DNA of 64,000 bases, from assembly GCA_902556205.1 (NCBI GenBank), contig CACDVH010000001.1:186001-250000 (forward strand), given 5' to 3'. The notes beneath the pieces are model-generated. The model did not search any database. It was not told the origin of the DNA and saw only the letters and a list, made by a program, of their open reading frames with translations. This DNA is from an uncultured Gammaproteobacteria bacterium (lineage in GTDB: Bacteria; Pseudomonadota; Gammaproteobacteria; PS1; Pseudothioglobaceae). Of the stretch, positions 1 to 64,000 are shown piece after piece. The translations under genes were made by a program, and so were the position numbers. Numbering within the stretch: position 1 is the first letter of the stretch; every line of letters begins with the position of its first letter.

Positions 1-329
1 GCGATGCTGTTTCAGATGATGAGGTTTCTATTGGAGGTTTAAAGCTAAAAGTAAATACAAAGTTACCAGACTCTCAAAAAAGTAATTTAAAGCTTGGCAT
101 ACGCTCTGAGTATATCAATGTAGTGAATAAGAAATCAGAAAATACAGTTGAAGCTAATATAAATTTAGTTGAAGATTTTGGTAACTATAAGCTCATTTCT
201 GCAACTAATGATAATATTCAAATTAAAGTAAAAGTAAAGAGAGAAAGCGTCATTCCTGAAGATAAAATTTTGCTAGAAATTCCACCAGAGCACTGCTGTA
301 TTTATAATAATGAAGAGCTAGTAGAATAA
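1..329 (+). CDS. ABC transporter ATP-binding protein, C-terminal fragment (TOBE domain)
   Basis: The frame is open from base 3 to a TAA at 327-329, so the gene is cut by the window's left edge; the ATG at 123 is internal. The visible ~108 residues contain LGIRSEY, the typical start of the C-terminal TOBE/OB-fold of MalK/UgpC/PotA-type importer ATPases. The Walker motifs lie outside the window. By family, it would energise uptake of a small solute. Given the neighbouring methylated-amine genes, a betaine- or polyamine-like substrate is possible, but nothing visible fixes it. It is convergent with the next gene, 1 bp away. Confidence 0.7.
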   Translation, partial: DAVSDDEVSIGGLKLKVNTKLPDSQKSNLKLGIRSEYINVVNKKSENTVEANINLVEDFGNYKLISATNDNIQIKVKVKRESVIPEDKILLEIPPEHCCIYNNEELVE

Positions 330-330
330 G

Positions 331-1683
331 TTATTTTTCTTTCCCTGCCATCAGTTCTTTCCAGCGCATATAGCTATTAACCCCAAACCACATGAATGGT
401 TTCGGCATCAGTTTTTTTGGCGCTTCTTCGTCAACAAAGTCGGGAATAAGGCTATTGATGGTTCCAGTTATTTTCTCGGCCGTAATGACACCAATCGCAG
501 TTCCTTTGGCAGTTCCAAGGCCATTTTGACAGCACGCAGAGTAGATGCCTTCATCCACCTCACCCTGAGCAAAGACGTTGTTAAGACTCAGGCAAAGACG
601 TCCTCCCCATGAGTAATCCATAGATACTTTATCAAGCATTGGAAAGCGAGCTTTAAATGATTCATCATGGCTATTGGCAGCAGAATTCATAAATGAATCT
701 GAGGCTTCCATGCTTGGGTTGTATGACCATCTGTTTCGAATCAGGATTCTATTGCCACCGATTCCAGCAATACGCCTGACTGAAGAGCCCATAGCATCAG
801 CTGAAGTTAATCCCCACTCTTGAGAGCCGCCCAGCATATTGGATTCATCTAAAGTTAGCTCTCTTGATAAAGATGAGTAGGTAAAAATTGTCATTAGCCT
901 ATTCTGAAAGTATCCAAATTTTTCAACTAATCCGTTGACAGCTAATATAACTTTTGGGCTTGATATTGATCCAAGATTAGTTTTAGCCTTCCATACTTTT
1001 TGTCCATCATGCACTCCTTCCTCTTCAAGAGAAATGACCGGAGAGTTTTCATAAATTGTTGTGTTGGGGTTTTTAGAGACGCCATCTGCGAGTGACTGGA
1101 TGTAAAGCGCAGGTTGCAGTATCGCTGTACCTGGTGTCCATAGACCGTTTAGATAATAATCTATTCCGGTCAGTTCTTTCATTTCTTGAGAGTCGAGCAT
1201 CTTATAGCTTTCACTCGTCTTGTCCAGGTGCTTTGCATACTCTGTATTGAAATTCACTCCTTTTGGGGTGGCTGCTGCGTTCGTTTTTCCAACCAGCTGA
1301 ATTGCCTCAGGTGGCATCTCGTATTCTTCTGAAGCATTCTTGGCAAATTCAATTGCAGAGCGATTAATCAGGGTTTGTTCACGATCTTTATCGAGGCTTC
1401 CTACGTAATCATCTGATGCTAAGTTGTGGGGTAAGTCAATCATAAAGCCCGAGTTTCTCCCAGCGGGGCCTTCTGCAATTTCACAGGCTTCGATTACAGC
1501 AATTGTTGCTTTATTATCGATTTGAATTAAACGCCTAGCCGCAGAGAGGCCCGCAAAGCCTCCGCCAATAATCAGGTAGTCGGCGGTGAGATGATCTGAA
1601 AGTTTTGGGTTAATCTTCCTTTTAGGAAGGATTTCTTTCCAGCCTGTATCACCAGGATTTTTAGGAAGCTTAATCTGACCCAT
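331..1683 (-). CDS. DadA-like NAD(P)/FAD-dependent amine oxidoreductase
   Basis: A 450-residue flavoprotein. The N-terminal Rossmann motif IIGGGFAGLSAARRL (about residues 37-51) binds the ADP part of FAD, followed by the AGRNSGF segment typical of the DAO/DadA group that includes gamma-glutamylputrescine and sarcosine-type oxidases. It probably oxidises a secondary or N-methylated amine, but the substrate cannot be read from sequence. It is the last gene of a leftward set beginning with the MttB-like gene and lies 37 bp after the second SDR, so it is probably co-transcribed. No signal peptide is seen; it is presumably cytoplasmic. Confidence 0.75.
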   Translation of the reverse strand: MGQIKLPKNPGDTGWKEILPKRKINPKLSDHLTADYLIIGGGFAGLSAARRLIQIDNKATIAVIEACEIAEGPAGRNSGFMIDLPHNLASDDYVGSLDKDREQTLINRSAIEFAKNASEEYEMPPEAIQLVGKTNAAATPKGVNFNTEYAKHLDKTSESYKMLDSQEMKELTGIDYYLNGLWTPGTAILQPALYIQSLADGVSKNPNTTIYENSPVISLEEEGVHDGQKVWKAKTNLGSISSPKVILAVNGLVEKFGYFQNRLMTIFTYSSLSRELTLDESNMLGGSQEWGLTSADAMGSSVRRIAGIGGNRILIRNRWSYNPSMEASDSFMNSAANSHDESFKARFPMLDKVSMDYSWGGRLCLSLNNVFAQGEVDEGIYSACCQNGLGTAKGTAIGVITAEKITGTINSLIPDFVDEEAPKKLMPKPFMWFGVNSYMRWKELMAGKEK

Positions 1684-1720
1684 TTCTAATATAATCTAAC
1701 GACAAAGTTCATAAATTCTC

Positions 1721-2467
1721 CTAGAGAGTTGGCAGGCTAATTTTTGCCATCCTGCCTCCATCAATAGTATATACCTGCCCTGTTACAAAACTTGATTCTG
1801 TTGATGCAAGCCAAGCAACTAAAGAGGCAACTTCTTCTGTTTTGCCTGTTCTATTTACTGGGTGGATACTTCCAATACTATTTCTAAATTGCTCTGAATC
1901 TGGCATCGAATTAATAAAGTCTTCGTTCAACTCGGTATCTATCCATCCTGGGGCAACTGCATTGCATCTCACATCATCCTTCCCATGGTCAACCGCTATG
2001 GCGCGCGTAAGTCCATGAAGTCCAGCCTTACTTGCACAGTAGGATGCGTGATTCGGATTAGCGCCAATACCTTCAATTGAACCAATATTTACAATAGAGC
2101 CTTTAGACTTGATCAGAAAAGGCATGCAAAACTTCGTCAGTAAAAAAGGAGCTGTAAGATTAACAGCTAAAGTCTGATTCCATTCTTCAAGAGAAGTATC
2201 AAGAATTGATGACTCTTTCATCATTCCAGCATTGTTAATTAAAACATCAATACGACCATACTTTTTAATAATGGCATCAATGCTCGTAGAGCAGTCTTGC
2301 TCTTTGCTTAAATCAAACTCAAAAGAATCAAAGAGGCTTGAATGACCTCTTTGAATAGCGCACACGATTGCACCTTCATTTTTGAGTCGCTCTGCGCAGG
2401 CTAAACCAATACCTTTTGTAGCCCCAGTAATAACAACAACTTTATTAGTAAACCGCTTTTCCACCAT
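1721..2467 (-). CDS. Short-chain dehydrogenase/reductase (second of a tandem pair)
   Basis: A 248-residue classical SDR. The cofactor motif TGATKGIG is at about residues 15-22, the NNAG motif near 80, and the catalytic YCASK (Tyr/Lys) near 152-156. It interconverts an alcohol and a ketone using NAD(P)H; the substrate is unknown. The start codon lies inside the end of the upstream SDR gene (23 bp overlap), which indicates translational coupling. The two SDRs are clearly different proteins rather than a recent duplication. It probably acts with the MttB-like protein and the FAD oxidoreductase in one pathway. Confidence 0.85.
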   Translation of the reverse strand: MVEKRFTNKVVVITGATKGIGLACAERLKNEGAIVCAIQRGHSSLFDSFEFDLSKEQDCSTSIDAIIKKYGRIDVLINNAGMMKESSILDTSLEEWNQTLAVNLTAPFLLTKFCMPFLIKSKGSIVNIGSIEGIGANPNHASYCASKAGLHGLTRAIAVDHGKDDVRCNAVAPGWIDTELNEDFINSMPDSEQFRNSIGSIHPVNRTGKTEEVASLVAWLASTESSFVTGQVYTIDGGRMAKISLPTL

Positions 2468-3212
2468 TAATCTCCACTAAGGATCCACAAATATATCGAG
2501 CTTCATCTGAACTTAGAAAAGCCACAACATCAGCAATCTCCTCTGGTTCAGCAATATGGCCAATCGGAACGGATTGATTTAATTCTCTCATAGCATCATC
2601 AGGATTTAATCCTCTGATCTCAAAGCCCGTTCTCAGCATTGGCGTATTGACTTCATTTGGACATACTGCATTAATCCGAATGTTTTGATGTGCGTGATCT
2701 CTACCCAAACATTTTGTCATCGCCGCCAAGGCCGCTTTTGTCGTGCAGTAAATCAGATGATTTGGTCCCGGATTAATTCCCCAGCATGATGAAATATTCA
2801 CGATAGAGCCCCCACCAGAGTCTATCATAAGGGGAATCGATGCTCGAATTAATCTAAACGGAGCCTCAACATTAATCTTCATAGAAAGCTCATAATCCTC
2901 ATCACTGGTTTGAGTAATATCACCACGCCTCATTAAGCCAGCATTATTAATGAGTATATCAATGCTACCCAGTTTTTCTTTGACCTCATTGGCAAGGTTA
3001 TCAGAATAATTTTGATCCAAAAGGTTGCCAGGGAATGCCATTGCCTTTCCACTACTTTGATTGATTTCATGAACAAGTTTGTTAGCCGCATCTTCGTCTT
3101 TATCAGCAATTGCTAGAGTCAAGCCTTGCCGTGAATATTTATTGACTATAGCTTTTCCAATACCGCCATTGGCACCAGTCACAAGAACAACATTTGATTT
3201 ATCTTTGCCCAT
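2445..3212 (-). CDS. Short-chain dehydrogenase/reductase (first of a tandem pair)
   Basis: A 255-residue SDR with TGANGGIG near residues 13-20, NNAG near 90, an active-site Ser in the NISSCW segment and YCTTK as the catalytic Tyr/Lys. It starts 3 bp after the MttB-like stop codon and overlaps the next SDR by 23 bp, so the four leftward genes look like one operon. The family oxidises or reduces hydroxyl or keto groups with NAD(P). No residue pattern seen here identifies the substrate. Confidence 0.85.
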   Translation of the reverse strand: MGKDKSNVVLVTGANGGIGKAIVNKYSRQGLTLAIADKDEDAANKLVHEINQSSGKAMAFPGNLLDQNYSDNLANEVKEKLGSIDILINNAGLMRRGDITQTSDEDYELSMKINVEAPFRLIRASIPLMIDSGGGSIVNISSCWGINPGPNHLIYCTTKAALAAMTKCLGRDHAHQNIRINAVCPNEVNTPMLRTGFEIRGLNPDDAMRELNQSVPIGHIAEPEEIADVVAFLSSDEARYICGSLVEINGGKAVY

Positions 3213-3215
3213 AGT

Positions 3216-4757
3216 TTAATGCTCCTGATTGAGCGCTTCCATTTTGGGAATTGTTGTTTCCCTTTTAGCAATGTAATCCAATAGCTCCTCATCTTTAGCT
3301 TGATCCAGCTTAGGCTCTTGATAATCTTCAAGTAGTTTTTTTGCCCCTTCAAGTCCTCTTTGAATTGTATCTTTACTTCCATCAGCCTGCCATTGCTCAA
3401 CAGAATTATTGTCAAATAGTTTAGGCATAAAAAAGGCCCTTTGAAAGTTCTCCATTGTATGCTGATGACCCAGGTAATGACCACCAGGACCTACATCCCT
3501 AATTGCAGCTAGGCCTTCCTCAAAGTCATCCCATCGAACTCCTTCAGCCATTCTATATCCCATTTCACACTGCTCTGCATCCACCACAAACTTTGCCATT
3601 GAGCAGTGCATTCCTGCCTCGTTCCATCCAGCAGAATGCCAGATATAGTTAGCTCCTGATAAAAGAACAGCCATCATTGTTGATGCACTCTCATATCCTG
3701 ATTGAGCATCAAATACTTTTGAGCCGCCCAAAGTATTTGAGCTTCTCCAAGGGACCTTATAATGCCTTGCCATTTGACCAATCATAAAATTCATCAAAGA
3801 GATTTCGGGCGTTCCAGCCATTGGAGCACCAGACTGCATTGATACAGTGGCTAAATAATGACCATAGATCGCAGGCGCTCCTTTTCGGATAACCTGAGTG
3901 TAAGCGAGCGCTGATAAAGCTTCCGCATTGACCTGAGCTACGGTTGGAGCAACACTTGCTGGAGTGTTGGCACCCCCAAGAACAAAAGGAGAGCAGAGCA
4001 CTGGCTGATTGTGGGCAGAAAAAACTCTCAGTGCTGAGAGCATAGTTTGATCCCAAACAAGCGGAGAGTTTCCATTGATGTTTCCAGTAACAACTGCATG
4101 ACTATCTATGAACTTTTCTCCAAAGAGAATCTTGCACATCTCAATCACATCTTCAGCATTCTTGCCACTACTAGTCATCCCCATAAAGGTTTTATCGGAG
4201 TGTTTCATGGATGAATAAGTGATTCTTAGATGCCTATGAGAAATTGCATGATCCATGGGTTCAACGATGTGATGGGCGCTTGAATGAATGGCAGGCAGCA
4301 TGTGGGAAAGCTTATGAAAATTAGCAAGGTCATCCAGCGTTGGAAGACGCCTATTATTTTCTAGATCGGTGAGGAAAGGCGCCCCTGTCATTGGGACAAA
4401 TATAGAGTTATTACCGCCAATTTCTAGCGATTTTTCAGGATCACGCGCATGCATTGTGATGCTTTCTGGGATAGACGCTATTAGTTCACGAATGAGGCCT
4501 CTATCAAAGCGAACTCGCTCACCCTCAACATCAGCACCCGCTTCTTTCCAATGCTCTAGTGCGATAGGGTCATGAAATTCAACGCCAACCTCCTCAAGAA
4601 TGGACAATGAAGCATCATCCATTTTCTCAATCTGCTCCTCATTCATCGGCTCTGTAAGAGGAATATTCCTCTTCAGAGTGGGGAGCATTTCAATTTTGAC
4701 TTTCAGACGGTCAGATCTTCTTGCTGCTCGACCAAGTCTTTCTGCAGGGGTTGACAT
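3216..4757 (-). CDS. Trimethylamine methyltransferase family (MttB-like), non-pyrrolysine
   Basis: A 513-residue protein of the MttB/COG5598 superfamily. Family-like features include the N-terminal LTEPMNEEQIEKMDDASL and EEVGVEFHDPIAL segments and the Gly/Ala-rich barrel region (GGANTPAS, TGAPFLTD). True MttB has an in-frame amber codon for pyrrolysine; this frame is read through with sense codons only. It therefore belongs with the non-Pyl group, whose characterised members (such as MtgB) demethylate quaternary amines to a corrinoid protein. No corrinoid-binding protein gene is visible here, so the methyl acceptor is unclear. It is first in a leftward operon with two SDRs and an FAD oxidoreductase. 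Confidence 0.85.
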   Translation of the reverse strand: MSTPAERLGRAARRSDRLKVKIEMLPTLKRNIPLTEPMNEEQIEKMDDASLSILEEVGVEFHDPIALEHWKEAGADVEGERVRFDRGLIRELIASIPESITMHARDPEKSLEIGGNNSIFVPMTGAPFLTDLENNRRLPTLDDLANFHKLSHMLPAIHSSAHHIVEPMDHAISHRHLRITYSSMKHSDKTFMGMTSSGKNAEDVIEMCKILFGEKFIDSHAVVTGNINGNSPLVWDQTMLSALRVFSAHNQPVLCSPFVLGGANTPASVAPTVAQVNAEALSALAYTQVIRKGAPAIYGHYLATVSMQSGAPMAGTPEISLMNFMIGQMARHYKVPWRSSNTLGGSKVFDAQSGYESASTMMAVLLSGANYIWHSAGWNEAGMHCSMAKFVVDAEQCEMGYRMAEGVRWDDFEEGLAAIRDVGPGGHYLGHQHTMENFQRAFFMPKLFDNNSVEQWQADGSKDTIQRGLEGAKKLLEDYQEPKLDQAKDEELLDYIAKRETTIPKMEALNQEH

Positions 4758-4929
4758 ATCGCCATTAAACTATAAATACAATAAAAGTATCGTAGATTAA
4801 TTATTTACTTAATGCAACAGTTTTTTTTCATAGAAAGGTGAAAAATACTATATCTACTAAAATGCTTATATTCTTGATATATCAATAATTAAGAGTAAAA
4901 TTTACCATTTTGAAAAATGAATTAAAATA
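4758..4929. promoter_or_regulatory. Divergent promoter region with 12-bp palindrome
   Basis: This 172-bp AT-rich space separates the divergent MttB-like and aldehyde dehydrogenase operons and must hold both promoters. It contains the perfect palindrome TTGATATATCAA at 4874-4885, 45 bp upstream of the rightward start codon, which is a candidate operator for one regulator controlling both arms. No regulator gene lies adjacent. No confident -35/-10 pair was assigned. Confidence 0.45.
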
Positions 4930-6378
4930 ATGTCTAATCTTTCTAATAACTTCATAGCGGGCGACTGGGTTAAAGGTGCAAGTTCAATATCGAATATTAA
5001 CCCATCAAATACAAATGATGTCATCGGAGAATTTGCTCAAGCTAGCAGTGCTCAATTAGAGGATGCTCTTAATTCGGCGCAGGTTGCACAAAGACAGTGG
5101 GCTGCAACGGGATTGGAGCAGCGTCAAGCCGTATTAATGAAGATTGGTGAAGAGATGATGGCGCGGAGTGCTGAGCTTGGTGAGCTACTATCTAGAGAGG
5201 AAGGCAAGCCTGTGGCAGAAGGCAAGGGAGAGGTTTATAGAGCAGGTCAATTTTTTACCTACTACGCTGCTGAAGTTTTAAGACAGGGCGGTGACACTGC
5301 TGATTCAGTCAGGCCAAATATTGAAATTGATGTTCGTCGTGAGCCTATGGGAACTGTGGCAATTATCTCACCATGGAACTTTCCAACTGCAACTGCGAGC
5401 TGGAAAATTGCGCCAGCACTAGCCTTTGGAAATGCAGTTATTTGGAAGCCTGCTAATTTAACTCCTGCGAGTGCAGTGGCCTTAACTGAGATCATTTCAA
5501 AACAAGACATTCCAAAAGGTTTATTTAGCTTGGTGATGGGATCTGGATCATCAATCGGCCAATCATTAGCTGAAAGTCCTAAAGTGCACGCAATAAGCTT
5601 TACTGGTTCTTATGATGTGGGCCTTCAGATAGCTAGTGCAGCGTCAAAAAATTTAACTAAATTTCAGTTAGAGTTGGGCTCTAAGAACCCTCTCGTTGTA
5701 ATGGATGATGCAGATATGGATGTTGCAGTTGCAGCAGCAACAGCGGGTGCTTTTGGTTCTACTGGTCAAAAATGTACCGCTTCATCAAGGTTGGTCGTTC
5801 ATGCCTCCATCCATGATGAGTTTGTTGAACGCATGAGTCAATCCACTTCAGCTCTTAAGGTTGGAGATGCTCTTCAAGAGGGAACCCAAATTGGTCCAGC
5901 TGCAAGTCAGCAACAACTTGATTCTAATCTTAAATATATGGCATTAGCTAAAGAAGAAGGCTGTGAAGTCGTCTGTGGTGGTGAAAAACTTGAGCTAGAT
6001 AACCCTGGTTTTTATATGCAGCCAGCCTTATTAATTGGGGGAAATAACTCAATGAGGGTTAATCGGGAAGAGCTTTTTGCGCCTATGGCATGTGTGATTA
6101 AGGTTGCGGACTATGATGAGGCATTATCAGTTGCAAATGACACAGACTTTGGACTAGTTTCAGGGATTATCACCCAGTCATTGTCTACAGCAAGCCACTT
6201 TAGAAGGAATGCAGAGAGTGGATGCGTTATGGTTAATCTTCCAACTGCTGGAACAGACTATCATGTCCCGTTTGGCGGTAGAAAAAATTCAAGTTTTGGT
6301 CCTAGAGAGCAAGGTTCATATGCTAAAGAGCTTTATACACAGGTCAAAACCTCTTATATTTTTAGCGGTAATCCATAA
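4930..6378 (+). CDS. NAD(P)-dependent aldehyde dehydrogenase
   Basis: A 482-residue ALDH-superfamily enzyme oxidising an aldehyde to a carboxylate. It has the SPWNFP cofactor segment (about 142-147), the general-base Glu in LELGSKNP (E248) and the nucleophile Cys in TGQKCTASS (C282). It resembles succinate- or ketoglutarate-semialdehyde and betaine-aldehyde type dehydrogenases, but the substrate is not determined. Its stop overlaps the start of the dipeptidase-like gene (TAATG), so the two are translationally coupled. It is the first gene of the rightward operon facing the MttB-like cluster. Confidence 0.9.
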   Translation: MSNLSNNFIAGDWVKGASSISNINPSNTNDVIGEFAQASSAQLEDALNSAQVAQRQWAATGLEQRQAVLMKIGEEMMARSAELGELLSREEGKPVAEGKGEVYRAGQFFTYYAAEVLRQGGDTADSVRPNIEIDVRREPMGTVAIISPWNFPTATASWKIAPALAFGNAVIWKPANLTPASAVALTEIISKQDIPKGLFSLVMGSGSSIGQSLAESPKVHAISFTGSYDVGLQIASAASKNLTKFQLELGSKNPLVVMDDADMDVAVAAATAGAFGSTGQKCTASSRLVVHASIHDEFVERMSQSTSALKVGDALQEGTQIGPAASQQQLDSNLKYMALAKEEGCEVVCGGEKLELDNPGFYMQPALLIGGNNSMRVNREELFAPMACVIKVADYDEALSVANDTDFGLVSGIITQSLSTASHFRRNAESGCVMVNLPTAGTDYHVPFGGRKNSSFGPREQGSYAKELYTQVKTSYIFSGNP

Positions 6379-7364
6379 TGTCTCATCCTTCATTATTTAT
6401 TGATGCGCTTCAATACAATAATTGGAGTGAGGAAATCTTTAAGCAAATTAATCAAGGTGGACTGAGCGCTGTTCACGTTACTATTTGTTACCATGAAGAC
6501 TTTCAAGAGATGGTGCAAAATGTGATTAACTGGAACCGTCGTTTTGAAGATTTCTCGAATTTGATTTTCCTGGGTCGAACAGCGGCCGATGTAGTCAAGG
6601 CCCAGAAAGAAGGAAGGACAGCTATATTTTTTGGTTTTCAGAACTGCTCACCGATTGAGGACGATATTGGTCTTGTCGAAGTATGCCACCAGCTTGGTGC
6701 AAGATTCATGCAGCTAACCTATAACAATCAAAGCCTACTAGGAACTGGTTGCTACGAAGAGAATGATCCTGGAATTACTAGAATGGGTAAACAGGTCATC
6801 AAAGAAATGAATCGTGTTGGTTTAGTGGTTGATATGAGTCACTCTGCCGAAAGGTCAACTCTTGAGGCAATAGAAATCTCAGAACGCCCAATTGCAATCA
6901 CTCATGCCAATCCAACTTTTTGGCATCCTGCTTTGAGAAATAAGTCAAATGAAGTTCTTAAAGCGCTTGGAGAGAGTGGAAGTATGCTTGGATTTTCTGT
7001 CTATCCACATCATCTCAAGGATGGATCTGATTGCACATTAGAAAGTTTTTGTAATATGATTGCTGATACAGCTGATATTATGGGCGTTAAAAATATTGGG
7101 ATTGGTACCGACCTTTGTCAAAATCAGCCTGACAGCGTGGTTGAGTGGATGAGAAATGGCACGTGGACCAATGATCGTGATTATGGTGAAGGGTCAGCAA
7201 GTTTTGCTGGCTTTCCAGACCAGCCTGAGTGGTTCAGAGACAATCGTGATTTTGTAAATATTGCAACAGGACTTCGTTCTGTTGGTTTTTCAAATGATGA
7301 TGTTGATTTAGTGATGGGCAAAAACTGGTTAAATTTTTTCGAATCCTCGTTTGAATCTTTATAA
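6378..7364 (+). CDS. M19 (renal) dipeptidase-like protein, divergent metal site
   Basis: A 328-residue protein of the membrane-dipeptidase (M19) fold. Recognisable parts are GFQNCSPIEDDIGLVEV, YNNQSLLGTGCYE, DMSHSAE and ITHAN, the last two carrying the conserved metal-binding His residues. The usual N-terminal HxD zinc motif (DGHND) is replaced by DALQY, so two canonical ligands are absent. From memory, the M19 homologue next to dimethylglycine dehydrogenase genes in Pseudomonas (PA5396) shows the same GTGCYE signature and lacks HxD, which would place this in a methylated-glycine-linked subgroup of unknown activity. There is no signal peptide, so it is cytoplasmic. It is coupled to the upstream ALDH gene. 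Confidence 0.8.
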   Translation: MSHPSLFIDALQYNNWSEEIFKQINQGGLSAVHVTICYHEDFQEMVQNVINWNRRFEDFSNLIFLGRTAADVVKAQKEGRTAIFFGFQNCSPIEDDIGLVEVCHQLGARFMQLTYNNQSLLGTGCYEENDPGITRMGKQVIKEMNRVGLVVDMSHSAERSTLEAIEISERPIAITHANPTFWHPALRNKSNEVLKALGESGSMLGFSVYPHHLKDGSDCTLESFCNMIADTADIMGVKNIGIGTDLCQNQPDSVVEWMRNGTWTNDRDYGEGSASFAGFPDQPEWFRDNRDFVNIATGLRSVGFSNDDVDLVMGKNWLNFFESSFESL

Positions 7365-7371
7365 TAAATTT

Positions 7372-9114
7372 ATGGCTAGTGAATCTGTATTAATTGATCT
7401 TGAATCTGATTTTATGAGATCACCTGAAAAGGTTATGCGTCTTGATAGAATGGGCTCTTCATTTCCTACTCGGTTGAGCTTTATGCGAACTTTGATTAGG
7501 CGAATGTCGCGGGAAAATTGGAAGTTTGAAAGAACGCGCCGGGAAGTTGATAAGGATGGTTATGGCTTAAGCATTTATTCGGTTACTACTCCAAATAGAA
7601 CTTACTCATTGGTTGGCTTTACACAAGAAATACCAGCTGACATGAGAACGGATAGAGTTATCGCAGAAGTTTGGGATGCAACTTTTAACCTTTTTGATGG
7701 TGTGCCAACTCAAGAGGATATTGATTATTTAGCACAAAATACACCTAAGCAAGAAGGCGGTCGTTACAGACCAAGTGAGCTTGCTTTGGCGAGGGCCAAT
7801 AAAAGCTTAAGAGTCTTTAAAAATGCTGTTGATTCATTATCAAAAGGTCAACAACCAGATCTAGATTTATTAACTTCTGTAGGTTATTTAATGAGAACTT
7901 CAGCAGTTTATGGAAGCGGTAAGTTTGGGTGTGCAGATAGAGCTAAAATTGCTGATCGAGAAGAGTGTAAAGCGCCATTTCAAATGGAGTTACTCACTGT
8001 TTACTTAATACGTTGGTTTACGATTGACTCAGTTGAAGAGCTTGCAAAAGAAAAGGGTGGAAAAAAAGCTGTTAAATTTGATCAATCCACTCGTCAATTC
8101 ATTGGTGTTGGAAATGCAACGGGTTTGGGTATGGCACCATTTTTACTTAAGCACCCAGCATTAATCCATAACTGGGTTGTAGCAAAAGAAACTGCATTAG
8201 CAAGAGTCAGGTCCATTGAAACTGCATTACCAGGAACCCTCGAGGTTTTCCTAAAGTCTCTGCTTCAGGTTAGCCAGCATGTTGATGAATGGAGTGTTGC
8301 AGATGAAGTTCAGTCTGCAAGAATTTCTCGTTTAACAGATGAAATTCAAGCTCTGAGAATGTGGTGTGAAAATGAATCAAATATATATAGACCATATCCA
8401 TGGAATGGGATCTATCAGTATGTTGAGGATAACTTTTCTTTGGAATGTCAGGAAATGATTGTCTCCTTAATTATTGAGCCACATGGGACACTTGTTGATG
8501 ATCTAGCAGATACAATGTCTACAACTATAATCCCTAAATTTCAGGCTGATATGACTTTATCTCACTTGAAAGAAGTTGTTGCGGATGTGTATAAGTGGGC
8601 GACAACCATTGACTTTTCATTAGAAGAGTCTCAACACCATTTTTGGTACTATTCTGAAGATAAATTAGAGCCCAGATTCGGTTCTAAAGGGGTCGATGAT
8701 GGGGTTGATCAAGAAATGCCACTAGCAATTGGACGTGATGTCCATGATTTAAACGAAGTCCTTCAAGGTATTGATGAGGATATGTCTATTGGAGAGTTTG
8801 CAATGATGCATCCTCAGTTTAGGCATATTATTCGAAGGGTTCAAAATACTTTTGAAAGGCCTTACTCCGAAGTTCAAGATAACTTACTAAGTGAATCTAT
8901 GAGACCGCTAGATTTATTACGATTTAAGTTAGCATTCTTTGGAGCGTCAAAGTTTGATCCAAAGTCAGATTTATGGACTCGAATTTCAATGTACCAAGGG
9001 GCACCAATGCCTGACCAGTTGTCGGAGCCAAATCACGATTGTTGGTCATTTCCTATAGCTGGAAAATCCCAGTCTTATCCGTGTATAAATTGCACATGTC
9101 GAAAAACGGTTTAA
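7372..9114 (+). CDS. Large uncharacterised protein (about 580 aa) with Cys-rich C-terminus
   Basis: I do not recognise this family. The ATG at 7372 is preferred; a TTG at 7351 inside the dipeptidase gene would add seven residues. The protein is mostly charged and helical in character, with no signal peptide or clear membrane segment, and no P-loop, Rossmann or metal-hydrolase motif was found. It has an unusual C-terminal tail, PCINCTCRKTV, with three Cys in five residues that could bind metal or form a redox centre. It lies 7 bp after the dipeptidase-like gene and overlaps the DUF3726-like gene by 19 bp, implying a shared role with both. Codon use looks like that of its neighbours. Confidence 0.8.
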   Translation: MASESVLIDLESDFMRSPEKVMRLDRMGSSFPTRLSFMRTLIRRMSRENWKFERTRREVDKDGYGLSIYSVTTPNRTYSLVGFTQEIPADMRTDRVIAEVWDATFNLFDGVPTQEDIDYLAQNTPKQEGGRYRPSELALARANKSLRVFKNAVDSLSKGQQPDLDLLTSVGYLMRTSAVYGSGKFGCADRAKIADREECKAPFQMELLTVYLIRWFTIDSVEELAKEKGGKKAVKFDQSTRQFIGVGNATGLGMAPFLLKHPALIHNWVVAKETALARVRSIETALPGTLEVFLKSLLQVSQHVDEWSVADEVQSARISRLTDEIQALRMWCENESNIYRPYPWNGIYQYVEDNFSLECQEMIVSLIIEPHGTLVDDLADTMSTTIIPKFQADMTLSHLKEVVADVYKWATTIDFSLEESQHHFWYYSEDKLEPRFGSKGVDDGVDQEMPLAIGRDVHDLNEVLQGIDEDMSIGEFAMMHPQFRHIIRRVQNTFERPYSEVQDNLLSESMRPLDLLRFKLAFFGASKFDPKSDLWTRISMYQGAPMPDQLSEPNHDCWSFPIAGKSQSYPCINCTCRKTV

Positions 9115-9830
9115 CGATTTCCTTAAACGAGGTTCTTTTTTATTTCACTCGAGCAGGCTTTGGTGTCAAGGCGCCTATTGGTGTTTCTGAAGATTTTGCA
9201 AGAAGTAATATCTGGATTGCACAAAACGGTTTTGATCCTTCAGAGTGTAGCCTTGTGGCATTGGATAACTTAGATAGTCAAAAAAGTAGTCTCTCCATTC
9301 AATTTGAAAAGACTGGGGATGGGGGTCGCCTGTTTTGTCCTGAAGATAAAGTTCTGTCTGCAATTGAGGCCTCAGTAAGCTGTGTAGACTGGATTGAATT
9401 TAATGGTCTAGATGGAGATTTAAAAGTTACTAATGTTGACTGCCCGTTATTGGTTGTTTCAGCCCTTGGCGCCAATCAATGTTCTGGTATTAAGGTGTCA
9501 TGGGTAGACAGGAGTAATAATCAGTATCAGGTTAATCTAAGCGATGATAGTAATTGGGAAATCATTGCTTCATCAGAGACTCCAATTGAGCAAAGTAACT
9601 ATGCTGATATTGAAATTTCTGCTTTGGATGGTGCCAATAAAACTCCTATAAAAAATGGTAAATTAAAGACATTTAATATTGCCGATGAAAAGCTTAAAAC
9701 CCTCAATAATGGAGTTAGTGTAGGAGATAAATGGCCTGAAATTTATGAATATTTTTCTAGATGTCTAGTTAAATCAAGCGCAGAATCAAGAGCTTCGGGC
9801 GCAGGTGCAGGCCTAGTCGATACTGATTAA
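9096..9830 (+). CDS. DUF3726-like protein of unknown function
   Basis: A 244-residue protein starting at the ATG at 9096 (MSKNGLTISLNEV), inside the last 19 bases of the preceding gene. The first half resembles the DUF3726 family as I recall it (NEVLFYFTRAGFGVKAPIGVSEDFARS). The second half is beta-rich and acidic. No catalytic motif was recognised. The overlap with the 580-residue protein and the shared strand suggest the two products act together, possibly as a complex, in the ALDH/M19 operon. It ends 1 bp before the convergent serine dehydratase stop. Confidence 0.7.
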   Translation: MSKNGLTISLNEVLFYFTRAGFGVKAPIGVSEDFARSNIWIAQNGFDPSECSLVALDNLDSQKSSLSIQFEKTGDGGRLFCPEDKVLSAIEASVSCVDWIEFNGLDGDLKVTNVDCPLLVVSALGANQCSGIKVSWVDRSNNQYQVNLSDDSNWEIIASSETPIEQSNYADIEISALDGANKTPIKNGKLKTFNIADEKLKTLNNGVSVGDKWPEIYEYFSRCLVKSSAESRASGAGAGLVDTD

Positions 9831-9831
9831 A

Positions 9832-11211
9832 TTAGCACTCAATAAAGCTTACTGCTAGACCTCCAAGGGAGGTCTCCTTGTACTTATTAGACATATCAAG
9901 GCCTGTCCTCTTCATAGCTGCAATGCATTGATCTAAAGATATTAAATGCTCACCGCTCTCTCTTAAAGAGAGTGAGCTTGCTGTATATGCTTTAACGGCT
10001 CCAAAGCCATTTCTTTCAATACATGGAACCTGAACAAGCCCTTTTACTGGGTCACAAGTCATACCGATATGATGTTCAAGAGCCATCTCAGCAGCATTTT
10101 CAATTTGTTCACTTGTTCCACCTCTTGCGGCGCATAATCCTGCGGCTGCCATAGATGATGCAGAGCCAACCTCACCTTGACATCCAACTTCAGCGCCAGA
10201 AATTGAACTATTGTGTTTGATTAAGCCACCAATAGCAGAGGCTGATAAAAGGAATTGCCTGATCTGCTCTGGCGAAGCAGCTTTGTGCTTGTAGTAATAG
10301 TATAGAGTCGCCGGTACAACCCCTGCAGCACCATTAGTAGGCGCTGTAACAACCATATGTCCAGCAGCATTTTCCTCATTAACAGCCATAGCATAGGCGC
10401 ACAGCCAGTCGCTAGAACCAGCATTTTCTTTGTCATTTTGAAGGCTCTCATGTAATTGTTTTGCTCTCCTTTTGGTGTTAAGACCTCCAGGCAAAATCCC
10501 CTCTGTTGTTAGGCCTCTTTCTACGCAGGTTTTCATTGCATTCCAAATTTTGTCTAGCTCTTGATTCAGTATCTTTTCTGGAATATTTTCTAGCTCGTTG
10601 GCTTGCTTCATTTCCCAAATCGTTTTGTTATGTTCTTTTGACATTTCAAGCATTTGATCTGAGTTGTCAAATGGGAATGGATAGGCTGAACTTGGTTCTG
10701 CAGCAATTGGTGCCTCCACATTATCAATTTCTGCCAAGGTAGAGATAAAGCCACCACCTATTGAAAAATAGGTGTTTGAAATTAGCAAACTATTAGATTT
10801 ATCGAGAAGTTCAAAAACAATGCCGTTTGGATGCTGCTTTAATGAGTTTCGAGTATCGAAAACAATGTCTTCTTCAGAAAAGAATGTTGCATTTATATCC
10901 TCGGTGATTGCTATAGTCTTTGAATTCCATGTTCGATCAATGACTTCATCCATATTCTCATCAATTATGGTGTTAGGTAGGTAGCCATTGAGCCCTAAGA
11001 CGACTGCCCTGTCGGTAGCATGACCGACACCAGTATAGGCCAATGAATCTTTTAAAGTGCATCTAACATGATAGCCATTTTCGCTAGGATTTGCATCAAC
11101 AAAATGGCGCACATCATTCAGAAATGCATTAGCAGCAACCATAGGCCCCATTGTATGAGAACTAGAGGGCCCGATACCAACCTTAAATAGGTCTAAAACA
11201 CTGATAAACAT
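9832..11211 (-). CDS. sdaA: L-serine dehydratase (L-serine ammonia-lyase), single chain
   Basis: A 459-residue iron-sulfur serine dehydratase converting L-serine to pyruvate and ammonia. The beta-like N-terminus has SVLDLFKVGIGPSSSHTMGPM, and the alpha-like C-terminus has the GAEVGCQGEVGSASSMAAAG and MTCDPVKGLVQVPCIERN segments whose cysteines hold the 4Fe-4S cluster. Its length fits the fused alpha/beta type II enzyme. It sits between the betaine-like gene cluster and the glycine cleavage genes. This would let serine formed from glycine plus a C1 unit enter central metabolism as pyruvate. It is transcribed toward the DUF3726 gene. Confidence 0.93.
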   Translation of the reverse strand: MFISVLDLFKVGIGPSSSHTMGPMVAANAFLNDVRHFVDANPSENGYHVRCTLKDSLAYTGVGHATDRAVVLGLNGYLPNTIIDENMDEVIDRTWNSKTIAITEDINATFFSEEDIVFDTRNSLKQHPNGIVFELLDKSNSLLISNTYFSIGGGFISTLAEIDNVEAPIAAEPSSAYPFPFDNSDQMLEMSKEHNKTIWEMKQANELENIPEKILNQELDKIWNAMKTCVERGLTTEGILPGGLNTKRRAKQLHESLQNDKENAGSSDWLCAYAMAVNEENAAGHMVVTAPTNGAAGVVPATLYYYYKHKAASPEQIRQFLLSASAIGGLIKHNSSISGAEVGCQGEVGSASSMAAAGLCAARGGTSEQIENAAEMALEHHIGMTCDPVKGLVQVPCIERNGFGAVKAYTASSLSLRESGEHLISLDQCIAAMKRTGLDMSNKYKETSLGGLAVSFIEC

Positions 11212-11380
11212 GGTAAATTTATTGATACAAAAAATTCCATTCTACATCATGAAAGAAATTCAATCTATTAAAAAATTCACTAATTGTTGAATTGTTTTAG
11301 GGTACTTTTTTTAAAAGTAATGATCAAACTAATTAATTATAATAACGTTATCAAATTAATATTTTATTTGCCGATAAGTT
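11212..11380. promoter_or_regulatory. Divergent spacer between sdaA and the CysC fusion gene
   Basis: This 169-bp AT-rich region holds divergent promoters for sdaA and the APS-kinase fusion. It contains a 10-bp palindrome, ATAACGTTAT, at 11342-11351, 30 bp before the kinase start. The region does not encode the missing CysN GTPase domain in any frame I could follow, so the kinase fusion is not a frameshifted longer gene. Confidence 0.35.
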
Positions 11381-12391
11381 ATGTCAGAGAATGATCACTT
11401 TAGTAGACTCCATAATCTTCTTGACAGAATTAATGCTGGCCATGAAAAAATTAATAAGGTTGCAGAAAAGTCAGAGCCTTCAGATCAATTAGCAGCTTAT
11501 ATTCTTTGGTTTGATAGTGAGCCAATGATACCCGAGCGAACTTATAGTATTGATTTTGAGACTGAAAGCACATTGGTCCAGGTAACTGATCTTAGCTTTA
11601 AAATTGATGTTGATTCATTGAGTCAGCTCGCAGCTAAAAAGCTTGACCAAGATGAGATTGGTTATTGCAAGCTATCCTTAGGTCAGAGGGTTTCTTTTGA
11701 TTCATACACTAGTGATCAAAAAACTGGCTCGTTTAAAGTTTTTGATACATTTAACAACTCAATGGTTGGTGCAGGATTAATTGATTTTGCTCTAAGACGT
11801 GCTCAAAACATTAGCTGGCATCAAACAAATATTAATCAAGAGACTCGTTCCAAAAATAAAAAACAAAAGCCCTGTGTGCTCTGGTTTACTGGACTATCTG
11901 GTTCTGGAAAATCAACTATAGCTGATGAGCTTGAGAAGAAACTTCATGAGCTAGGCAAGCATACGATGCTCCTCGATGGTGATAATGTTCGACATGGTCT
12001 AAATCGAGATTTAGGATTTACAGATCAAGATAGAGTTGAAAATATTCGCAGGATTGCAGAAGTATCAAAGCTTATGGTCTCCTCAGGATTAATTACCATT
12101 GTTTCATTTATCTCCCCATTTCGTTCAGAGCGTTCAATGGCAAGGAAATTGTTTAATGATGGTGAGTTCATTGAGATTTATATTGATACACCAATTGAAG
12201 TGTGTGAAGCAAGGGACTCTAAAGGGCTCTATAAAAAAGCAAGAGCTGGACAATTAAAAAACTTCACAGGTATTGACTCAGATTATGAAGCGCCTGAGAT
12301 GTCAGAAATTGTTCTTCAAAATAGTGACGCAAATATTGATGATCTTGTGAATAACATTCTTGATTATCTGAGAACAAACTCAAATATATAA
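11381..12391 (+). CDS. cysC: Adenylylsulfate (APS) kinase fused to a CysN C-terminal domain
   Basis: A 336-residue fusion. Residues about 35-145 match the last beta-barrel of sulfate adenylyltransferase subunit 1 (AYILWFDSEPMIPERTYSI, KLDQDEIGYCKLSL, VGAGLIDFALRRA). Residues about 160-336 form a complete APS kinase with P-loop GLSGSGKS, DGDNVRHGLNRDLGF and the SFISPFRSER segment. Ordinary CysNC fusions also carry the N-terminal GTPase and domain II, which are absent here, and no cysD is nearby. The kinase makes PAPS from APS and ATP. It could act with an ATP sulfurylase encoded elsewhere. CysQ, which removes PAP, is encoded about 6 kb downstream. Confidence 0.88.
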   Translation: MSENDHFSRLHNLLDRINAGHEKINKVAEKSEPSDQLAAYILWFDSEPMIPERTYSIDFETESTLVQVTDLSFKIDVDSLSQLAAKKLDQDEIGYCKLSLGQRVSFDSYTSDQKTGSFKVFDTFNNSMVGAGLIDFALRRAQNISWHQTNINQETRSKNKKQKPCVLWFTGLSGSGKSTIADELEKKLHELGKHTMLLDGDNVRHGLNRDLGFTDQDRVENIRRIAEVSKLMVSSGLITIVSFISPFRSERSMARKLFNDGEFIEIYIDTPIEVCEARDSKGLYKKARAGQLKNFTGIDSDYEAPEMSEIVLQNSDANIDDLVNNILDYLRTNSNI

Positions 12392-12419
12392 TTAATGAAC
12401 TATTTATTTAACATCTAAA

Positions 12420-13358
12420 ATGGCAATACTATTAGCGTCTACTGATTTCTGGGAAGATATGGAGGTTTGGTCTAGTGGCCTTCAAGAGGCTATGCCAGAG
12501 ATGGATGTTAGAGTCTATCCGGATGAGGGCGACGTTAATGATATCGAGTATGCAGTCGTCTGGAAACATCCAAGAGGAATTCTCACAAGATACCCAAATT
12601 TAAAAGCAATACTATCATTAGGTGCAGGAGTGGACCACGTAATTAGTGATCCTGAATTGCCTGATGAGCTTCCTATAGTTCGGCTGGTTGATAAAAAATT
12701 AACCCATGAAATGATCCTTCATTCTCTGCACTGGGTTTTGCATTTTCATAGTGACCAGTATCTTTATAGAATTCAGCAACAAAGTCGTGAATGGATTCAG
12801 CAAAGCTCAGTTCAATCAGAAGATCGTACTATTGGAATCATGGGTCTAGGCAACATTGGCAAGGCAATTGGTGACTCACTTATTAATTTAGACTTTAAAG
12901 TTATTGGTTGGGGCGCAAGTCCAAAAAGTTCACTTGGTGCAATTGAATATTATTATGGCCAGGAGCAGTTATCTGGGTTTCTAAGTCAAACTGATATACT
13001 CATTAATGTTCTGCCATTAACTGAAAACACTAAAGATATATTGACCAAAACCGAGCTTAGTTATCTTCCTAAAGGCTCGTTCATCATTAACATCGGAAGG
13101 GGTGGTATTATTAATGAGAGTGACCTGTTATCTATATTAGATACACGGTACATTGCTGCTGCAGCTTTGGACGTGTTCGCAGAAGAGCCACTCCCTGAAA
13201 ATAATTCACTTTGGGACCATCCTTCTGTGTATGTGACTCCTCATATTGCGGGTCAAAGCAATCCTAGTTCTGCGGCAAAAACAATCGCTGAAAATATTCG
13301 GCTTATTGAAATGGGAGAGTCCCCTTATCCTATATATAGCTTGAATAGTGGGTATTAG
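12420..13358 (+). CDS. D-2-hydroxyacid dehydrogenase, glyoxylate/hydroxypyruvate reductase A-like
   Basis: A 312-residue GhrA-type dehydrogenase that probably reduces glyoxylate or hydroxypyruvate (or a related 2-oxoacid) with NAD(P)H. The Rossmann motif is GIMGLGNIGKAIG, and the catalytic triad lies in NIGRGGIIN (Arg), DVFAEEPLP (Glu) and TPHIAGQS (His). It follows the APS-kinase gene by 28 bp on the same strand. Next to glycine and serine metabolism a role with glyoxylate or hydroxypyruvate is plausible, though this is contextual. No signal peptide or fusion is present. Confidence 0.85.
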   Translation: MAILLASTDFWEDMEVWSSGLQEAMPEMDVRVYPDEGDVNDIEYAVVWKHPRGILTRYPNLKAILSLGAGVDHVISDPELPDELPIVRLVDKKLTHEMILHSLHWVLHFHSDQYLYRIQQQSREWIQQSSVQSEDRTIGIMGLGNIGKAIGDSLINLDFKVIGWGASPKSSLGAIEYYYGQEQLSGFLSQTDILINVLPLTENTKDILTKTELSYLPKGSFIINIGRGGIINESDLLSILDTRYIAAAALDVFAEEPLPENNSLWDHPSVYVTPHIAGQSNPSSAAKTIAENIRLIEMGESPYPIYSLNSGY

Positions 13359-13477
13359 TCAACAATATATTTAGCTTAATAATTTAACAACATTTGATTC
13401 TAAATTAGAAGATTTATAATTAGGTTATACTTACTAAGTTATTTATATGAATTCATGGCCAATTGAATTCAACTAAA

Positions 13478-13497
13478 AAGACTAAGTCTTATATAAT
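13478..13497 (+). promoter_or_regulatory. Candidate gcvT promoter (-10) with palindromic operator
   Basis: A perfect -10 box TATAAT lies at 13492-13497, 24 bp before the chosen gcvT ATG. Directly upstream is the inverted repeat AAGACT-A-AGTCTT (13478-13490), which would fall in the -35/-10 spacer (a weak -35 such as TTCAAC lies at 13468-13473). A repressor here would block RNA polymerase. This position would put the TTG at 13507 almost at the transcript start and so favours translation from 13522. Confidence 0.45.
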
Positions 13498-13521
13498 ATT
13501 GTTTTTTTGAGACAAAATCTA

Positions 13522-14646
13522 ATGTCTGTAGGAAGTGAAATAAGAACAACTCCTTTCCATAAGATGCATGTTGATGCAGGTGCAAAAATGGTTCCTTTCG
13601 CGGGTTATGAAATGCCTGTGAGTTATCCTCTTGGAATAAAAAAAGAGCACAATCACACAAGAGAAAGAGCTGGACTCTTTGACGTATCACACATGGGACA
13701 AATTAGATTATCTGGCGAGCAGGCAATGAGTGCCTTGGAGTCATTAGTTCCAGTTGACATTATTGATTTGCCCCTGATGAAGACGCGCTACGCCCTTTTC
13801 ACAAGTGAAAATGGCGGTGTATTGGATGATCTAATGGTTACAAATCTTGGAGATAACACTTTATTTCTAGTTGTCAATGCCGCATGTAAACATGCTGACT
13901 ATGAGCATTTACAGCATCATTTGGGCGCAAGTTGCGAATTAGAGCTCTATGATGATTTAGCTTTGCTGGCCTTACAAGGTCCCAAGGCCTCTTCAGTTTT
14001 AAGCGCATTAGCTCCTGAGGTTGAAGAAATGACATTTATGACTGCAATGCAGTTGATGATTAATAATATAGATTGTTTTGTTACTCGCTCGGGATACACA
14101 GGAGAGGACGGTTTTGAAATCTCAGTTTCGGCACAGGATGCTGAAAATCTTGCAGATATATTGCTATCAAGTGATGAGGTTGAGTGGATAGGATTGGGTG
14201 CTAGAGATTCGTTACGTCTTGAAGCCGGCTTATCTCTTTATGGGCATGAACTTGACAGTAGTCACAGCCCAGTTGAGTCCTCTTTAAATTGGGCACTTTC
14301 AAAAGTCAGAAGGCTAGGCAAGGAACGTGAGGGTAATTATTTAGGTGATAATATCATTTTAGATCAACTTGAAAATGGCTCTGACACAAAAGTAGTGGGC
14401 CTACTTCCAGAAGGAAGGATGCCGGTTAGAGATGGAGCAATAATTCAGGATGAAAACGGTAATCAAGTTGGGTATGTTACAAGTGGGGGTTTTGGCCCAA
14501 CTTTAAATCAGCCAATATCCATTGCTAGATTAGAGACAAAATTTACAAATAGCCAGTCAAAAATTTTTGCACTGGTCAGAGAGAAGAAAATAGCAGTTGA
14601 GATTGTTAAACTGCCATTTGTTAAACACAACTATTACAGAGGTTGA
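13522..14646 (+). CDS. gcvT: Glycine cleavage system T protein (aminomethyltransferase)
   Basis: A 374-residue GcvT, which moves the methylene group from aminomethyl-lipoyl-H protein to tetrahydrofolate and releases ammonia. Characteristic segments are TPFHKMHVDAGAKMVPFAGYEMPV at the N-terminus, VSHMGQI, LALQGPKA and SGYTGEDGFEI. The ATG at 13522 is preferred over an upstream TTG (13507) because of homology and the likely promoter position. It is first in a gcvT-gcvH-gcvP-ACT protein operon. The location beside creatinase and sarcosine oxidase fits glycine as their shared product. Confidence 0.96.
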   Translation: MSVGSEIRTTPFHKMHVDAGAKMVPFAGYEMPVSYPLGIKKEHNHTRERAGLFDVSHMGQIRLSGEQAMSALESLVPVDIIDLPLMKTRYALFTSENGGVLDDLMVTNLGDNTLFLVVNAACKHADYEHLQHHLGASCELELYDDLALLALQGPKASSVLSALAPEVEEMTFMTAMQLMINNIDCFVTRSGYTGEDGFEISVSAQDAENLADILLSSDEVEWIGLGARDSLRLEAGLSLYGHELDSSHSPVESSLNWALSKVRRLGKEREGNYLGDNIILDQLENGSDTKVVGLLPEGRMPVRDGAIIQDENGNQVGYVTSGGFGPTLNQPISIARLETKFTNSQSKIFALVREKKIAVEIVKLPFVKHNYYRG

Positions 14647-14665
14647 ACATTGATAAGGAGAAGTA

Positions 14666-15037
14666 ATGAGTATTAAGTATTCTGAAGATCATGAATGGGT
14701 TGATGCTAAAGAAGATGATTTAGTAGTAATTGGAATAACAGATTTTGCTCAAGAGCAATTGGGTGATTTGGTATACGTAGAGCTGCCAGAAGTTGGCGAT
14801 GAATGCACAAAGGGTGAAAATATATCTGTCATTGAGTCAGTGAAAGCTGCTTCTGATTTAGTGGCGCCTGTTTCTGGTTCAATTATTGAAGTGAACAGCA
14901 GACTAGAGGATGAGCCAGAGATTGTGACTGAGGATTCAATGGGTGAAGGATGGTTTATTAAGGTTAAGTTGTCTGACCCAGCTGAGCTAGATGAGTTGAT
15001 GGATGAAGAGGCATACAACTCATTTATTGAAGAGTAG
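14666..15037 (+). CDS. gcvH: Glycine cleavage system H protein (lipoyl carrier)
   Basis: A 123-residue lipoyl-domain protein that shuttles the aminomethyl intermediate between the P, T and L proteins. The lipoylated lysine is K60 in [11 protein letters not shown]. The N-terminal KYSEDHEW is typical. A clear Shine-Dalgarno AAGGAG (14655-14660) precedes the ATG by 5 bp. It lies between gcvT and gcvP in the usual order; gcvP starts 22 bp downstream. The L protein (dihydrolipoyl dehydrogenase) is not in the window. Confidence 0.97.
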
Positions 15038-15059
15038 AGCACCTGAAAGAGAGACGTTA

Positions 15060-17912
15060 ATGAAAAATAAGATTGAAGATTTGTTGAATAATGATGCTTT
15101 TACCAATAGGCATATAGGATCATCGAGCGAGCAAAAAAATCAAATGCTTGACTATCTTGGTTTTGATAACTTAGATAAATTAATTGATGAAATAGTGCCA
15201 GATGTTATTCGCAGAAAAGAGCCAATGAATATTGCTGATGGGATGTCAGAGCTTGCTGCACTTAAACAGCTAAGAAATCTAGCAAGAATGAATATTCGTT
15301 ACAAGTCTTTTATTGGCCAGGGCTACTACAATTCAATTACCCCTCCAGTCATACAGCGAAATGTGGAAGAAAATCCAGCTTGGTATACTGCCTATACACC
15401 CTATCAGCCTGAGATTTCTCAAGGTCGTCTTGAAGCTCTAATGAATTTCCAAACAATGGTCTCAGACTTAACTGGTATGGATTTAGCAAACGCCTCTATG
15501 CTTGATGAGGCAACTGCTTGTGCAGAGGCCATGACATTAAGTCATCGAGTCAGTAAGTCTAAGAGCAATGTTTTTTTTGTTGCGAACGACTGCTATGCCC
15601 AGAACCTTGAGGTTATTAAAACAAGGGCTGAGCCATTGAACATTGAAATAGTTTTTGGTGACCCTCTTGTGGATTTAAAAGATCTAGATTGTTTTGGTGT
15701 TCTGCTTCAGTACCCAAATACCTATGGCGCTTTTAGTGATTTCACAAAGTTGATAGACTCTATTCATGAGAAGAACGCACTTGTTGCTGTGAGTGCTGAT
15801 TTACTAGCATTAACTCTGCTTAAACCGCCGGGTGAAATGGGAGCTGATATTGTAGTAGGCAATACTCAAAGGTTTGGTGTTCCAATTGGGTATGGCGGGC
15901 CTCATGCTGCCTACATGTCGACCAGGGATAAGTATAAGCGATCAATGCCTGGAAGAATTATTGGCGCATCAGTTGATACAAAAGGCAGGCTTGCATATCG
16001 ATTAGCATTGCAGACTCGTGAGCAACATATACGCAGAGAGAAAGCGACAAGCAACATTTGTACTGCACAAGCCCTATTGGCTATCATGGCTAGCATGTAT
16101 GCAGTCTATCATGGCCCAGAGGGGCTGAGAAATATAGCGCGACGCATTCATAAATATGCCAGCGTATTTACTGATGGAATGAAGGAAATGGGGTTTAATG
16201 TTATTAATGACTCTTATTTTGATACCCTGTCTATTGAAGTTAAAAATTCAGATGCAATAGTTATGCAAGCTGAAAAAAATGGCTACAACATTAATGTGTT
16301 TAGTAAAACACTTGTCTCAGTTTCATTTGATGAGCTCAGTACTCCTGAAGACATAGAGTACTTGTGGAGAATTTTCAATACCGAGTCAGAATTGAGTGCC
16401 CAGTCACTATTTGAAAAAAACAAATCAAAAATCAAAAAGAATTTAAAGAGGGAGTCTGATTTTTTAACGCATGAAGTCTTTAATACTTATCGTTCGGAAA
16501 CCAATATGATGAGATATATTCGTTATCTTGGAGATAAGGATATCGCACTGGATCGTTCAATGATTCCACTTGGATCGTGCACAATGAAACTTAACGCAGC
16601 AGCAGAGTTGATTCCAGTGAGTTGGCCAGAATTTTCTCAAATTCATCCAGCAGTTCCGATGAATCAGGTGATTGGTTATCAGCAGATGATTAGTGAACTT
16701 GAGGAGATGCTATGCGAGGCGACTGGTTATTCAGCCATTTCACTTCAGCCCAATTCTGGAGCTCAAGGGGAGTACGCTGGATTAATTGCAATTAGAGGAT
16801 ATCATCAAAGTCGGGGTGATGAAAATCGAAACATCTGTTTGATTCCATCATCGGCTCATGGTACAAATCCTGCCTCTGCCCAGATGGCTGGAATGAAAGT
16901 TATAGTGATTGACAGTACAGATGAGGGCAATATTGATCTTGTGGATTTAAGAGCAAAAACTAAGGAACACGAAGAGAATCTTGCCGCAATAATGATTACA
17001 TACCCTTCAACTCATGGTGTTTTTGAAAAAGACGTGAGAGAGGTTTGCAATATTATCCATGATGCTGGTGGGCAAGTATATATTGATGGCGCGAATATGA
17101 ATGCAATGGTTGGACTGTCTGCTCCAGGGGAGTTTGGCGGAGATGTCTCGCACCTAAACCTTCATAAGACATTTGCAATTCCTCATGGTGGCGGTGGTCC
17201 GGGTGTTGGCCCAATTGGGGTAAAAGAACACTTGATCGATTTTTTACCGAGAACACCTCTTAATAATACAGATGTTGGAAGTATTTCAGGTGCCCCTTGG
17301 GGTTCAGGGAGTATCCTTCCAATAAGTTGGATGTATATTGCAATGCTCGGAAAAGATGGACTCTATGAGTCAACCTGTAACGCTATTTTGAACGCAAATT
17401 ATATTGCCAAGCGCCTTGAGGAGCACTATCCAATTCTTTACAGTGACGAAAATGGAAGAATCGCTCATGAATGTATTATTGATATTAGACCCATTAAAGA
17501 CTCAGTGGGAATAAGTGTTGATGATGTCGCCAAGCGTTTAATAGATTTTGGTTTTCATGCACCTACAATGTCTTTTCCAGTTGCTGGAACATTGATGATC
17601 GAGCCAACAGAGTCTGAGTCTTTGGATGAGCTTGATCGGTTCTGTGAGGCAATGATTCAAATAAGAAAAGAAATCAAAAAGATTGAGTCAGGTGAATATT
17701 CGACGGAAGATAATCCATTAATTAATTCGCCGCACACTTTAGAAATGGTAACATCGTCTCAATGGGAGTTTTCATATTCCAGGGAAGAGGCCGCTTATCC
17801 TGTTGAGAGCCTAAGGCGAGTCAAGTACTGGCCACCAGTTTCAAGAGTAGATAATGTCTATGGTGATAAGAATTTAGTTTGTTCTTGTCCGAGTATTGAA
17901 GAATATAAGTAG
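15060..17912 (+). CDS. gcvP: Glycine dehydrogenase (decarboxylating), P protein
   Basis: A 950-residue single-chain P protein, the PLP enzyme that decarboxylates glycine and transfers the aminomethyl group to GcvH. The PLP lysine is K703 in [16 protein letters not shown]. The N-terminal RHIG and the C-terminal [20 protein letters not shown] are family hallmarks. The ATG at 15060 gives the standard N-terminus ([12 protein letters not shown]); longer readings run into gcvH. Full length and apparently intact. It is followed 6 bp later by an ACT-domain gene. Confidence 0.97.
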
Positions 17913-17918
17913 ATTTTT

Positions 17919-18437
17919 ATGAAATCATTTTTGATTAGCGTTTTGGGAGACGACAAGCCTGGTCTTGTTGACGGCCTATCAAAGATTATTGTTTCAAATA
18001 ATGGGGACTGGATTGAAAGTAATATGTCCAGTTTCGAAGGCAAATTTGCTGGCATCCTTAAAGTCAATGTCCCATCAAGTGATGCTTCAAATCTAAAAAA
18101 AGATTTAACTAACGCGTCTTTAGGCCTTCAAATTGCTTGTGAAGAAACGCTTCCTGTTGATGAGCTGAGCAATGTTAAAAGTTATAATATTGAGCTTATT
18201 GGGCAAAACCATGTTGGAATTATTAATAAACTATCTCATGTTTTGGCGGATGAGTTGCAAGCTAATGTTGAAGAGCTAAAGACTGAAATCATTGATGCTT
18301 CGATGTCAGGAGAGCAACTTTTCAAAGCTCAAATTACTCTTCATATTCCTAATGATCTTGATGAAAATCTTGTGAGAGATAAGCTCGAGCTTATTGCTGA
18401 TGAGATGATGGTAGAGATCTATTCATACGAGAGCTAA
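17919..18437 (+). CDS. GcvR-like protein with two ACT domains
   Basis: A 172-residue protein with two ACT-like halves: an N-terminal ISVLGDDKPGLVDGLSKII and a second YNIELIGQNHVGIINKLSHVL. This matches the glycine cleavage repressor GcvR, which in E. coli binds glycine and antagonises the activator GcvA. It is 6 bp downstream of gcvP and so is co-expressed with the system it probably regulates. No GcvA-type LysR regulator is visible in the window, so it may act differently here. Confidence 0.8.
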   Translation: MKSFLISVLGDDKPGLVDGLSKIIVSNNGDWIESNMSSFEGKFAGILKVNVPSSDASNLKKDLTNASLGLQIACEETLPVDELSNVKSYNIELIGQNHVGIINKLSHVLADELQANVEELKTEIIDASMSGEQLFKAQITLHIPNDLDENLVRDKLELIADEMMVEIYSYES

Positions 18438-18454
18438 GGCTGCTCTAAAGCCTT
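18436..18454. terminator. Weak hairpin between convergent gcv operon and cysQ
   Basis: The stem AAGGCT (18436-18441) pairs with AGCCTT (18449-18454) across a 7-base loop and sits in the 20-bp gap between convergent genes. The T-tract after it is short, so this is a marginal, possibly bidirectional terminator. Confidence 0.4.
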
Positions 18455-18457
18455 TAT

Positions 18458-19228
18458 TCAAAAATTTCCATGAGCTATAAAAGCGCTATTTCTATAGCTT
18501 TGTTTTCCGTAACTGAATGGTTGGCTATTTGGAAGTAAGACGCTCCCACCTGCAGATCTTAGTACAGCATCTCCCGCTGCAGTATCCCACTCCATTGTGG
18601 GTCCAAATCTAGGATAGACATCTGCCTCACCGCAGGCGACTAGACAAAACTTTAATGAAGAGCCTATTGAAACCGTCTTCTTAACGTTATTATCCATAAG
18701 CCAATTATCTGTTAATTCATCCCTATGGGATACACTTGCAACTGCCACAGGACCCGAATTTGGAACTTCTCTTATTTTAATTTCTTTGAAACCATTCTCA
18801 GATTCTTCAAAAGCTCCCGTTAGATTTGAGGCAAAAAACATACGATTAAGCGCTGGCGCAAAAACAACTCCCAGAGTTGGAATACCATTCTCAATGAGAC
18901 CAAGATTTACCGTAAACGAGCCAAGTCCATCCTTTTTTAGAAATTCTTTTGTTCCATCAAGCGGGTCAATTAGAAAAAATTGATTACCAGCCTCTAATTC
19001 ATGACTGCTAGCGTTCTCCTCAGATACTATTGGAATATCAGGAATAATTTTCTTGAGTTGACTTAAGATGAGTTTTTCAGCAGCCTGATCGGCAAGAGTA
19101 ACTGGTGAACCATCACCTTTATAGTTAACGTCAAATGAACTTTCATAGATCTTCATTATCTCACTGCCCGCATCTCTAGCAACTTCTCGCAATTCAGTGA
19201 GTAATTCAGAATATTCTATTTTTATCAT
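18458..19228 (-). CDS. cysQ: 3'(2'),5'-bisphosphate nucleotidase CysQ
   Basis: A 256-residue member of the inositol-monophosphatase fold that hydrolyses PAP to AMP. Metal-binding residues are seen in VSEEN (E70, E71) and DPLDGTKEF (88-96), with the C-terminal EWDTAAGDAVLRSAGG motif typical of CysQ. PAP is the by-product of PAPS-dependent sulfotransfer or PAPS reduction, so it pairs logically with the APS-kinase fusion gene upstream. It lies downstream of creatinase on the same strand, with an 18-bp gap. A second paralogue lies at 50934-51689. Confidence 0.9.
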   Translation of the reverse strand: MIKIEYSELLTELREVARDAGSEIMKIYESSFDVNYKGDGSPVTLADQAAEKLILSQLKKIIPDIPIVSEENASSHELEAGNQFFLIDPLDGTKEFLKKDGLGSFTVNLGLIENGIPTLGVVFAPALNRMFFASNLTGAFEESENGFKEIKIREVPNSGPVAVASVSHRDELTDNWLMDNNVKKTVSIGSSLKFCLVACGEADVYPRFGPTMEWDTAAGDAVLRSAGGSVLLPNSQPFSYGKQSYRNSAFIAHGNF

Positions 19229-19246
19229 TGCTTACAAATACTGATA

Positions 19247-20452
19247 TTACTTAATAATGTTGTGCTCTGGTCCAAATGGAAACTTGGTGATGTCATAAGC
19301 GCTATCCTCAGTAAGAACCAGTACGTCATGCTCTCTGTAACCACCTGCTCCTGGTTTACCCTCTGGGATCATAATCATTGGCTCCATCGAAACAACCATA
19401 TTCTTTTCGAGGACTGTATCGATATCCTCTCGAAGCTCAACACCAGCCTCACGGCCATAGTAATGAGATAGAACTCCAAATGAGTGACCATAGCCAAATG
19501 TTCTGCTTTCAAGTAGATTATATTCTTCAAAAATTTTGTTAAGCTCAAGAGCTATATCTTTACAGGCAACCCCTGGCTTGATAAGTTTCATGCCCTCTTC
19601 ATGAACTTTTACATTGATTTCCCACAATCTCAAAGACTCATCATCAACATGATCATAAAATAAGGTTCTTTCAAGCGCAACGTAGTAACCAGCAATCATT
19701 GAAAAACAGTTAAGACTTAAGATATCCCCTTTTTGAACTTGTCTAGTAGTGACTGGGTTGTGCGCGCCATCAGTATTGATGCCTGATTGAAACCAAGTCC
19801 ATGTATCCATTAGCTCTGAGTGAGGATAGCGCTTAGCAATTTCTCGAACCATAGCTTGAGTTGAGTGAAGAGCTACTTCGTGTTCTGGCACTCCTTCTTT
19901 GATTGCCTCTACAAGAGCTGCTCCACCAATATCACAAACATTAGCACCCTGAATAATGTGAGCTATTTCTTCATCTGATTTAACTGATCGCATTTTCATG
20001 CAGTCAACAGAAATATCAATAAATTGTGCTTGATCAAGCGCAGCATGGAGTTTATCCAAGCGCTCCTTAGTAATGTGGTCAAACTCGATACCAATTTTTC
20101 CACCATTATTAACAATTTGCTGCAACGCATAAAAGAAGCTATCTTTTTGCCAGTCTGTATAGACCAGGTTGTCACCGAACGTTCTTCTGAATGGCTGACC
20201 ACCATCAATATTCGCTGTCACTGAAGTTACTTTATCTTGTGTAATGACCAGCGCATAGGGCCTGCCAAAAGAGCAGTAAAGAAAGTCACTGTAGTAATTA
20301 ATACCATGGATAGAGGTAAAGATAACGGTATCTACATTGTTTTGAGCCATATGCTCTCTTAGTTTTCTTTGTCTATTTTGGTATTCTTTATCACTAAATG
20401 TATGAGCTATATTTTCACCATTTGGAATGAGAATTGTTCTTGGCATGTTCAT
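19247..20452 (-). CDS. Creatinase (creatine amidinohydrolase)
   Basis: A 401-residue pita-bread-fold enzyme hydrolysing creatine to sarcosine and urea. It follows Pseudomonas putida creatinase closely along its whole length. The substrate residues F62 and R64 (YCSFGRPYAL) and the catalytic set H231, E261, R334 and E357 correspond, with a one-residue offset, to H232, E262, R335 and E358 of that enzyme. A metal-dependent aminopeptidase of the same fold would show five metal ligands instead. AGGAG precedes the start codon. It lies downstream of the oxoprolinase-DUF1989-EamA genes and feeds the sarcosine oxidase encoded at 28.4-33.6 kb. Confidence 0.93.
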   Translation of the reverse strand: MNMPRTILIPNGENIAHTFSDKEYQNRQRKLREHMAQNNVDTVIFTSIHGINYYSDFLYCSFGRPYALVITQDKVTSVTANIDGGQPFRRTFGDNLVYTDWQKDSFFYALQQIVNNGGKIGIEFDHITKERLDKLHAALDQAQFIDISVDCMKMRSVKSDEEIAHIIQGANVCDIGGAALVEAIKEGVPEHEVALHSTQAMVREIAKRYPHSELMDTWTWFQSGINTDGAHNPVTTRQVQKGDILSLNCFSMIAGYYVALERTLFYDHVDDESLRLWEINVKVHEEGMKLIKPGVACKDIALELNKIFEEYNLLESRTFGYGHSFGVLSHYYGREAGVELREDIDTVLEKNMVVSMEPMIMIPEGKPGAGGYREHDVLVLTEDSAYDITKFPFGPEHNIIK

Positions 20453-20561
20453 GGTAACTCCTGTATCTGCGTTAATTTGTGCGGATGTTAGACAATTTCT
20501 CTAAGTATAGCAAGCTTTTTTTATACAGAGCTATGTTTAAATCTATAGATGATAAGAACTT

Positions 20562-21440
20562 TTAGATAACTCTTTCCTTAGGCTTATTCAATATATTTTC
20601 ACGAACAAAAGTATAAACACCAGATGCTACAATGATAGCTGCACCGAGGAGCGTCAACATATCCGGTCTTTCAGAGAGGACAATAATGGATAGAAGCATG
20701 GCAAAAACAAGTCTTGAATATCTAAAAGGCGATATAACTGACATCTCACCAGTTCTTGCTGCAATAACAATTGAGTAATATGCAATAACACCGAATGCTG
20801 ATGCACCGGCAAAAAATAAAATGTCTTTGGAGCTAGGCACTAACATCTCAGAGCTAAACGGTATTAACATAATGCCAGAGACTCCAAAGGCCAAGAAAGC
20901 ATAAAGAGAGATGGTCACTGATGGTAATTTCACTTCAATAGCGCGTGTTGCAAGGTCTCTTCCAGCTAAAAAAGTTGCTCCAAGAAGTGCAAAAATAGAA
21001 GCTGGCATAAAGCTTCCAAAGCCAGGTCTAAGAATCAATAAAACACCAATAAAGCCAACAAAAACTGCTGTCCATCTACGCCAACCAACTTTTTCTTTGA
21101 AGAAGATGGCCGCTCCAATTGTGACTAATAAGGGCATGACCTGAATGATTGCAGAGGCAGAAGATAAAGGTGTTAGGGCAATTGCAAGAACAAAAAATAA
21201 AGCTCCAAAAAGTTCACATAGGGTTCGTATAATGACCGGAGTAGTCAATAAACCCTGATGAAAAATTGGAGCTTTTGTTAAAAGTCCAATGATGAGAAAT
21301 ATAATGCTTCCACTGAATCCAAGAATGATGATAATTTCAGAAATTGGAAGATTTTCTGAGAGCATTTTAATAAATAAATCCTCACACGCAAAGCCTGCCA
21401 TAGCGAGAATCATAAATAAAATGCCCTTTAAATTATCCAT
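20562..21440 (-). CDS. EamA/DMT-family transporter
   Basis: A 292-residue inner-membrane protein with about ten hydrophobic helices arranged as two EamA repeats, as in drug/metabolite transporters (RhaT/YdcZ-like). It lies between the DUF1989 gene (29 bp upstream) and creatinase (109 bp downstream) on one strand. It is therefore a candidate carrier for creatine, creatinine or a product of their breakdown. DMT proteins are often exporters and the direction cannot be told from sequence. Confidence 0.85.
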   Translation of the reverse strand: MDNLKGILFMILAMAGFACEDLFIKMLSENLPISEIIIILGFSGSIIFLIIGLLTKAPIFHQGLLTTPVIIRTLCELFGALFFVLAIALTPLSSASAIIQVMPLLVTIGAAIFFKEKVGWRRWTAVFVGFIGVLLILRPGFGSFMPASIFALLGATFLAGRDLATRAIEVKLPSVTISLYAFLAFGVSGIMLIPFSSEMLVPSSKDILFFAGASAFGVIAYYSIVIAARTGEMSVISPFRYSRLVFAMLLSIIVLSERPDMLTLLGAAIIVASGVYTFVRENILNKPKERVI

Positions 21441-21469
21441 CTCAATTCATTCTCATTTAAAGTTGAATT

Positions 21470-22333
21470 TTAACTGGAGCCGTGATTCCTCGAGTACTTA
21501 TTTGATGCTTGGGGGGACCATTGCTTTAGAGCGCTTTCAGCTGGTTTATAAATGTCTACTTGAAGTGGGTAACATGCGGCTGAATCACTTGAGTGACTGG
21601 AGCTACAATCACCCCCTGGACATGCTGATAATCCACAGAGAAGATCAATTTCTGCAAAGAATTCTATATAGTCATCGGGACGAACTGGACTAGCTTTCAT
21701 AAAATACTGATGTGTATCTTTTGTAAAACCCGTGCACATAAAGACATTAAGTACATCATGAACGTGATGCTCAATCTCATTAATGGGTTTTTGTTGCTGA
21801 CCTGAAAGCGCTCTGCATAAGTTAGAATGACAACAATAATGATACTCCTCATTATTTAATGCAACATGAGTATAAGGATCGCAACGAGTTCCAATGACAT
21901 CATGAACACTTCCACCATCATCATCGTACCCATACCAGTCAAGAGTGTCATGTGTAATGGTAGCCAGAGGCCTTAAAAATGGTAGGTTTGAATAAAGTCT
22001 ATCGCCAGTGCTTACATGCGTTCCATATAACGCTCGTGTCTTTCCACTAAAGAATCGTTCATTGATATTATTTTTGTTCCATAAATTTAAATCACCTACC
22101 TGTGGACCCTCACGACTAACAATTCGAAAAAAATATCCAGCAGGCACCTCAAAAGTTCTAGCATCTCTAGGAGGAATAATGATAGATTCTGTGAGATTCA
22201 TATTCTCACAAGCAGATTTATAAAAAACTGCATCATAGGCTGGGAGATTATCAATAGGATAAGATATCACTGGCTTAATTGAGCGCCTAGTTTCAGCATC
22301 ATTGGGTTCTGGACTTAAGTTAATTACTTTCAT
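21470..22333 (-). CDS. DUF1989 / urea-carboxylase-associated family protein
   Basis: A 287-residue DUF1989 protein. Family segments include IIIPPRDARTFEVPAGYFFRI (51-71), GPQVGDLNLW and the Cys/His-rich parts: H106, HYCCHSNLC (165-173) and CPGGDC (238-243), which probably bind metal. Related proteins (CgdA/CgdB, formerly urea-carboxylase-associated proteins) act as carboxyguanidine deiminase in guanidine degradation. Placed between a fused hydantoinase/oxoprolinase and an EamA-creatinase pair, it may deiminate a guanidino compound such as creatine or creatinine; this is inference. A strong AGGAG precedes the start. Confidence 0.82.
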   Translation of the reverse strand: MKVINLSPEPNDAETRRSIKPVISYPIDNLPAYDAVFYKSACENMNLTESIIIPPRDARTFEVPAGYFFRIVSREGPQVGDLNLWNKNNINERFFSGKTRALYGTHVSTGDRLYSNLPFLRPLATITHDTLDWYGYDDDGGSVHDVIGTRCDPYTHVALNNEEYHYCCHSNLCRALSGQQQKPINEIEHHVHDVLNVFMCTGFTKDTHQYFMKASPVRPDDYIEFFAEIDLLCGLSACPGGDCSSSHSSDSAACYPLQVDIYKPAESALKQWSPQASNKYSRNHGSS

Positions 22334-22369
22334 AGTGGTCTCCTATTAATAGAGTCATTTTAATTGTCC

Positions 22370-25300
22370 CTAGGTTAGGTGGTTTTTTCCAAAACCTCCT
22401 CCTCCAGGCGTCTTTAGTACAAAAAGATCATTTTCACTCACTTCAATTTGTCCTTTAGTGCCAAGATCTGTCACACTTTCATCAGAATGAATGACATAGT
22501 TTTCACCAAGAGCACCTGATTCTCCTCCAGATAACCCGTAGGGCGGTATTTTTCTGTGACCTGCAATGACATTTACCGTCATGGATTCAAGAAACCGCAG
22601 CCTTCGGTCAACCCCATTTCCACCAGTATGTAAACCTTTACCACCTGAATTTTTTCTGATGCTAAAGGATTCCAGTTTAACGGGGAAGCGCCATTCCAAA
22701 ACCTCTGGATCAGTGAGTCTTGAGTTAGTCATATGAGTGTGAACTGCGCTACAGCCTGGCTGATTGATACTGGCCCCTGAACCTCCGCAGATGGTTTCGT
22801 AATTTTGAACTTTGTCATTACCCCAGATAAAGTTATTCATTGTTCCCTGTGATGCTGCAAAATTACCTAGAGCACCAAGTAAAGTATCAACAATGTATTG
22901 AGATGTTTCAACATTACCTGAAAAAACTGCAGCCGGGTATTCAGGATTAATCATTGAGTTATTCGGAATAATCAAATTTAAGGGTTTTAAGCAGCCTGAG
23001 TTCAGAGGGATATCATCATCGACTAGGCAGCGAAAAACATAGAGCACTGCAGCATAACAAATTGCACTCGGTGCATTATAGTTTCCTGGATGTTGATCAC
23101 TGGTGCCCGTGAAATCAATGGTTGCTGAGCGTTCCAATTTATCCACACTAATAGATACACACACCTTATGACCATCATCCATTTGATAGGTAAAGCTTGA
23201 GTCACTTAGAACATCCAAAACTCGTCGAACGGATTCCTCAGCGTTATCTTGAACGTGACCCATGTATGCATGAACAACATCAATTCCATAGTGCTCGATC
23301 ACTTTTATAAGCTCTTGAGATCCTTTTTCTGCGGCCGCAACTTGGGCTTTTAAATCAGCTATATTTTGATTAACATTTCTTGCAGGATGCTCTGCTTGAG
23401 CTAATAGGGCATTAATTTCATCTTCAAGGAATACTCCCTTAGAGACAATGGTAAAGTTATCTATTAAAACTCCCTCCTCTTTAATATGAGTTGAATTCGC
23501 TGGGGCAGAACCTGGAACCGTACCGCCTATGTCAGCATGATGACCCCTCGTAGCAACATAGAAAATCACATTCTCATTGCCATCGTCGAATACCGGCTTT
23601 ATTAGAGTGATATCTGGTAAGTGAGTGCCGCCATTGTATGGAGCATTAATAAGAAAGGCGTCACCAGAATTCATAGTATGTGAATTTTCACGAATAATGG
23701 TTTTAATAGATTCACTCATTGAGCCCAGGTGAACTGGCACATGGGGCGCATTTGCAACAAGCTCTCCCTCGGGAGAAAAAATAGCACAGGAGAAGTCTAA
23801 ACGCTCTTTGATGTTCACTGATGAGGCCGTATTCTCAAGCACCATGCCCATTTGTTCTGCAACGTTCATAAATAAGTTATTAAATATTTCTAACATGATA
23901 GGGTCCACGCTTGTTCCTATAGCGTTAGATCTTAAAACTTTTTGATTACGAGTTAGGATTAAATCATTACTCTCTTTGAGCATTGCCTCCCAGCCAGGCT
24001 CTATGATGAAGGTTGAAGTTGGCTCAATAATGACAGCAGGGCCAGAGATTTTTTCATTCGGCTTGATATTATCTCGATTATAAAAAATGGTTTTTTCCAG
24101 TTTCCCATTTATAAATACCTCTTGAGTTGATAGAGAGTCAGTTTTTAGTCTATTGTGGGTATTTACCTCCCAATCAAATGACTCACTTTGACATGATACC
24201 TCGGTCTGGGCTGATTCAATGATGATAGGTTTTTCTGGTGAGATAAATCCAAATCTTGCTTTATGAGTAGCCTCAAAACTCGATTTCATTGAAGGAAAAT
24301 TTGTAAATTTAACGGGCAAGGATGTGTCAGAGTCTTTGTAGCGCAGATGAACTCGATCAGTATATTGAAATAGACTCTCATTAAGGTTTTGTGTAATCAA
24401 ATCTTTTCGCCCATCAGACTGAAGACCTTTAAAGCATTTACTTAAGTAGTCTATTAGGCCAGAATCAAGAGGTAATTCAACTGCTGCCTCATTGATTGTT
24501 CTGCTATCTGCAAGACCAATTCCATAGGCAGATAAAACACCTGCATAGGGATGAAGGTGAATTTTTTTGATTCCCAGTTTATCGGCTACCATGCAAGCGT
24601 GTTGACCGCCAGCTCCGCCAAAACAAGAGAGCGTATAGTCGCTGACATCATAGCCACGCTGAACTGAGATTTTCTTGATCGCATTTGACATGCTATCAAC
24701 CGCAATGGATAAAAAGCCCTCTGCGACCTTATGCGGGGTAACAGTTTTCTTGATGCTTAATGAAATATCATTGGCCAGAGACTTAAATTTTCTTTGAACA
24801 ATTTTGAGGTCAAGTTTTTGATTGCCATTAGGGCCAAAAACTTTAGGAAAGTAATCTGGATTTAGTTTGCCTAGCATCACGTTACAATCTGTAACTGTAA
24901 GCGGGCCACCATTACGATAACAAGCTGGTCCAGGAAAAGCGCCAGCGGATTCTGGGCCAACGCGATACCTAGACCCATCGAAATGCAGAATAGAGCCCCC
25001 ACCAGCAGCAACAGTATTGATTAACATCATTGGCGACTTTAGCCTGACGCCTGTTACCTCTGTCTCAAGAGTTCTCTCGTATTCTCCATTATAGTGGCAG
25101 ACATCGGTTGAGGTCCCTCCCATATCAAAACCTATCAGCTTACTTAGTCCAATTTTTTCTCCAGTTTTGACCATTCCAACCACGCCACCTGCAGGCCCTG
25201 AAAGAATCGCATCCTTGCCTTGAAAATAGTTGGCATCAGTAAGGCCTCCATTCGATTGCATGAACATTAATCGGCCAAAGTCTGATTGACTAGGTCCAAG

Positions 25301-26002
25301 TTCATTTCTAACTTTATTAACATAACGACGCAGGATAGGCGATAAGTAGGCATCAACTACTGTTGTATCTCCGCGAGGAATGATTTTCATAAGTGGACTT
25401 ATTTGATGACTAACTGAAATTTGTGTAAATCCAATTTCTTTAGCAATGAGGCTAATTTGCTTTTCATGCTCTTGATGCCTGTATCCATGAAGCAAAACAA
25501 TTGCAATAGATCTAAAGCCCTTAATAAAGGCCTCGGTTAATACTTTTCTTGTATCTATAGTGTTAAGCTGTTTTAATACCTTCCCACCCTTATCAACTCT
25601 TTCATCAATCTCAACCACTTCAGAATATAGCATTTCTGGGAGTTGGATATCTAAAGAAAATAAGTTTGGCCTTTGCTGGTATCCAATTCTCAAAATATCT
25701 GCAAAGCCTTTTGTGATTGCTAGCAGTGTTTTCTCTCCTTTTCTTTCAAGGAGTGCATTGGTAGCCACTGTAGTGCCCATTTTTATAGACTCAATTTGCT
25801 GAATTGGAATAGACTCTTTTTCTTTCAATGACAACAAGTCTTTTATACCCTGAATTGCAGCATCTTCATAATGATGAGGATTTTCAGATAGCAGTTTGTG
25901 ACTTAAGAGTTCTCCATTTGGATTTTTACTGATGATATCAGTAAATGTTCCTCCCCTATCAATCCAGAACTGCCACTTGGGTTTTTCATTTAAATTCATC
26001 AA
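22370..26002 (-). CDS. Fused hydantoinase/5-oxoprolinase (HyuA-HyuB)
   Basis: A 1210-residue ATP-dependent cyclic-amide hydrolase. The N-terminal HyuA half has FWIDRGGTFTDI (nucleotide-binding), GTTVATNALLERKG and FDMGGTSTDV. The C-terminal HyuB half begins about residue 690 (DPIMLEIFNNLFMNVAEQMG). The single-chain arrangement and the starting motif are those of 5-oxoprolinase, which opens 5-oxoproline to glutamate; two-subunit relatives open N-methylhydantoin on the creatinine route to N-carbamoylsarcosine. The creatinase and DUF1989 neighbours favour a creatinine-related role, and the fused architecture favours oxoproline. It is first gene of its operon, 37 bp before the DUF1989 gene. Confidence 0.88.
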   Translation of the reverse strand: MMNLNEKPKWQFWIDRGGTFTDIISKNPNGELLSHKLLSENPHHYEDAAIQGIKDLLSLKEKESIPIQQIESIKMGTTVATNALLERKGEKTLLAITKGFADILRIGYQQRPNLFSLDIQLPEMLYSEVVEIDERVDKGGKVLKQLNTIDTRKVLTEAFIKGFRSIAIVLLHGYRHQEHEKQISLIAKEIGFTQISVSHQISPLMKIIPRGDTTVVDAYLSPILRRYVNKVRNELGPSQSDFGRLMFMQSNGGLTDANYFQGKDAILSGPAGGVVGMVKTGEKIGLSKLIGFDMGGTSTDVCHYNGEYERTLETEVTGVRLKSPMMLINTVAAGGGSILHFDGSRYRVGPESAGAFPGPACYRNGGPLTVTDCNVMLGKLNPDYFPKVFGPNGNQKLDLKIVQRKFKSLANDISLSIKKTVTPHKVAEGFLSIAVDSMSNAIKKISVQRGYDVSDYTLSCFGGAGGQHACMVADKLGIKKIHLHPYAGVLSAYGIGLADSRTINEAAVELPLDSGLIDYLSKCFKGLQSDGRKDLITQNLNESLFQYTDRVHLRYKDSDTSLPVKFTNFPSMKSSFEATHKARFGFISPEKPIIIESAQTEVSCQSESFDWEVNTHNRLKTDSLSTQEVFINGKLEKTIFYNRDNIKPNEKISGPAVIIEPTSTFIIEPGWEAMLKESNDLILTRNQKVLRSNAIGTSVDPIMLEIFNNLFMNVAEQMGMVLENTASSVNIKERLDFSCAIFSPEGELVANAPHVPVHLGSMSESIKTIIRENSHTMNSGDAFLINAPYNGGTHLPDITLIKPVFDDGNENVIFYVATRGHHADIGGTVPGSAPANSTHIKEEGVLIDNFTIVSKGVFLEDEINALLAQAEHPARNVNQNIADLKAQVAAAEKGSQELIKVIEHYGIDVVHAYMGHVQDNAEESVRRVLDVLSDSSFTYQMDDGHKVCVSISVDKLERSATIDFTGTSDQHPGNYNAPSAICYAAVLYVFRCLVDDDIPLNSGCLKPLNLIIPNNSMINPEYPAAVFSGNVETSQYIVDTLLGALGNFAASQGTMNNFIWGNDKVQNYETICGGSGASINQPGCSAVHTHMTNSRLTDPEVLEWRFPVKLESFSIRKNSGGKGLHTGGNGVDRRLRFLESMTVNVIAGHRKIPPYGLSGGESGALGENYVIHSDESVTDLGTKGQIEVSENDLFVLKTPGGGGFGKNHLT

Positions 26003-26087
26003 AAACTTTAATCAATAGACTCTATAGATGAATTATATAGGCAAATAAATTATTATGATTTTCTAAACTTGAGTATTAAAAAAATGA

Positions 26088-26116
26088 TTGACATCTAATT
26101 ATTTTAGGAACAAAAT
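26088..26116 (+). promoter_or_regulatory. Candidate sigma-70 promoter upstream of the second EamA gene
   Basis: A consensus -35 TTGACA (26088-26093) is followed after 17 bp by CAAAAT (26111-26116), a four-of-six match to the -10 box. It faces the EamA gene at 26159, which has GAGGGG (26145-26150) as its ribosome site. The leftward hyuAB promoter must lie in the same 156-bp spacer. Confidence 0.55.
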
Positions 26117-26158
26117 GCCAGAATTAGTTGTAGCCATATATTACGAGGGGTTGATAGG

Positions 26159-27055
26159 ATGAAGAATAGCTATTTACTAGGTTTTTTTCTTGTTGTTGTG
26201 AGCGGGGTAATCTGGAGCTTTGGAGCACCACTAGTAAGATATCTCGAGGATGCTGAAACCTTTAGGCTTCAATATCTGCTTTATAGAGGTTTAATCATTA
26301 CCTCAGTCATACTCATATTTGTTCTTTTTAGGGAAGGGAGGAACTTTTTCCAGACCTTTAAGCGAATAGATTCGTGGAGCCTTATAGGAAGTCTTGTGAT
26401 GTCTGTTACATTTTTTGGATGGATTTATGCATTGACTACAACTACAGTTGCTATCACTTTGCTCATGCTTGCTGTGTCTCCAGTCTTGTCAGCATTTCTA
26501 GGCTACCTCATTCTTGGTGAGAGGTTGAGTAAAAGTACACTCATTAACATGTTAATTGTGGCAATTGGCATTATGATCATGGTTTGGGACACTGAAAAAT
26601 CAGCAACGATAATCGGGGTTCTTTATGGGTTCTTTGTGGCTCTAGGTTTTGCAATTTATACTATCACTATTCGAAAAAATCCTGAAGTTCCCAAGTTATT
26701 AACACCTGCTCTTGCTGGTTTCTTTTGTATGGTCTGGGCAACAATTCTTATTGTTGTAACTGGTGTTAGCTTTGAGATGCCAACAGCCAATATTGGGATT
26801 AGCATGACTCATGGCCTGGTTGTTGGCATGGGTCTAATATTGTATGGCCTGGGAGCGAAGTACCTTCCTAGTGGAGAGCTTGTGATGCTCTCCCTTTTAG
26901 AAGTCGTGCTGGGTATTTTTTGGGCATGGCTTCCGGCTCTAGGAATTCATGAGGTTCCATCAAGAAATACTTTAATCGGAGGATTAGCAATTTTATTTGC
27001 AATCATTATGCAGGGAGTCTATGCCAGAAAAAAACACCTCATTCCAATGCCATAA
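26159..27055 (+). CDS. EamA/DMT-family transporter
   Basis: A 298-residue integral membrane protein with about ten helices and two EamA repeats. The second repeat begins near IGVLYGFFVALGFAIY. It differs clearly in sequence from the EamA protein at 20562-21440. It is divergent from the oxoprolinase operon and precedes the reductase-sarcosine oxidase genes by 206 bp, so a role in moving methylated amino compounds is possible but unproven. A candidate promoter with a consensus -35 box lies 43 bp upstream. Confidence 0.85.
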   Translation: MKNSYLLGFFLVVVSGVIWSFGAPLVRYLEDAETFRLQYLLYRGLIITSVILIFVLFREGRNFFQTFKRIDSWSLIGSLVMSVTFFGWIYALTTTTVAITLLMLAVSPVLSAFLGYLILGERLSKSTLINMLIVAIGIMIMVWDTEKSATIIGVLYGFFVALGFAIYTITIRKNPEVPKLLTPALAGFFCMVWATILIVVTGVSFEMPTANIGISMTHGLVVGMGLILYGLGAKYLPSGELVMLSLLEVVLGIFWAWLPALGIHEVPSRNTLIGGLAILFAIIMQGVYARKKHLIPMP

Positions 27056-27180
27056 ACTCCTTTATTAACAGTATTTTTTGTTTTAGTTGAAAGATTGCTT
27101 TAGCTGGCTTTAATTGTTAAAATTCTCACTTTTTTATCTAATTGTAATCCACAGTTTTATTTGATATATTTGCACTTTTT

Positions 27181-27195
27181 GTAATTAATAATTAC
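27181..27195. promoter_or_regulatory. 15-bp inverted repeat upstream of the reductase-sox genes
   Basis: GTAATT-AAT-AATTAC forms a 6-bp-arm inverted repeat in the 206-bp space before the reductase gene. It is a candidate operator for the sarcosine-oxidase operon. AT-rich DNA gives such repeats by chance, so confidence is limited. The rest of the spacer shows nothing else recognisable. Confidence 0.35.
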
Positions 27196-27261
27196 TTACT
27201 AGAGCCAGTTTTAATAAACTCTGATGCTACAATTGAAAGTTTTTGAATGGCCATAAGCTGA

Positions 27262-28368
27262 ATGAACGAATTAGTCTTTCCAAATATTAACATTGAGAAA
27301 CTTACCCGGTGGACAGGCGATGTATCACCGCTCGAGTGCATTGGTATAAAAGATGAAACCCATAATGTCAAAAGTTTCACCTTTAAGTCAACGAAAGATG
27401 CCTGGTTTCAATTTTACCCAGGTCAGCATACTACCCTTTTTTTGAAAATTGATGGTAATGATGTGATGCGTACTTACACTATTGCATCAAGTCCTACTCG
27501 GCCTAACACGATTACCATAACCAATAAAAGAATGGCAGAGGGTGTTGTGACAAACTGGATGCACGATAGTTTGAAAGTTGGTGATTGCGTTGAGGCTCTG
27601 GATATTGGAGGCTCTTTCAGTGTAGCTTTAGATAAGCCAAAGCCCAAAATTTTATTTTTATCAGGTGGGAGTGGAATAACTCCAATGTTATCCATGACAA
27701 GATATTTTTGTGATCTTTCAATGGATGTAGATATTGCCTTTGTTCACAATGCGCAATCTGAGAAAGATTTAATTTCAAAAAATGAGCTTGATTTTTATGA
27801 GTCAACTCAAAGTGATTTTAAAAGACACTTTGTTTGTGATATTGGGAGTGAGGGCTGGCTCGGACCAACAGGTTTTTTGAGCCATGAGATGCTTGTTGAT
27901 CTCGTCCCCGATTTTGCTGAACGAGAGATCTATTGCTGCGGTCCAGAGCCTTACATGCAGAATGTAAAAAAAATACTCTCGTTAACTGATTATGATATGA
28001 ATTTCTATCATCAAGAAAGCTTTGATATTGAGAGTTCAACGGCCCAAAAAAATATGGCAATCAATGCTGATTTGCCAGAACATAAAGTTACAGAAAGTGA
28101 AATAAATGAATATAATGTCACCCTGAAAAAGAGCGGTGATGTTTTGCCTTGTGGGAGCAATACAAGCATCCTAGTTTCTATTCAAAAACAAGGTATTACC
28201 GTTCCATTTGCCTGCTCACAAGGATTGTGTGGAACGTGTCGGACTAAAATGCTTGATGGAACTGTTGAAATGGATGCTCAGGGTGGACTGTTAAAGTCTC
28301 ATGAACAAGAAGGATATATTTTGACTTGTTGCTCCTATCCAACGAGTGATATTGTTCTTGATTTATAG
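27262..28368 (+). CDS. GbcB-like ferredoxin-NAD(P) reductase with C-terminal 2Fe-2S domain
   Basis: A 368-residue electron-transfer protein. The FAD-binding barrel (FYPGQHTTLFL, MRTYTIASSP at about residues 52-80), an NAD domain (FLSGGSGITPMLSM, CCGPEPYM) and a C-terminal plant-type ferredoxin domain (PFACSQGLCGTCRTKM with a later TCCSYP) are in the order used by glycine-betaine monooxygenase reductase GbcB and Hcr-like proteins. Such proteins feed electrons from NAD(P)H to a Rieske oxygenase. No Rieske oxygenase gene is in the window, so its partner is elsewhere. It is 20 bp before soxB. Confidence 0.87.
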   Translation: MNELVFPNINIEKLTRWTGDVSPLECIGIKDETHNVKSFTFKSTKDAWFQFYPGQHTTLFLKIDGNDVMRTYTIASSPTRPNTITITNKRMAEGVVTNWMHDSLKVGDCVEALDIGGSFSVALDKPKPKILFLSGGSGITPMLSMTRYFCDLSMDVDIAFVHNAQSEKDLISKNELDFYESTQSDFKRHFVCDIGSEGWLGPTGFLSHEMLVDLVPDFAEREIYCCGPEPYMQNVKKILSLTDYDMNFYHQESFDIESSTAQKNMAINADLPEHKVTESEINEYNVTLKKSGDVLPCGSNTSILVSIQKQGITVPFACSQGLCGTCRTKMLDGTVEMDAQGGLLKSHEQEGYILTCCSYPTSDIVLDL

Positions 28369-28388
28369 ATTATTAGTTGAGTTAACTT

Positions 28389-29639
28389 ATGCAAAAAAAA
28401 TATTCATGGTATTCGTTATTGAAGGCAGGATTAGCTAACCAAGATTGGGATAAAGCCATACCCTCATCAAAGCCCAAATCAAAATATGATGTCATCATTA
28501 TTGGTGGTGGTGGTCATGGCCTTGCTACAGCTTATTACCTGGCTAAAGAGTGCGGCATTACGAATGTAGCTGTAGTTGAAAAGGGCTATATTGGTGGGGG
28601 AAATACTGGAAGAAATACAACAATCATTAGGTCTAATTATCTAAGAGATGAGGCATCTAGTCTTTATGAGCATTCAATGAGACTATGGGAAGGGTTGAGT
28701 GAAGATTTAAATTTCAATGTCATGTTTAGCCAGAGAGGGGTTTACAATCTAGGACACACTCTGCAAGACATGAGGGATATTGAAAGAAGAGTTAATGCAA
28801 ATGTATTAAATGGTGTCGATGCTGTAGTTGTTGATCACAAAGAAATCAAAGAGCAAATTCCAATAATCAATACATCAAAAAATGTTAGATATCCAATTAT
28901 GGGCGCTTCTTTTCAGGCGCGTGCTGGAGTTGCCCGACATGATGGAGTCGCCTGGGGCTTTGCTCGTGCTGCTTCAAACCTTGGCGTGGATATTATTCAA
29001 AACTGTGAAGTTATTGATATTGAGGTTGAAGAGGGTCGCGTCAAAGGGGTAAAAACTACTCAGGGCGATATAATGGCAGACCGAGTTGGATGCGTTAGTG
29101 CAGGCCACTCATCCGTTATAGCCAGAATGGCTGGATTGAGGTTGCCTGTAGAAAGTCATCCGTTGCAGGCTTTCGTTTCGGAGGCAATGAAGCCTATTCT
29201 TCATACTGTTGTCATGTCTAATGCAGTTCATGGCTATGTTAGTCAAAGCGATAAGGGTGACCTGGTTATTGGTGCGGGTATTGATGGCTACAATTCTTAT
29301 GCTCAACGCGGCAGCGCTAAAATAGTAGAGCATTGCGCTGCGGCAATTCTTGAATTATTTCCCATTTTTTCGCGTGTTCGAATGAATCGACAGTGGGGCG
29401 GAATTGTGGATGTCTGTCCTGATGCGTGTCCTGTCATTAGTCCAACAAAGATTGAGGGCCTTTATTTTAACTGTGGCTGGGGAACGGGCGGTTTTAAGGC
29501 CACTCCTGGTTCAGGCAATGTTTTTGCTCATACTATTGCTCAAGACAAGCAGCACGATTTAGCTGTTCCATTTCATATTGATCGCTTTACAACGGGTGCT
29601 CTTATTGATGAGCATGGCGCCGCTGGCGTAGCTCACTAG
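28389..29639 (+). CDS. soxB: Sarcosine oxidase beta subunit
   Basis: A 416-residue flavoprotein subunit containing the sarcosine-oxidising active site. It has the FAD motif [16 protein letters not shown] (about 36-51) and [11 protein letters not shown]. The His in [10 protein letters not shown] (H184) corresponds to the residue that binds FMN covalently in characterised heterotetrameric enzymes. It converts sarcosine to glycine, and the C1 unit is passed to tetrahydrofolate in the alpha subunit with H2O2 formed. It is first in the soxBDAG set and closely follows the reductase gene. Confidence 0.95.
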
Positions 29640-29658
29640 TTTATTTGAAGGTAATATT

Positions 29659-29943
29659 ATGTTTTCAATTCATTGTCCATATTGCAAAGAACCTAGAGAC
29701 CAGAATGAATTTTCACCTGCTGGGGAAGCTTTTATAGCTAGACCTGAAAATCCTGAAGCCTTAAGTGATGAACAATGGGCTGATTATGTATTTTATAGAA
29801 CTAATTTAAAGGGCGACCACTGGGAGCAATGGGTTCATACCTCTGGCTGTCGAAAATATTTTTTGGTAAAAAGATCTACCATTAGTCATGAGGTTATTGA
29901 AGTAGCGACTTTTGAAGAAATAGATAGTGAGAACGCATCATGA
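29659..29943 (+). CDS. soxD: Sarcosine oxidase delta subunit
   Basis: A 94-residue zinc-binding subunit of heterotetrameric sarcosine oxidase. The N-terminal HCPYCKEPRDQNEF carries the CxxC pair (C6, C9), with His and Cys of HTSGCRKYF completing the zinc site. Size and position between soxB and soxA are as usual. Its end overlaps the soxA start by 4 bp (ATGA), implying translational coupling. Confidence 0.95.
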   Translation: MFSIHCPYCKEPRDQNEFSPAGEAFIARPENPEALSDEQWADYVFYRTNLKGDHWEQWVHTSGCRKYFLVKRSTISHEVIEVATFEEIDSENAS

Positions 29944-32900
29944 GATTAGAGAAGCATGCAAGCAGCCTTGTGGATTACACCCAGCCTTTAAGTTTTGTAT
30001 TTAACAATAAAGCCTATAAGGGCTTCAAGGGCGATACCTTAGCATCAGCCCTTGTTGCTAATGATGTTTTATATTACGCACGAAGTTTTAAATATGGACG
30101 AAAGAGAGGCATTATTGGGGCTGGAGTTGAGGAGCCAAATGCCCTAGTTTCACTTGAAATTGGAGGTAGATACACTCCTAATATGAAGGCAACAGAAATC
30201 ATGCTTTATGACGGGCTGAGTGCAGTCAGCTCAAGCAACCCACATTCGATTGACTTTCGTGCCATGATTAAGCCCCTGCATCGATTTATGCCAGCAGGCT
30301 TCTACTATAAAACCTTCATTAAGCAGAAAGTTTGGTCAATTGTTGAGGATCGCCTAAGGTCCTTATCGGGTTTTTCAAAAGCACCTTTGGTGACTGATGA
30401 GGATGTTTATGACCATATTTTTCAACATACAGAGGTACTTGTAATTGGCGGTGGTGTTGCAGGGATGAGCGCAGCTCTTGAGGTTCTTTCTGGTTCAAAA
30501 GTTGCTAGAGTTATCTTGGTGGATGAAAGAGAAAATTTAGGCGGTGAACTAACCAATGAGTTTACAACTGATCAAACAGCAACTCTTTGGTTTCAAGAAG
30601 CTAAAGGTAAGCTTCAAAAGTATAGAGATGAAGATAACTCAAGGCTAAAAATTTTAACATCTGCCACTGCTTATGCCTGGTATGACCATAACTACATAGA
30701 GGTACTGCAGACTCATGGTACTGGCCAATCAATGATTCATGAGAGTGGTCAAACTGCTAGAAAAGTACTGCATAAGATTAGGACAAAAGAGGTCATTCTT
30801 GCTACTGGAGCGCATGAGCGTCCAATGCTATTTGAGACCAATGACTTGGCAAATATTATGCTTAGTCAATCTGTCAGACGCTACATAAACGAGTTCAATG
30901 TTGTTGCAGGCAAAGAAATTGTTTTGTATGGAAATAATGACAGTATTTACAACACCGCAATTGATTTAAGTAAACATAATATTAAGTCTAAGGTGGTTGA
31001 TGTTAGAGCATCAGGCAATGAAAGTGAAATTATTTTAGAGGCAAAAAAAATAGGAATAGAGGTTTTTCAAGGCTTTGCTGTTCTTAAAGCAAAAGGTAAG
31101 AGTCGAGTTACTGGCGTTGAAATCTCTCAGGTGGAGATGCAAGCCAAGCCGCCTCATTGGAAATCTAAATGGAGAATAACTGGAGATACTAAAACTATAA
31201 ATTGTGATCTTTTAGCAACTTCTGGAGGATTTAATCCAGTTGTTCATTTGGACTGTCATTGCGGTGGTAAGACATATTTTGATGAAACATCACAATCATT
31301 TCTTCCTCAAAAAGAGCGAAAGGAAAGACAAGTATGTGGCGCTGTAAATTCTGTTGGTTTTTGGAAAGATGCAATGATTGATGCAAAAAATAAAGCACAA
31401 TTAACGCTTTCATCTCTGGGTGAAGAGGTTGAAGTGACTCCACAAAAACTGACAAACCGAAGTCATAATTATTTTAATGTTGATCAGTTCTTTACCCCAC
31501 TTGAAATTCTTAATAAGCCAAAAGTCTTTATCGATCTTCAAAACGATGTCACTACTCTGGATGTAGCACTCTCGATTAGAGAGGGATACCAATCAATAGA
31601 GCATATCAAGAGATATACTGCAATGGGCTTTGGAACAGATCAAGGTAAAACTGGAAACATTAATGGTATTGCTGTTGCAGCTGAATTTCTTGATGCACCT
31701 ATGTCAGAGGTCGGTACAACGACATTCAGACCAGCATACACAGGTGTGGATTTTGGAGCGATGGCTGGAAGAGAAGTTGGAGATTTTTTTGATCCACAAA
31801 GGTTCACTACAATTCATGACTCTCACGTTAATAGCGGCGCTAAATTTGAAGTAGTTGGGCAGTGGTACAGGCCATGGTACTATCCAAAGAATGGTGAAGA
31901 TATTCATCAGGCTGTTAACAGAGAGTGTCGCGCTGTTAGAAGCTCGCTTGGAATGATGGATGCTTCAACCCTTGGAAAGATTGATATTCAAGGTAAGGAT
32001 GCAAGAGAATTTTTATCAAGAGTCTACACTAATGCATGGATGAAATTAGCGCCTGGAAGTTGTCGCTATGGCCTTATGTGTAATGAGAAAGGGATGATTA
32101 TTGATGACGGTGTTTCAACTTGCATTAATGATCATCATTTTATTATGACAACTACAACCGGAGGTGCTGCAAGCGTTTATTCAACACTAGAAATGTGGCT
32201 TCAAACTGAGTGGAGTCATTTGGATGTGCATCTGAGTAGTGTCACAGATCAGTTTTCAACAGTTGCAGTGGTCGGCCCTAATGCGCGCAAATTGATGAAC
32301 AAGTTATGTCCAGATGTTGATTTTGACAGTAAAAGCTTTAAGTTTATGCAATGGCGCCCCGGAACCGTATGTGGCGTTGAAGCAAGAATTATGAGAATTA
32401 GTTTCTCCGGTGAACTTGCATATGAAATAAATATTGCAGCAAACTATGGGCGTTTTATATGGGATGAGGTTGCCCGTGAAGGTCAAGAATGGAACATCAC
32501 TCCATATGGAACTGAATCAATGCATGTTCTGCGGGCGGAAAAAGGCTTCATCATTGTTGGCCAGGATACCGACGGCTCAATGACACCGATGGATGTTAAT
32601 ATGAACTGGATTCTAGCAAAAAATAAGCCTTTCTCTTATATTGGGCGTCGTTCATTTAGCGTATCTGCACTTAATTCCAATGATAGATTGCAGTTAGTAG
32701 GCCTCCTCACCAAGGATGATCAGGTTGTTCTTCCTGAGGGAGCCCATATTATAAGTAACAAAGGTATCTCTATTGGCTACGTAACTTCAAGCTATTACAG
32801 TCCAGTACTTGGAAGATCAATTGCATTAGCCCAACTAAAAGGTGGACTTTCAAAAATGTCTGAGACTGTCCTCGTGAAGATTGTTCAAGAAAAGCAGGGT

Positions 32901-32978
32901 CTCAAAGAGATACCTTGTGAAGTTTCAAGTAGTGTCTTTTATGATATCAATGGTGAAAAGGTAGACGGCAATGAGTAA
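29940..32978 (+). CDS. soxA: Sarcosine oxidase alpha subunit
   Basis: A 1012-residue subunit. The N-terminal segment (about 1-100) is the 2Fe-2S-like domain of this family (KGFKGDTLASALVAND), followed by an NAD/FAD-binding domain with VLVIGGGVAGMSAALEV (about 165-181). A C-terminal half (about 610-1010) is homologous to GcvT/dimethylglycine dehydrogenase and transfers the methylene group to tetrahydrofolate. The length is normal. It overlaps soxD by 4 bp and soxG by 8 bp. Together the products make glycine and methylene-THF from sarcosine. Confidence 0.95.
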   Translation: MRLEKHASSLVDYTQPLSFVFNNKAYKGFKGDTLASALVANDVLYYARSFKYGRKRGIIGAGVEEPNALVSLEIGGRYTPNMKATEIMLYDGLSAVSSSNPHSIDFRAMIKPLHRFMPAGFYYKTFIKQKVWSIVEDRLRSLSGFSKAPLVTDEDVYDHIFQHTEVLVIGGGVAGMSAALEVLSGSKVARVILVDERENLGGELTNEFTTDQTATLWFQEAKGKLQKYRDEDNSRLKILTSATAYAWYDHNYIEVLQTHGTGQSMIHESGQTARKVLHKIRTKEVILATGAHERPMLFETNDLANIMLSQSVRRYINEFNVVAGKEIVLYGNNDSIYNTAIDLSKHNIKSKVVDVRASGNESEIILEAKKIGIEVFQGFAVLKAKGKSRVTGVEISQVEMQAKPPHWKSKWRITGDTKTINCDLLATSGGFNPVVHLDCHCGGKTYFDETSQSFLPQKERKERQVCGAVNSVGFWKDAMIDAKNKAQLTLSSLGEEVEVTPQKLTNRSHNYFNVDQFFTPLEILNKPKVFIDLQNDVTTLDVALSIREGYQSIEHIKRYTAMGFGTDQGKTGNINGIAVAAEFLDAPMSEVGTTTFRPAYTGVDFGAMAGREVGDFFDPQRFTTIHDSHVNSGAKFEVVGQWYRPWYYPKNGEDIHQAVNRECRAVRSSLGMMDASTLGKIDIQGKDAREFLSRVYTNAWMKLAPGSCRYGLMCNEKGMIIDDGVSTCINDHHFIMTTTTGGAASVYSTLEMWLQTEWSHLDVHLSSVTDQFSTVAVVGPNARKLMNKLCPDVDFDSKSFKFMQWRPGTVCGVEARIMRISFSGELAYEINIAANYGRFIWDEVAREGQEWNITPYGTESMHVLRAEKGFIIVGQDTDGSMTPMDVNMNWILAKNKPFSYIGRRSFSVSALNSNDRLQLVGLLTKDDQVVLPEGAHIISNKGISIGYVTSSYYSPVLGRSIALAQLKGGLSKMSETVLVKIVQEKQGLKEIPCEVSSSVFYDINGEKVDGNE

Positions 32979-33561
32979 AGATAGTAATTTTGAAAATATG
33001 GAGCCAGAATCTAGGTCAACTTTTAAACCTCTTGTGGATGAAGCAGGTTTTTTGGTGGATCAAGATGATATTAGTTGTCAAGAAATCACGGGCAATTCTC
33101 TGCTCATTTTAAGGGTAACTAAAGACTCAAAGAAAAATATCAAAGCTGCAAAAGATATATTCAATATTAAGCTTCCAGAGCCACTTCAGATGACTATGAG
33201 AGATTCCAGTTTAAAATGCTTTTGGGTCAGCCCAGATGAATTTTGGGTTTCTCTAGGTGCTCAGCAAATGCTAGAAATTGAAGAGAAGTCTAATAACCTT
33301 CCGAATGGTGTTTCTATCACTAATAATTCAGCAGCATATGGCACTCTTGAGTTTACTGGACATAAAACTATTGAGTTATTAAGTCGATGGATGAGTTATG
33401 ATCTTGAGGCGGCTCTTCCCGATGGAAAGGCTGTTTCAACTACTTTCGGACAAGCGCCAGTTTTTGTGTATCGTGAAAAAAAGAATATATTTATGATGGT
33501 TAGGCATTCATTTTCTCACTATGTCGCTGGACTAATCAAGGACAGCGCTAAAAGAATTTAG
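32971..33561 (+). CDS. soxG: Sarcosine oxidase gamma subunit
   Basis: A 196-residue structural subunit of heterotetrameric sarcosine oxidase. It has the conserved FWVSPDEFWVSLGAQQ-like segment and the C-terminal FGQAPVFVYR and MVRHSFSHYVAG motifs. The 8-bp overlap with soxA and the sox order support the call; gamma subunits are the least conserved of the four. It has no separate catalytic role. Confidence 0.9.
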   Translation: MSKDSNFENMEPESRSTFKPLVDEAGFLVDQDDISCQEITGNSLLILRVTKDSKKNIKAAKDIFNIKLPEPLQMTMRDSSLKCFWVSPDEFWVSLGAQQMLEIEEKSNNLPNGVSITNNSAAYGTLEFTGHKTIELLSRWMSYDLEAALPDGKAVSTTFGQAPVFVYREKKNIFMMVRHSFSHYVAGLIKDSAKRI

Positions 33562-33588
33562 GGCCAATAATACTGTAAGATATTAGCC

Positions 33589-34173
33589 ATGGATAAAGTC
33601 AATTTTATTAGCATGGAGGATGGCACAGCTGAAGAGTATGCCTTTCTTGATAAACTAGAATCTCAATACATTCACGACTTGCCCTCTAGACTCATTGATG
33701 CCTTAAAGGCTTTGAATTCCAGCCTATCAGGCTATCAAATTAGTCGATTAGAACACTCACTTCAAGGAGCAACTAGAGCACTAATAGCTAAGGAAGACTT
33801 AGAAATGGTGATGGCTGTTTTATTTCATGATATTGGCGACTCACTAGCGCCCTATTCTCACTCTGAAATGGCGGCTGCTATTCTTAGGCCATTTGTTTCA
33901 GAGAAAATCTATTGGATTATTAAGCATCATGGCGTATTTCAAATGTACTACTATGCTCATCACTCTGGTGGCGATAGAAATGCAAGAGAGATGTATATTG
34001 ATAACCCATGGTATGCTGATGCAGTTAGATTCTGTCATGATTATGATCAAAACTGCTTTGATCCCAATTATGATTCGAAGCCATTAGAGTTCTTTACCCC
34101 TATGATTCATGAGTTTTTTTCAACGCCTTTGCTTGATGATCCAGAGAGACTCGCTAGGTATGGCAAGGAATAA
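33589..34173 (+). CDS. HD-domain protein, candidate PhnZ/TmpB-type diiron oxygenase
   Basis: A 194-residue single-domain HD protein. The metal ligands appear as H56 (RLEHSLQ), H80-D81 (LFHDIGD), H91 (YSHSEM), H114 (KHHGVF) and an Asp in RFCHDYDQN. The 24-residue step from the first His to HD, the EHSLQ sequence and the two extra His resemble mixed-valence diiron HD oxygenases such as PhnZ and TmpB, as I recall them, more than simple HD phosphatases. TmpB makes glycine betaine from an aminophosphonate, which would fit the location 27 bp after soxG. The substrate is not established; an ordinary HD hydrolase is the alternative. Confidence 0.7.
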   Translation: MDKVNFISMEDGTAEEYAFLDKLESQYIHDLPSRLIDALKALNSSLSGYQISRLEHSLQGATRALIAKEDLEMVMAVLFHDIGDSLAPYSHSEMAAAILRPFVSEKIYWIIKHHGVFQMYYYAHHSGGDRNAREMYIDNPWYADAVRFCHDYDQNCFDPNYDSKPLEFFTPMIHEFFSTPLLDDPERLARYGKE

Positions 34174-34188
34174 TAATAGGAAATCTAA

Positions 34189-34701
34189 ATGAGCTTTTCA
34201 ATAACAAACTTTTCAGCACGTCAAATTCATTTGATTATTTTTCTCATTGTTGGTTCACTTCTTGGCTATGCCGCATACAGTATGAAAATTTTAGGGCTTG
34301 AACCATGTACCCTATGTATTACCCAACAGTTTTTTTATTGTCTTATTGGATTGAGTGCTTTTGTTTCTTTTTTACATAATCCAGGCATTAATGCTAGCAG
34401 AGTCTATTCGTTTTCTTTATCTCTTTTTTCATTAGCAGGCATTTGGATTTCTGGTCGTCAAGTCTGGCTTCAAGGGCTCCCTGAGGATGAGGTTCCATTG
34501 TGTGGGCCACCTTTAGAATATATCATTGATGTATTTCCTTTTGCCGATGTAATCAATGCATTATTTATGGGTGATGGAAATTGTGCTGAGATACCTTGGG
34601 AGTTTCTGGGTCTTAGTATGGCTGGCTGGTCACTAGTTTGGTTTTTGATAATATTGTTTTTAGGCCTTACATCTTTTGTCAAATCTAAAGCTTCGATTTA
34701 A
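34189..34701 (+). CDS. dsbB: Disulfide bond formation protein B
   Basis: A 170-residue inner-membrane protein with four hydrophobic helices that reoxidises DsbA and passes electrons to quinone. Both periplasmic Cys pairs are present: C40/C43 in EPCTLC, and C105 (VPLCGPP) with C132 (DGNCAEIPWEFLG). It begins 15 bp after the HD-domain gene, so it may be co-transcribed with the sox genes without functional link. No dsbA lies nearby. Confidence 0.93.
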   Translation: MSFSITNFSARQIHLIIFLIVGSLLGYAAYSMKILGLEPCTLCITQQFFYCLIGLSAFVSFLHNPGINASRVYSFSLSLFSLAGIWISGRQVWLQGLPEDEVPLCGPPLEYIIDVFPFADVINALFMGDGNCAEIPWEFLGLSMAGWSLVWFLIILFLGLTSFVKSKASI

Positions 34702-34784
34702 ACTGTCTCTGTGCATTGAGCATTTCCATATTGATTTGTTCTATGGTAAGATTTATTGGAAGTGGGGTAAGATATTTTTAAGAT

Positions 34785-35921
34785 TTGGCTGATTTTAAAA
34801 AAACAGTAAGCACGCTATTCGAGTCAGTTGATATTCAGATCAATGGTTCTCGCCCATTCGATATTCAAGTACATAATAAACTTTTTTATTCTCGTGTCTT
34901 ATCTGGCAAGTCTCTAGGGCTTGGGGAAAGTTATATGGACGGTTGGTGGGACTGTGAAGCATTGGATCAATTTTGTTACCAAATGCTTTGGGGCAGAATT
35001 GATAAACAAATTAAAGTTAAAAGTCCGGCTTTTCTTATGCATGTTCTAAGAGCTTATTTTTTAAATGCACAATCCAAAAAGCGTGCCTATATTGTCGGTA
35101 AAGAGCATTACGATACTGGTAATGATTTATTTGCTTTAATGCTTGATCAAAGAATGATCTACTCATGTGGCTATTGGAAGGATGCAGATAATTTAGATCA
35201 AGCACAAATAAATAAATTAGACTTGGTGTGCAGAAAACTGCATCTAAAGCCAGGAATGAGAGTTCTTGAAATTGGATCTGGCTGGGGGGGTTTTGCAAAG
35301 TATGCCGCTGAAAACTATGGTGTGAGTGTCCATGGAATAACAGTTTCTAAGGAGCAAATGGAATATGCTCAAGAATCCTGCAAGGGTTTAGACACTTCAT
35401 TTGAATTAAAGGATTACAGGGATTTAAATGGCAACTATGATGCTATAGTTTCTATTGGTATGTTTGAGCATGTGGGATATAAAAACTATAGGGATTATAT
35501 GGGGGTTGCTCGAAGATGTTTAGATGATAATGGTCTCTTCTTGCTGCATACAATTGGAAGAAATACACCTTCAAGGTCTACAGATCCATGGACAAATAAA
35601 TACATATTTCCTAATGGCATGATTCCCTCACCAGCTCAGATAAGCAAATCTGCTCAAGGATTATTCGTTATAGAGGATTGGCATAATTTTGGCCAAGATT
35701 ATGATCCGACACTTATGGCATGGAATGAAAATTTTCAAAAAAGCTATGATAATTTGAAGGACAGATATGATGAAAGATTCAAGCGTATGTGGGAGTATTA
35801 CCTATTGATGTGTGCTGGCACATTCCGCTCTAGAAGAAATCAGTTATGGCAATTAATCCTTTCAAAAAAAGGGATAAAAGGTGGCTACTCATATCAAAAT
35901 AGCCATAGACCTAATTCATAA
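34785..35921 (+). CDS. cfa: Cyclopropane-fatty-acyl-phospholipid synthase
   Basis: A 378-residue SAM-dependent enzyme adding a methylene bridge to unsaturated membrane lipids. It has LGLGESYMDGWWDC in the N-terminal lipid-binding part, YDTGNDLFALMLD, the SAM motif VLEIGSGWGGFAKYAAE and SIGMFEHVG. The start is a TTG at 34785: an in-frame TAA lies immediately upstream at 34779-34781, and the first internal ATG would remove conserved sequence. It converges with thiE, their 3' ends overlapping by 11 bp. Confidence 0.92.
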   Translation: MADFKKTVSTLFESVDIQINGSRPFDIQVHNKLFYSRVLSGKSLGLGESYMDGWWDCEALDQFCYQMLWGRIDKQIKVKSPAFLMHVLRAYFLNAQSKKRAYIVGKEHYDTGNDLFALMLDQRMIYSCGYWKDADNLDQAQINKLDLVCRKLHLKPGMRVLEIGSGWGGFAKYAAENYGVSVHGITVSKEQMEYAQESCKGLDTSFELKDYRDLNGNYDAIVSIGMFEHVGYKNYRDYMGVARRCLDDNGLFLLHTIGRNTPSRSTDPWTNKYIFPNGMIPSPAQISKSAQGLFVIEDWHNFGQDYDPTLMAWNENFQKSYDNLKDRYDERFKRMWEYYLLMCAGTFRSRRNQLWQLILSKKGIKGGYSYQNSHRPNS

Positions 35922-36483
35922 ATAGACCATCAATCATTGCGACTGATCTGCATCCAGATTGATAAACTGCATGTTGATTTTCTAGATTGATGCCGCCGAT
36001 ACCTACGATAGGAATAGAAATATATTTTTTGATTTCCTCAACTTTAGAAAGAGAGCAATGAATAGCTCTTGGTTTATTTTTTGACTTAAAGATAGCGCCT
36101 AGTGCAATATAGTCAGCACCACTTTGCTCTGCTTCAATTGCTAGTTCTAAGCTATCATGGCATGTCACACCAATAATAAATCGATCACCCAGTCTCTCTC
36201 TAGCAGATTTTGCACCTATGTCACCTTGGCCCAGATGAACCCCATGAGCTCCTACTTTCTCACAAAGGTTCACATCATCATTGACTATAAATAAAGTATT
36301 ATATTCTAAGCATAGGTTAAGCAGTTTTTTTGCTTCTTCTTCCTTATTTTTTATGTTGACTGCTTTTCTGCGATATTGGAGAATATTGATATCATGTTTT
36401 TTAATTGCATTCTCAATAAGGTCAATGTTAAGGTCTTTGTCTGGAGTAATTCCGTACAATCCTTTAATTCTTTGATTTAGCAT
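35911..36483 (-). CDS. thiE: Thiamine-phosphate synthase
   Basis: A 190-residue TIM-barrel enzyme joining the pyrimidine and thiazole parts of thiamine. It has LYGITPDKDL at the N-terminus, LFIVNDDVNL, GAHGVHLGQGD, GVTCHDSLE, GADYIALGAIFKSKNKP and IVGIGGI. The start at 36483 gives the standard beginning; a longer reading adds non-conserved sequence opposite lptC. Its start codon is separated from the divergent lptC start by only 3 bp, so its promoter must lie inside lptC. Confidence 0.93.
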   Translation of the reverse strand: MLNQRIKGLYGITPDKDLNIDLIENAIKKHDINILQYRRKAVNIKNKEEEAKKLLNLCLEYNTLFIVNDDVNLCEKVGAHGVHLGQGDIGAKSARERLGDRFIIGVTCHDSLELAIEAEQSGADYIALGAIFKSKNKPRAIHCSLSKVEEIKKYISIPIVGIGGINLENQHAVYQSGCRSVAMIDGLFMN

Positions 36484-36486
36484 AGT

Positions 36487-37437
36487 ATGGGACTTTTTCG
36501 ATCCAAGAAAATTCAAACACTTCTGATTTTCATTATAGCCGTGGTTGCGATTCTTTGGATATTTCAAGATAATTTCTTGAATATTTCTATTTTAAATAAA
36601 TCTACATCAGAAGTTAAGGTTGCAGAGTCTGAGAATTCAGATGCACCATACCTTGAGAAAATAGATAATTTTATTATCAAGGAGTATTCAAAAGAGCAGG
36701 TTTTATTGCATACTATTGAGGCAGATGTTTATAAAAGTTTTAAAAACTCCCCAGTTCAGCTTGAAACTGTTAAGGTTACAACTTTTGATGAATATCAAAA
36801 TGAAGATCTAACGTTGAAGTCCAATCGTGCAGTTATTTTTAAATCTGGTGCGATCCATTTTATAGGGCAGGTTGAAATTAAAACTATGAGCGGCATTTCT
36901 CATGAGATTGACACAGAACTTTTGATTGTTAAGGATGGGCAAATTAATAGCAACCGCAGCATTGTATATCTTGGTGAGAGCGCAAAAATAATGGCAGAGG
37001 GTATGGATATGAACCTTGATAAAGATATAATGAATTTAAATGGCGAGGTTCAAATTTTACAAGATACGGGTGCAATAATCGATACTAGAGATTTATTTAT
37101 TAACCAAGCTGAAGGCGTTAAGAAATATTTGAGTAATGAGTCTACTGTCTATCAATCAGATAAAACTGTTGTGAACGCAGATAAGGGTATTGATGTAGAT
37201 ATGAATTCAAAACTCACAAAACTTTTTGGCAGTGTTAATATTGTGAATGGGACGGGTAGTTCACTTGAGAGCTATGATTTGATTATTGATCAGTCAAATG
37301 GCGGTGAAATTTTTATGTCAAATTCACCAAGCCGTTTTAAATCAAACACTGTTGACATAAAGTCAAATAAAATGCATTATGATGCTATTTCAAACAAACT
37401 TAAACTAACTGATGAGGTTGTTGCTATTTATGAATAA
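36487..37437 (+). CDS. lptC: LPS export protein LptC-like, extended
   Basis: A 316-residue protein with one N-terminal membrane anchor (about residues 10-27, LLIFIIAVVAILWIF) followed by repeated beta-strand (OstA/LptC jellyroll) segments. It bridges LptBFG and LptA for lipopolysaccharide transport. Typical LptC is about 190 residues; here a second jellyroll-like region (about 190-316, GEVQILQDTGA, GSVNIVNGTGS) extends the protein. It overlaps lptA by 8 bp, which supports the assignment. Its ATG lies 3 bp from the divergent thiE start. Confidence 0.85.
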   Translation: MGLFRSKKIQTLLIFIIAVVAILWIFQDNFLNISILNKSTSEVKVAESENSDAPYLEKIDNFIIKEYSKEQVLLHTIEADVYKSFKNSPVQLETVKVTTFDEYQNEDLTLKSNRAVIFKSGAIHFIGQVEIKTMSGISHEIDTELLIVKDGQINSNRSIVYLGESAKIMAEGMDMNLDKDIMNLNGEVQILQDTGAIIDTRDLFINQAEGVKKYLSNESTVYQSDKTVVNADKGIDVDMNSKLTKLFGSVNIVNGTGSSLESYDLIIDQSNGGEIFMSNSPSRFKSNTVDIKSNKMHYDAISNKLKLTDEVVAIYE

Positions 37438-37915
37438 ATTAGTTTTACTTGTGGCAATATTTTTCTCTACTTTTGCATTTGCTCTTTCTGGGGATGCTGA
37501 TCAGCCAATTGAGATAGAGGCAGAATCTGTTATGGTTGATGAGACATCTGGATTTAATGAGTTCGTTGGAGATGCTGAAGTTAAGCAAGGTTCTTTGGTA
37601 ATGACTGCTGAAATTATTCAAGTACAGACCAATGCTGATGGTGTTGAAACTATGGTTGCTAAAGGAACTCTAGAAAAACCTGCAAAGTATATTCAAAGTC
37701 AAGAAAATCAGGCGCGCTTTATTGAAGCTACTGCAACTTTAATTACTTATGATGTCAATGAGGGCATGATTTTTCTTGTTGGCGATGCATACTTGGTTCA
37801 AGGATTTGATTCGTTCAGTGGCGACTCTTTAACATACGATATTAATAACGATAAGGTTCTAGTTAAAGGCTCTGAGGATGGAACTAAGAGAGTGAAGTTT
37901 AAAATAGATCTCTAA
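37430..37915 (+). CDS. lptA: LPS transport periplasmic protein LptA
   Basis: A 161-residue periplasmic bridge protein carrying lipopolysaccharide to the outer membrane. A signal peptide (MNKLVLLVAIFFSTFAFA) precedes an OstA domain with IEIEAESVMVDETSG and the F-x-G-D-A-E-V-K-Q-G segment. The ATG at 37430 is chosen because it begins the signal peptide and overlaps the end of lptC. lptB, which often follows, is absent; adk comes next on the other strand. Confidence 0.93.
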   Translation: MNKLVLLVAIFFSTFAFALSGDADQPIEIEAESVMVDETSGFNEFVGDAEVKQGSLVMTAEIIQVQTNADGVETMVAKGTLEKPAKYIQSQENQARFIEATATLITYDVNEGMIFLVGDAYLVQGFDSFSGDSLTYDINNDKVLVKGSEDGTKRVKFKIDL

Positions 37916-37926
37916 ATAGAATGAGA

Positions 37927-38580
37927 TTAGCTTAATAGCGCGGTTGAAATTCGATCTTTAACCTCTTCCAACGTTCCAACACCATTAATAGCAATGAATT
38001 TAGTGCCAGTTTCGGGTTTGTCTGCATCATTACGATAATACTTCACTAATGGCTCAGTTTGTTGATGGTAAATTTTAAGTCGACCTCTAACAATTGTTTC
38101 ATTGTCATCAACGCGCTGGATTAACTCTCCCCCAGTTATATCGTCCTTTCCAGCTTCTTGAGGAGGATTGAATTTAACATGATATGTCCTCCCAGAAGAG
38201 AGATGAACTCGACGTCCAGACATTCTCTCGACTATATCATCATCCGGAACTTTAACTTCAACGCAATAATTGATTTTAATGCCTTCTAATTTAAGTGCAT
38301 CAGCTTGGTTTATGGTCCTAGGGAATCCATCCAATAAATAACCGTTATGGCAATCAGGTAAATGGATCCTCTCTTTAACAAGCGAGATGATTAGTTCATC
38401 GGGCACTAGATTTCCAGCATCAATAGTTTTTTTGGCTTCTAAACCTAAGGGTGATCCAGCATTGACTGCTGCACGCAACATATCCCCAGTAGAAATCTGA
38501 GGGATATTAAACTTTTCACAAATATGTGCCGCCTGAGTGCCTTTTCCAGCACCAGGGGGGCCTAACAAAATAATATTCAT
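37927..38580 (-). CDS. adk: Adenylate kinase
   Basis: A 217-residue long-form adenylate kinase interconverting ATP + AMP and 2 ADP. P-loop [10 protein letters not shown] is at about residues 6-15, with the AMP-binding [15 protein letters not shown] and LID-region [22 protein letters not shown]. The LID has no zinc cysteines. It is 11 bp downstream of the PPi-dependent phosphofructokinase gene on the same strand and probably co-transcribed with it. Confidence 0.97.
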
Positions 38581-38591
38581 ACAACCTTTAT

Positions 38592-39836
38592 TTAAACCTC
38601 AAAGGGAGGTAATAGCTTATTTACCTTTATTTTTTTCATTACAACATATTCTGGCAAACCATTATTATACGGGGGATAGTTTTCCCCTTCAATAAGTGGA
38701 AGTAAATATTCACGACATGAATTGGTAATAGAAAAACCATCCTCTGAAATAAAACTTTCTGGCATCATTTTTTCAACATTTGCAATATCCTTTAATTCGC
38801 CATAGCCAATTTCCCATTTATAGGGTGTGCTTGATATTCTTACAATAGATGGCATGATTGAATTCATTCCATCTAGAGCCATTTCTACTGCAGCTTTTCC
38901 AAGGGCATAGGCTTGTTCTACATCAGAATTAGAAGCTAAATGTCTTGCTGAACGTTGCAGATAGTCAGCAACAGCCCAGTGAAACTTATAGCCTAAAGAT
39001 TTTTTAATGATATTCGCAACAACAGGTGCTGCTCCTCCAAGTTGCGCATGTCCAAAGTCATCTCGAGTGCCCTGCTCTGCAAGGAAAGAGCCATCAGGCC
39101 ACTTTGTTCCTTCAGATACAACTATGGTGCAGTATCCAAATTCTTTTACATTTTTGTTAACCTTAGCTAAAAATTTCTCTTCATTAAAGTCAACCTCAGG
39201 AAACAAAATTACTACAGGTATTGAGGAGTCTACTAATCCTCCTGCTGCTGCAATCCAGCCAGCATGGCGGCCCATCACTTCTAATACAAAGATTTTTGTT
39301 GAAGTTGCTGCCATTGATGCTACATCAAAACTTGCCTCCATTGTTGAAACAGCAATATATTTTGCTACAGAACCAAATCCTGGGCAGTTATCAGTTACTG
39401 GCAGGTCATTGTCTACAGTTTTGGGTATATGAATTGCCTGAATTGGATACCCCATACTTTCAGATAATTGAGAAACTTTTAAGCAAGTATCTGCTGAGTC
39501 ACCCCCGCCATTATAAAAAAAATAACCGATATTATGAGCTTTAAAAACTTCAATCAATCGCTCATATTCAGCTCTATTGGCCTCTAGTGATTTCATCTTA
39601 TAGCGACAAGACCCAAAACCACCTGACGGTGTGTGATTAAGTGCCGCAATATCAGCTTCTGATTCCAGTGAGGTATCAATTAGGTTTTCAGTTAAAGCAC
39701 CAATAATTCCATTCTCTCCAGCATAAACTGTACCAATTTTGTCAGAATATTTTCGAGCTGTTTCAATCACTCCACTGGCTGAAGCATTAATTACAGCAGT
39801 TACTCCTCCAGATTGAGCATAAAAGGCATTTTTCAT
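38592..39836 (-). CDS. Pyrophosphate-dependent 6-phosphofructokinase
   Basis: A 414-residue PfkA-superfamily enzyme phosphorylating fructose 6-phosphate reversibly with pyrophosphate. PPi specificity is indicated by Asp in the GGGDS motif and Lys in PKTVDND, where ATP enzymes have Gly at both places. [12 protein letters not shown] and [12 protein letters not shown] are further family motifs. Reversible PPi-PFK replaces ATP-PFK and fructose bisphosphatase in several autotrophic and sulfur-oxidising gammaproteobacteria. It probably shares a transcript with adk. Confidence 0.9.
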
Positions 39837-40076
39837 AATTATTTTGTTATTAAAGGTTAAGATTCAAGTATGCATATTTGACTATCGCATACAGATGCAC
39901 TTCAAAGTTAGGAAAAAGTATAACATTTGGTATGAATACAGTATTCAATAATTCTAAAGTATTTTTTAATTATATTAAGTTACTATTTTCTTGTTAAACA
40001 AATATTTTAGAATGCAAGCTGGAGGCAATTGTTACAAATTGTTTCATAGAAAATGGTAATTTAAAATGATGATTAC
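39837..40076. promoter_or_regulatory. 240-bp spacer upstream of PPi-PFK with 15-bp inverted repeat
   Basis: The longest gene-free stretch in the window. It lies between the PPi-PFK start and the end of the yrfG-like gene, both leftward, so it holds the PPi-PFK/adk promoter. The inverted repeat TGAATAC-A-GTATTCA (39933-39947) is about 97 bp upstream of the start codon and is a candidate operator. No RNA gene, further coding frame or terminator was recognised. Confidence 0.4.
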
Positions 40077-40760
40077 CTACTGGGGCATAGTCTCACCAAA
40101 GTTTTCAATATTCCTAAAGCCTGGCACATTTTTTTTTGCAATCTTAGTACTTGGTTTACTAATTGCAATAACATTTTTAATTTTAAATTTGGCAGCCGCC
40201 TCTAAAACATCTAAAGAATCATCAAAGAAGATTGACTTTTCTTTATTGAAATCGATTTGCTTGTCTAGCTCTTTCCAAAATTTTTGTTGTTGTTTTGGAA
40301 TTCCAAAGTCATGTGATGAAATAATTTCATCAAAAAAACCTTCGATTTTAGACATTTTCATTTTTAGTTTAATGCCTTTTCTATGGGCGTTTGTAACAAG
40401 GTAAATACGTTTATTGTTATCTTTTGCAAATTTAAGGAACCTTAATGCATGATCATGAACTTGAATAAGATGAGAGATATCAGATTTTAGTTTCATAATA
40501 TCTAATTCAAGTTGTTTTTCCCAATAATCTAGGCAATACCAGGTTAGCTTCCCTTCTTGAGAATTAATCTTTGATATGATTATTTCTTTAGCTGTCTGAA
40601 AGTCTATGTGATTTTGTTTTGAGTAAACCTTTGGAATATATTCCAACCAAAACTCTAAATCAAAGTTTAAATCCAAGAGTGTCCCGTCTAAGTCTAGAAG
40701 AACTGTATCGATATGATCCCAGTCTAATTTAAGATTATTTTCTTCGCCAAGTTGTTCCAT
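40077..40760 (-). CDS. HAD-family hydrolase, GMP/IMP nucleotidase YrfG-like
   Basis: A 227-residue haloacid-dehalogenase hydrolase. The nucleophile motif is VLLDLDGTLLDLNFD with the LDL-NFD-FW pattern typical of YrfG. It also has VTNAHRKGIKLKM (motif II) and FFDDSLDVLEAA (motif IV). YrfG removes phosphate from GMP/IMP; the precise substrate is inferred. The ATG at 40760 is preferred; it overlaps the end of cysS by 26 bp, so translation is probably coupled. Confidence 0.82.
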   Translation of the reverse strand: MEQLGEENNLKLDWDHIDTVLLDLDGTLLDLNFDLEFWLEYIPKVYSKQNHIDFQTAKEIIISKINSQEGKLTWYCLDYWEKQLELDIMKLKSDISHLIQVHDHALRFLKFAKDNNKRIYLVTNAHRKGIKLKMKMSKIEGFFDEIISSHDFGIPKQQQKFWKELDKQIDFNKEKSIFFDDSLDVLEAAAKFKIKNVIAISKPSTKIAKKNVPGFRNIENFGETMPQ

Positions 40761-42117
40761 TAACACTATCTTCAAGAATTATTCCAAGTTCAAAAAGTTC
40801 GTCTCTTATTTGGTCTGACATTGCAAAATCTTTTGAGCTTCTTGCCTCCTCTCGTTGCTCAATTTTTTTTGAAATATCTGACTCAGACAATTCAGAGCCC
40901 TGCTTCAAGTATTCATCAGCATCATATTCTAGAATGCCTAAATAGTTTCCAAGCTCAACAAGCTGAATTGATAAAGCGCTGGCTTTGTTTGGATTATTTG
41001 TTCGTTCGATATTGATTTGTTTTGCAATTTCAAACAGAATACTCAGAGCCATTGGTGTATTGAAGTCATCATTTAACGCTGAATTAAATCTTTCTTCAAA
41101 ATTAGTATCGATAAGTGTTAAATCATCAACTTTATTGTTTAAGCCATTAATAGCATTGTAGAGTCTTTTTAATGCAGATTGAGCCCCATCAATATTAGTT
41201 TTACTATAATTTAGAGGAGAGCGATAATGACTACTAATAAGAAAATATCGAAGCGTTTCACCATCATAATTCTTTAGTACATCACGAATGGTAAAAAAGT
41301 TTTTGAGAGACTTGCTCATCTTTTCATCATCAACATTGACAAATCCAACATGCATCCAAGTATTTACAAATTTACAGCTATTTGCCCCTTCCGATTGAGC
41401 AATTTCATTTTCATGGTGAGGAAATGTCAAATCCATACCGCCACCGTGTATGTCAAAATGATTAGAAATAAAATGATTTGACATGGCAGAACATTCAATA
41501 TGCCAGCCAGGCCTTCCATCACCCCAAGGTGATGGCCATTTGGGCTCATCCGATTTCGCTTTTTTCCAAAGAACAAAATCGAGTGGATCTTTTTTATTAC
41601 TCTCAATGTCGACCCTCGCTCCAGCCATTAGATCATCTAAGTTTTTTCCAGAAAGTTTTCCGTATTCTTTGAAGTTTCTCACAGAATAAAATACATCACC
41701 ATTTTTCCCTTGATAAGCCAAGCCTTTTTTTGAGAGGTTTTCAATCATATCAATCATCTTATCAATTGAGTCTGTGGCTCTGGGCTCTATATCAGGACTC
41801 AAAACGCCCAACGACTTTTCATCTTCGTGCATTGCATCAATGAATCTATTCGTTAACGTGTATATATCTTCATTGTTTTCAATAGCTCTTGTGATGATCT
41901 TGTCATCAATATCCGTGATATTCCTTACATACTTTACATTAGGAAAGTTTCGTCTCAAATGCCTTGTTATGACATCAAACATAACCATAACTCTAGCATG
42001 ACCCATATGGCATAGGTCATAAACGGTCATACCACATACATAAATTCCAACTTGGTTCGCATCAATAGGTTGAAACTCTTCCTTTTGATTGTTGAGAGTG
42101 TTATAAATTTTGAGCAT
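40735..42117 (-). CDS. cysS: Cysteine--tRNA ligase
   Basis: A 460-residue class I aminoacyl-tRNA synthetase charging tRNA-Cys. It has the zinc-associated YVCGMTVYDLCHMGHAR (with the HIGH-like HMGH), WHIECSAMS, HHENEIAQSEGA and the KMSKSLKNF signature. Length is normal. Its 3' end overlaps the nucleotidase gene by 26 bp. A rubredoxin gene is divergent across a 158-bp spacer. Confidence 0.97.
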   Translation of the reverse strand: MLKIYNTLNNQKEEFQPIDANQVGIYVCGMTVYDLCHMGHARVMVMFDVITRHLRRNFPNVKYVRNITDIDDKIITRAIENNEDIYTLTNRFIDAMHEDEKSLGVLSPDIEPRATDSIDKMIDMIENLSKKGLAYQGKNGDVFYSVRNFKEYGKLSGKNLDDLMAGARVDIESNKKDPLDFVLWKKAKSDEPKWPSPWGDGRPGWHIECSAMSNHFISNHFDIHGGGMDLTFPHHENEIAQSEGANSCKFVNTWMHVGFVNVDDEKMSKSLKNFFTIRDVLKNYDGETLRYFLISSHYRSPLNYSKTNIDGAQSALKRLYNAINGLNNKVDDLTLIDTNFEERFNSALNDDFNTPMALSILFEIAKQINIERTNNPNKASALSIQLVELGNYLGILEYDADEYLKQGSELSESDISKKIEQREEARSSKDFAMSDQIRDELFELGIILEDSVNGTTWRRK

Positions 42118-42275
42118 TGCAATATTTTATACTGTATTTTGTAATATCACTTATATTAGTTTTGATGTTGAAAGTAGCTATCAATTTTGATTATCAATTT
42201 ATGATTAACAAAATGTATAATCATCTTGCAAAGGAATTGACCAGCATTAATAACTTTTCCTGTTAAAAACTTATT

Positions 42276-42440
42276 ATGAAAAAATTTCAATGCACCATGT
42301 GTGGATGGATCTACGATGAAGAGAAAGGCGCTCCAGATGAAGGAATTGATCCTGGAACGACCTGGTCCGATGTTCCTGAAGACTGGGAGTGTCCAGTTTG
42401 TGGATCTGGCAAGGAAGATTTCGATATGGTTGAAATATAA
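42276..42440 (+). CDS. Rubredoxin
   Basis: A 54-residue protein, complete from ATG to TAA. It has both iron-binding pairs of rubredoxin, C6/C9 in CTMCGW and C39/C42 in CPVCGS, and the conserved YDEEKGAPDEGIDPGT and DVPEDWECP segments. It is a cytoplasmic one-electron carrier with a single Fe(Cys)4 site. It lies alone between cysS (divergent) and leuB (37 bp downstream), so its redox partner is not evident here. Confidence 0.95.
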   Translation: MKKFQCTMCGWIYDEEKGAPDEGIDPGTTWSDVPEDWECPVCGSGKEDFDMVEI

Positions 42441-42477
42441 CTACATCTAATTTTTAAACGTATATTAGGAAACTAAA

Positions 42478-43551
42478 ATGTCAAAAATACTCATTCTGCC
42501 TGGCGACGGCATAGGGATAGAAATTGTAGCTCAAGCAGTTAAAGTCATTGATTCATTAAATAGGAATCATTCAATGGGGATGACTCTTGTTAATGGTCTC
42601 CTTGGGGGTGCAGCTTATGATGAAACAGGTTCGCCTTTTCCTGATGAGACGATTAGGATTGCAAAAGAGTGTGACTCAATTTTGCTAGGAGCTGTTGGGG
42701 GTCCTAAATGGGAGTCACTCGAAAGAAGCTTAAGGCCAGAAAGAGGTTTATTGGGCATACGTTCTGAGCTTGAACTTTTTTCAAACCTAAGGCCAGCAAT
42801 CCTATATCCACAACTGGCTTCTGCATCAAGCCTTAAAAAAGAGATTGTATCCGGTCTTGACTTAATGATTGTTCGCGAGCTTGTTGGAGGCATCTATTTT
42901 GGACAGCCAAGAGGAGTTGAAATCAAAAATGGTGAGCGCTTTGGAGTTAATTCTGCGACCTATTATGAATCTGAGATTGCAAGAATTGGACATTCTGCCT
43001 TTCAGATAGCCCAAAAGAGGCAGGGCCGAGTCTGTTCTGTCGATAAAGCAAATGTTCTTGAGGTCTCTGAGCTTTGGAGAGATGTTATGGAAGAAGTATC
43101 AAAAGAATATTCAGATGTAAGGCTCTCTCATTTATACGTTGATAATGCAGCTATGCAACTCGTGAGAGACCCTAAGCAGTTTGATGTCATGGTTACTAGC
43201 AATCTTTTTGGAGATGTGTTGTCTGATTGTGCAGCAATGCTAACTGGCTCGATCGGAATGCTGCCCTCGGCATCATTAGATAAAAATAACTTTGGTATGT
43301 ATGAGCCTATTCATGGTTCTGCCCCAGACATAGCTGGCAAAGATATTGCAAATCCATTAGCAACTATCTTGTCTGTCTCTATGATGCTGAGATACTCGCT
43401 TAACCAAGCAGAGCTGGCTGAAAACATTGATTCTGCGGTGAGCGCTGTCTTGGATCAAGGATACAGAACAAGAGATATTGCTGGCGATAGTCAAAAAGTA
43501 GTTGGAACAGAGGAAATGGGTGATCTTGTTGTTAAGGCTTTAGAGTCTTAG
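42478..43551 (+). CDS. leuB: 3-isopropylmalate dehydrogenase
   Basis: A 357-residue NAD-dependent decarboxylating dehydrogenase of leucine synthesis. It has [33 protein letters not shown] (substrate arginines), ELVGGIYFG and the C-terminal [11 protein letters not shown] and [15 protein letters not shown]. It differs from isocitrate dehydrogenase in this loop pattern. leuC and leuD are not in the window. Its stop codon overlaps that of the convergent alkA-like gene by 4 bp. Confidence 0.96.
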
Positions 43552-44171
43552 TATTGAACATCCTCACTATCGATAGATTTCCATAGAAACCAGCATGCTA
43601 CGCTTCTGTATGGTCTCCATTGTTCTGAAATTTCGATGATTTTTTCTATTCTTAGAGCTTCACCTTCTCCATATGTCTGATTCATAGCTCTTATGATTCC
43701 TATATCTTTAATTGGAAAAATATCTTTTTCCAATAAATAAAACATTCCAAACATTTCTGCAGTCCAAGGCCCCACTCCCTTGATGGTAATTAATTCTTCA
43801 TAAATACTCTCGTACGACCTAGCTTCCCAGTATGAGTGAGACTTTATCGAATGAAAAATAAAATGATTACAAATATTAATTATGTACTGAGCTTTTTGCT
43901 TCGATAGGCCACAAGACTTTAGCTCTTCAAAACTTATCGAAAGAACATTTTCTGGCCTTATTTTGCCAATTTTATTTGCGAGCTTTCCCCAAACACTTGC
44001 AGCTGCCTGGATAGATATTTGTTGACCAACTATTGATCGAAGAAGAGTTTCTAATGCTTCGCCTCTAGATGAAATACTATAATCTGGATGTTCTAAAAAC
44101 AACTTTCCTAGTTTAGGATCAACATTGGATAAGAATTCTTTAGATTGTTGCCAATATTCAGGGTGAGCCAT
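43548..44171 (-). CDS. alkA: DNA-3-methyladenine glycosylase II
   Basis: A 207-residue HhH-GPD base-excision glycosylase removing alkylated purines. It has the helix-hairpin-helix segment [16 protein letters not shown], with the catalytic Asp in [12 protein letters not shown], and [20 protein letters not shown] at the N-terminus. It lacks the N-terminal domain of E. coli AlkA, as do many short bacterial homologues, and has no Fe-S cysteines of the Nth type. It converges with leuB. Confidence 0.87.
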
Positions 44172-44283
44172 GATTTGATTTATGTCAAAAGTTTATGAGG
44201 TTTTTTTGATTTAACTGGCGATTTAGTATAGAAGACATTGTCGTATAATTCTTGGTAATTTAACAAAAAATTAAGGTGAAATA

Positions 44284-45168
44284 ATGAGTACCAAAAAAAA
44301 TGTAACTTTTATTGGTCTGGGAACGATGGGTTATCCAATGGCAGGGCATTTATCAAACTCTGATCTTTTTAATGTAACTGTTTTTAATCGATCCTCAGAT
44401 AAATCTACGAAATGGAGTAATGAATATAAGGGAAGTGTGGCCAAAACTATTGAAGATGCTGTTTCAGATGCTGACGTAGTCATAACATGTACCGGAAGGG
44501 ATGAAGATATGATGGAAATTGTTTTTTCAGAGAACGGAATGTTGGCTTATCTCAAAAGTGGCTCTATCTTTGTTGACCACACCACCACGTCTTGTAAACT
44601 AGCAAAGCACTTAAATAAGTCTTTACAGTCTAAAGGCATCGATTTTATTGATGCTCCAGTAAGCGGTGGTGAGGCCGGTGCAGTCAATGGCGAATTAACT
44701 GTGATGGCTGGAGGAGACAAAGCTATATTGGAATCATGCGATTCACTCATTAAAACATATTCAAAAAGTATAACTTTAATGGGGGAAGCTGGAGCGGGAC
44801 AATTAGCAAAAATGGTCAATCAAATATGTATTGCTGGCGTATTACAAGGTCTATCAGAGGGGTTACTTTTTGCTGAAGCTGAAAATCTAGATATGGATAA
44901 ATTATTGTCTGCGATTTCTGGTGGCGCTGCACAATCTTGGCAAATGGTAAATAGGGGTAAGACTATGCACAACAGGGAGTTTGATTTTGGATTTGCGATT
45001 AAATGGATGGTCAAAGATTTAGGGTATTGCATAGAACAAGCTAAGGGAAATCAAACTAATTTGACTTTTACTCAAGAGGTTTATGATAGATATATCAATC
45101 TAATGGATAAAGGGCACACATACAGTGATACATCAGCCTTAATGGTTTTTGAAGAGTTGAATAATTGA
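44284..45168 (+). CDS. NAD(P)-dependent 3-hydroxyisobutyrate dehydrogenase family protein
   Basis: A 294-residue beta-hydroxyacid dehydrogenase. The cofactor motif is FIGLGTMGYPMAGHL, with substrate-binding DAPVSGGEAGA and the catalytic Lys in GQLAKMVNQI. Family members oxidise 3-hydroxyisobutyrate or reduce tartronate or succinic semialdehyde; the substrate here is unknown. A good ribosome site AAGGTG precedes the ATG. It is followed 21 bp later by a PhyH-type oxygenase, suggesting a shared pathway. Confidence 0.88.
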   Translation: MSTKKNVTFIGLGTMGYPMAGHLSNSDLFNVTVFNRSSDKSTKWSNEYKGSVAKTIEDAVSDADVVITCTGRDEDMMEIVFSENGMLAYLKSGSIFVDHTTTSCKLAKHLNKSLQSKGIDFIDAPVSGGEAGAVNGELTVMAGGDKAILESCDSLIKTYSKSITLMGEAGAGQLAKMVNQICIAGVLQGLSEGLLFAEAENLDMDKLLSAISGGAAQSWQMVNRGKTMHNREFDFGFAIKWMVKDLGYCIEQAKGNQTNLTFTQEVYDRYINLMDKGHTYSDTSALMVFEELNN

Positions 45169-45189
45169 ATAAGGTGAGGCATCATTAGA

Positions 45190-46014
45190 ATGATTCAAGC
45201 TACCATAACAGGGGATCAACAGAATGACTTTCGAAATAATGGGTTTTTGACTTTAGATAAATTTATCAATTTGGAGTTGCTTGATGAATTGAAAAAAAGA
45301 ATTGATCTTCTATTTAAGGGTGAGTTTGAAACTGGAATTGAGCCAGACGAATGGAACTGGAGAAGTGATAGAGACCCTAGCGATGTTACTAGACAAATTT
45401 GTAATGCTTGGAAATCAGATAATCTTATCAAGGAAGTGGTTTGCAGTAAAGTTATCGGACAAATTGTTTCTGAATTGATGGGTTGGAGAGGTGCAAGACT
45501 CATACAAGATAATATTTTATGGAAGCCTCCTCAAGGTAAGCCTTTGGCGTATCACCAAGATGCAGCATATATAGATTGGATAGTGCCTCAGAGTATGGCT
45601 ACCTGTTGGATTCCACTTGATAATATTCTTCAGGAAAATGGAGCACTAGAATTTGCAGTTGAGTCACATCTATGGGAGTTATGCCCGCCATCGGATAGCT
45701 TTCATGCTCCTGAAGATTACAAGGAAGAGCTTAATCGTTATTTAAAAAATAATAACAAGAAGCTTGAGACCTATGCAGTTGATGTTCCTGCGGGCGGAGT
45801 TTCATTTCACCATGGTATGACTTGGCATGGTTCAGGAGTGAACCTCACAAGTCAGGATCGAAGGGCGATTGTTGCGCATTGCGTTCCAAATGATGCTCAG
45901 TTTCATGATTCAAATTGTGGGGGTACTGGAAAAATTTACAGAAAATTTAAATTAAATGATAGCAATAAGCTAGATGATAGTTTTTTTCCTTTACTATGGG
46001 AAAATAATGATTAA
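45190..46014 (+). CDS. Phytanoyl-CoA dioxygenase (PhyH) family Fe(II)/2-oxoglutarate oxygenase
   Basis: A 274-residue non-heme iron oxygenase. The HxD iron motif is YHQDAAYIDW and the distal His lies in MTWHGSGVN, with an Arg-containing RRAIVAH segment that would hold 2-oxoglutarate. Family substrates include ectoine, phosphonates, mitomycin-type metabolites and acyl-CoAs, so the substrate is unassigned. It is downstream of the hydroxyacid dehydrogenase gene; an oxygenase hydroxylating a substrate that the dehydrogenase then oxidises is a reasonable guess. Confidence 0.85.
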   Translation: MIQATITGDQQNDFRNNGFLTLDKFINLELLDELKKRIDLLFKGEFETGIEPDEWNWRSDRDPSDVTRQICNAWKSDNLIKEVVCSKVIGQIVSELMGWRGARLIQDNILWKPPQGKPLAYHQDAAYIDWIVPQSMATCWIPLDNILQENGALEFAVESHLWELCPPSDSFHAPEDYKEELNRYLKNNNKKLETYAVDVPAGGVSFHHGMTWHGSGVNLTSQDRRAIVAHCVPNDAQFHDSNCGGTGKIYRKFKLNDSNKLDDSFFPLLWENND

Positions 46015-46067
46015 TTTATCTATTCTTTTTTAGATTAATAATTTTAACCAATGGCATAATATTGACT

Positions 46068-46619
46068 ATGAGAAAAAAACCCACGCTAACTAATATTCAT
46101 ACTGTCGCTCAGAGTCGTATTTTTAATCTTGAATCAATGGATGTTGAGTTTTCTAATGGAGCAACTCGAGTTTATGAAAGATTAATGTCAAGAGGTAATG
46201 GAGCTGTTTTGGTTATTCCAATGTTAGATGATGAGACAGTTTTAATGATTTATGAATTTTCTGGAGGAACTGAAAGATATGAGTTAGGTCTGACCAAAGG
46301 TAAAATTGATAAAGGAGAGACACCAGTTGAGGCTGCTGGAAGAGAGTTAAAAGAGGAAATCGGTTATGGAGCAAACAAACTGACTTTTTTAAAAACCATT
46401 ACCTTGGCTCCAGGTTACCAGTCTAGTGAAACGCATATTGTTTTGGCTGAAGATCTATATGAAGAAACAGCAGAAGGTGATGAGCCAGAGCCTTTAGAGA
46501 TTGTTCCAAAAAAACTCTCAAATCTAGATCAATTAACCTATAACGAAGATTTAACTGAGGCAAGAAGTATACTTGCCCTTTATATGGCAAGAGATATTAT
46601 CAATAGTCGGAAAAAGTGA
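46068..46619 (+). CDS. nudE: ADP compounds hydrolase NudE
   Basis: A 183-residue Nudix hydrolase. The Nudix box runs from G in GLTKGKIDKGETPVEAAG to RELKEEIGYG, matching GX5EX7REUXEEXGU. The N-terminal RKKPTLTNIHTVAQSRIF and YELGLTKGKID resemble NudE, which cleaves ADP-ribose, NADH and Ap3A. The ATG at 46068 is preferred to a TTG two codons earlier. It overlaps the next gene (aat) by 4 bp. Confidence 0.9.
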   Translation: MRKKPTLTNIHTVAQSRIFNLESMDVEFSNGATRVYERLMSRGNGAVLVIPMLDDETVLMIYEFSGGTERYELGLTKGKIDKGETPVEAAGRELKEEIGYGANKLTFLKTITLAPGYQSSETHIVLAEDLYEETAEGDEPEPLEIVPKKLSNLDQLTYNEDLTEARSILALYMARDIINSRKK

Positions 46620-47275
46620 TTGAAATACCATCGTCTTTTTGGCTTAACATTAATGAGTTAAAGTTTCCTGAATTAAATCAAGCTCTCAAAGAGCCAAATG
46701 GTTTAATTGGGATAGGTGGAGACTTGTCTTCTGATAGATTAATTCACGCCTATTCAAATGGAATTTTCCCTTGGTATGGAAAAGATGAGCCAATTCTATG
46801 GTATTCACCCAACCCTAGAATGGTAATTACACCTGAGGCCTTTCATCTGTCAAAAAGCTTAAGAAAAACTATTAATTCATCAAAATATACTGTCAAAGTG
46901 AATACAGTTTTCTCAGATGTAATAATACATTGTCAAAGTGTATATAGGTCTGGACAGTCAGGAACTTGGATAAATAATGACATGATAAAAGCCTACTGCA
47001 ATCTTCATGATAAGGGCTATGCTCATTCTTACGAAGTTTTCTTAGATCATAAGCTTGTTGGAGGCTTATATGGAGTGGCAATGGGAAGCGTTTTTTTTGG
47101 GGAGTCTATGTTTTCATTAGTTAGCAATGCTTCCAAAATTGCTTTTGCTTATCTACTTCAAAACAGTGACTATAAATTAATCGATTGTCAGATAGAGAAT
47201 AAACATCTAGAAAGCTTGGGTGCATTTAATATGCCTAGAGATTTGTTTATGCAACAGCTTAAAGCCTTTGTGTAA
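46616..47275 (+). CDS. aat: Leucyl/phenylalanyl-tRNA--protein transferase
   Basis: A 219-residue enzyme that adds Leu or Phe to proteins starting with Lys or Arg, marking them for the ClpAP N-end rule. It has the family segments NGLIGIGGDLS, YSNGIFPWYG, WYSPNPRMV, GTWINNDMIKAY and GESMFS. It starts with GTG in a GTGA overlap with nudE. Length and motifs are normal. Confidence 0.95.
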   Translation: MIEIPSSFWLNINELKFPELNQALKEPNGLIGIGGDLSSDRLIHAYSNGIFPWYGKDEPILWYSPNPRMVITPEAFHLSKSLRKTINSSKYTVKVNTVFSDVIIHCQSVYRSGQSGTWINNDMIKAYCNLHDKGYAHSYEVFLDHKLVGGLYGVAMGSVFFGESMFSLVSNASKIAFAYLLQNSDYKLIDCQIENKHLESLGAFNMPRDLFMQQLKAFV

Positions 47276-47301
47276 AATAATACCTTTAATAAGATGATGC
47301 T

Positions 47302-47433
47302 ATGAGAAACCAAATTAAACTTTTTTTATTAGTTTCAATAGTTGTTACGATAACAGCTTGTGGTCGTATGGGTGATCTAGTCCCGGTCAATGAGTCACAA
47401 GTTGCTTCAGTTGAAGCAACAACTAGTAGTTAA
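47302..47433 (+). CDS. lptM: Small LptM/YifL-type lipoprotein
   Basis: A 43-residue lipoprotein with a short signal peptide and a lipobox ending at C20 (VTITAC), followed by GRMGDLVPV, the conserved piece of YifL/LptM. In gammaproteobacteria this gene lies directly before lysA, as here. LptM helps oxidative maturation of LptD in the outer-membrane LPS translocon. It fits with lptC, lptA and lpxB elsewhere in the window. Confidence 0.85.
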   Translation: MRNQIKLFLLVSIVVTITACGRMGDLVPVNESQVASVEATTSS

Positions 47434-47443
47434 AATAAAACAA

Positions 47444-48697
47444 TTGAGCTCATTCAATTTTCAAAATAATAGCCTTTATGCAGAGTCTTTACAAGTTTCA
47501 GACTTAATGGATTCCTATGGTTCACCACTTTATATTTACTCAAAAAGTCAAATAGAATTCAATTGGAATTTATTTAAGAAATCTTTTGAAGATCATTCTC
47601 ATTTAATTTGTTATGCAGTAAAAGCGAACTCTAACATTGCAGTGCTAAATATTCTTGCTAAGCTAGGTTCTGGTTTTGACATTGTTTCATTAGGTGAGCT
47701 AGAGAGAGTGATCGCTGCTGGTGGAGATCCAAGAAAATGTGTTTTTTCAGGGGTTGCAAAAAATGAAAATTCAATTCAAAAAGCACTTGAATATGGCATT
47801 TACTGTTTTAATGTTGAATCTGAAGATGAATTAGATCGTATTGAGTCAGTTGCTTTCTCTATGAACATGACAGCACCCATATCAATTCGAGTAAACCCAA
47901 ATGTAGATGCAAATACTCACCCTTACATATCTACAGGACTCACGGAAAATAAGTTTGGAGTTGGACCTGATATTGCTTTAGCAATGTATAAGAAAGCAGC
48001 AGCATCACAAAATTTACAAGTTTGTGGTCTTGACTACCACATAGGATCTCAAATTACCGATGTGGCACCTTTCTTAGAAGCGCTTGATCGAGCATTAGAG
48101 CTTATTGAAAAGTTAAAGTCTGAAAATATTTTAATTGATCATCTGGATATTGGTGGAGGTGTTGGTGTCAGTTATGACCAAGAGCAAACCATAGATATCA
48201 AAGATTATTTAAATACTGTGACTGAGCGAGTTGATTCGATGAAGATCTTGGTTGAGCCAGGTCGTTCAATTGTTGGAGACGCTGGTATATTTGTAACAAA
48301 AGTAGAATATCTAAAACAAAATAATCTGAAGTCATTTGCAATTGTAGATGGAGCTATGAATGATTTAATAAGACCTTCTCTCTATGAGTCATATCATAAA
48401 GCTGTCTTAATTAATAATAATTCTAAAGGGATTAATGATGTGTGGGATATTGTTGGCCCAGTTTGCGAATCTACAGATTTCTTAGCTAAAAATAGAAATC
48501 TTACTTTAGAAAAAGGAGATTATATTGCAATCATGACTGCTGGTGCTTATGGCTTTGTACTCAGCTCTAACTATAACTCAAGGCCAAGAGTGCCAGAGGT
48601 GATGGTTAGTGGTAATAAACATAGCTTGATAAGAAAGAGAGAAACAATCGAATCCCTTTTTGAAAATGAGAATTTATTTGAAGATGAAACTCACTAA
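47444..48697 (+). CDS. lysA: Diaminopimelate decarboxylase
   Basis: A 417-residue PLP enzyme making L-lysine. PLP Lys is in CYAVKANSN, with the glycine-rich HLDIGGGVGVSY and EPGRSIVGDAG, and the substrate Cys in GPVCESTDF. The start is uncertain: an ATG at 47390 would overlap lptM by 44 bp, while the in-frame TTG at 47444 gives the usual N-terminus (SSFNFQNNSLYAE), so it is preferred although no clear ribosome site precedes it. It overlaps yhbY by 14 bp. Confidence 0.93.
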   Translation: MSSFNFQNNSLYAESLQVSDLMDSYGSPLYIYSKSQIEFNWNLFKKSFEDHSHLICYAVKANSNIAVLNILAKLGSGFDIVSLGELERVIAAGGDPRKCVFSGVAKNENSIQKALEYGIYCFNVESEDELDRIESVAFSMNMTAPISIRVNPNVDANTHPYISTGLTENKFGVGPDIALAMYKKAAASQNLQVCGLDYHIGSQITDVAPFLEALDRALELIEKLKSENILIDHLDIGGGVGVSYDQEQTIDIKDYLNTVTERVDSMKILVEPGRSIVGDAGIFVTKVEYLKQNNLKSFAIVDGAMNDLIRPSLYESYHKAVLINNNSKGINDVWDIVGPVCESTDFLAKNRNLTLEKGDYIAIMTAGAYGFVLSSNYNSRPRVPEVMVSGNKHSLIRKRETIESLFENENLFEDETH

Positions 48698-48983
48698 TAA
48701 TCAAAAAAAATATTTAAGATCAATAGCCCATGATTTGAAACCATTTGTGATGATTGGCCAGCATGGTTTGAGTGAGTCAGTGATAGCTGAAATTGACTCT
48801 ACAATGTTAAAGCATGAGTTAATCAAGATCAAGTTAAGAGTTGAAGATCGTGATGAGAAACAAAAAATCATAGAGAAAATATTAGAATTTTCTCATGCTG
48901 AAATAGTTCAAGTTATAGGCGGAGTTTTAGTAATTTATCGGCCTTTTGAGGATAACCCTGATATTATCTTGCCTAGATCTTAA
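48684..48983 (+). CDS. yhbY: YhbY-family RNA-binding protein (CRM domain)
   Basis: A 99-residue single CRM-domain protein linked to assembly of the large ribosomal subunit. It has LTNNQKKYLRSIAHDLKP, the GxxG-like IGQHGLSESV, and EIVQVIGGVLVIYRP. The ATG at 48684 is chosen over one at 48660 because it starts the conserved domain. It overlaps the lysA end by 14 bp. Confidence 0.92.
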   Translation: MKLTNNQKKYLRSIAHDLKPFVMIGQHGLSESVIAEIDSTMLKHELIKIKLRVEDRDEKQKIIEKILEFSHAEIVQVIGGVLVIYRPFEDNPDIILPRS

Positions 48984-48984
48984 G

Positions 48985-49002
48985 TTTTTAAGAGCTTAAA
49001 AA
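48985..49002. repeat. AT-rich inverted repeat between yhbY and lpxB
   Basis: TTTTTAAG and CTTAAAAA form perfect 8-bp arms around a 2-base centre just after the yhbY stop. As RNA it would be a weak A-U hairpin, possibly a minor terminator or a protein site. AT-rich chance is a real alternative. Confidence 0.35.
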
Positions 49003-49034
49003 AGTTTAATATACCTTCGTTAAAATTAAAATAC

Positions 49035-50120
49035 ATGAAGATTGCTGTCAGTGCTGCAGAAACCTCAGGTGACTTGATTGCCTCGTCATTAGTAGTTGCT
49101 TTAAAGCAAAATCAACCTAATTGTGAGATTGATGGTTTGGCTGGAGAAAAGATGTTAGAAGCTGGTTGTAATAGGCTTTGGAGTATGAGTGAAGTCAATG
49201 TAATGGGCCTTAGTGAAGTTTTAAGAAAGTTACCATCCATCTTAAAACTAAGAAAACGAATGTCAAAGCACTATCTTGAAAATAAGCCTGATATTTTTAT
49301 AGGTGTTGATTCTCCAGACTTTAATTTTAAATTGGAGCGAATATTCAAAAATAAAGGTATTAAGACAATTCATTTTATTAGTCCTTCAGTTTGGGCCTGG
49401 CGATCTAAAAGAATAAAAAAAATCAAACAATCCACAGACTTAATTCTATGTTTGTTTCCTTTTGAAGTCGATTTTTACAGAGAACATAGCCAAAAAGCAG
49501 TGTTTGTTGGACATCCTTTAGCTGAAATCTTGAAGCCCCGAAAAAACTTTAAGCGAAATAAAAGGGTTCTCTTATTGCCTGGCTCAAGAGAATCTGAGAT
49601 AAAGTATCTGTTGCCAGAGTTATTGGAAGCAGTTGAATTAATGAAAGCAAAAGATGACAATCTCATATTTAATATATCTCTTGCAAATGATCATCAATTT
49701 AACTGGGTTAATGAAAGAATTAAAGGACTAGATATCGCTCTAACTGTCGGAGATGCACACAAAAAAATTAGTAATTCAGATCTAGTGCTTGTTGCATCAG
49801 GAACTGCAGCTCTTGAGGTTGGATTATTAGCGGTTCCAATGGTAGTTGTCTATAAACTTTCTTTTTTTAGCTATCAGATTGCAAGCCGCTTGCTTCACAC
49901 TAATGAAATATCACTTCCTAATAAAATTTTAGGCGGAAAGATTGTTCCAGAATTAATACAAGATGATGCGAATGGTCAAAATATTTCTGAACATGCAATG
50001 ACATTATTAGAGTCTGATAACACTCAGCTTGTTAATGAGTTAGCCAAGATCCATAGTTTGTTAAATCAAGATTCTAGTTCTCAATCTGCTAAAGCAGTTA
50101 TTGATTTTATAAATGACTAG
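49035..50120 (+). CDS. lpxB: Lipid-A-disaccharide synthase
   Basis: A 361-residue GT19 glycosyltransferase condensing UDP-diacylglucosamine and lipid X to form the lipid A disaccharide. It has AAETSGDLIASSL at the N-terminus, GVDSPDFNF, YISPSVWAWR-like FISPSVWAWRSKR, LLPGSRESEI and the C-terminal ASGTAALEVGLL. It overlaps nadC by 8 bp. Other lpx genes are not in the window. Confidence 0.95.
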   Translation: MKIAVSAAETSGDLIASSLVVALKQNQPNCEIDGLAGEKMLEAGCNRLWSMSEVNVMGLSEVLRKLPSILKLRKRMSKHYLENKPDIFIGVDSPDFNFKLERIFKNKGIKTIHFISPSVWAWRSKRIKKIKQSTDLILCLFPFEVDFYREHSQKAVFVGHPLAEILKPRKNFKRNKRVLLLPGSRESEIKYLLPELLEAVELMKAKDDNLIFNISLANDHQFNWVNERIKGLDIALTVGDAHKKISNSDLVLVASGTAALEVGLLAVPMVVVYKLSFFSYQIASRLLHTNEISLPNKILGGKIVPELIQDDANGQNISEHAMTLLESDNTQLVNELAKIHSLLNQDSSSQSAKAVIDFIND

Positions 50121-50937
50121 TGAAGCTGTACAAATTGTTCAATTAGCTATCTCAGAAGATGTTGGAGGAGGAGATTTAACTTCTGCTTTATTAGAAAACA
50201 ATTTGATTGATGCCGAGATAGTTTGTAGAGAAGACGCAGTTATATGCGGTATTGAATTTGTGAATCTTTGTTTTAACTCAATTGATCCCAAAATCCAAAT
50301 TAATTGGAATGTCAGAGACGGTTCAATTGTTAGCTCTGATGAAATTTTATGTCGAATTAGTGGCCATGCAAAAGGAATTGTTACTGCTGAGAGAGTCGCG
50401 TTAAATTTCTTACAAATATTGAGTTCTACCTCTACTAAAACTGCTGAATTAGTTCAATTAATTAGTGGTACAAAAACAAAATTACTTGACACAAGAAAAA
50501 CAATTCCTGGACTTAGGAAGGCTCAAAAGTATGCTGTTAAGTGCGGTGGTGGTGTTAATCATAGGATGGGCTTATATGATTCCATTATGTTAAAGGAGAA
50601 CCATATTTTAGCAATTGACTCTCTTGAAGATTCAATCAAAAATGCTGTTAGAAAATTTCCTAAAACTCCTATTATTGTTGAAGTTGAGTCCCTTGATGAA
50701 CTTCAATCTGCTCTCTCAATGAAAGATATTACTCGTATTTTATGTGATAACTTTTCAATCAAAGAGCTCATAGAGGCGGTTAAGATTTCAAGAGGTTTAT
50801 ATCCAATTGAGGCGTCTGGAGGAATTACTGAAACTAACATTGTGGACTATGCCCAAACAGGCGTAGACTATATTTCGATTGGTTCTATTACTAAAGATAT
50901 TAGGTCAATAGATCTTTCTTTAAGATTCTTATCCTAG
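50113..50937 (+). CDS. nadC: Nicotinate-nucleotide pyrophosphorylase (carboxylating)
   Basis: A 274-residue quinolinate phosphoribosyltransferase of NAD synthesis. It has EDVGGGDLTSALL, the TAERVALNFLQ segment, LLDTRKTIPGLRKAQKYAVKCGGGVNHR, MLKENHI and EASGGITETN. It overlaps the end of lpxB and converges with a CysQ-like gene, the two sharing the 4-bp palindrome CTAG as stop codons. Confidence 0.95.
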   Translation: MTSEAVQIVQLAISEDVGGGDLTSALLENNLIDAEIVCREDAVICGIEFVNLCFNSIDPKIQINWNVRDGSIVSSDEILCRISGHAKGIVTAERVALNFLQILSSTSTKTAELVQLISGTKTKLLDTRKTIPGLRKAQKYAVKCGGGVNHRMGLYDSIMLKENHILAIDSLEDSIKNAVRKFPKTPIIVEVESLDELQSALSMKDITRILCDNFSIKELIEAVKISRGLYPIEASGGITETNIVDYAQTGVDYISIGSITKDIRSIDLSLRFLS

Positions 50938-51689
50938 GCAAGAGCTCTAAATGAAGGACTAATAATATCTTTAGTTAAATTATATTTCAATGCTTTATTG
51001 TCAAGATCAACCACTTTTCCACCAGCACCTTCAAGTATAAATACACCTGCTGCAGTATCCCATTCAGAGCAGCGCCCAAATTTTGGGTAATAATGGTAGA
51101 TTCCTTCTGCGATTAGGCAAAACTTAAGTGCACTTCCAAGTTTAAAAGTTTCAAAATTTGTTTTTAGTTTTAGATGCTCTTTAAGTCCCTTATTATTATT
51201 TGAATATCTTCCAATGACAATTTTTTCCCATCTTTTAGGTTTTGATGTAACAATTTTAAATGCTTCTCTATTTATAACTTTAATTGAAGATTCTCGAGCT
51301 AATCTATAGTAGTGCACTTTATTAAAAGGAGAATAAATTAATCCAAAAGTTGGATAGTTTTTTTTAATTAGCGCAATGCTGATACAAAAGTCTGGAGATC
51401 CGTCTATAAAGTCTCGAGTTCCATCCAAAGGATCAATTAACCAGTATTCATTCCAAGATTTTCTAACTGAAAATGGAATATGAGATGACTCTTCAGAAAG
51501 AATTGGAGTATTTGGTGTTAATTTCATTAGAGTATTTACTAAAAACTCATGTGATGCTTTATCAGCAGCAGTTAGTGGCGTATTGTCATCTTTGATCAAG
51601 TAATCAGAAGAATGTTTGTGAAAATTCATAATTATTTCTCCAGCCTTAGTAGTAAGCTCGATGAGCTGGGAGAGTAATGAAGGGTTCAT
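50934..51689 (-). CDS. CysQ-like inositol-monophosphatase family phosphatase
   Basis: A 251-residue paralogue of the CysQ at 18458-19228. Metal motifs are SEES and DPLDGTRDFIDGSPDF, and the C-terminal EWDTAAGVFILEGAGG matches CysQ rather than SuhB. It probably hydrolyses PAP or a related phosphate. The start at 51689 (MNPSLLSQL) is chosen; the longer frame adds 63 non-conserved residues running across the divergent promoter. Two CysQ-type enzymes suggest different substrates. Confidence 0.85.
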   Translation of the reverse strand: MNPSLLSQLIELTTKAGEIIMNFHKHSSDYLIKDDNTPLTAADKASHEFLVNTLMKLTPNTPILSEESSHIPFSVRKSWNEYWLIDPLDGTRDFIDGSPDFCISIALIKKNYPTFGLIYSPFNKVHYYRLARESSIKVINREAFKIVTSKPKRWEKIVIGRYSNNNKGLKEHLKLKTNFETFKLGSALKFCLIAEGIYHYYPKFGRCSEWDTAAGVFILEGAGGKVVDLDNKALKYNLTKDIISPSFRALA

Positions 51690-51783
51690 ACAATTATTAT
51701 AACATTGAGAATCGTATTTATTTTTTGTCAGGCTTAATCTTAAGTAAAATTTATTTTTTCTTAAATATATTTTTAACTTAAAT

Positions 51784-52479
51784 ATGAAAAAACAAGTATT
51801 GGCTATGGGTGGAGGTGGCTTTTCATCAAAACCTGAAAACCTAAAGTTAGATGAATATCTTTTATCTTTATCTGACAAAAAGAATCCTAAAGTATGTTTT
51901 ATTCCAACAGCAAGTGGAGATGATGAAAGCTACAGAAGAAGATTTTATTCATCCTATAAAAAATTAAACTGTGAAACGAGCCATCTATCACTGTTTTGGC
52001 CACCTGAAGGTGATTTAAGAAAGTTTGTTCTAGACAAAGATATTTTTTATGTTGGTGGGGGTAATACTCGTAACCTCATGGTTCTCTGGAAAGAGTGGGG
52101 TCTTGATGAGTATCTTAAAGAGGCTTGGAATAAAGGTGCTATTATGGCAGGGCTCAGTGCAGGTTCAATTTGTTGGTTCGAAAAAGGGTTAACTGATTCA
52201 GTTACTGGAAAGCTTCTGCCACTTGATTGTTTGGGATTTTTACCAAACAGCAATTGTCCTCATTTTGATACTGAGTCACAACGCAGACCAGAGTATCATA
52301 AGGCGATTTTAAATGGTACTATGATGGAAGGTATTGCATGCGATGATGGAGTTGCAGCTCATTTTGTTGATGGCAAACTCGAAGGTTGTGTTTCATCACT
52401 ACCCAAAGCCAAAGCATATTACGTCAGTGAAAAAAATGGCTCTATCAACGAATCAATCATTGAGCCAAAGTATCTTTAA
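51784..52479 (+). CDS. Peptidase E (S51 family)-like protein
   Basis: A 231-residue class-I glutamine-amidotransferase-fold hydrolase. It has the Gly-rich GGGGFSS near the N-terminus, GGGNTRNLM, and the nucleophile serine in AGLSAGSICWF. Peptidase E cleaves Asp-X dipeptides; related family members are cyanophycinases, which are longer. It is divergent from the CysQ-like gene and converges with tRNA-Ile and rpoD behind a bidirectional terminator. Confidence 0.87.
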   Translation: MKKQVLAMGGGGFSSKPENLKLDEYLLSLSDKKNPKVCFIPTASGDDESYRRRFYSSYKKLNCETSHLSLFWPPEGDLRKFVLDKDIFYVGGGNTRNLMVLWKEWGLDEYLKEAWNKGAIMAGLSAGSICWFEKGLTDSVTGKLLPLDCLGFLPNSNCPHFDTESQRRPEYHKAILNGTMMEGIACDDGVAAHFVDGKLEGCVSSLPKAKAYYVSEKNGSINESIIEPKYL

Positions 52480-52493
52480 GTAACTTAATTAAT

Positions 52494-52522
52494 AAAAAAA
52501 CCTAGCTAAAGCTAGGTTTTTA
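52494..52522. terminator. Bidirectional rho-independent terminator
   Basis: The perfect stem CCTAGC-TAAA-GCTAGG (52501-52516) is flanked by A7 on the left and a T-run on the right. It can therefore end the rightward peptidase E transcript and the leftward rpoD/tRNA-Ile transcript. It lies 9 bp from the tRNA 3' end. Confidence 0.88.
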
Positions 52523-52524
52523 AT

Positions 52525-52601
52525 TGGTGGGCCTACTTGGACTTGAACCAAGGACCAATCGATTATGAGTCGACTGCTCTAACCAACTGAGCTATAGGCC
52601 C
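52525..52601 (-). tRNA. tRNA-Ile2 (anticodon CAT, lysidine type)
   Basis: A 77-nt cloverleaf with encoded CCA. The acceptor GGGCCTA pairs with TAGGCCC, the anticodon stem is GTCGA/TCGAT with loop CTCATAA, and the T-arm has GTTCAAGTC. The CAT anticodon could mean Met, but the anticodon-arm and T-arm sequence (GACTCATAATCG, TTGGTC, TTCAAGTCCA) follow tRNA-Ile2, whose C34 is changed to lysidine by TilS to read AUA. It lies 10 bp after the rpoD stop on the same strand. Confidence 0.85.
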
Positions 52602-52611
52602 TGGTAAAGAG

Positions 52612-54477
52612 CTACTCTAGAAAGCTTTGAAGTTTGTGAGCACGAGAAGGATGACGTAACTTACGAAGTGCCTTAGCCTCAATTTGTCGAATTCGTTCAC
52701 GAGTGACATCAAACTGTCTTCCCACCTCTTCAAGTGTATGGTCAGTACTCATATCAATACCAAATCGCATCTTGAGAACTTTTGCTTCTCTTGGCGATAA
52801 ATTTGCAAGTAGATCGCCAGTAGTTTCTTTTAAGCTCTCTCTTGTTGTTACTTCAACTGGTGAAGACAATTTTTCGTCTTCAATGAAATCACCTATAGTA
52901 GAATCTTCATCGTCTCCTACAGGATTCTCCATTGAAAGTGGCTCTTTGGCAATCTTAAGGATTTTATTGATTTTATATTCTGGCAGTTCCATTTCCACAG
53001 ACAGCTCTTCTGGTGTTGCTTCTCTTCCAAATCTCTGCAAAAGTTGACGCCTAACTCTATTAAGTTTATTGATTGTTTCAATCATGTGAACAGGTATTCT
53101 GATAGTGCGTGCTTGATCTGCAATTGATCTTGTAATAGCCTGACGAATCCACCAAGTTGCATAAGTTGAAAACTTATACCCACGACGATACTCAAATTTG
53201 TCCACTGCTTTCATGAGTCCAACGTTCCCCTCTTGGATAAGGTCCAAGAATTGTAATCCACGATTTGCATATTTTTTTGCAATAGAAATTACAAGTCTTA
53301 GATTAGCTTCAATCATTTGACTCTTAGCATTTTTAGCTTTTCTGTCACCTTGCCTAAGTTTTTTATTGATTTCCTTAAGTTCTCCAACTGTAATTTGCAT
53401 CGCCTCTTGGTTTTCTAAGAGACTTTTCTGAGAATAGTAGATTTCATCTTTGCAACTCTCTAGAGACTTCAGGGTGGTCTTATCAATTTCTTTGCTTTTG
53501 AGCCAATCAAAGTTAGTTTCATTTCCAGTGAATAGCTTATAAAAAAGTTCTGATGCCATTCCAGCATCAATGCAAGCATTACGAATCAGATTTTCTTCTT
53601 TCTTGACAAGCGTAACTCTAGTAGAAACAACATCCATCATTGTGCTAACAAGCTTTGGGGCAAGCCTGAGTTCTGAGATATAGCTTGAGAATTTTTGTCT
53701 TGCTTTTACTGTTTTTGTGTCTAGATAACCATTCTTTTTGCAAGAATTGACATAGCTTTTGTAGGATTTTTGAATTTTGTCAAAACGTTCATATACCTCA
53801 CCTTCATCAGGACCAGTATATTCTAACTCATCAAATTCATCTTCATCCTCTAACTCTTCTTCGTCCTCGTCTAGCTCCATTGCATCTAATTTCGCGTGTT
53901 TTTCATCTAAGAGAGCTTGCTTCTCAATAATAAGAGCTTGTTTTTCTTCAAATTCTTCAGCATCACCTTGGTAGCCGATAACGACATCAGTCATTTTACA
54001 TTTACCTTCCTCAAGCCTAGTATAGGCCTTAAAAAAGTGGTCTGCAATCTCTGGATAAAGAGAAATAGCCTGCATTATTTGGTAGACACCCGCTTCAATT
54101 TCCTTAGCGATTCTAACTTCATCACTCTGCTCTAAGAGTTCAACTACTCCCATTTCACGCATGTACATTCTTACCGGGTCAGTTGTTCTTCCAAATTCTG
54201 AGTCAAGCGCTGCAAGGGCTGCAACAGCAACCTCGGCTGAATTCGCCTCAGCCTTACCACCTTGATGCATAACCAAAGTATCTGCATCAGGTGCTTCATC
54301 AGCAACAACGATATCTAATTCTTCTAAGATAGTAACAATAGGTTCTACCTGTTCAGGAGTCAATAAGTCTTCGGGCAAAAGGTCGTTAATTTCTGAATAG
54401 GTTAGGTAGCCTTGTTCCTTTCCAATAACAATAAGACTGTTAAGGGCGATTTTATGAGCTTCAGTAGTTGTCTTCAT
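52612..54477 (-). CDS. rpoD: RNA polymerase primary sigma factor RpoD
   Basis: A 621-residue sigma-70. Region 1.1 is at the N-terminus ([21 protein letters not shown]). Region 1.2 has [11 protein letters not shown], and an acidic non-conserved insert lies at about 205-235. Region 2 ([56 protein letters not shown]), region 3 and region 4 ([18 protein letters not shown]) are complete. It directs housekeeping transcription. It probably shares its transcript with tRNA-Ile2 downstream; no dnaG or rpsU lies upstream. Confidence 0.98.
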
Positions 54478-54565
54478 AGTATTGTTTTTTAAAAACAGAG
54501 GTCGAATTATACCTAATTCGTAAAATATTTTTTAGTCAATAGTTGACTGCTGCAATAGCTTTGAT

Positions 54566-55528
54566 TTAGTTTGATTCAGCAAAAATTTTACTTATGGATT
54601 GCTCATCACTGATTCGACGAATCACATCAGCAAGTGTTTTGGCAATAGATAGTTGTCTAATTTTTTTACATTTATTAGAATTTCCATTCAAAGGAATTGT
54701 ATTTGTGAGGACTAACTCATCCAGTTTTGAATTAGAAATATTATCTATAGCACCACCTGATAGTACAGCATGAGTTGCATAAGCTACAACTTTTTTAGCA
54801 CCCTTTTCTTTTAAAATCTCAGCGGCTTGACAAAGTGTTCCAGCAGTATCAACCATATCATCAATCATAATGCATGTTCTTCCAGATACATCACCAATCA
54901 CATTCATAACCTTAACTAGATTAGGCTCTGGACGCCTTTTATCTATGATTGCAAGATCAGCGTCATTGATTCTTTTTGCTGCAGCTCGAGCTCTTGCAAC
55001 GCCTCCAACATCTGGAGATACAACTACAACATCATTATAGTTTTGATTCAAAATATCCTGAACTAGGACAGGTTGTGCATAAATGTTATCAATTGGAATG
55101 TTAAAGAAGCCCTGGATTTGGTCTGCATGAAGATCCATTGTAAGTATTCTATTGACTCCAGATGTTTCTATCATTTGCGCTACTAACTTTGCAGTAATCG
55201 GAACTCGAGTGAGACGAGATCGCCTATCTTGTCTTGAATATCCAAGGTATGGTACAACAGCTGTTATTCTTCCAGCTGATGATCGTTTAAGAGCATCAAC
55301 CATGACTAGTAATTCCATTAATGTTTCTGCTGATGAGGGTCCACATGTAGGTTGAATAACAAAAACATCACAACCACGGACATTATCAAGTATTTCTACA
55401 TGTGATTCTCCATCACTGAATTGGCCAACAAAAGCTTTACTTTGGCTTATGTTAAGATTTTCAATTATTTCAGAAGAGAGATCAGGATTTGCGTTGCCGC
55501 TAAAGATTTTTATTCTATCTAAAGACAT
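54566..55528 (-). CDS. prs: Ribose-phosphate pyrophosphokinase
   Basis: A 320-residue PRPP synthetase supplying nucleotide, histidine, tryptophan and NAD synthesis. It has [10 protein letters not shown], the ATP-binding YSRQDRRSR, the catalytic [12 protein letters not shown]-like segment and the PRPP loop [12 protein letters not shown]. Length is standard. It is in the ispE-tRNA-Gln-prs neighbourhood common in gammaproteobacteria, with a glutathione peroxidase gene inserted between. Confidence 0.97.
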
Positions 55529-55597
55529 CTATTTAGATTCTTATTGGATGATCACATAATTATACAAAGAAATCATACGATTGAATCAAGTAGTTTT

Positions 55598-56089
55598 CTA
55601 GTAAGTAGTTTTATTTTTAATAAGTTGATCAATGAATGGCTTTATTTCCTCAGGCTCAACTGTTGCGCTAAAGCGTTTAACAGGCATGCCGTTGCGATCA
55701 ATTAGAAACTTTGTGAAATTCCATTTGATGCTGTCATTTAATTTACCTTTCAGCTCTGATTTTAAGTATTTGAAGGCCGGATGAGCATTTGAGCCGTTGA
55801 CTTCAATTTTTTCGGACAATTGAAAATTAACATCATAGTTAAGTTTACAAAAGCTTTTTATTTCATCTGCTGTTCCTGGCTCTTGCTTTCCAAATTGATT
55901 ACAAGGGAATCCAATAATTTCAAGGCCGGCATCCTTATATTCTTGGTATAGGCCTTCTAAACCCTTGTAGTGATAAGTTAAACCACAGTTGCTTGCTGTA
56001 TTGACTATAAGAACAATCTTGCCTTCGAAAGCTTTAAGTGAAACTTTTTCTCCATTAATATTGTTGAAATTAAATTGATATATGCTCAT
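55598..56089 (-). CDS. Glutathione peroxidase family protein (Cys type)
   Basis: A 163-residue thioredoxin-fold peroxidase. The catalytic Cys is C35 in NTASNCGLT, with the Gln of FPCNQFGKQEPG and the Trp/Asn of KWNFTKFL completing the active site. It uses cysteine rather than selenocysteine. Such bacterial enzymes often use thioredoxin rather than glutathione. It would remove H2O2 or lipid peroxides. It lies between prs and tRNA-Gln on the same strand. Confidence 0.92.
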   Translation of the reverse strand: MSIYQFNFNNINGEKVSLKAFEGKIVLIVNTASNCGLTYHYKGLEGLYQEYKDAGLEIIGFPCNQFGKQEPGTADEIKSFCKLNYDVNFQLSEKIEVNGSNAHPAFKYLKSELKGKLNDSIKWNFTKFLIDRNGMPVKRFSATVEPEEIKPFIDQLIKNKTTY

Positions 56090-56192
56090 TGTTGTCTATA
56101 AATCTAGTAAAAAATTTAATTGTACTCACTTCAAATGACTTTGAAGTGTTTAGTTGGTGGAGATAAGCTAATGAAGGATAGCAAAAAAAATT

Positions 56193-56267
56193 TGGCTGGG
56201 ATGGCAGGATTCGAACCTGCGAATGACGGGATCAAAACCCGTTGCCTTACCGCTTGGCGACATCCCA
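56193..56267 (-). tRNA. tRNA-Gln (anticodon TTG)
   Basis: A 75-nt cloverleaf with encoded CCA. The acceptor TGGGATG pairs with CATCCCA, the D-arm contains GCCAAGCGGTAAGGC, the anticodon loop is TTTTGAT and the T-arm has GTTCGAATC. It closely resembles E. coli tRNA-Gln. Its first 21 nucleotides overlap the 3' end of ispE on the same strand, so the ispE stop codon lies inside the D-arm. Confidence 0.95.
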
Positions 56268-57098
56268 ATTGTATAGCGGTGATTTATCAATCGCTTTCGC
56301 GACAAAACCAACCCACTTTGATGGCAATTCGTCCTTTGCTATCAATGCATCACTTTCATTTTCAAATGCTACGAAAACACATGAACCACTTCCTGTCATT
56401 CTTGCTTCATCAACATGCTTTCTAGTTGAATTAAGATACATCAAAGCATCTTTTATCTCACTATCCAAGTCTATTGCAGCATCCACACAGTCGTTATGTG
56501 GATTTGAAACTAATGAAAAATCGGTTATTTTCCTTTGTAGAGGTGACATTGTCAATGCTTTATGGCTGAATATTTCACGCGTAGAGATTTGTTTATTGAT
56601 TGAAACGACCAGATAGAAGTATTCTGGTAAATTTAATGGGGTAAGAATTTCACCAATTCCTTCTGCCCATGAACTTCTTCCTTCAATAAAAACAGGAACA
56701 TCTGCACCAATATCTTTTCCTATTGAGATCAGTTCTGTATTGGTTAATTTTAGATTCCAAAGTTTATTGAGAGCAATCAGAGTGGTTGCAGCATTTGAAC
56801 TCCCGCCTCCCAGTCCTCCGCCCTTAGGTATCTTTTTTAAAATTTTTATATCCACTCCACAATTGGCTCGTCTGTATTGTTTTAACTTTTTAGCACTCTT
56901 AATCATTAAATCATTGCTGATAAGAATATCTTCATTTCCTGAGATACGGTTTATTTTTCCATCATCTCTTAAACTAAAATGAATCTCATCATAAAAATCT
57001 AATAGCTGAAAAATGGTCTGTAAGTTGTGATACCCATCATCTCTTTTTGAGGTAATGTGAAGGAATAAATTGATTTTTGCGGGGGATAGGTAAGTCAA
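56247..57098 (-). CDS. ispE: 4-diphosphocytidyl-2-C-methyl-D-erythritol kinase
   Basis: A 283-residue GHMP kinase of the MEP isoprenoid pathway. It has SPAKINLFLHIT at the N-terminus, the ATP-binding PKGGGLGGGSSNAATTL and the C-terminal MTGSGSCVFV. The last residues (NWDVAKR) and the stop are encoded by the first 21 bp of tRNA-Gln; the family C-terminus is variable, so the protein is probably functional. It begins 1 bp after the end of orn. Confidence 0.95.
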   Translation of the reverse strand: MTYLSPAKINLFLHITSKRDDGYHNLQTIFQLLDFYDEIHFSLRDDGKINRISGNEDILISNDLMIKSAKKLKQYRRANCGVDIKILKKIPKGGGLGGGSSNAATTLIALNKLWNLKLTNTELISIGKDIGADVPVFIEGRSSWAEGIGEILTPLNLPEYFYLVVSINKQISTREIFSHKALTMSPLQRKITDFSLVSNPHNDCVDAAIDLDSEIKDALMYLNSTRKHVDEARMTGSGSCVFVAFENESDALIAKDELPSKWVGFVAKAIDKSPLYNWDVAKR

Positions 57099-57099
57099 T

Positions 57100-57642
57100 T
57101 TATGCTTTTATAAAGTGCTCTCTGTAGTACTTCAATTCATCGATGGAGTCATAGATATCTGACAAAGCTAAGTGCCTAGATTTTTTGAATGAGTTGTTGA
57201 TGATGTCTGGTTTCCAGCGATCAGCCAGTTCTTTTAGTGTTGAGACATCGATATGTCGGTAATGGAAAAACTTTTCAAGGGTAGGCATATAGTTATACAA
57301 AAATCTTCTGTCTTGACAAATTGAATTGCCGCACATAGGAGAAGCTCCCGAATCAACGTATTGAGAGAGAAAATCAAGTGTTTGAGATTCTGCTTGAGCG
57401 ACTGAAACTGAACTTTCTTTAACTCTCTGCACTAATCCAGAGCGGTTATGTTGATTGGTATTCCAATCATCCATACCATCTAGCAATTCAGTTTTTTGAT
57501 GAATTGCTAAAGATGGACCCTCACCAATAACATTAAGATTGGCATCCGTCACAACAGTTGCAATTTCAATAATGACGTCACTCTCGGGAACTAACCCTGT
57601 CATTTCAAGGTCTATCCAGATTAGATTGGTTTTTTTATTCAT
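57100..57642 (-). CDS. orn: Oligoribonuclease
   Basis: A 180-residue DEDDh 3'-5' exonuclease that degrades di- to pentaribonucleotides, including pGpG from c-di-GMP turnover. It has [20 protein letters not shown] (DED motif residues), [24 protein letters not shown] and the final His-Asp in [12 protein letters not shown]. It begins 2 bp after the trpD stop and ends 1 bp before ispE. Confidence 0.96.
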
Positions 57643-57644
57643 TG

Positions 57645-58661
57645 TTACTTATTACTTGCATGAATGTATGCATCAAGCTTATCTTGTGCTGAACCGTCTG
57701 ATAATGTTTGATTGGCTTTTGTGATGCCCTCTTCTAATGAATTTACTAGGCCACTCACGTAAATTGCAGCGCCAGCATTTAATGCAATAATATCTCTAGC
57801 TTCACCTTGCTTTCCAGAAAATGCTTCATGAATCAAAGCAAGAGATTGCTCAGCATTTTCAGCTTGAATTGAATCTAGGCTTCCTTCCTCTAGCCCAAAA
57901 TCATGAGGATGGACAGTATACGTTGAAATTTTATTATCTTTTAGCTCTGCCACATAAGTTTTGTTGGCAATGGAGAACTCATCAAGACCATCTTCAGAGT
58001 GGACCACCATAACATGGCGCGAATTAAGACCCTTTAAAACATTAGCAATCGGCTCAACTAGATTTTTATCAAAAACCCCCATAACTTGGTTTGGTGCTTT
58101 GGCTGGATTTGTCAAAGGACCCAATACGTTAAAAATTGTTCTTATTGCGAGCTCTTTACGAGGCCCAATTGCATGTTTCATAGCACTATGATGAGCGGGA
58201 GCAAACATAAAGCCCACCCCAATCTCCTCAATACACTGACTAATCAATTCTGGATTTAAGCTGAGATTGATACCAGCAGCTTCCAGTACATCTGCACTTC
58301 CAGATTTTGAGGATATTGAGCGATTTCCATGCTTTGCAACTTTTCCACCAGCCGCTGCAACTACAAAAGCTGAAGCTGTTGAAATATTGAAAAGTCCAAG
58401 ACCATCTCCTCCCGTACCACAGGTGTCAACTAAGAACTCATCACTACTTAATTTGACTGATGTGGCAAGAGCTCTCATCACTTTTGCACTGGCAGTAATT
58501 TCTTCAATTGTCTCACCCTTCATTGAAAGTCCAACTAGAAATGCACCAATCTGAGCATCGGTAGTTTGGCCTGTCATAATGCTACTCATGACATCATGCA
58601 TCTCACTTTCATTCAAGTTTTGTCTTGAAATAACTGCTTTGATTGCTTCATTTATATTCAT
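57645..58661 (-). CDS. trpD: Anthranilate phosphoribosyltransferase
   Basis: A 338-residue enzyme of tryptophan synthesis that joins anthranilate to PRPP. It has [52 protein letters not shown] and [14 protein letters not shown]. Other trp genes are not adjacent. It lies between pepP (2 bp) and orn (2 bp) in a compact leftward string. Confidence 0.96.
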
Positions 58662-58663
58662 AA

Positions 58664-59914
58664 CTATTGCTGACTCATTAGTAGTTCAATTTCATCAATC
58701 TCTTTAGCTGCTTTTTGGGAGAGAACATGATTTCCTTTATCAGTCACTAGAACATCGTCTTCTATTCTGACTCCTATGCCCCAGTATTTAGGGTCAATTT
58801 TATCATCCCTTCGGATATAAATTCCAGGCTCGACGGTTGTTACCATACCACTTTTAAACTCACGGAACTCTCCATTCACTAATTTACTACCTACGTCATG
58901 TACATCAAGTCCCAACCAATGCCCAGTGTTGTGCATATAAAATTTAGTTAAATCCTCAGGCGATTTCATAATTCCTAGCTTGATAAGGCCATCCGTTATT
59001 ATTTGACAGGCAGTCTCATGTGGCTTATTGGAGCTGACCCCAGGCCTAATAGATTGAATAGCAGATTTTTGCGCTCTCAAAACAAGATCATATATCTCTC
59101 TTTGAGCATCATTAAACTTTCCATTAATCGGAAAAGTTCTCGTAATATCTGAGGCATAGCCGTTAATCTCACAACCTGCATCAATCAAAAGTAGATCCCC
59201 ATTTTTCAGCTCTTTATTGTTTTCAGTATAATGCAAAATGCATGCATTTTCACCACTTGCAACGATTGGAGGGTAGGAGTGTTCAGAGTTGCTATTTCTA
59301 AAATGTGAGTCAAACACAGAGGCAATATTATGCTCAAAAAGTCCAGGTATAGACTCTTTCATTGCATTTATATGGGCTTCAGATGCTAGGTCAGCTGCAT
59401 CCTGCATATTTTTCAATTCTTCCTTGTCTTTTATAAGTCGCATTTCTGAAACAAAAGGGTTTAAAGGTTTTAGTCTGCTTTCAAAAAGAGAATGAATGCG
59501 TTTATTATGAATATTTGTGCTGGAATGGTCTTTCCAGCCACCACCTGCCGGTGCATCATAATAAATGGCAGAGCCTTTTTTAGTAAAAGAGTCAATATGA
59601 TCAAAAAAAGTATCAATGTCATATGCCTGATTCACTAACAAAATTTCTGGAGCAAGTTCAGCTCCTAGTCTGATTCCATTCCAAATCTCTTTGGTCTCGT
59701 CCTTCGGTCTTAAGAACATGACATAGCTATCTTTGCTAAATACAGCTATTGCATCGGGCTCTATAAATCCAGTTAGATACCAAAAATTACTATCTGGACG
59801 AAATGGATAAGTCACATCACTGTTTCTTTTTTGTTCGCTATTGGTTGACACAATGACCACTGCATCATGACCCAACATGCTTAACAACTCCTCTCTTCTT
59901 TTTTGATGTATCAT
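58664..59914 (-). CDS. pepP: Xaa-Pro aminopeptidase
   Basis: A 416-residue M24B metallopeptidase removing an N-terminal residue before proline. The five metal ligands can be placed: Asp in LLIDAGCE and ASDITRTFP, His in NTGHWLGLDVHD, and Glu in TTVEPGIYI and GVRIEDDVL. The N-terminal MIHQKRREELLSMLG and SNFWYLTGF are typical. The start at 59914 avoids running into the divergent rsmE gene. Unlike the creatinase at 19247, it keeps the metal site. Confidence 0.94.
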   Translation of the reverse strand: MIHQKRREELLSMLGHDAVVIVSTNSEQKRNSDVTYPFRPDSNFWYLTGFIEPDAIAVFSKDSYVMFLRPKDETKEIWNGIRLGAELAPEILLVNQAYDIDTFFDHIDSFTKKGSAIYYDAPAGGGWKDHSSTNIHNKRIHSLFESRLKPLNPFVSEMRLIKDKEELKNMQDAADLASEAHINAMKESIPGLFEHNIASVFDSHFRNSNSEHSYPPIVASGENACILHYTENNKELKNGDLLLIDAGCEINGYASDITRTFPINGKFNDAQREIYDLVLRAQKSAIQSIRPGVSSNKPHETACQIITDGLIKLGIMKSPEDLTKFYMHNTGHWLGLDVHDVGSKLVNGEFREFKSGMVTTVEPGIYIRRDDKIDPKYWGIGVRIEDDVLVTDKGNHVLSQKAAKEIDEIELLMSQQ

Positions 59915-59961
59915 TTTATTTGGTGTATTAATTCTTAGATATACAACGCAAGAAAGATACC

Positions 59962-60678
59962 ATGAAAACGATACGACTTTACCAAAATACACCTTTTACT
60001 GAGGGTAAAACAGCTGAATTAAATAGTGATAATAGTCACCATTTAAACAAGGTTTTACGTTTTCCAGTCGGTAAAAATATTACAGTATTTAACGGTGACG
60101 GTTTCGATTACAAAGCGCTAGTTCAAGATGCCAAAAAAACAACCAGTCTTAAAATTATTTCTAGAGAAAGAAACAATTCAGAATCAAAATTAGATTTAAC
60201 CCTCGCTCAGGGGATTGCAAAAGGTGAAAAAATGGATTTTTTGATCCAAAAAGCGGTTGAGTTGGGAGTCACAAGAATAATACCAATGAAATTAGAGCGT
60301 TGTGTTGTCAGGCTGAGAGATGAGAAAGTTCAAAAAAAAATTGATCATTGGCAAAAAATTGCTAACCATGCCTGTGAACAGTCAGGTCGTTCAGTCATTG
60401 TCAGCGTGTCTGATCCAGTTTCGCTCGAAGGGCTATTAGAAGAGACGAGCCACAATGGCTTTATTTTGCACCACCGAGCACAAATCGGCCTGAGTCAAGT
60501 GCAGGAAACTTCAAATGCAACTATATTGATTGGGCCAGAAGGTGGATTGACCGAAAAAGAAGTTAGTGATTCTGAGTTTGCGGGATATCAGTCAGTCCAT
60601 ATTGGAAAGAGGGTTTTGAGAACAGAAACTGCTTCACTGGCAGCAATTGCTAATATGCAGTTGCTATGGGGGAGCTAA
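59962..60678 (+). CDS. rsmE: 16S rRNA (uracil-1498-N3)-methyltransferase
   Basis: A 238-residue SPOUT-class methyltransferase. It has HHLNKVLRFPVGKNITVFNGDG at the N-terminus, KGEKMDFLIQKAVELGV, and the knot residues ILIGPEGGLTEKEV and LGKRVLRTETA-like IGKRVLRTETAS. It modifies U1498 of 16S rRNA. It is divergent from pepP across 47 bp and convergent with proC. Confidence 0.95.
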   Translation: MKTIRLYQNTPFTEGKTAELNSDNSHHLNKVLRFPVGKNITVFNGDGFDYKALVQDAKKTTSLKIISRERNNSESKLDLTLAQGIAKGEKMDFLIQKAVELGVTRIIPMKLERCVVRLRDEKVQKKIDHWQKIANHACEQSGRSVIVSVSDPVSLEGLLEETSHNGFILHHRAQIGLSQVQETSNATILIGPEGGLTEKEVSDSEFAGYQSVHIGKRVLRTETASLAAIANMQLLWGS

Positions 60679-60692
60679 AAGGAAATAAAGTC

Positions 60693-61523
60693 TTATTCAA
60701 TGTTGCCTAGTTCTTGACTGAGCTCCCGTGCACGGTCGTAGGCAGCTCTTGTTGCAGCTGCAACAATTCCCTCAAAGTTCTGATCTTGAAAGGTTTCGAT
60801 TGCTGATTGCGTAGTCCCATTTGGTGATGTAACTTCCGCACGTAGGGTGCGCGAATCTTTGCCAGAGTTCGTCGCCATGATGCTTGCACCTAGACTGGTT
60901 TTGATGCTCAAAGCATCAGCTGTATCTTCATCCAGGCCCAGGGCCATAGCGGCCTGCTTCATGGACTGCATCATTAAGAAAAAATAAGCGGGTCCACTCC
61001 CTGAAATAGCTGTAATTGCATCCAATAGATTTTCCTCATTGACCCAAAAGCATTCCCCCACAGCAGATAACAACAAGTTTACTGATTTTTTTTGGAGGTC
61101 ATTGACGAGTTCGTTCGCATAAAGACCTGTCACTCCAGACTGAAAAAGAGCAGGCGTGTTGGGCATTGTTCTAACGAGTGCAAAGTCACCGCCAAGCCAT
61201 CGATTAATATCTTTACTTTTGATGCCAGCAACAATGGAGACAAAGAGCTGATCTGTTGAGGCTTTATTTTTGAGCTCATGGCAAACTACTGAGAGGACTT
61301 GAGGTTTAACTGCAAAAACGACAATATCACTGTTATTTAACAATGAGACATTGTCTGGTTGGGCAGTTACTCCCAGTTCAGAGCTGCGTTTTTCTAGAAG
61401 CTCAGGATTGGCGTCACTAACATTAATATTTTTGGCTTCAAAGCCATCACTCAATAGCCCCTTAATAAGAGCATAGGCCATATTACCAGCGCCAATAAAT
61501 CCAATGACTGTTTTGTTTTCCAT
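60693..61523 (-). CDS. proC: Pyrroline-5-carboxylate reductase
   Basis: A 276-residue enzyme for the last step of proline synthesis, reducing P5C with NADPH. It has GFIGAGNMAYALIKGLL at the N-terminus, VFAVKPQVL, RTMPNTPALFQSGVTGLYAN, SGSGPAYFFLMM and the C-terminal LRAEVTSPNGTTQSAIE. Length and motifs are normal. It is divergent from the gph gene across 66 bp. Confidence 0.96.
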   Translation of the reverse strand: MENKTVIGFIGAGNMAYALIKGLLSDGFEAKNINVSDANPELLEKRSSELGVTAQPDNVSLLNNSDIVVFAVKPQVLSVVCHELKNKASTDQLFVSIVAGIKSKDINRWLGGDFALVRTMPNTPALFQSGVTGLYANELVNDLQKKSVNLLLSAVGECFWVNEENLLDAITAISGSGPAYFFLMMQSMKQAAMALGLDEDTADALSIKTSLGASIMATNSGKDSRTLRAEVTSPNGTTQSAIETFQDQNFEGIVAAATRAAYDRARELSQELGNIE

Positions 61524-61589
61524 ATAAAATATCTTTGTATTGAATGCTTAATTCAATTCTACCAAAGTTGTAATAAATATAGAACATTA

Positions 61590-62258
61590 ATGACAATATT
61601 TCAGCCAAAACTAGTAATGATTGATGCCGACGGAACTTTGGTCGATAGTGTCCCTGATTTGGCTTATTGTGTTGACCAGATGATGGTTGCTCTGGATATG
61701 CCATTAAGAGGAGAGGATGCAGTTAGGCACTGGGTTGGAAACGGGGTTCCTAGGTTGGTTGAAAGGGCTTTGACAGGGGAATTGGATGGCTCTCCAAGTA
61801 AAGAGGCATTCGACAAAGCGTATCCAATTTTTTTAGATTTGTACGCCCAAAATTCATCCGTTAGGTCTACTCTCTATGATGGCGTAATGGAGGGTTTAGA
61901 TTATTTAAAATCTAAGGACTACCTTTTAGGCTGTGTTACAAATAAAGCCGAGCAGTTTACGCTTCCATTACTTAAATCTTTAGGGATTATTGACTATTTT
62001 GGAGTGGTTATTTCTGGTGACACTTTAGAAAGAAAGAAGCCAGACCCAATGCCACTGATTCATAGTGCTTACTTTTTTAATGTTAAGCCCAATGAGTGCC
62101 TAATGCTAGGCGACTCAGTTAGTGACGTGAAGGCCGCTAGAGCAGCAAATTTTCAGATTATATGCATGTCATATGGTTACAATCATGGCAACAATATTGC
62201 TGATGAAAATCCTGACCTTGTAATCGATTCAATGAAGCAATTGCGAGACTACCTCTAG
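61590..62258 (+). CDS. gph: Phosphoglycolate phosphatase
   Basis: A 222-residue HAD hydrolase with the nucleophile motif MIDADGTLVDSVPDLA, motif II VTNKAEQ and motif IV MLGDSVSDVKAARAA. The SVPDLA and HWVGNGVPRLVERAL segments match Gph, which removes phosphate from 2-phosphoglycolate formed by DNA repair or by Rubisco oxygenation. It overlaps the bioA GTG start by one base. Confidence 0.92.
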   Translation: MTIFQPKLVMIDADGTLVDSVPDLAYCVDQMMVALDMPLRGEDAVRHWVGNGVPRLVERALTGELDGSPSKEAFDKAYPIFLDLYAQNSSVRSTLYDGVMEGLDYLKSKDYLLGCVTNKAEQFTLPLLKSLGIIDYFGVVISGDTLERKKPDPMPLIHSAYFFNVKPNECLMLGDSVSDVKAARAANFQIICMSYGYNHGNNIADENPDLVIDSMKQLRDYL

Positions 62259-63499
62259 TGAATATCGAAGAAAATCATATCTGGCACCCTTATGCCAATA
62301 TCCCAAACAAGGTCCCAACATACCATGTAGAGAGTGCAAAGGGGGTGTATCTGAATTTCACGAATGGAGCATGCGTCATTGACGGGATGAGCTCCTGGTG
62401 GTGCATGATACATGGCTACAATAATGCCTATATAAATGATGCCATTAAGTTTCAGATTGATCAAGTGTCGCACGTGATGTTCGGGGGTCTGACTCATCAA
62501 CCAGCCATTGACTTATGTGAAAAGCTAATCAATTTGACACCCAAAGGCCTAGATAAGGTATTTTTTGCTGATTCGGGCTCTGTCTCAGTTGAGGTTTCTC
62601 TCAAAATGGCTATTCAGTACTGGCAAAACAAAGGTCAAAAAGAAAAGTCATATTTTTTAACGCCAAGGGGTGGTTACCATGGCGACACTTTTGGCGCTAT
62701 GAGCGTTTGTGATCCAAACAAGGGTATGCACCACCTTTTTAGTGAAGTTTTACCGAAGCATTATTTTGTTATGCAGCCTAAACCTCATAACACTGATGAG
62801 GCACTTGCTGATTTGGAGTCTAGGCTGAGCAAAAATCATAAAAAAATCGCGGCTATGATTCTTGAGCCAATAGTTCAGGGCGCTGGAGGAATGAATATCT
62901 ATAATGAAGACTACCTGAAAGGTTCTAGAGCACTATGTGACAAGTTCAACGTCCTTATGATTGTTGATGAGATAGCCACTGGGTTTGGGCGAACAGGTGA
63001 GTTTTTTGGTTGTAATCATGCTAATATCTCTCCAGATATTATGTGCGTAGGAAAGGCTTTGACAGGTGGCTATATGACAATGGCTGCTGCCATAACTAAC
63101 AAAGATGTTTCTGAAACAGTTGGCGTACTAATGCACGGACCCACCTTTATGGCCAACCCTTTGGCCTGTTCTGCAGCGATTGCAAGTATTGATCTTCTGT
63201 TAACGAGCAACTGGAAAAAAAGAGTCACCGAAATTGAAACGATTTTAAGAGATCAATTGATGCCACTAAAGAGTCATCAATCTATACTTGACGTCAGGAT
63301 TCTTGGTGCAATCGGTGTTTTAGAGTTCAATGAAGCTTTGGATATGAAAAAAACTCAGGAAGAGCTGATTGAGTCTGGGGTTTGGCTCAGGCCTTATGGG
63401 AAGTTACTCTACACTATGCCGCCCTTTGTAATATCTGACGAAGAGTTGTTGGCTATTACTCAGGCGATGGCTAATATTGTTGGCGACTCGTTAGAGTAA
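62258..63499 (+). CDS. bioA: Adenosylmethionine-8-amino-7-oxononanoate aminotransferase
   Basis: A 413-residue class III PLP aminotransferase of biotin synthesis. It has IWHPYAN, the GMSSWWCMIHGYNN segment diagnostic for BioA, GGYHGDTFGAMSVCDP, the PLP Asp in MIVDEIATGFGRTG and the PLP Lys in VGKALTGGYM. It starts with GTG directly after gph. Other bio genes are absent from the window. It ends 5 bp before the convergent priA. Confidence 0.95.
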   Translation: MNIEENHIWHPYANIPNKVPTYHVESAKGVYLNFTNGACVIDGMSSWWCMIHGYNNAYINDAIKFQIDQVSHVMFGGLTHQPAIDLCEKLINLTPKGLDKVFFADSGSVSVEVSLKMAIQYWQNKGQKEKSYFLTPRGGYHGDTFGAMSVCDPNKGMHHLFSEVLPKHYFVMQPKPHNTDEALADLESRLSKNHKKIAAMILEPIVQGAGGMNIYNEDYLKGSRALCDKFNVLMIVDEIATGFGRTGEFFGCNHANISPDIMCVGKALTGGYMTMAAAITNKDVSETVGVLMHGPTFMANPLACSAAIASIDLLLTSNWKKRVTEIETILRDQLMPLKSHQSILDVRILGAIGVLEFNEALDMKKTQEELIESGVWLRPYGKLLYTMPPFVISDEELLAITQAMANIVGDSLE

Positions 63500-63504
63500 T
63501 TTAT

Positions 63505-64000
63505 CTATTCAACAGGGTCAATGTCGACAAACCATCGTACTGATGAGCTCACCCTGATAGTTTCAACATGCTGATAAAAAGTCTGAATTAATCTACGAAG
63601 CTGTCCTCTGTCTTCTGATTGCAAGTAAAGATTAAAGTAGTAGTAATCTGATTTCCGTTCAATGACTCCAGGAACTGGACCCCAAATTTCGACTGATTCA
63701 ATCTCAATGCTATTAATTAATTGGGCCACTTCGGTCAAAAAATTCTCTGCTAAAATTTTGTTTTTAGCATTTGCACAAATTAACGCTTGATGAGCAAAAG
63801 GTGGCAGTTTCGTGTCTTTGCGCTCCAATAAAAGGGTTTTGGCATATTCAGTGTAGCGCGAATCTTTCACAAAGTTGAATATAGGATGATTCGGGTAACG
63901 GGTCTGTATATTGACCTCTCCTTTATATTTCCCTCTTCCACATCTTCCTGAAACCTGAATAAGTAGTTGAGCTAAGTGTTCCGTGGCCCTAAAGTCAGTT
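63505..64000 (-). CDS. priA: Primosomal protein N' (replication restart helicase PriA), C-terminal part
   Basis: The frame stays open to the right edge of the window, so this is the C-terminal ~165 residues of a longer gene; the GTG at 63870 is internal. It has DFRATEHLAQLLIQVSGRCGRG (helicase motif VI) and GEVNIQTRYPNHP, then the C-terminal domain with LPPFAHQALI and EIWGPVPGVIERK. PriA restarts stalled replication forks. The zinc-binding and Walker regions lie outside the window. Confidence 0.93.
   Translation of the reverse strand, partial: TDFRATEHLAQLLIQVSGRCGRGKYKGEVNIQTRYPNHPIFNFVKDSRYTEYAKTLLLERKDTKLPPFAHQALICANAKNKILAENFLTEVAQLINSIEIESVEIWGPVPGVIERKSDYYYFNLYLQSEDRGQLRRLIQTFYQHVETIRVSSSVRWFVDIDPVE

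Follow-up and report, generated by a model that had tools for sequence, protein, structure and literature searches.

The HD gene and its neighborhood

The window, as the whole 64,000-nucleotide stretch analyzed here is called, belongs to the genome of an uncultured gammaproteobacterium (G000). This genome is 1.65 Mb in size and 91.8% complete and, among named organisms, is most closely related to Candidatus Thioglobus and SUP05-type gammaproteobacteria. The gene of interest is an intact open reading frame with an ATG start, which codes for an HD-domain protein (Table 1). It had been described as following soxG and is indeed positioned directly 3' of the soxBDAG operon, 27 bp from soxG and 16 bp before dsbB. 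Elsewhere in the genus, soxG and the HD gene are separated by 16 - 33 bp. The gap in the window contains no promoter- or terminator-like site beyond the shuffled expectation. The entire neighborhood, comprising dsbB, cfa, thiE and lptC, is kept across the genus, so that the adjacency to soxG counts as one observation and not as 20. SoxG itself is strongly divergent, yet few genes of the locus are as conserved as soxB.

Positions 19247 - 33561 of the window have the appearance of a creatine-to-glycine island, containing a creatinase, a DUF1989 protein, a fused hydantoinase A/B, a GbcB-like reductase and soxBDAG. The creatinase can feed sarcosine to SoxBDAG without the HD protein and, thus, the link between the HD gene and the sox genes could be merely regulatory or incidental. 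The window also carries a homolog of MttB (3216 - 4757). Four further MttB-family methyltransferases are found elsewhere in the genome, but there is a single corrinoid protein. Five MttB proteins in a genome of this size suggest a specialist on methylated amines.

Table 1. Features of the HD gene and its surroundings, in window coordinates
Feature	Position	Strand	Basis
Creatinase (creatine amidinohydrolase), likely sarcosine source	19247..20452	-	PDB 1chm, E 2e-187
Ferredoxin-type reductase, closest to glycine betaine monooxygenase reductase GbcB	27262..28368	+	NF058606 334.6 bits (cut-off 500)
soxB, sarcosine oxidase beta subunit	28389..29639	+	TIGR01373 676.8 bits (cut-off 529)
soxD, sarcosine oxidase delta subunit, 94 aa	29659..29943	+	Translation; conserved 94-aa neighbor in 19 loci
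soxA, sarcosine oxidase alpha subunit	29940..32978	+	TIGR01372 1130 bits (cut-off 1164)
soxG, divergent sarcosine oxidase gamma subunit	32971..33561	+	Pfam SoxG 28.4 bits (cut-off 21); TIGR01375 51.3 bits (cut-off 144)
HD-domain protein, predicted diiron oxygenase of an unnamed family, 194 aa	33589..34173	+	ORF, profile, model, tree
Codons 46-49 (L-S-G-Y), place of the YxxE lid of PhnZ/TmpB; motif absent	33724..33735	+	Alignments
H56, predicted iron ligand (PhnZ H34)	33754..33756	+	Invariant; aligned
H80-D81-I-G-D84; H80 and D81 predicted ligands; D84 at the fifth-His place (HDxGH) of the Phn-HD family	33826..33840	+	Invariant; aligned
H91, predicted iron ligand (PhnZ H80)	33859..33861	+	Invariant; aligned
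H114-G-V-F-Q118; H114 predicted ligand (PhnZ H104); Q118 at the place of PhnZ K108	33928..33942	+	Invariant; aligned
D153, distal Asp, predicted iron ligand (PhnZ D161)	34045..34047	+	Invariant; aligned

Metal-ligand pattern and predicted fold

The preliminary description listed H56, H80-D81, H91, H114 and a distal aspartate as a diiron-oxygenase ligand pattern, together with an EHSLQ segment placed 24 residues ahead of the HD pair. All of these elements are present. EHSLQ occupies residues 55 - 59, H56 and H80 are 24 residues apart, and a profile alignment with TmpB-like proteins identifies the distal aspartate as D153. In the profile-profile comparison with the TmpB-like proteins (98.9%), the six ligands are all in register. 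Each of the six is invariant among the aligned sequences of the window protein and its close relatives (86/86) and also in the distant members of the family, which are 39 - 51% identical (48/48). The pattern is therefore not a product of chance.

The ligand motif alone does not decide between an oxygenase and a hydrolase. The H...HD...H...H...D set is also that of dinuclear hydrolases, e.g. the Ap4A hydrolase YqeK, and recurs in an extended form in HD-GYP enzymes (PMC8177086). Public annotation calls the relatives of the window protein 'HD domain-containing protein' or 'phosphohydrolase'. On these grounds the protein might be taken for an HD phosphohydrolase with two metals, e.g. a nucleotidase. 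The fold and profile searches, however, lead to oxygenases. The AlphaFold (AF2) model of the window protein (pLDDT 94.5, pTM 0.89) was compared with the Protein Data Bank using Foldseek, which returned PhnZ (E 1.9e-6), TmpB (2.4e-5) and then myo-inositol oxygenase, MIOX (E 0.11, probability 1.00), with moderate TM-scores of 0.62 - 0.69. There was no significant HD hydrolase in this search, the best such entries having E-values of about 1 or worse and probabilities of at most 0.54. A profile of 62 family members, run against all PDB sequences, found only PhnZ (4.5e-9) and TmpB (4.5e-7). MIOX did not appear in the sequence searches, and no solved HD hydrolase was matched significantly; on the hydrolase side, the protein matches only the general Pfam HD model (28.7 bits, cut-off 22).

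An oxygenase is the best reading of the protein, because the model matches PhnZ, TmpB and MIOX and no significant HD hydrolase. The grouping with HD-domain diiron oxygenases, apart from HD hydrolases, is well supported by sequence profile and predicted fold. A placement among HD phosphohydrolases, the outcome that the preliminary description regarded as contrary to its proposal, was not seen. A hydrolase also fits poorly with the recurrent tandem of HD and 2-oxoglutarate oxygenase genes described below, and is a very improbable explanation. As of 2020, a review of the superfamily listed only three HD-domain oxygenase activities (PMC8177086), and the characterized enzymes concerned are the very three that the model matches.

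Differences from PhnZ, TmpB and MIOX

PhnZ, the 2-amino-1-hydroxyethylphosphonate dioxygenase (PDB 4MLM/4N71), and the window protein have the same fold, as detected by Foldseek, the same six ligands, the EHSLQ segment and the 24-residue spacing between the first histidine and the HD pair. Their sequences are only about 24% identical, however, and two segments of the window protein are shorter than in PhnZ: the stretch from HD to H91 lacks 11 residues, and that from H114 to D153 lacks 18. Four elements have been replaced. The YxxE motif (Y24/E27) is substituted by L46/Y49, and nearly all family members have Tyr or Phe at the place of the glutamate. The fifth histidine (PhnZ H62) has become D84, which is invariant in the family. 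A lysine and an arginine are common to PhnZ, TmpB and the TmpB-like proteins: the lysine, K108 of PhnZ, is an invariant glutamine, Q118, in the window family, and the arginine, R158, corresponds to a variable position occupied by H150 in the window protein and often by Glu in others. We take K108 and R158 to be residues that contact the phosphonate in the PhnZ structures. Since these positive charges are replaced, a phosphonate dianion is unlikely to be the substrate. As to the other two elements, YxxE forms the lid loop of PhnZ and TmpB (PMC8177086), and the fifth conserved histidine is the mark of the Phn-HD family TIGR03276 (PMC11203657).

TmpB, the (R)-1-hydroxy-2-trimethylaminoethylphosphonate oxygenase (PDB 6NPA), resembles the window protein in its fold and ligands and, like the relatives of the window protein, is paired with a TmpA/gamma-butyrobetaine hydroxylase (GBBH)-like enzyme and betaine metabolism. 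It differs in the same residues as PhnZ does. The window protein scores 21.6 bits against the TmpB model NF049941 (cut-off 300) and 31.3 bits against the Phn-HD model TIGR03276 (cut-off 214.6). The latter model is matched weakly by all 62 relatives, none of which comes closer in kind. In the tree, a long branch (support 100/99) separates the window family from a group made up of PhnZ, TmpB and a TmpB-like paralog encoded elsewhere in the genome of the window.

The paralog belongs to a TmpA/TmpB-like pair at G000:C3:59187-60837 (L122:9187-10837). The pair adjoins a dimethylglycine-dehydrogenase-like gene and a homocysteine methyltransferase gene, and a PhyH gene is nearby. Its hydroxylase passes the cut-offs for both TmpA and gamma-butyrobetaine dioxygenase. 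The TmpB-like protein (G000:C3:59187-59750) reaches 257 bits against the TmpB cut-off of 300, and the pair is consequently called TmpAB-like rather than proven TmpAB.

These data bear on the possibility that the window protein cleaves phosphonates in the manner of PhnZ and TmpB and thereby releases glycine betaine from hydroxylated trimethylaminoethylphosphonate. Its nearest solved structures are PhnZ and TmpB, and the gene in front of some relatives' HD genes is TmpA-like (E 2.3e-56; 347.5 bits against the TmpA model). Nevertheless, the missed cut-offs, the separate branch, the replacement of YxxE, the fifth histidine, the lysine and the arginine, and the existence of another TmpAB-like pair in the genome speak against the protein being PhnZ or TmpB itself, and there is no phosphonate gene among the recurrent annotated neighbors of the family. 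A phosphonate-cleaving function is thus quite unlikely, and the replaced residues indicate that the substrate of the window family is probably not a phosphonate. Of the likeness to PhnZ and TmpB proposed earlier, the grouping with HD diiron oxygenases stands, but the identity with either enzyme does not.

MIOX (PDB 2HUO), the third family in the fold search, cleaves a C-C bond. It has the same ligand pattern and, like the window protein, lacks YxxE. Its K127 presumably lies at the HD+3 place, which is D84 in the window protein. The match is weak, with 13% identity over the Foldseek alignment, and there are no inositol genes near the HD gene; membership in the MIOX family was rejected on these grounds and on the outcome of the sequence searches. 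A further uncharacterized HD protein, the putative PhnHD of Achromobacter, has also been proposed to be a diiron oxygenase, but, unlike the window family, it keeps the fifth histidine of TIGR03276 and is encoded within a phosphonatase cluster (PMC11203657).

2-Oxoglutarate oxygenases upstream of the HD genes

Among 128 loci with 1600 neighboring genes, 20 genes for 2-oxoglutarate oxygenases were found using search models built only from 2-oxoglutarate oxygenases that do not adjoin an HD gene. Seventeen of the 20 are immediately upstream of the HD gene and on the same strand; the two genes overlap by as much as 14 bp or are separated by at most 77 bp, and up to five lineages are represented. 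The chance of such a placement is about 8% for each gene. If at most seven lineages are counted, the chance of at least five being adjacent is about 6e-5 by our own calculation. The arrangement mirrors the PhnY-PhnZ and TmpA-TmpB tandems, and a tandem pathway of a hydroxylase and an HD oxygenase is moderately supported.

The partner oxygenases differ. One type is GBBH/TmpA-like, of the TauD group (c31-type), and is found in 10 loci of a gammaproteobacterial clade. A second type is also GBBH/TmpA-like, is about 28% identical to the first and occurs in two loci, one of them on the Pseudomonas aeruginosa plasmid NZ_CP115240. PhyH-like partners lie directly upstream of the HD genes in loci L174, L186, L188, L077 and L081; those of the first three loci show a weak relationship to chlorinating enzymes. 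The partner hydroxylases show only partial conservation of the aromatic cage residues for trimethylammonium, and a substrate other than a quaternary amine is thus possible. Several long HD-containing open reading frames were also seen (compare the HD-hydroxylase fusion PhoF), many of which are likely to be long frames in GC-rich DNA.

The window locus itself differs from a TmpA/TmpB-type operon in that soxG, and not the gene of a 2-oxoglutarate hydroxylase, is upstream of the HD gene; no 2-oxoglutarate oxygenase gene is adjacent. A search for an unlinked c31-type TauD hydroxylase in the genus of the window gave only TmpA/TMLD-like paralogs of about 30% identity. The PhyH gene at 45190, which the preliminary description had offered as a possible partner with the TmpA fold, is real (Pfam 89.9 bits), but its product shares only about 24% identity with the PhyH proteins adjoining HD genes of the family, and it was rejected as a partner. 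Moreover, TmpA is not a PhyH protein, its relatives being those of the TauD/gamma-butyrobetaine hydroxylase group. Another PhyH protein of the same genome (G000:C17:15382-15867, L119), 38% identical to the HD-adjacent ones, is a better lead. An orphan TMLD-like gene (L123:5999-7102) was likewise dismissed, as it is about 25% identical to c31 and has no linkage.

N-methyl contexts and distribution of the family

The clade around the window protein consists of 51 rows (support 99/97) and unites three gene contexts and three rows without context. In the genus of the window, the HD gene follows soxBDAG. In the second context, a MttB homolog is succeeded by a dimethylglycine-dehydrogenase-like gene and then directly by the HD gene. 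In the third, the TauD-HD tandem is accompanied by MtgC-like, DUF1638, MTHFR-like, MttB and RACo-like genes, a set that corresponds to the glycine betaine demethylation genes of Ruegeria, homologs of which have been reported in SUP05 (Mausz 2025, PMC12478193). The sox and dimethylglycine dehydrogenase contexts and most of the TauD contexts fall within this clade. N-methyl contexts recur in more distant members, namely in NZ_CP115240, L166 and L167. The plasmid locus contains genes for a choline-binding protein, a choline dehydrogenase and an aldehyde dehydrogenase. The link to betaine or amine metabolism, originally drawn from the sarcosine oxidase genes next door, gains support from the relatives' contexts rather than from the window alone.

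About 40 of the 48 distant members have no N-methyl context and no common neighbor. One HD clade (L047, L053, L057 and relatives) lies between the housekeeping genes coaD and rsmD, without metabolic neighbors. The N-methyl link could accordingly be incidental, with the various clades of a diiron oxygenase family acting on unrelated hydroxylated substrates that are supplied by different 2-oxoglutarate oxygenases. The diversity of the partners (two TauD kinds and several PhyH kinds), the many members lacking a recognizable context, and the class II aldolase, fatty-acid hydroxylase-like and other genes adjoining some members are all in keeping with this possibility. It is nonetheless rather unlikely, given that three different N-methyl contexts occupy neighboring branches in the clade of the window protein and that such contexts reappear in the distant members.

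The family is present in 59 of 399 sampled Pseudomonadota genomes (about 15%). Within the taxonomic family of the window, it occurs only in the genus of the window and in a single genome from a different genus. These genomes also carry the TmpB-like paralog, except for a few that have only one of the two. A literature search found no paper describing this HD family. The family is real, widespread and undescribed, and its members are predicted diiron oxygenases.

Proposed function

The reading that we consider probable is that the window protein is a diiron HD-domain oxygenase of the PhnZ/TmpB/MIOX kind, belonging to a separate, unnamed family, and that it acts after a hydroxylase on a hydroxylated N-methyl compound, which is probably not a phosphonate. 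The 2-oxoglutarate oxygenase, encoded directly upstream in the relatives, probably installs the hydroxyl group first. Two irons are predicted to be bound through H56, H80, D81, H91, H114 and D153. By analogy with PhnZ, TmpB and MIOX, the substrate hydroxyl would be coordinated to one iron, while O2 would be activated at the other. The C-H hydrogen of the hydroxyl-bearing carbon would then be removed and the bond to the neighboring atom cleaved, giving a carboxylate. The probable product is an N-methylated glycine, namely betaine, dimethylglycine or sarcosine, which would pass to the demethylating enzymes encoded next door. In the window, the receiving enzyme would be the sarcosine oxidase SoxBDAG.

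The simplest candidate substrate is beta-alanine betaine, the carboxylate analog of trimethylaminoethylphosphonate, and carnitine-type compounds are an alternative. A more specific proposal is tentative and less likely than not: the new family of HD diiron oxygenases, following a 2-oxoglutarate hydroxylase, might cleave the C-C rather than the C-P bond of hydroxylated N-methylated compounds, e.g. hydroxylated beta-alanine betaine or carnitine, so that glycine betaine or a different N-methylglycine becomes available for demethylation.

Taking such relatives for phosphonate enzymes could affect the counts of phnZ in ocean data. If the tandem is true, the paired hydroxylase offers a direct way to find the substrate, and the family would provide an unrecognized O2-dependent entry to the betaine and N-methylglycine metabolism of abundant marine bacteria.
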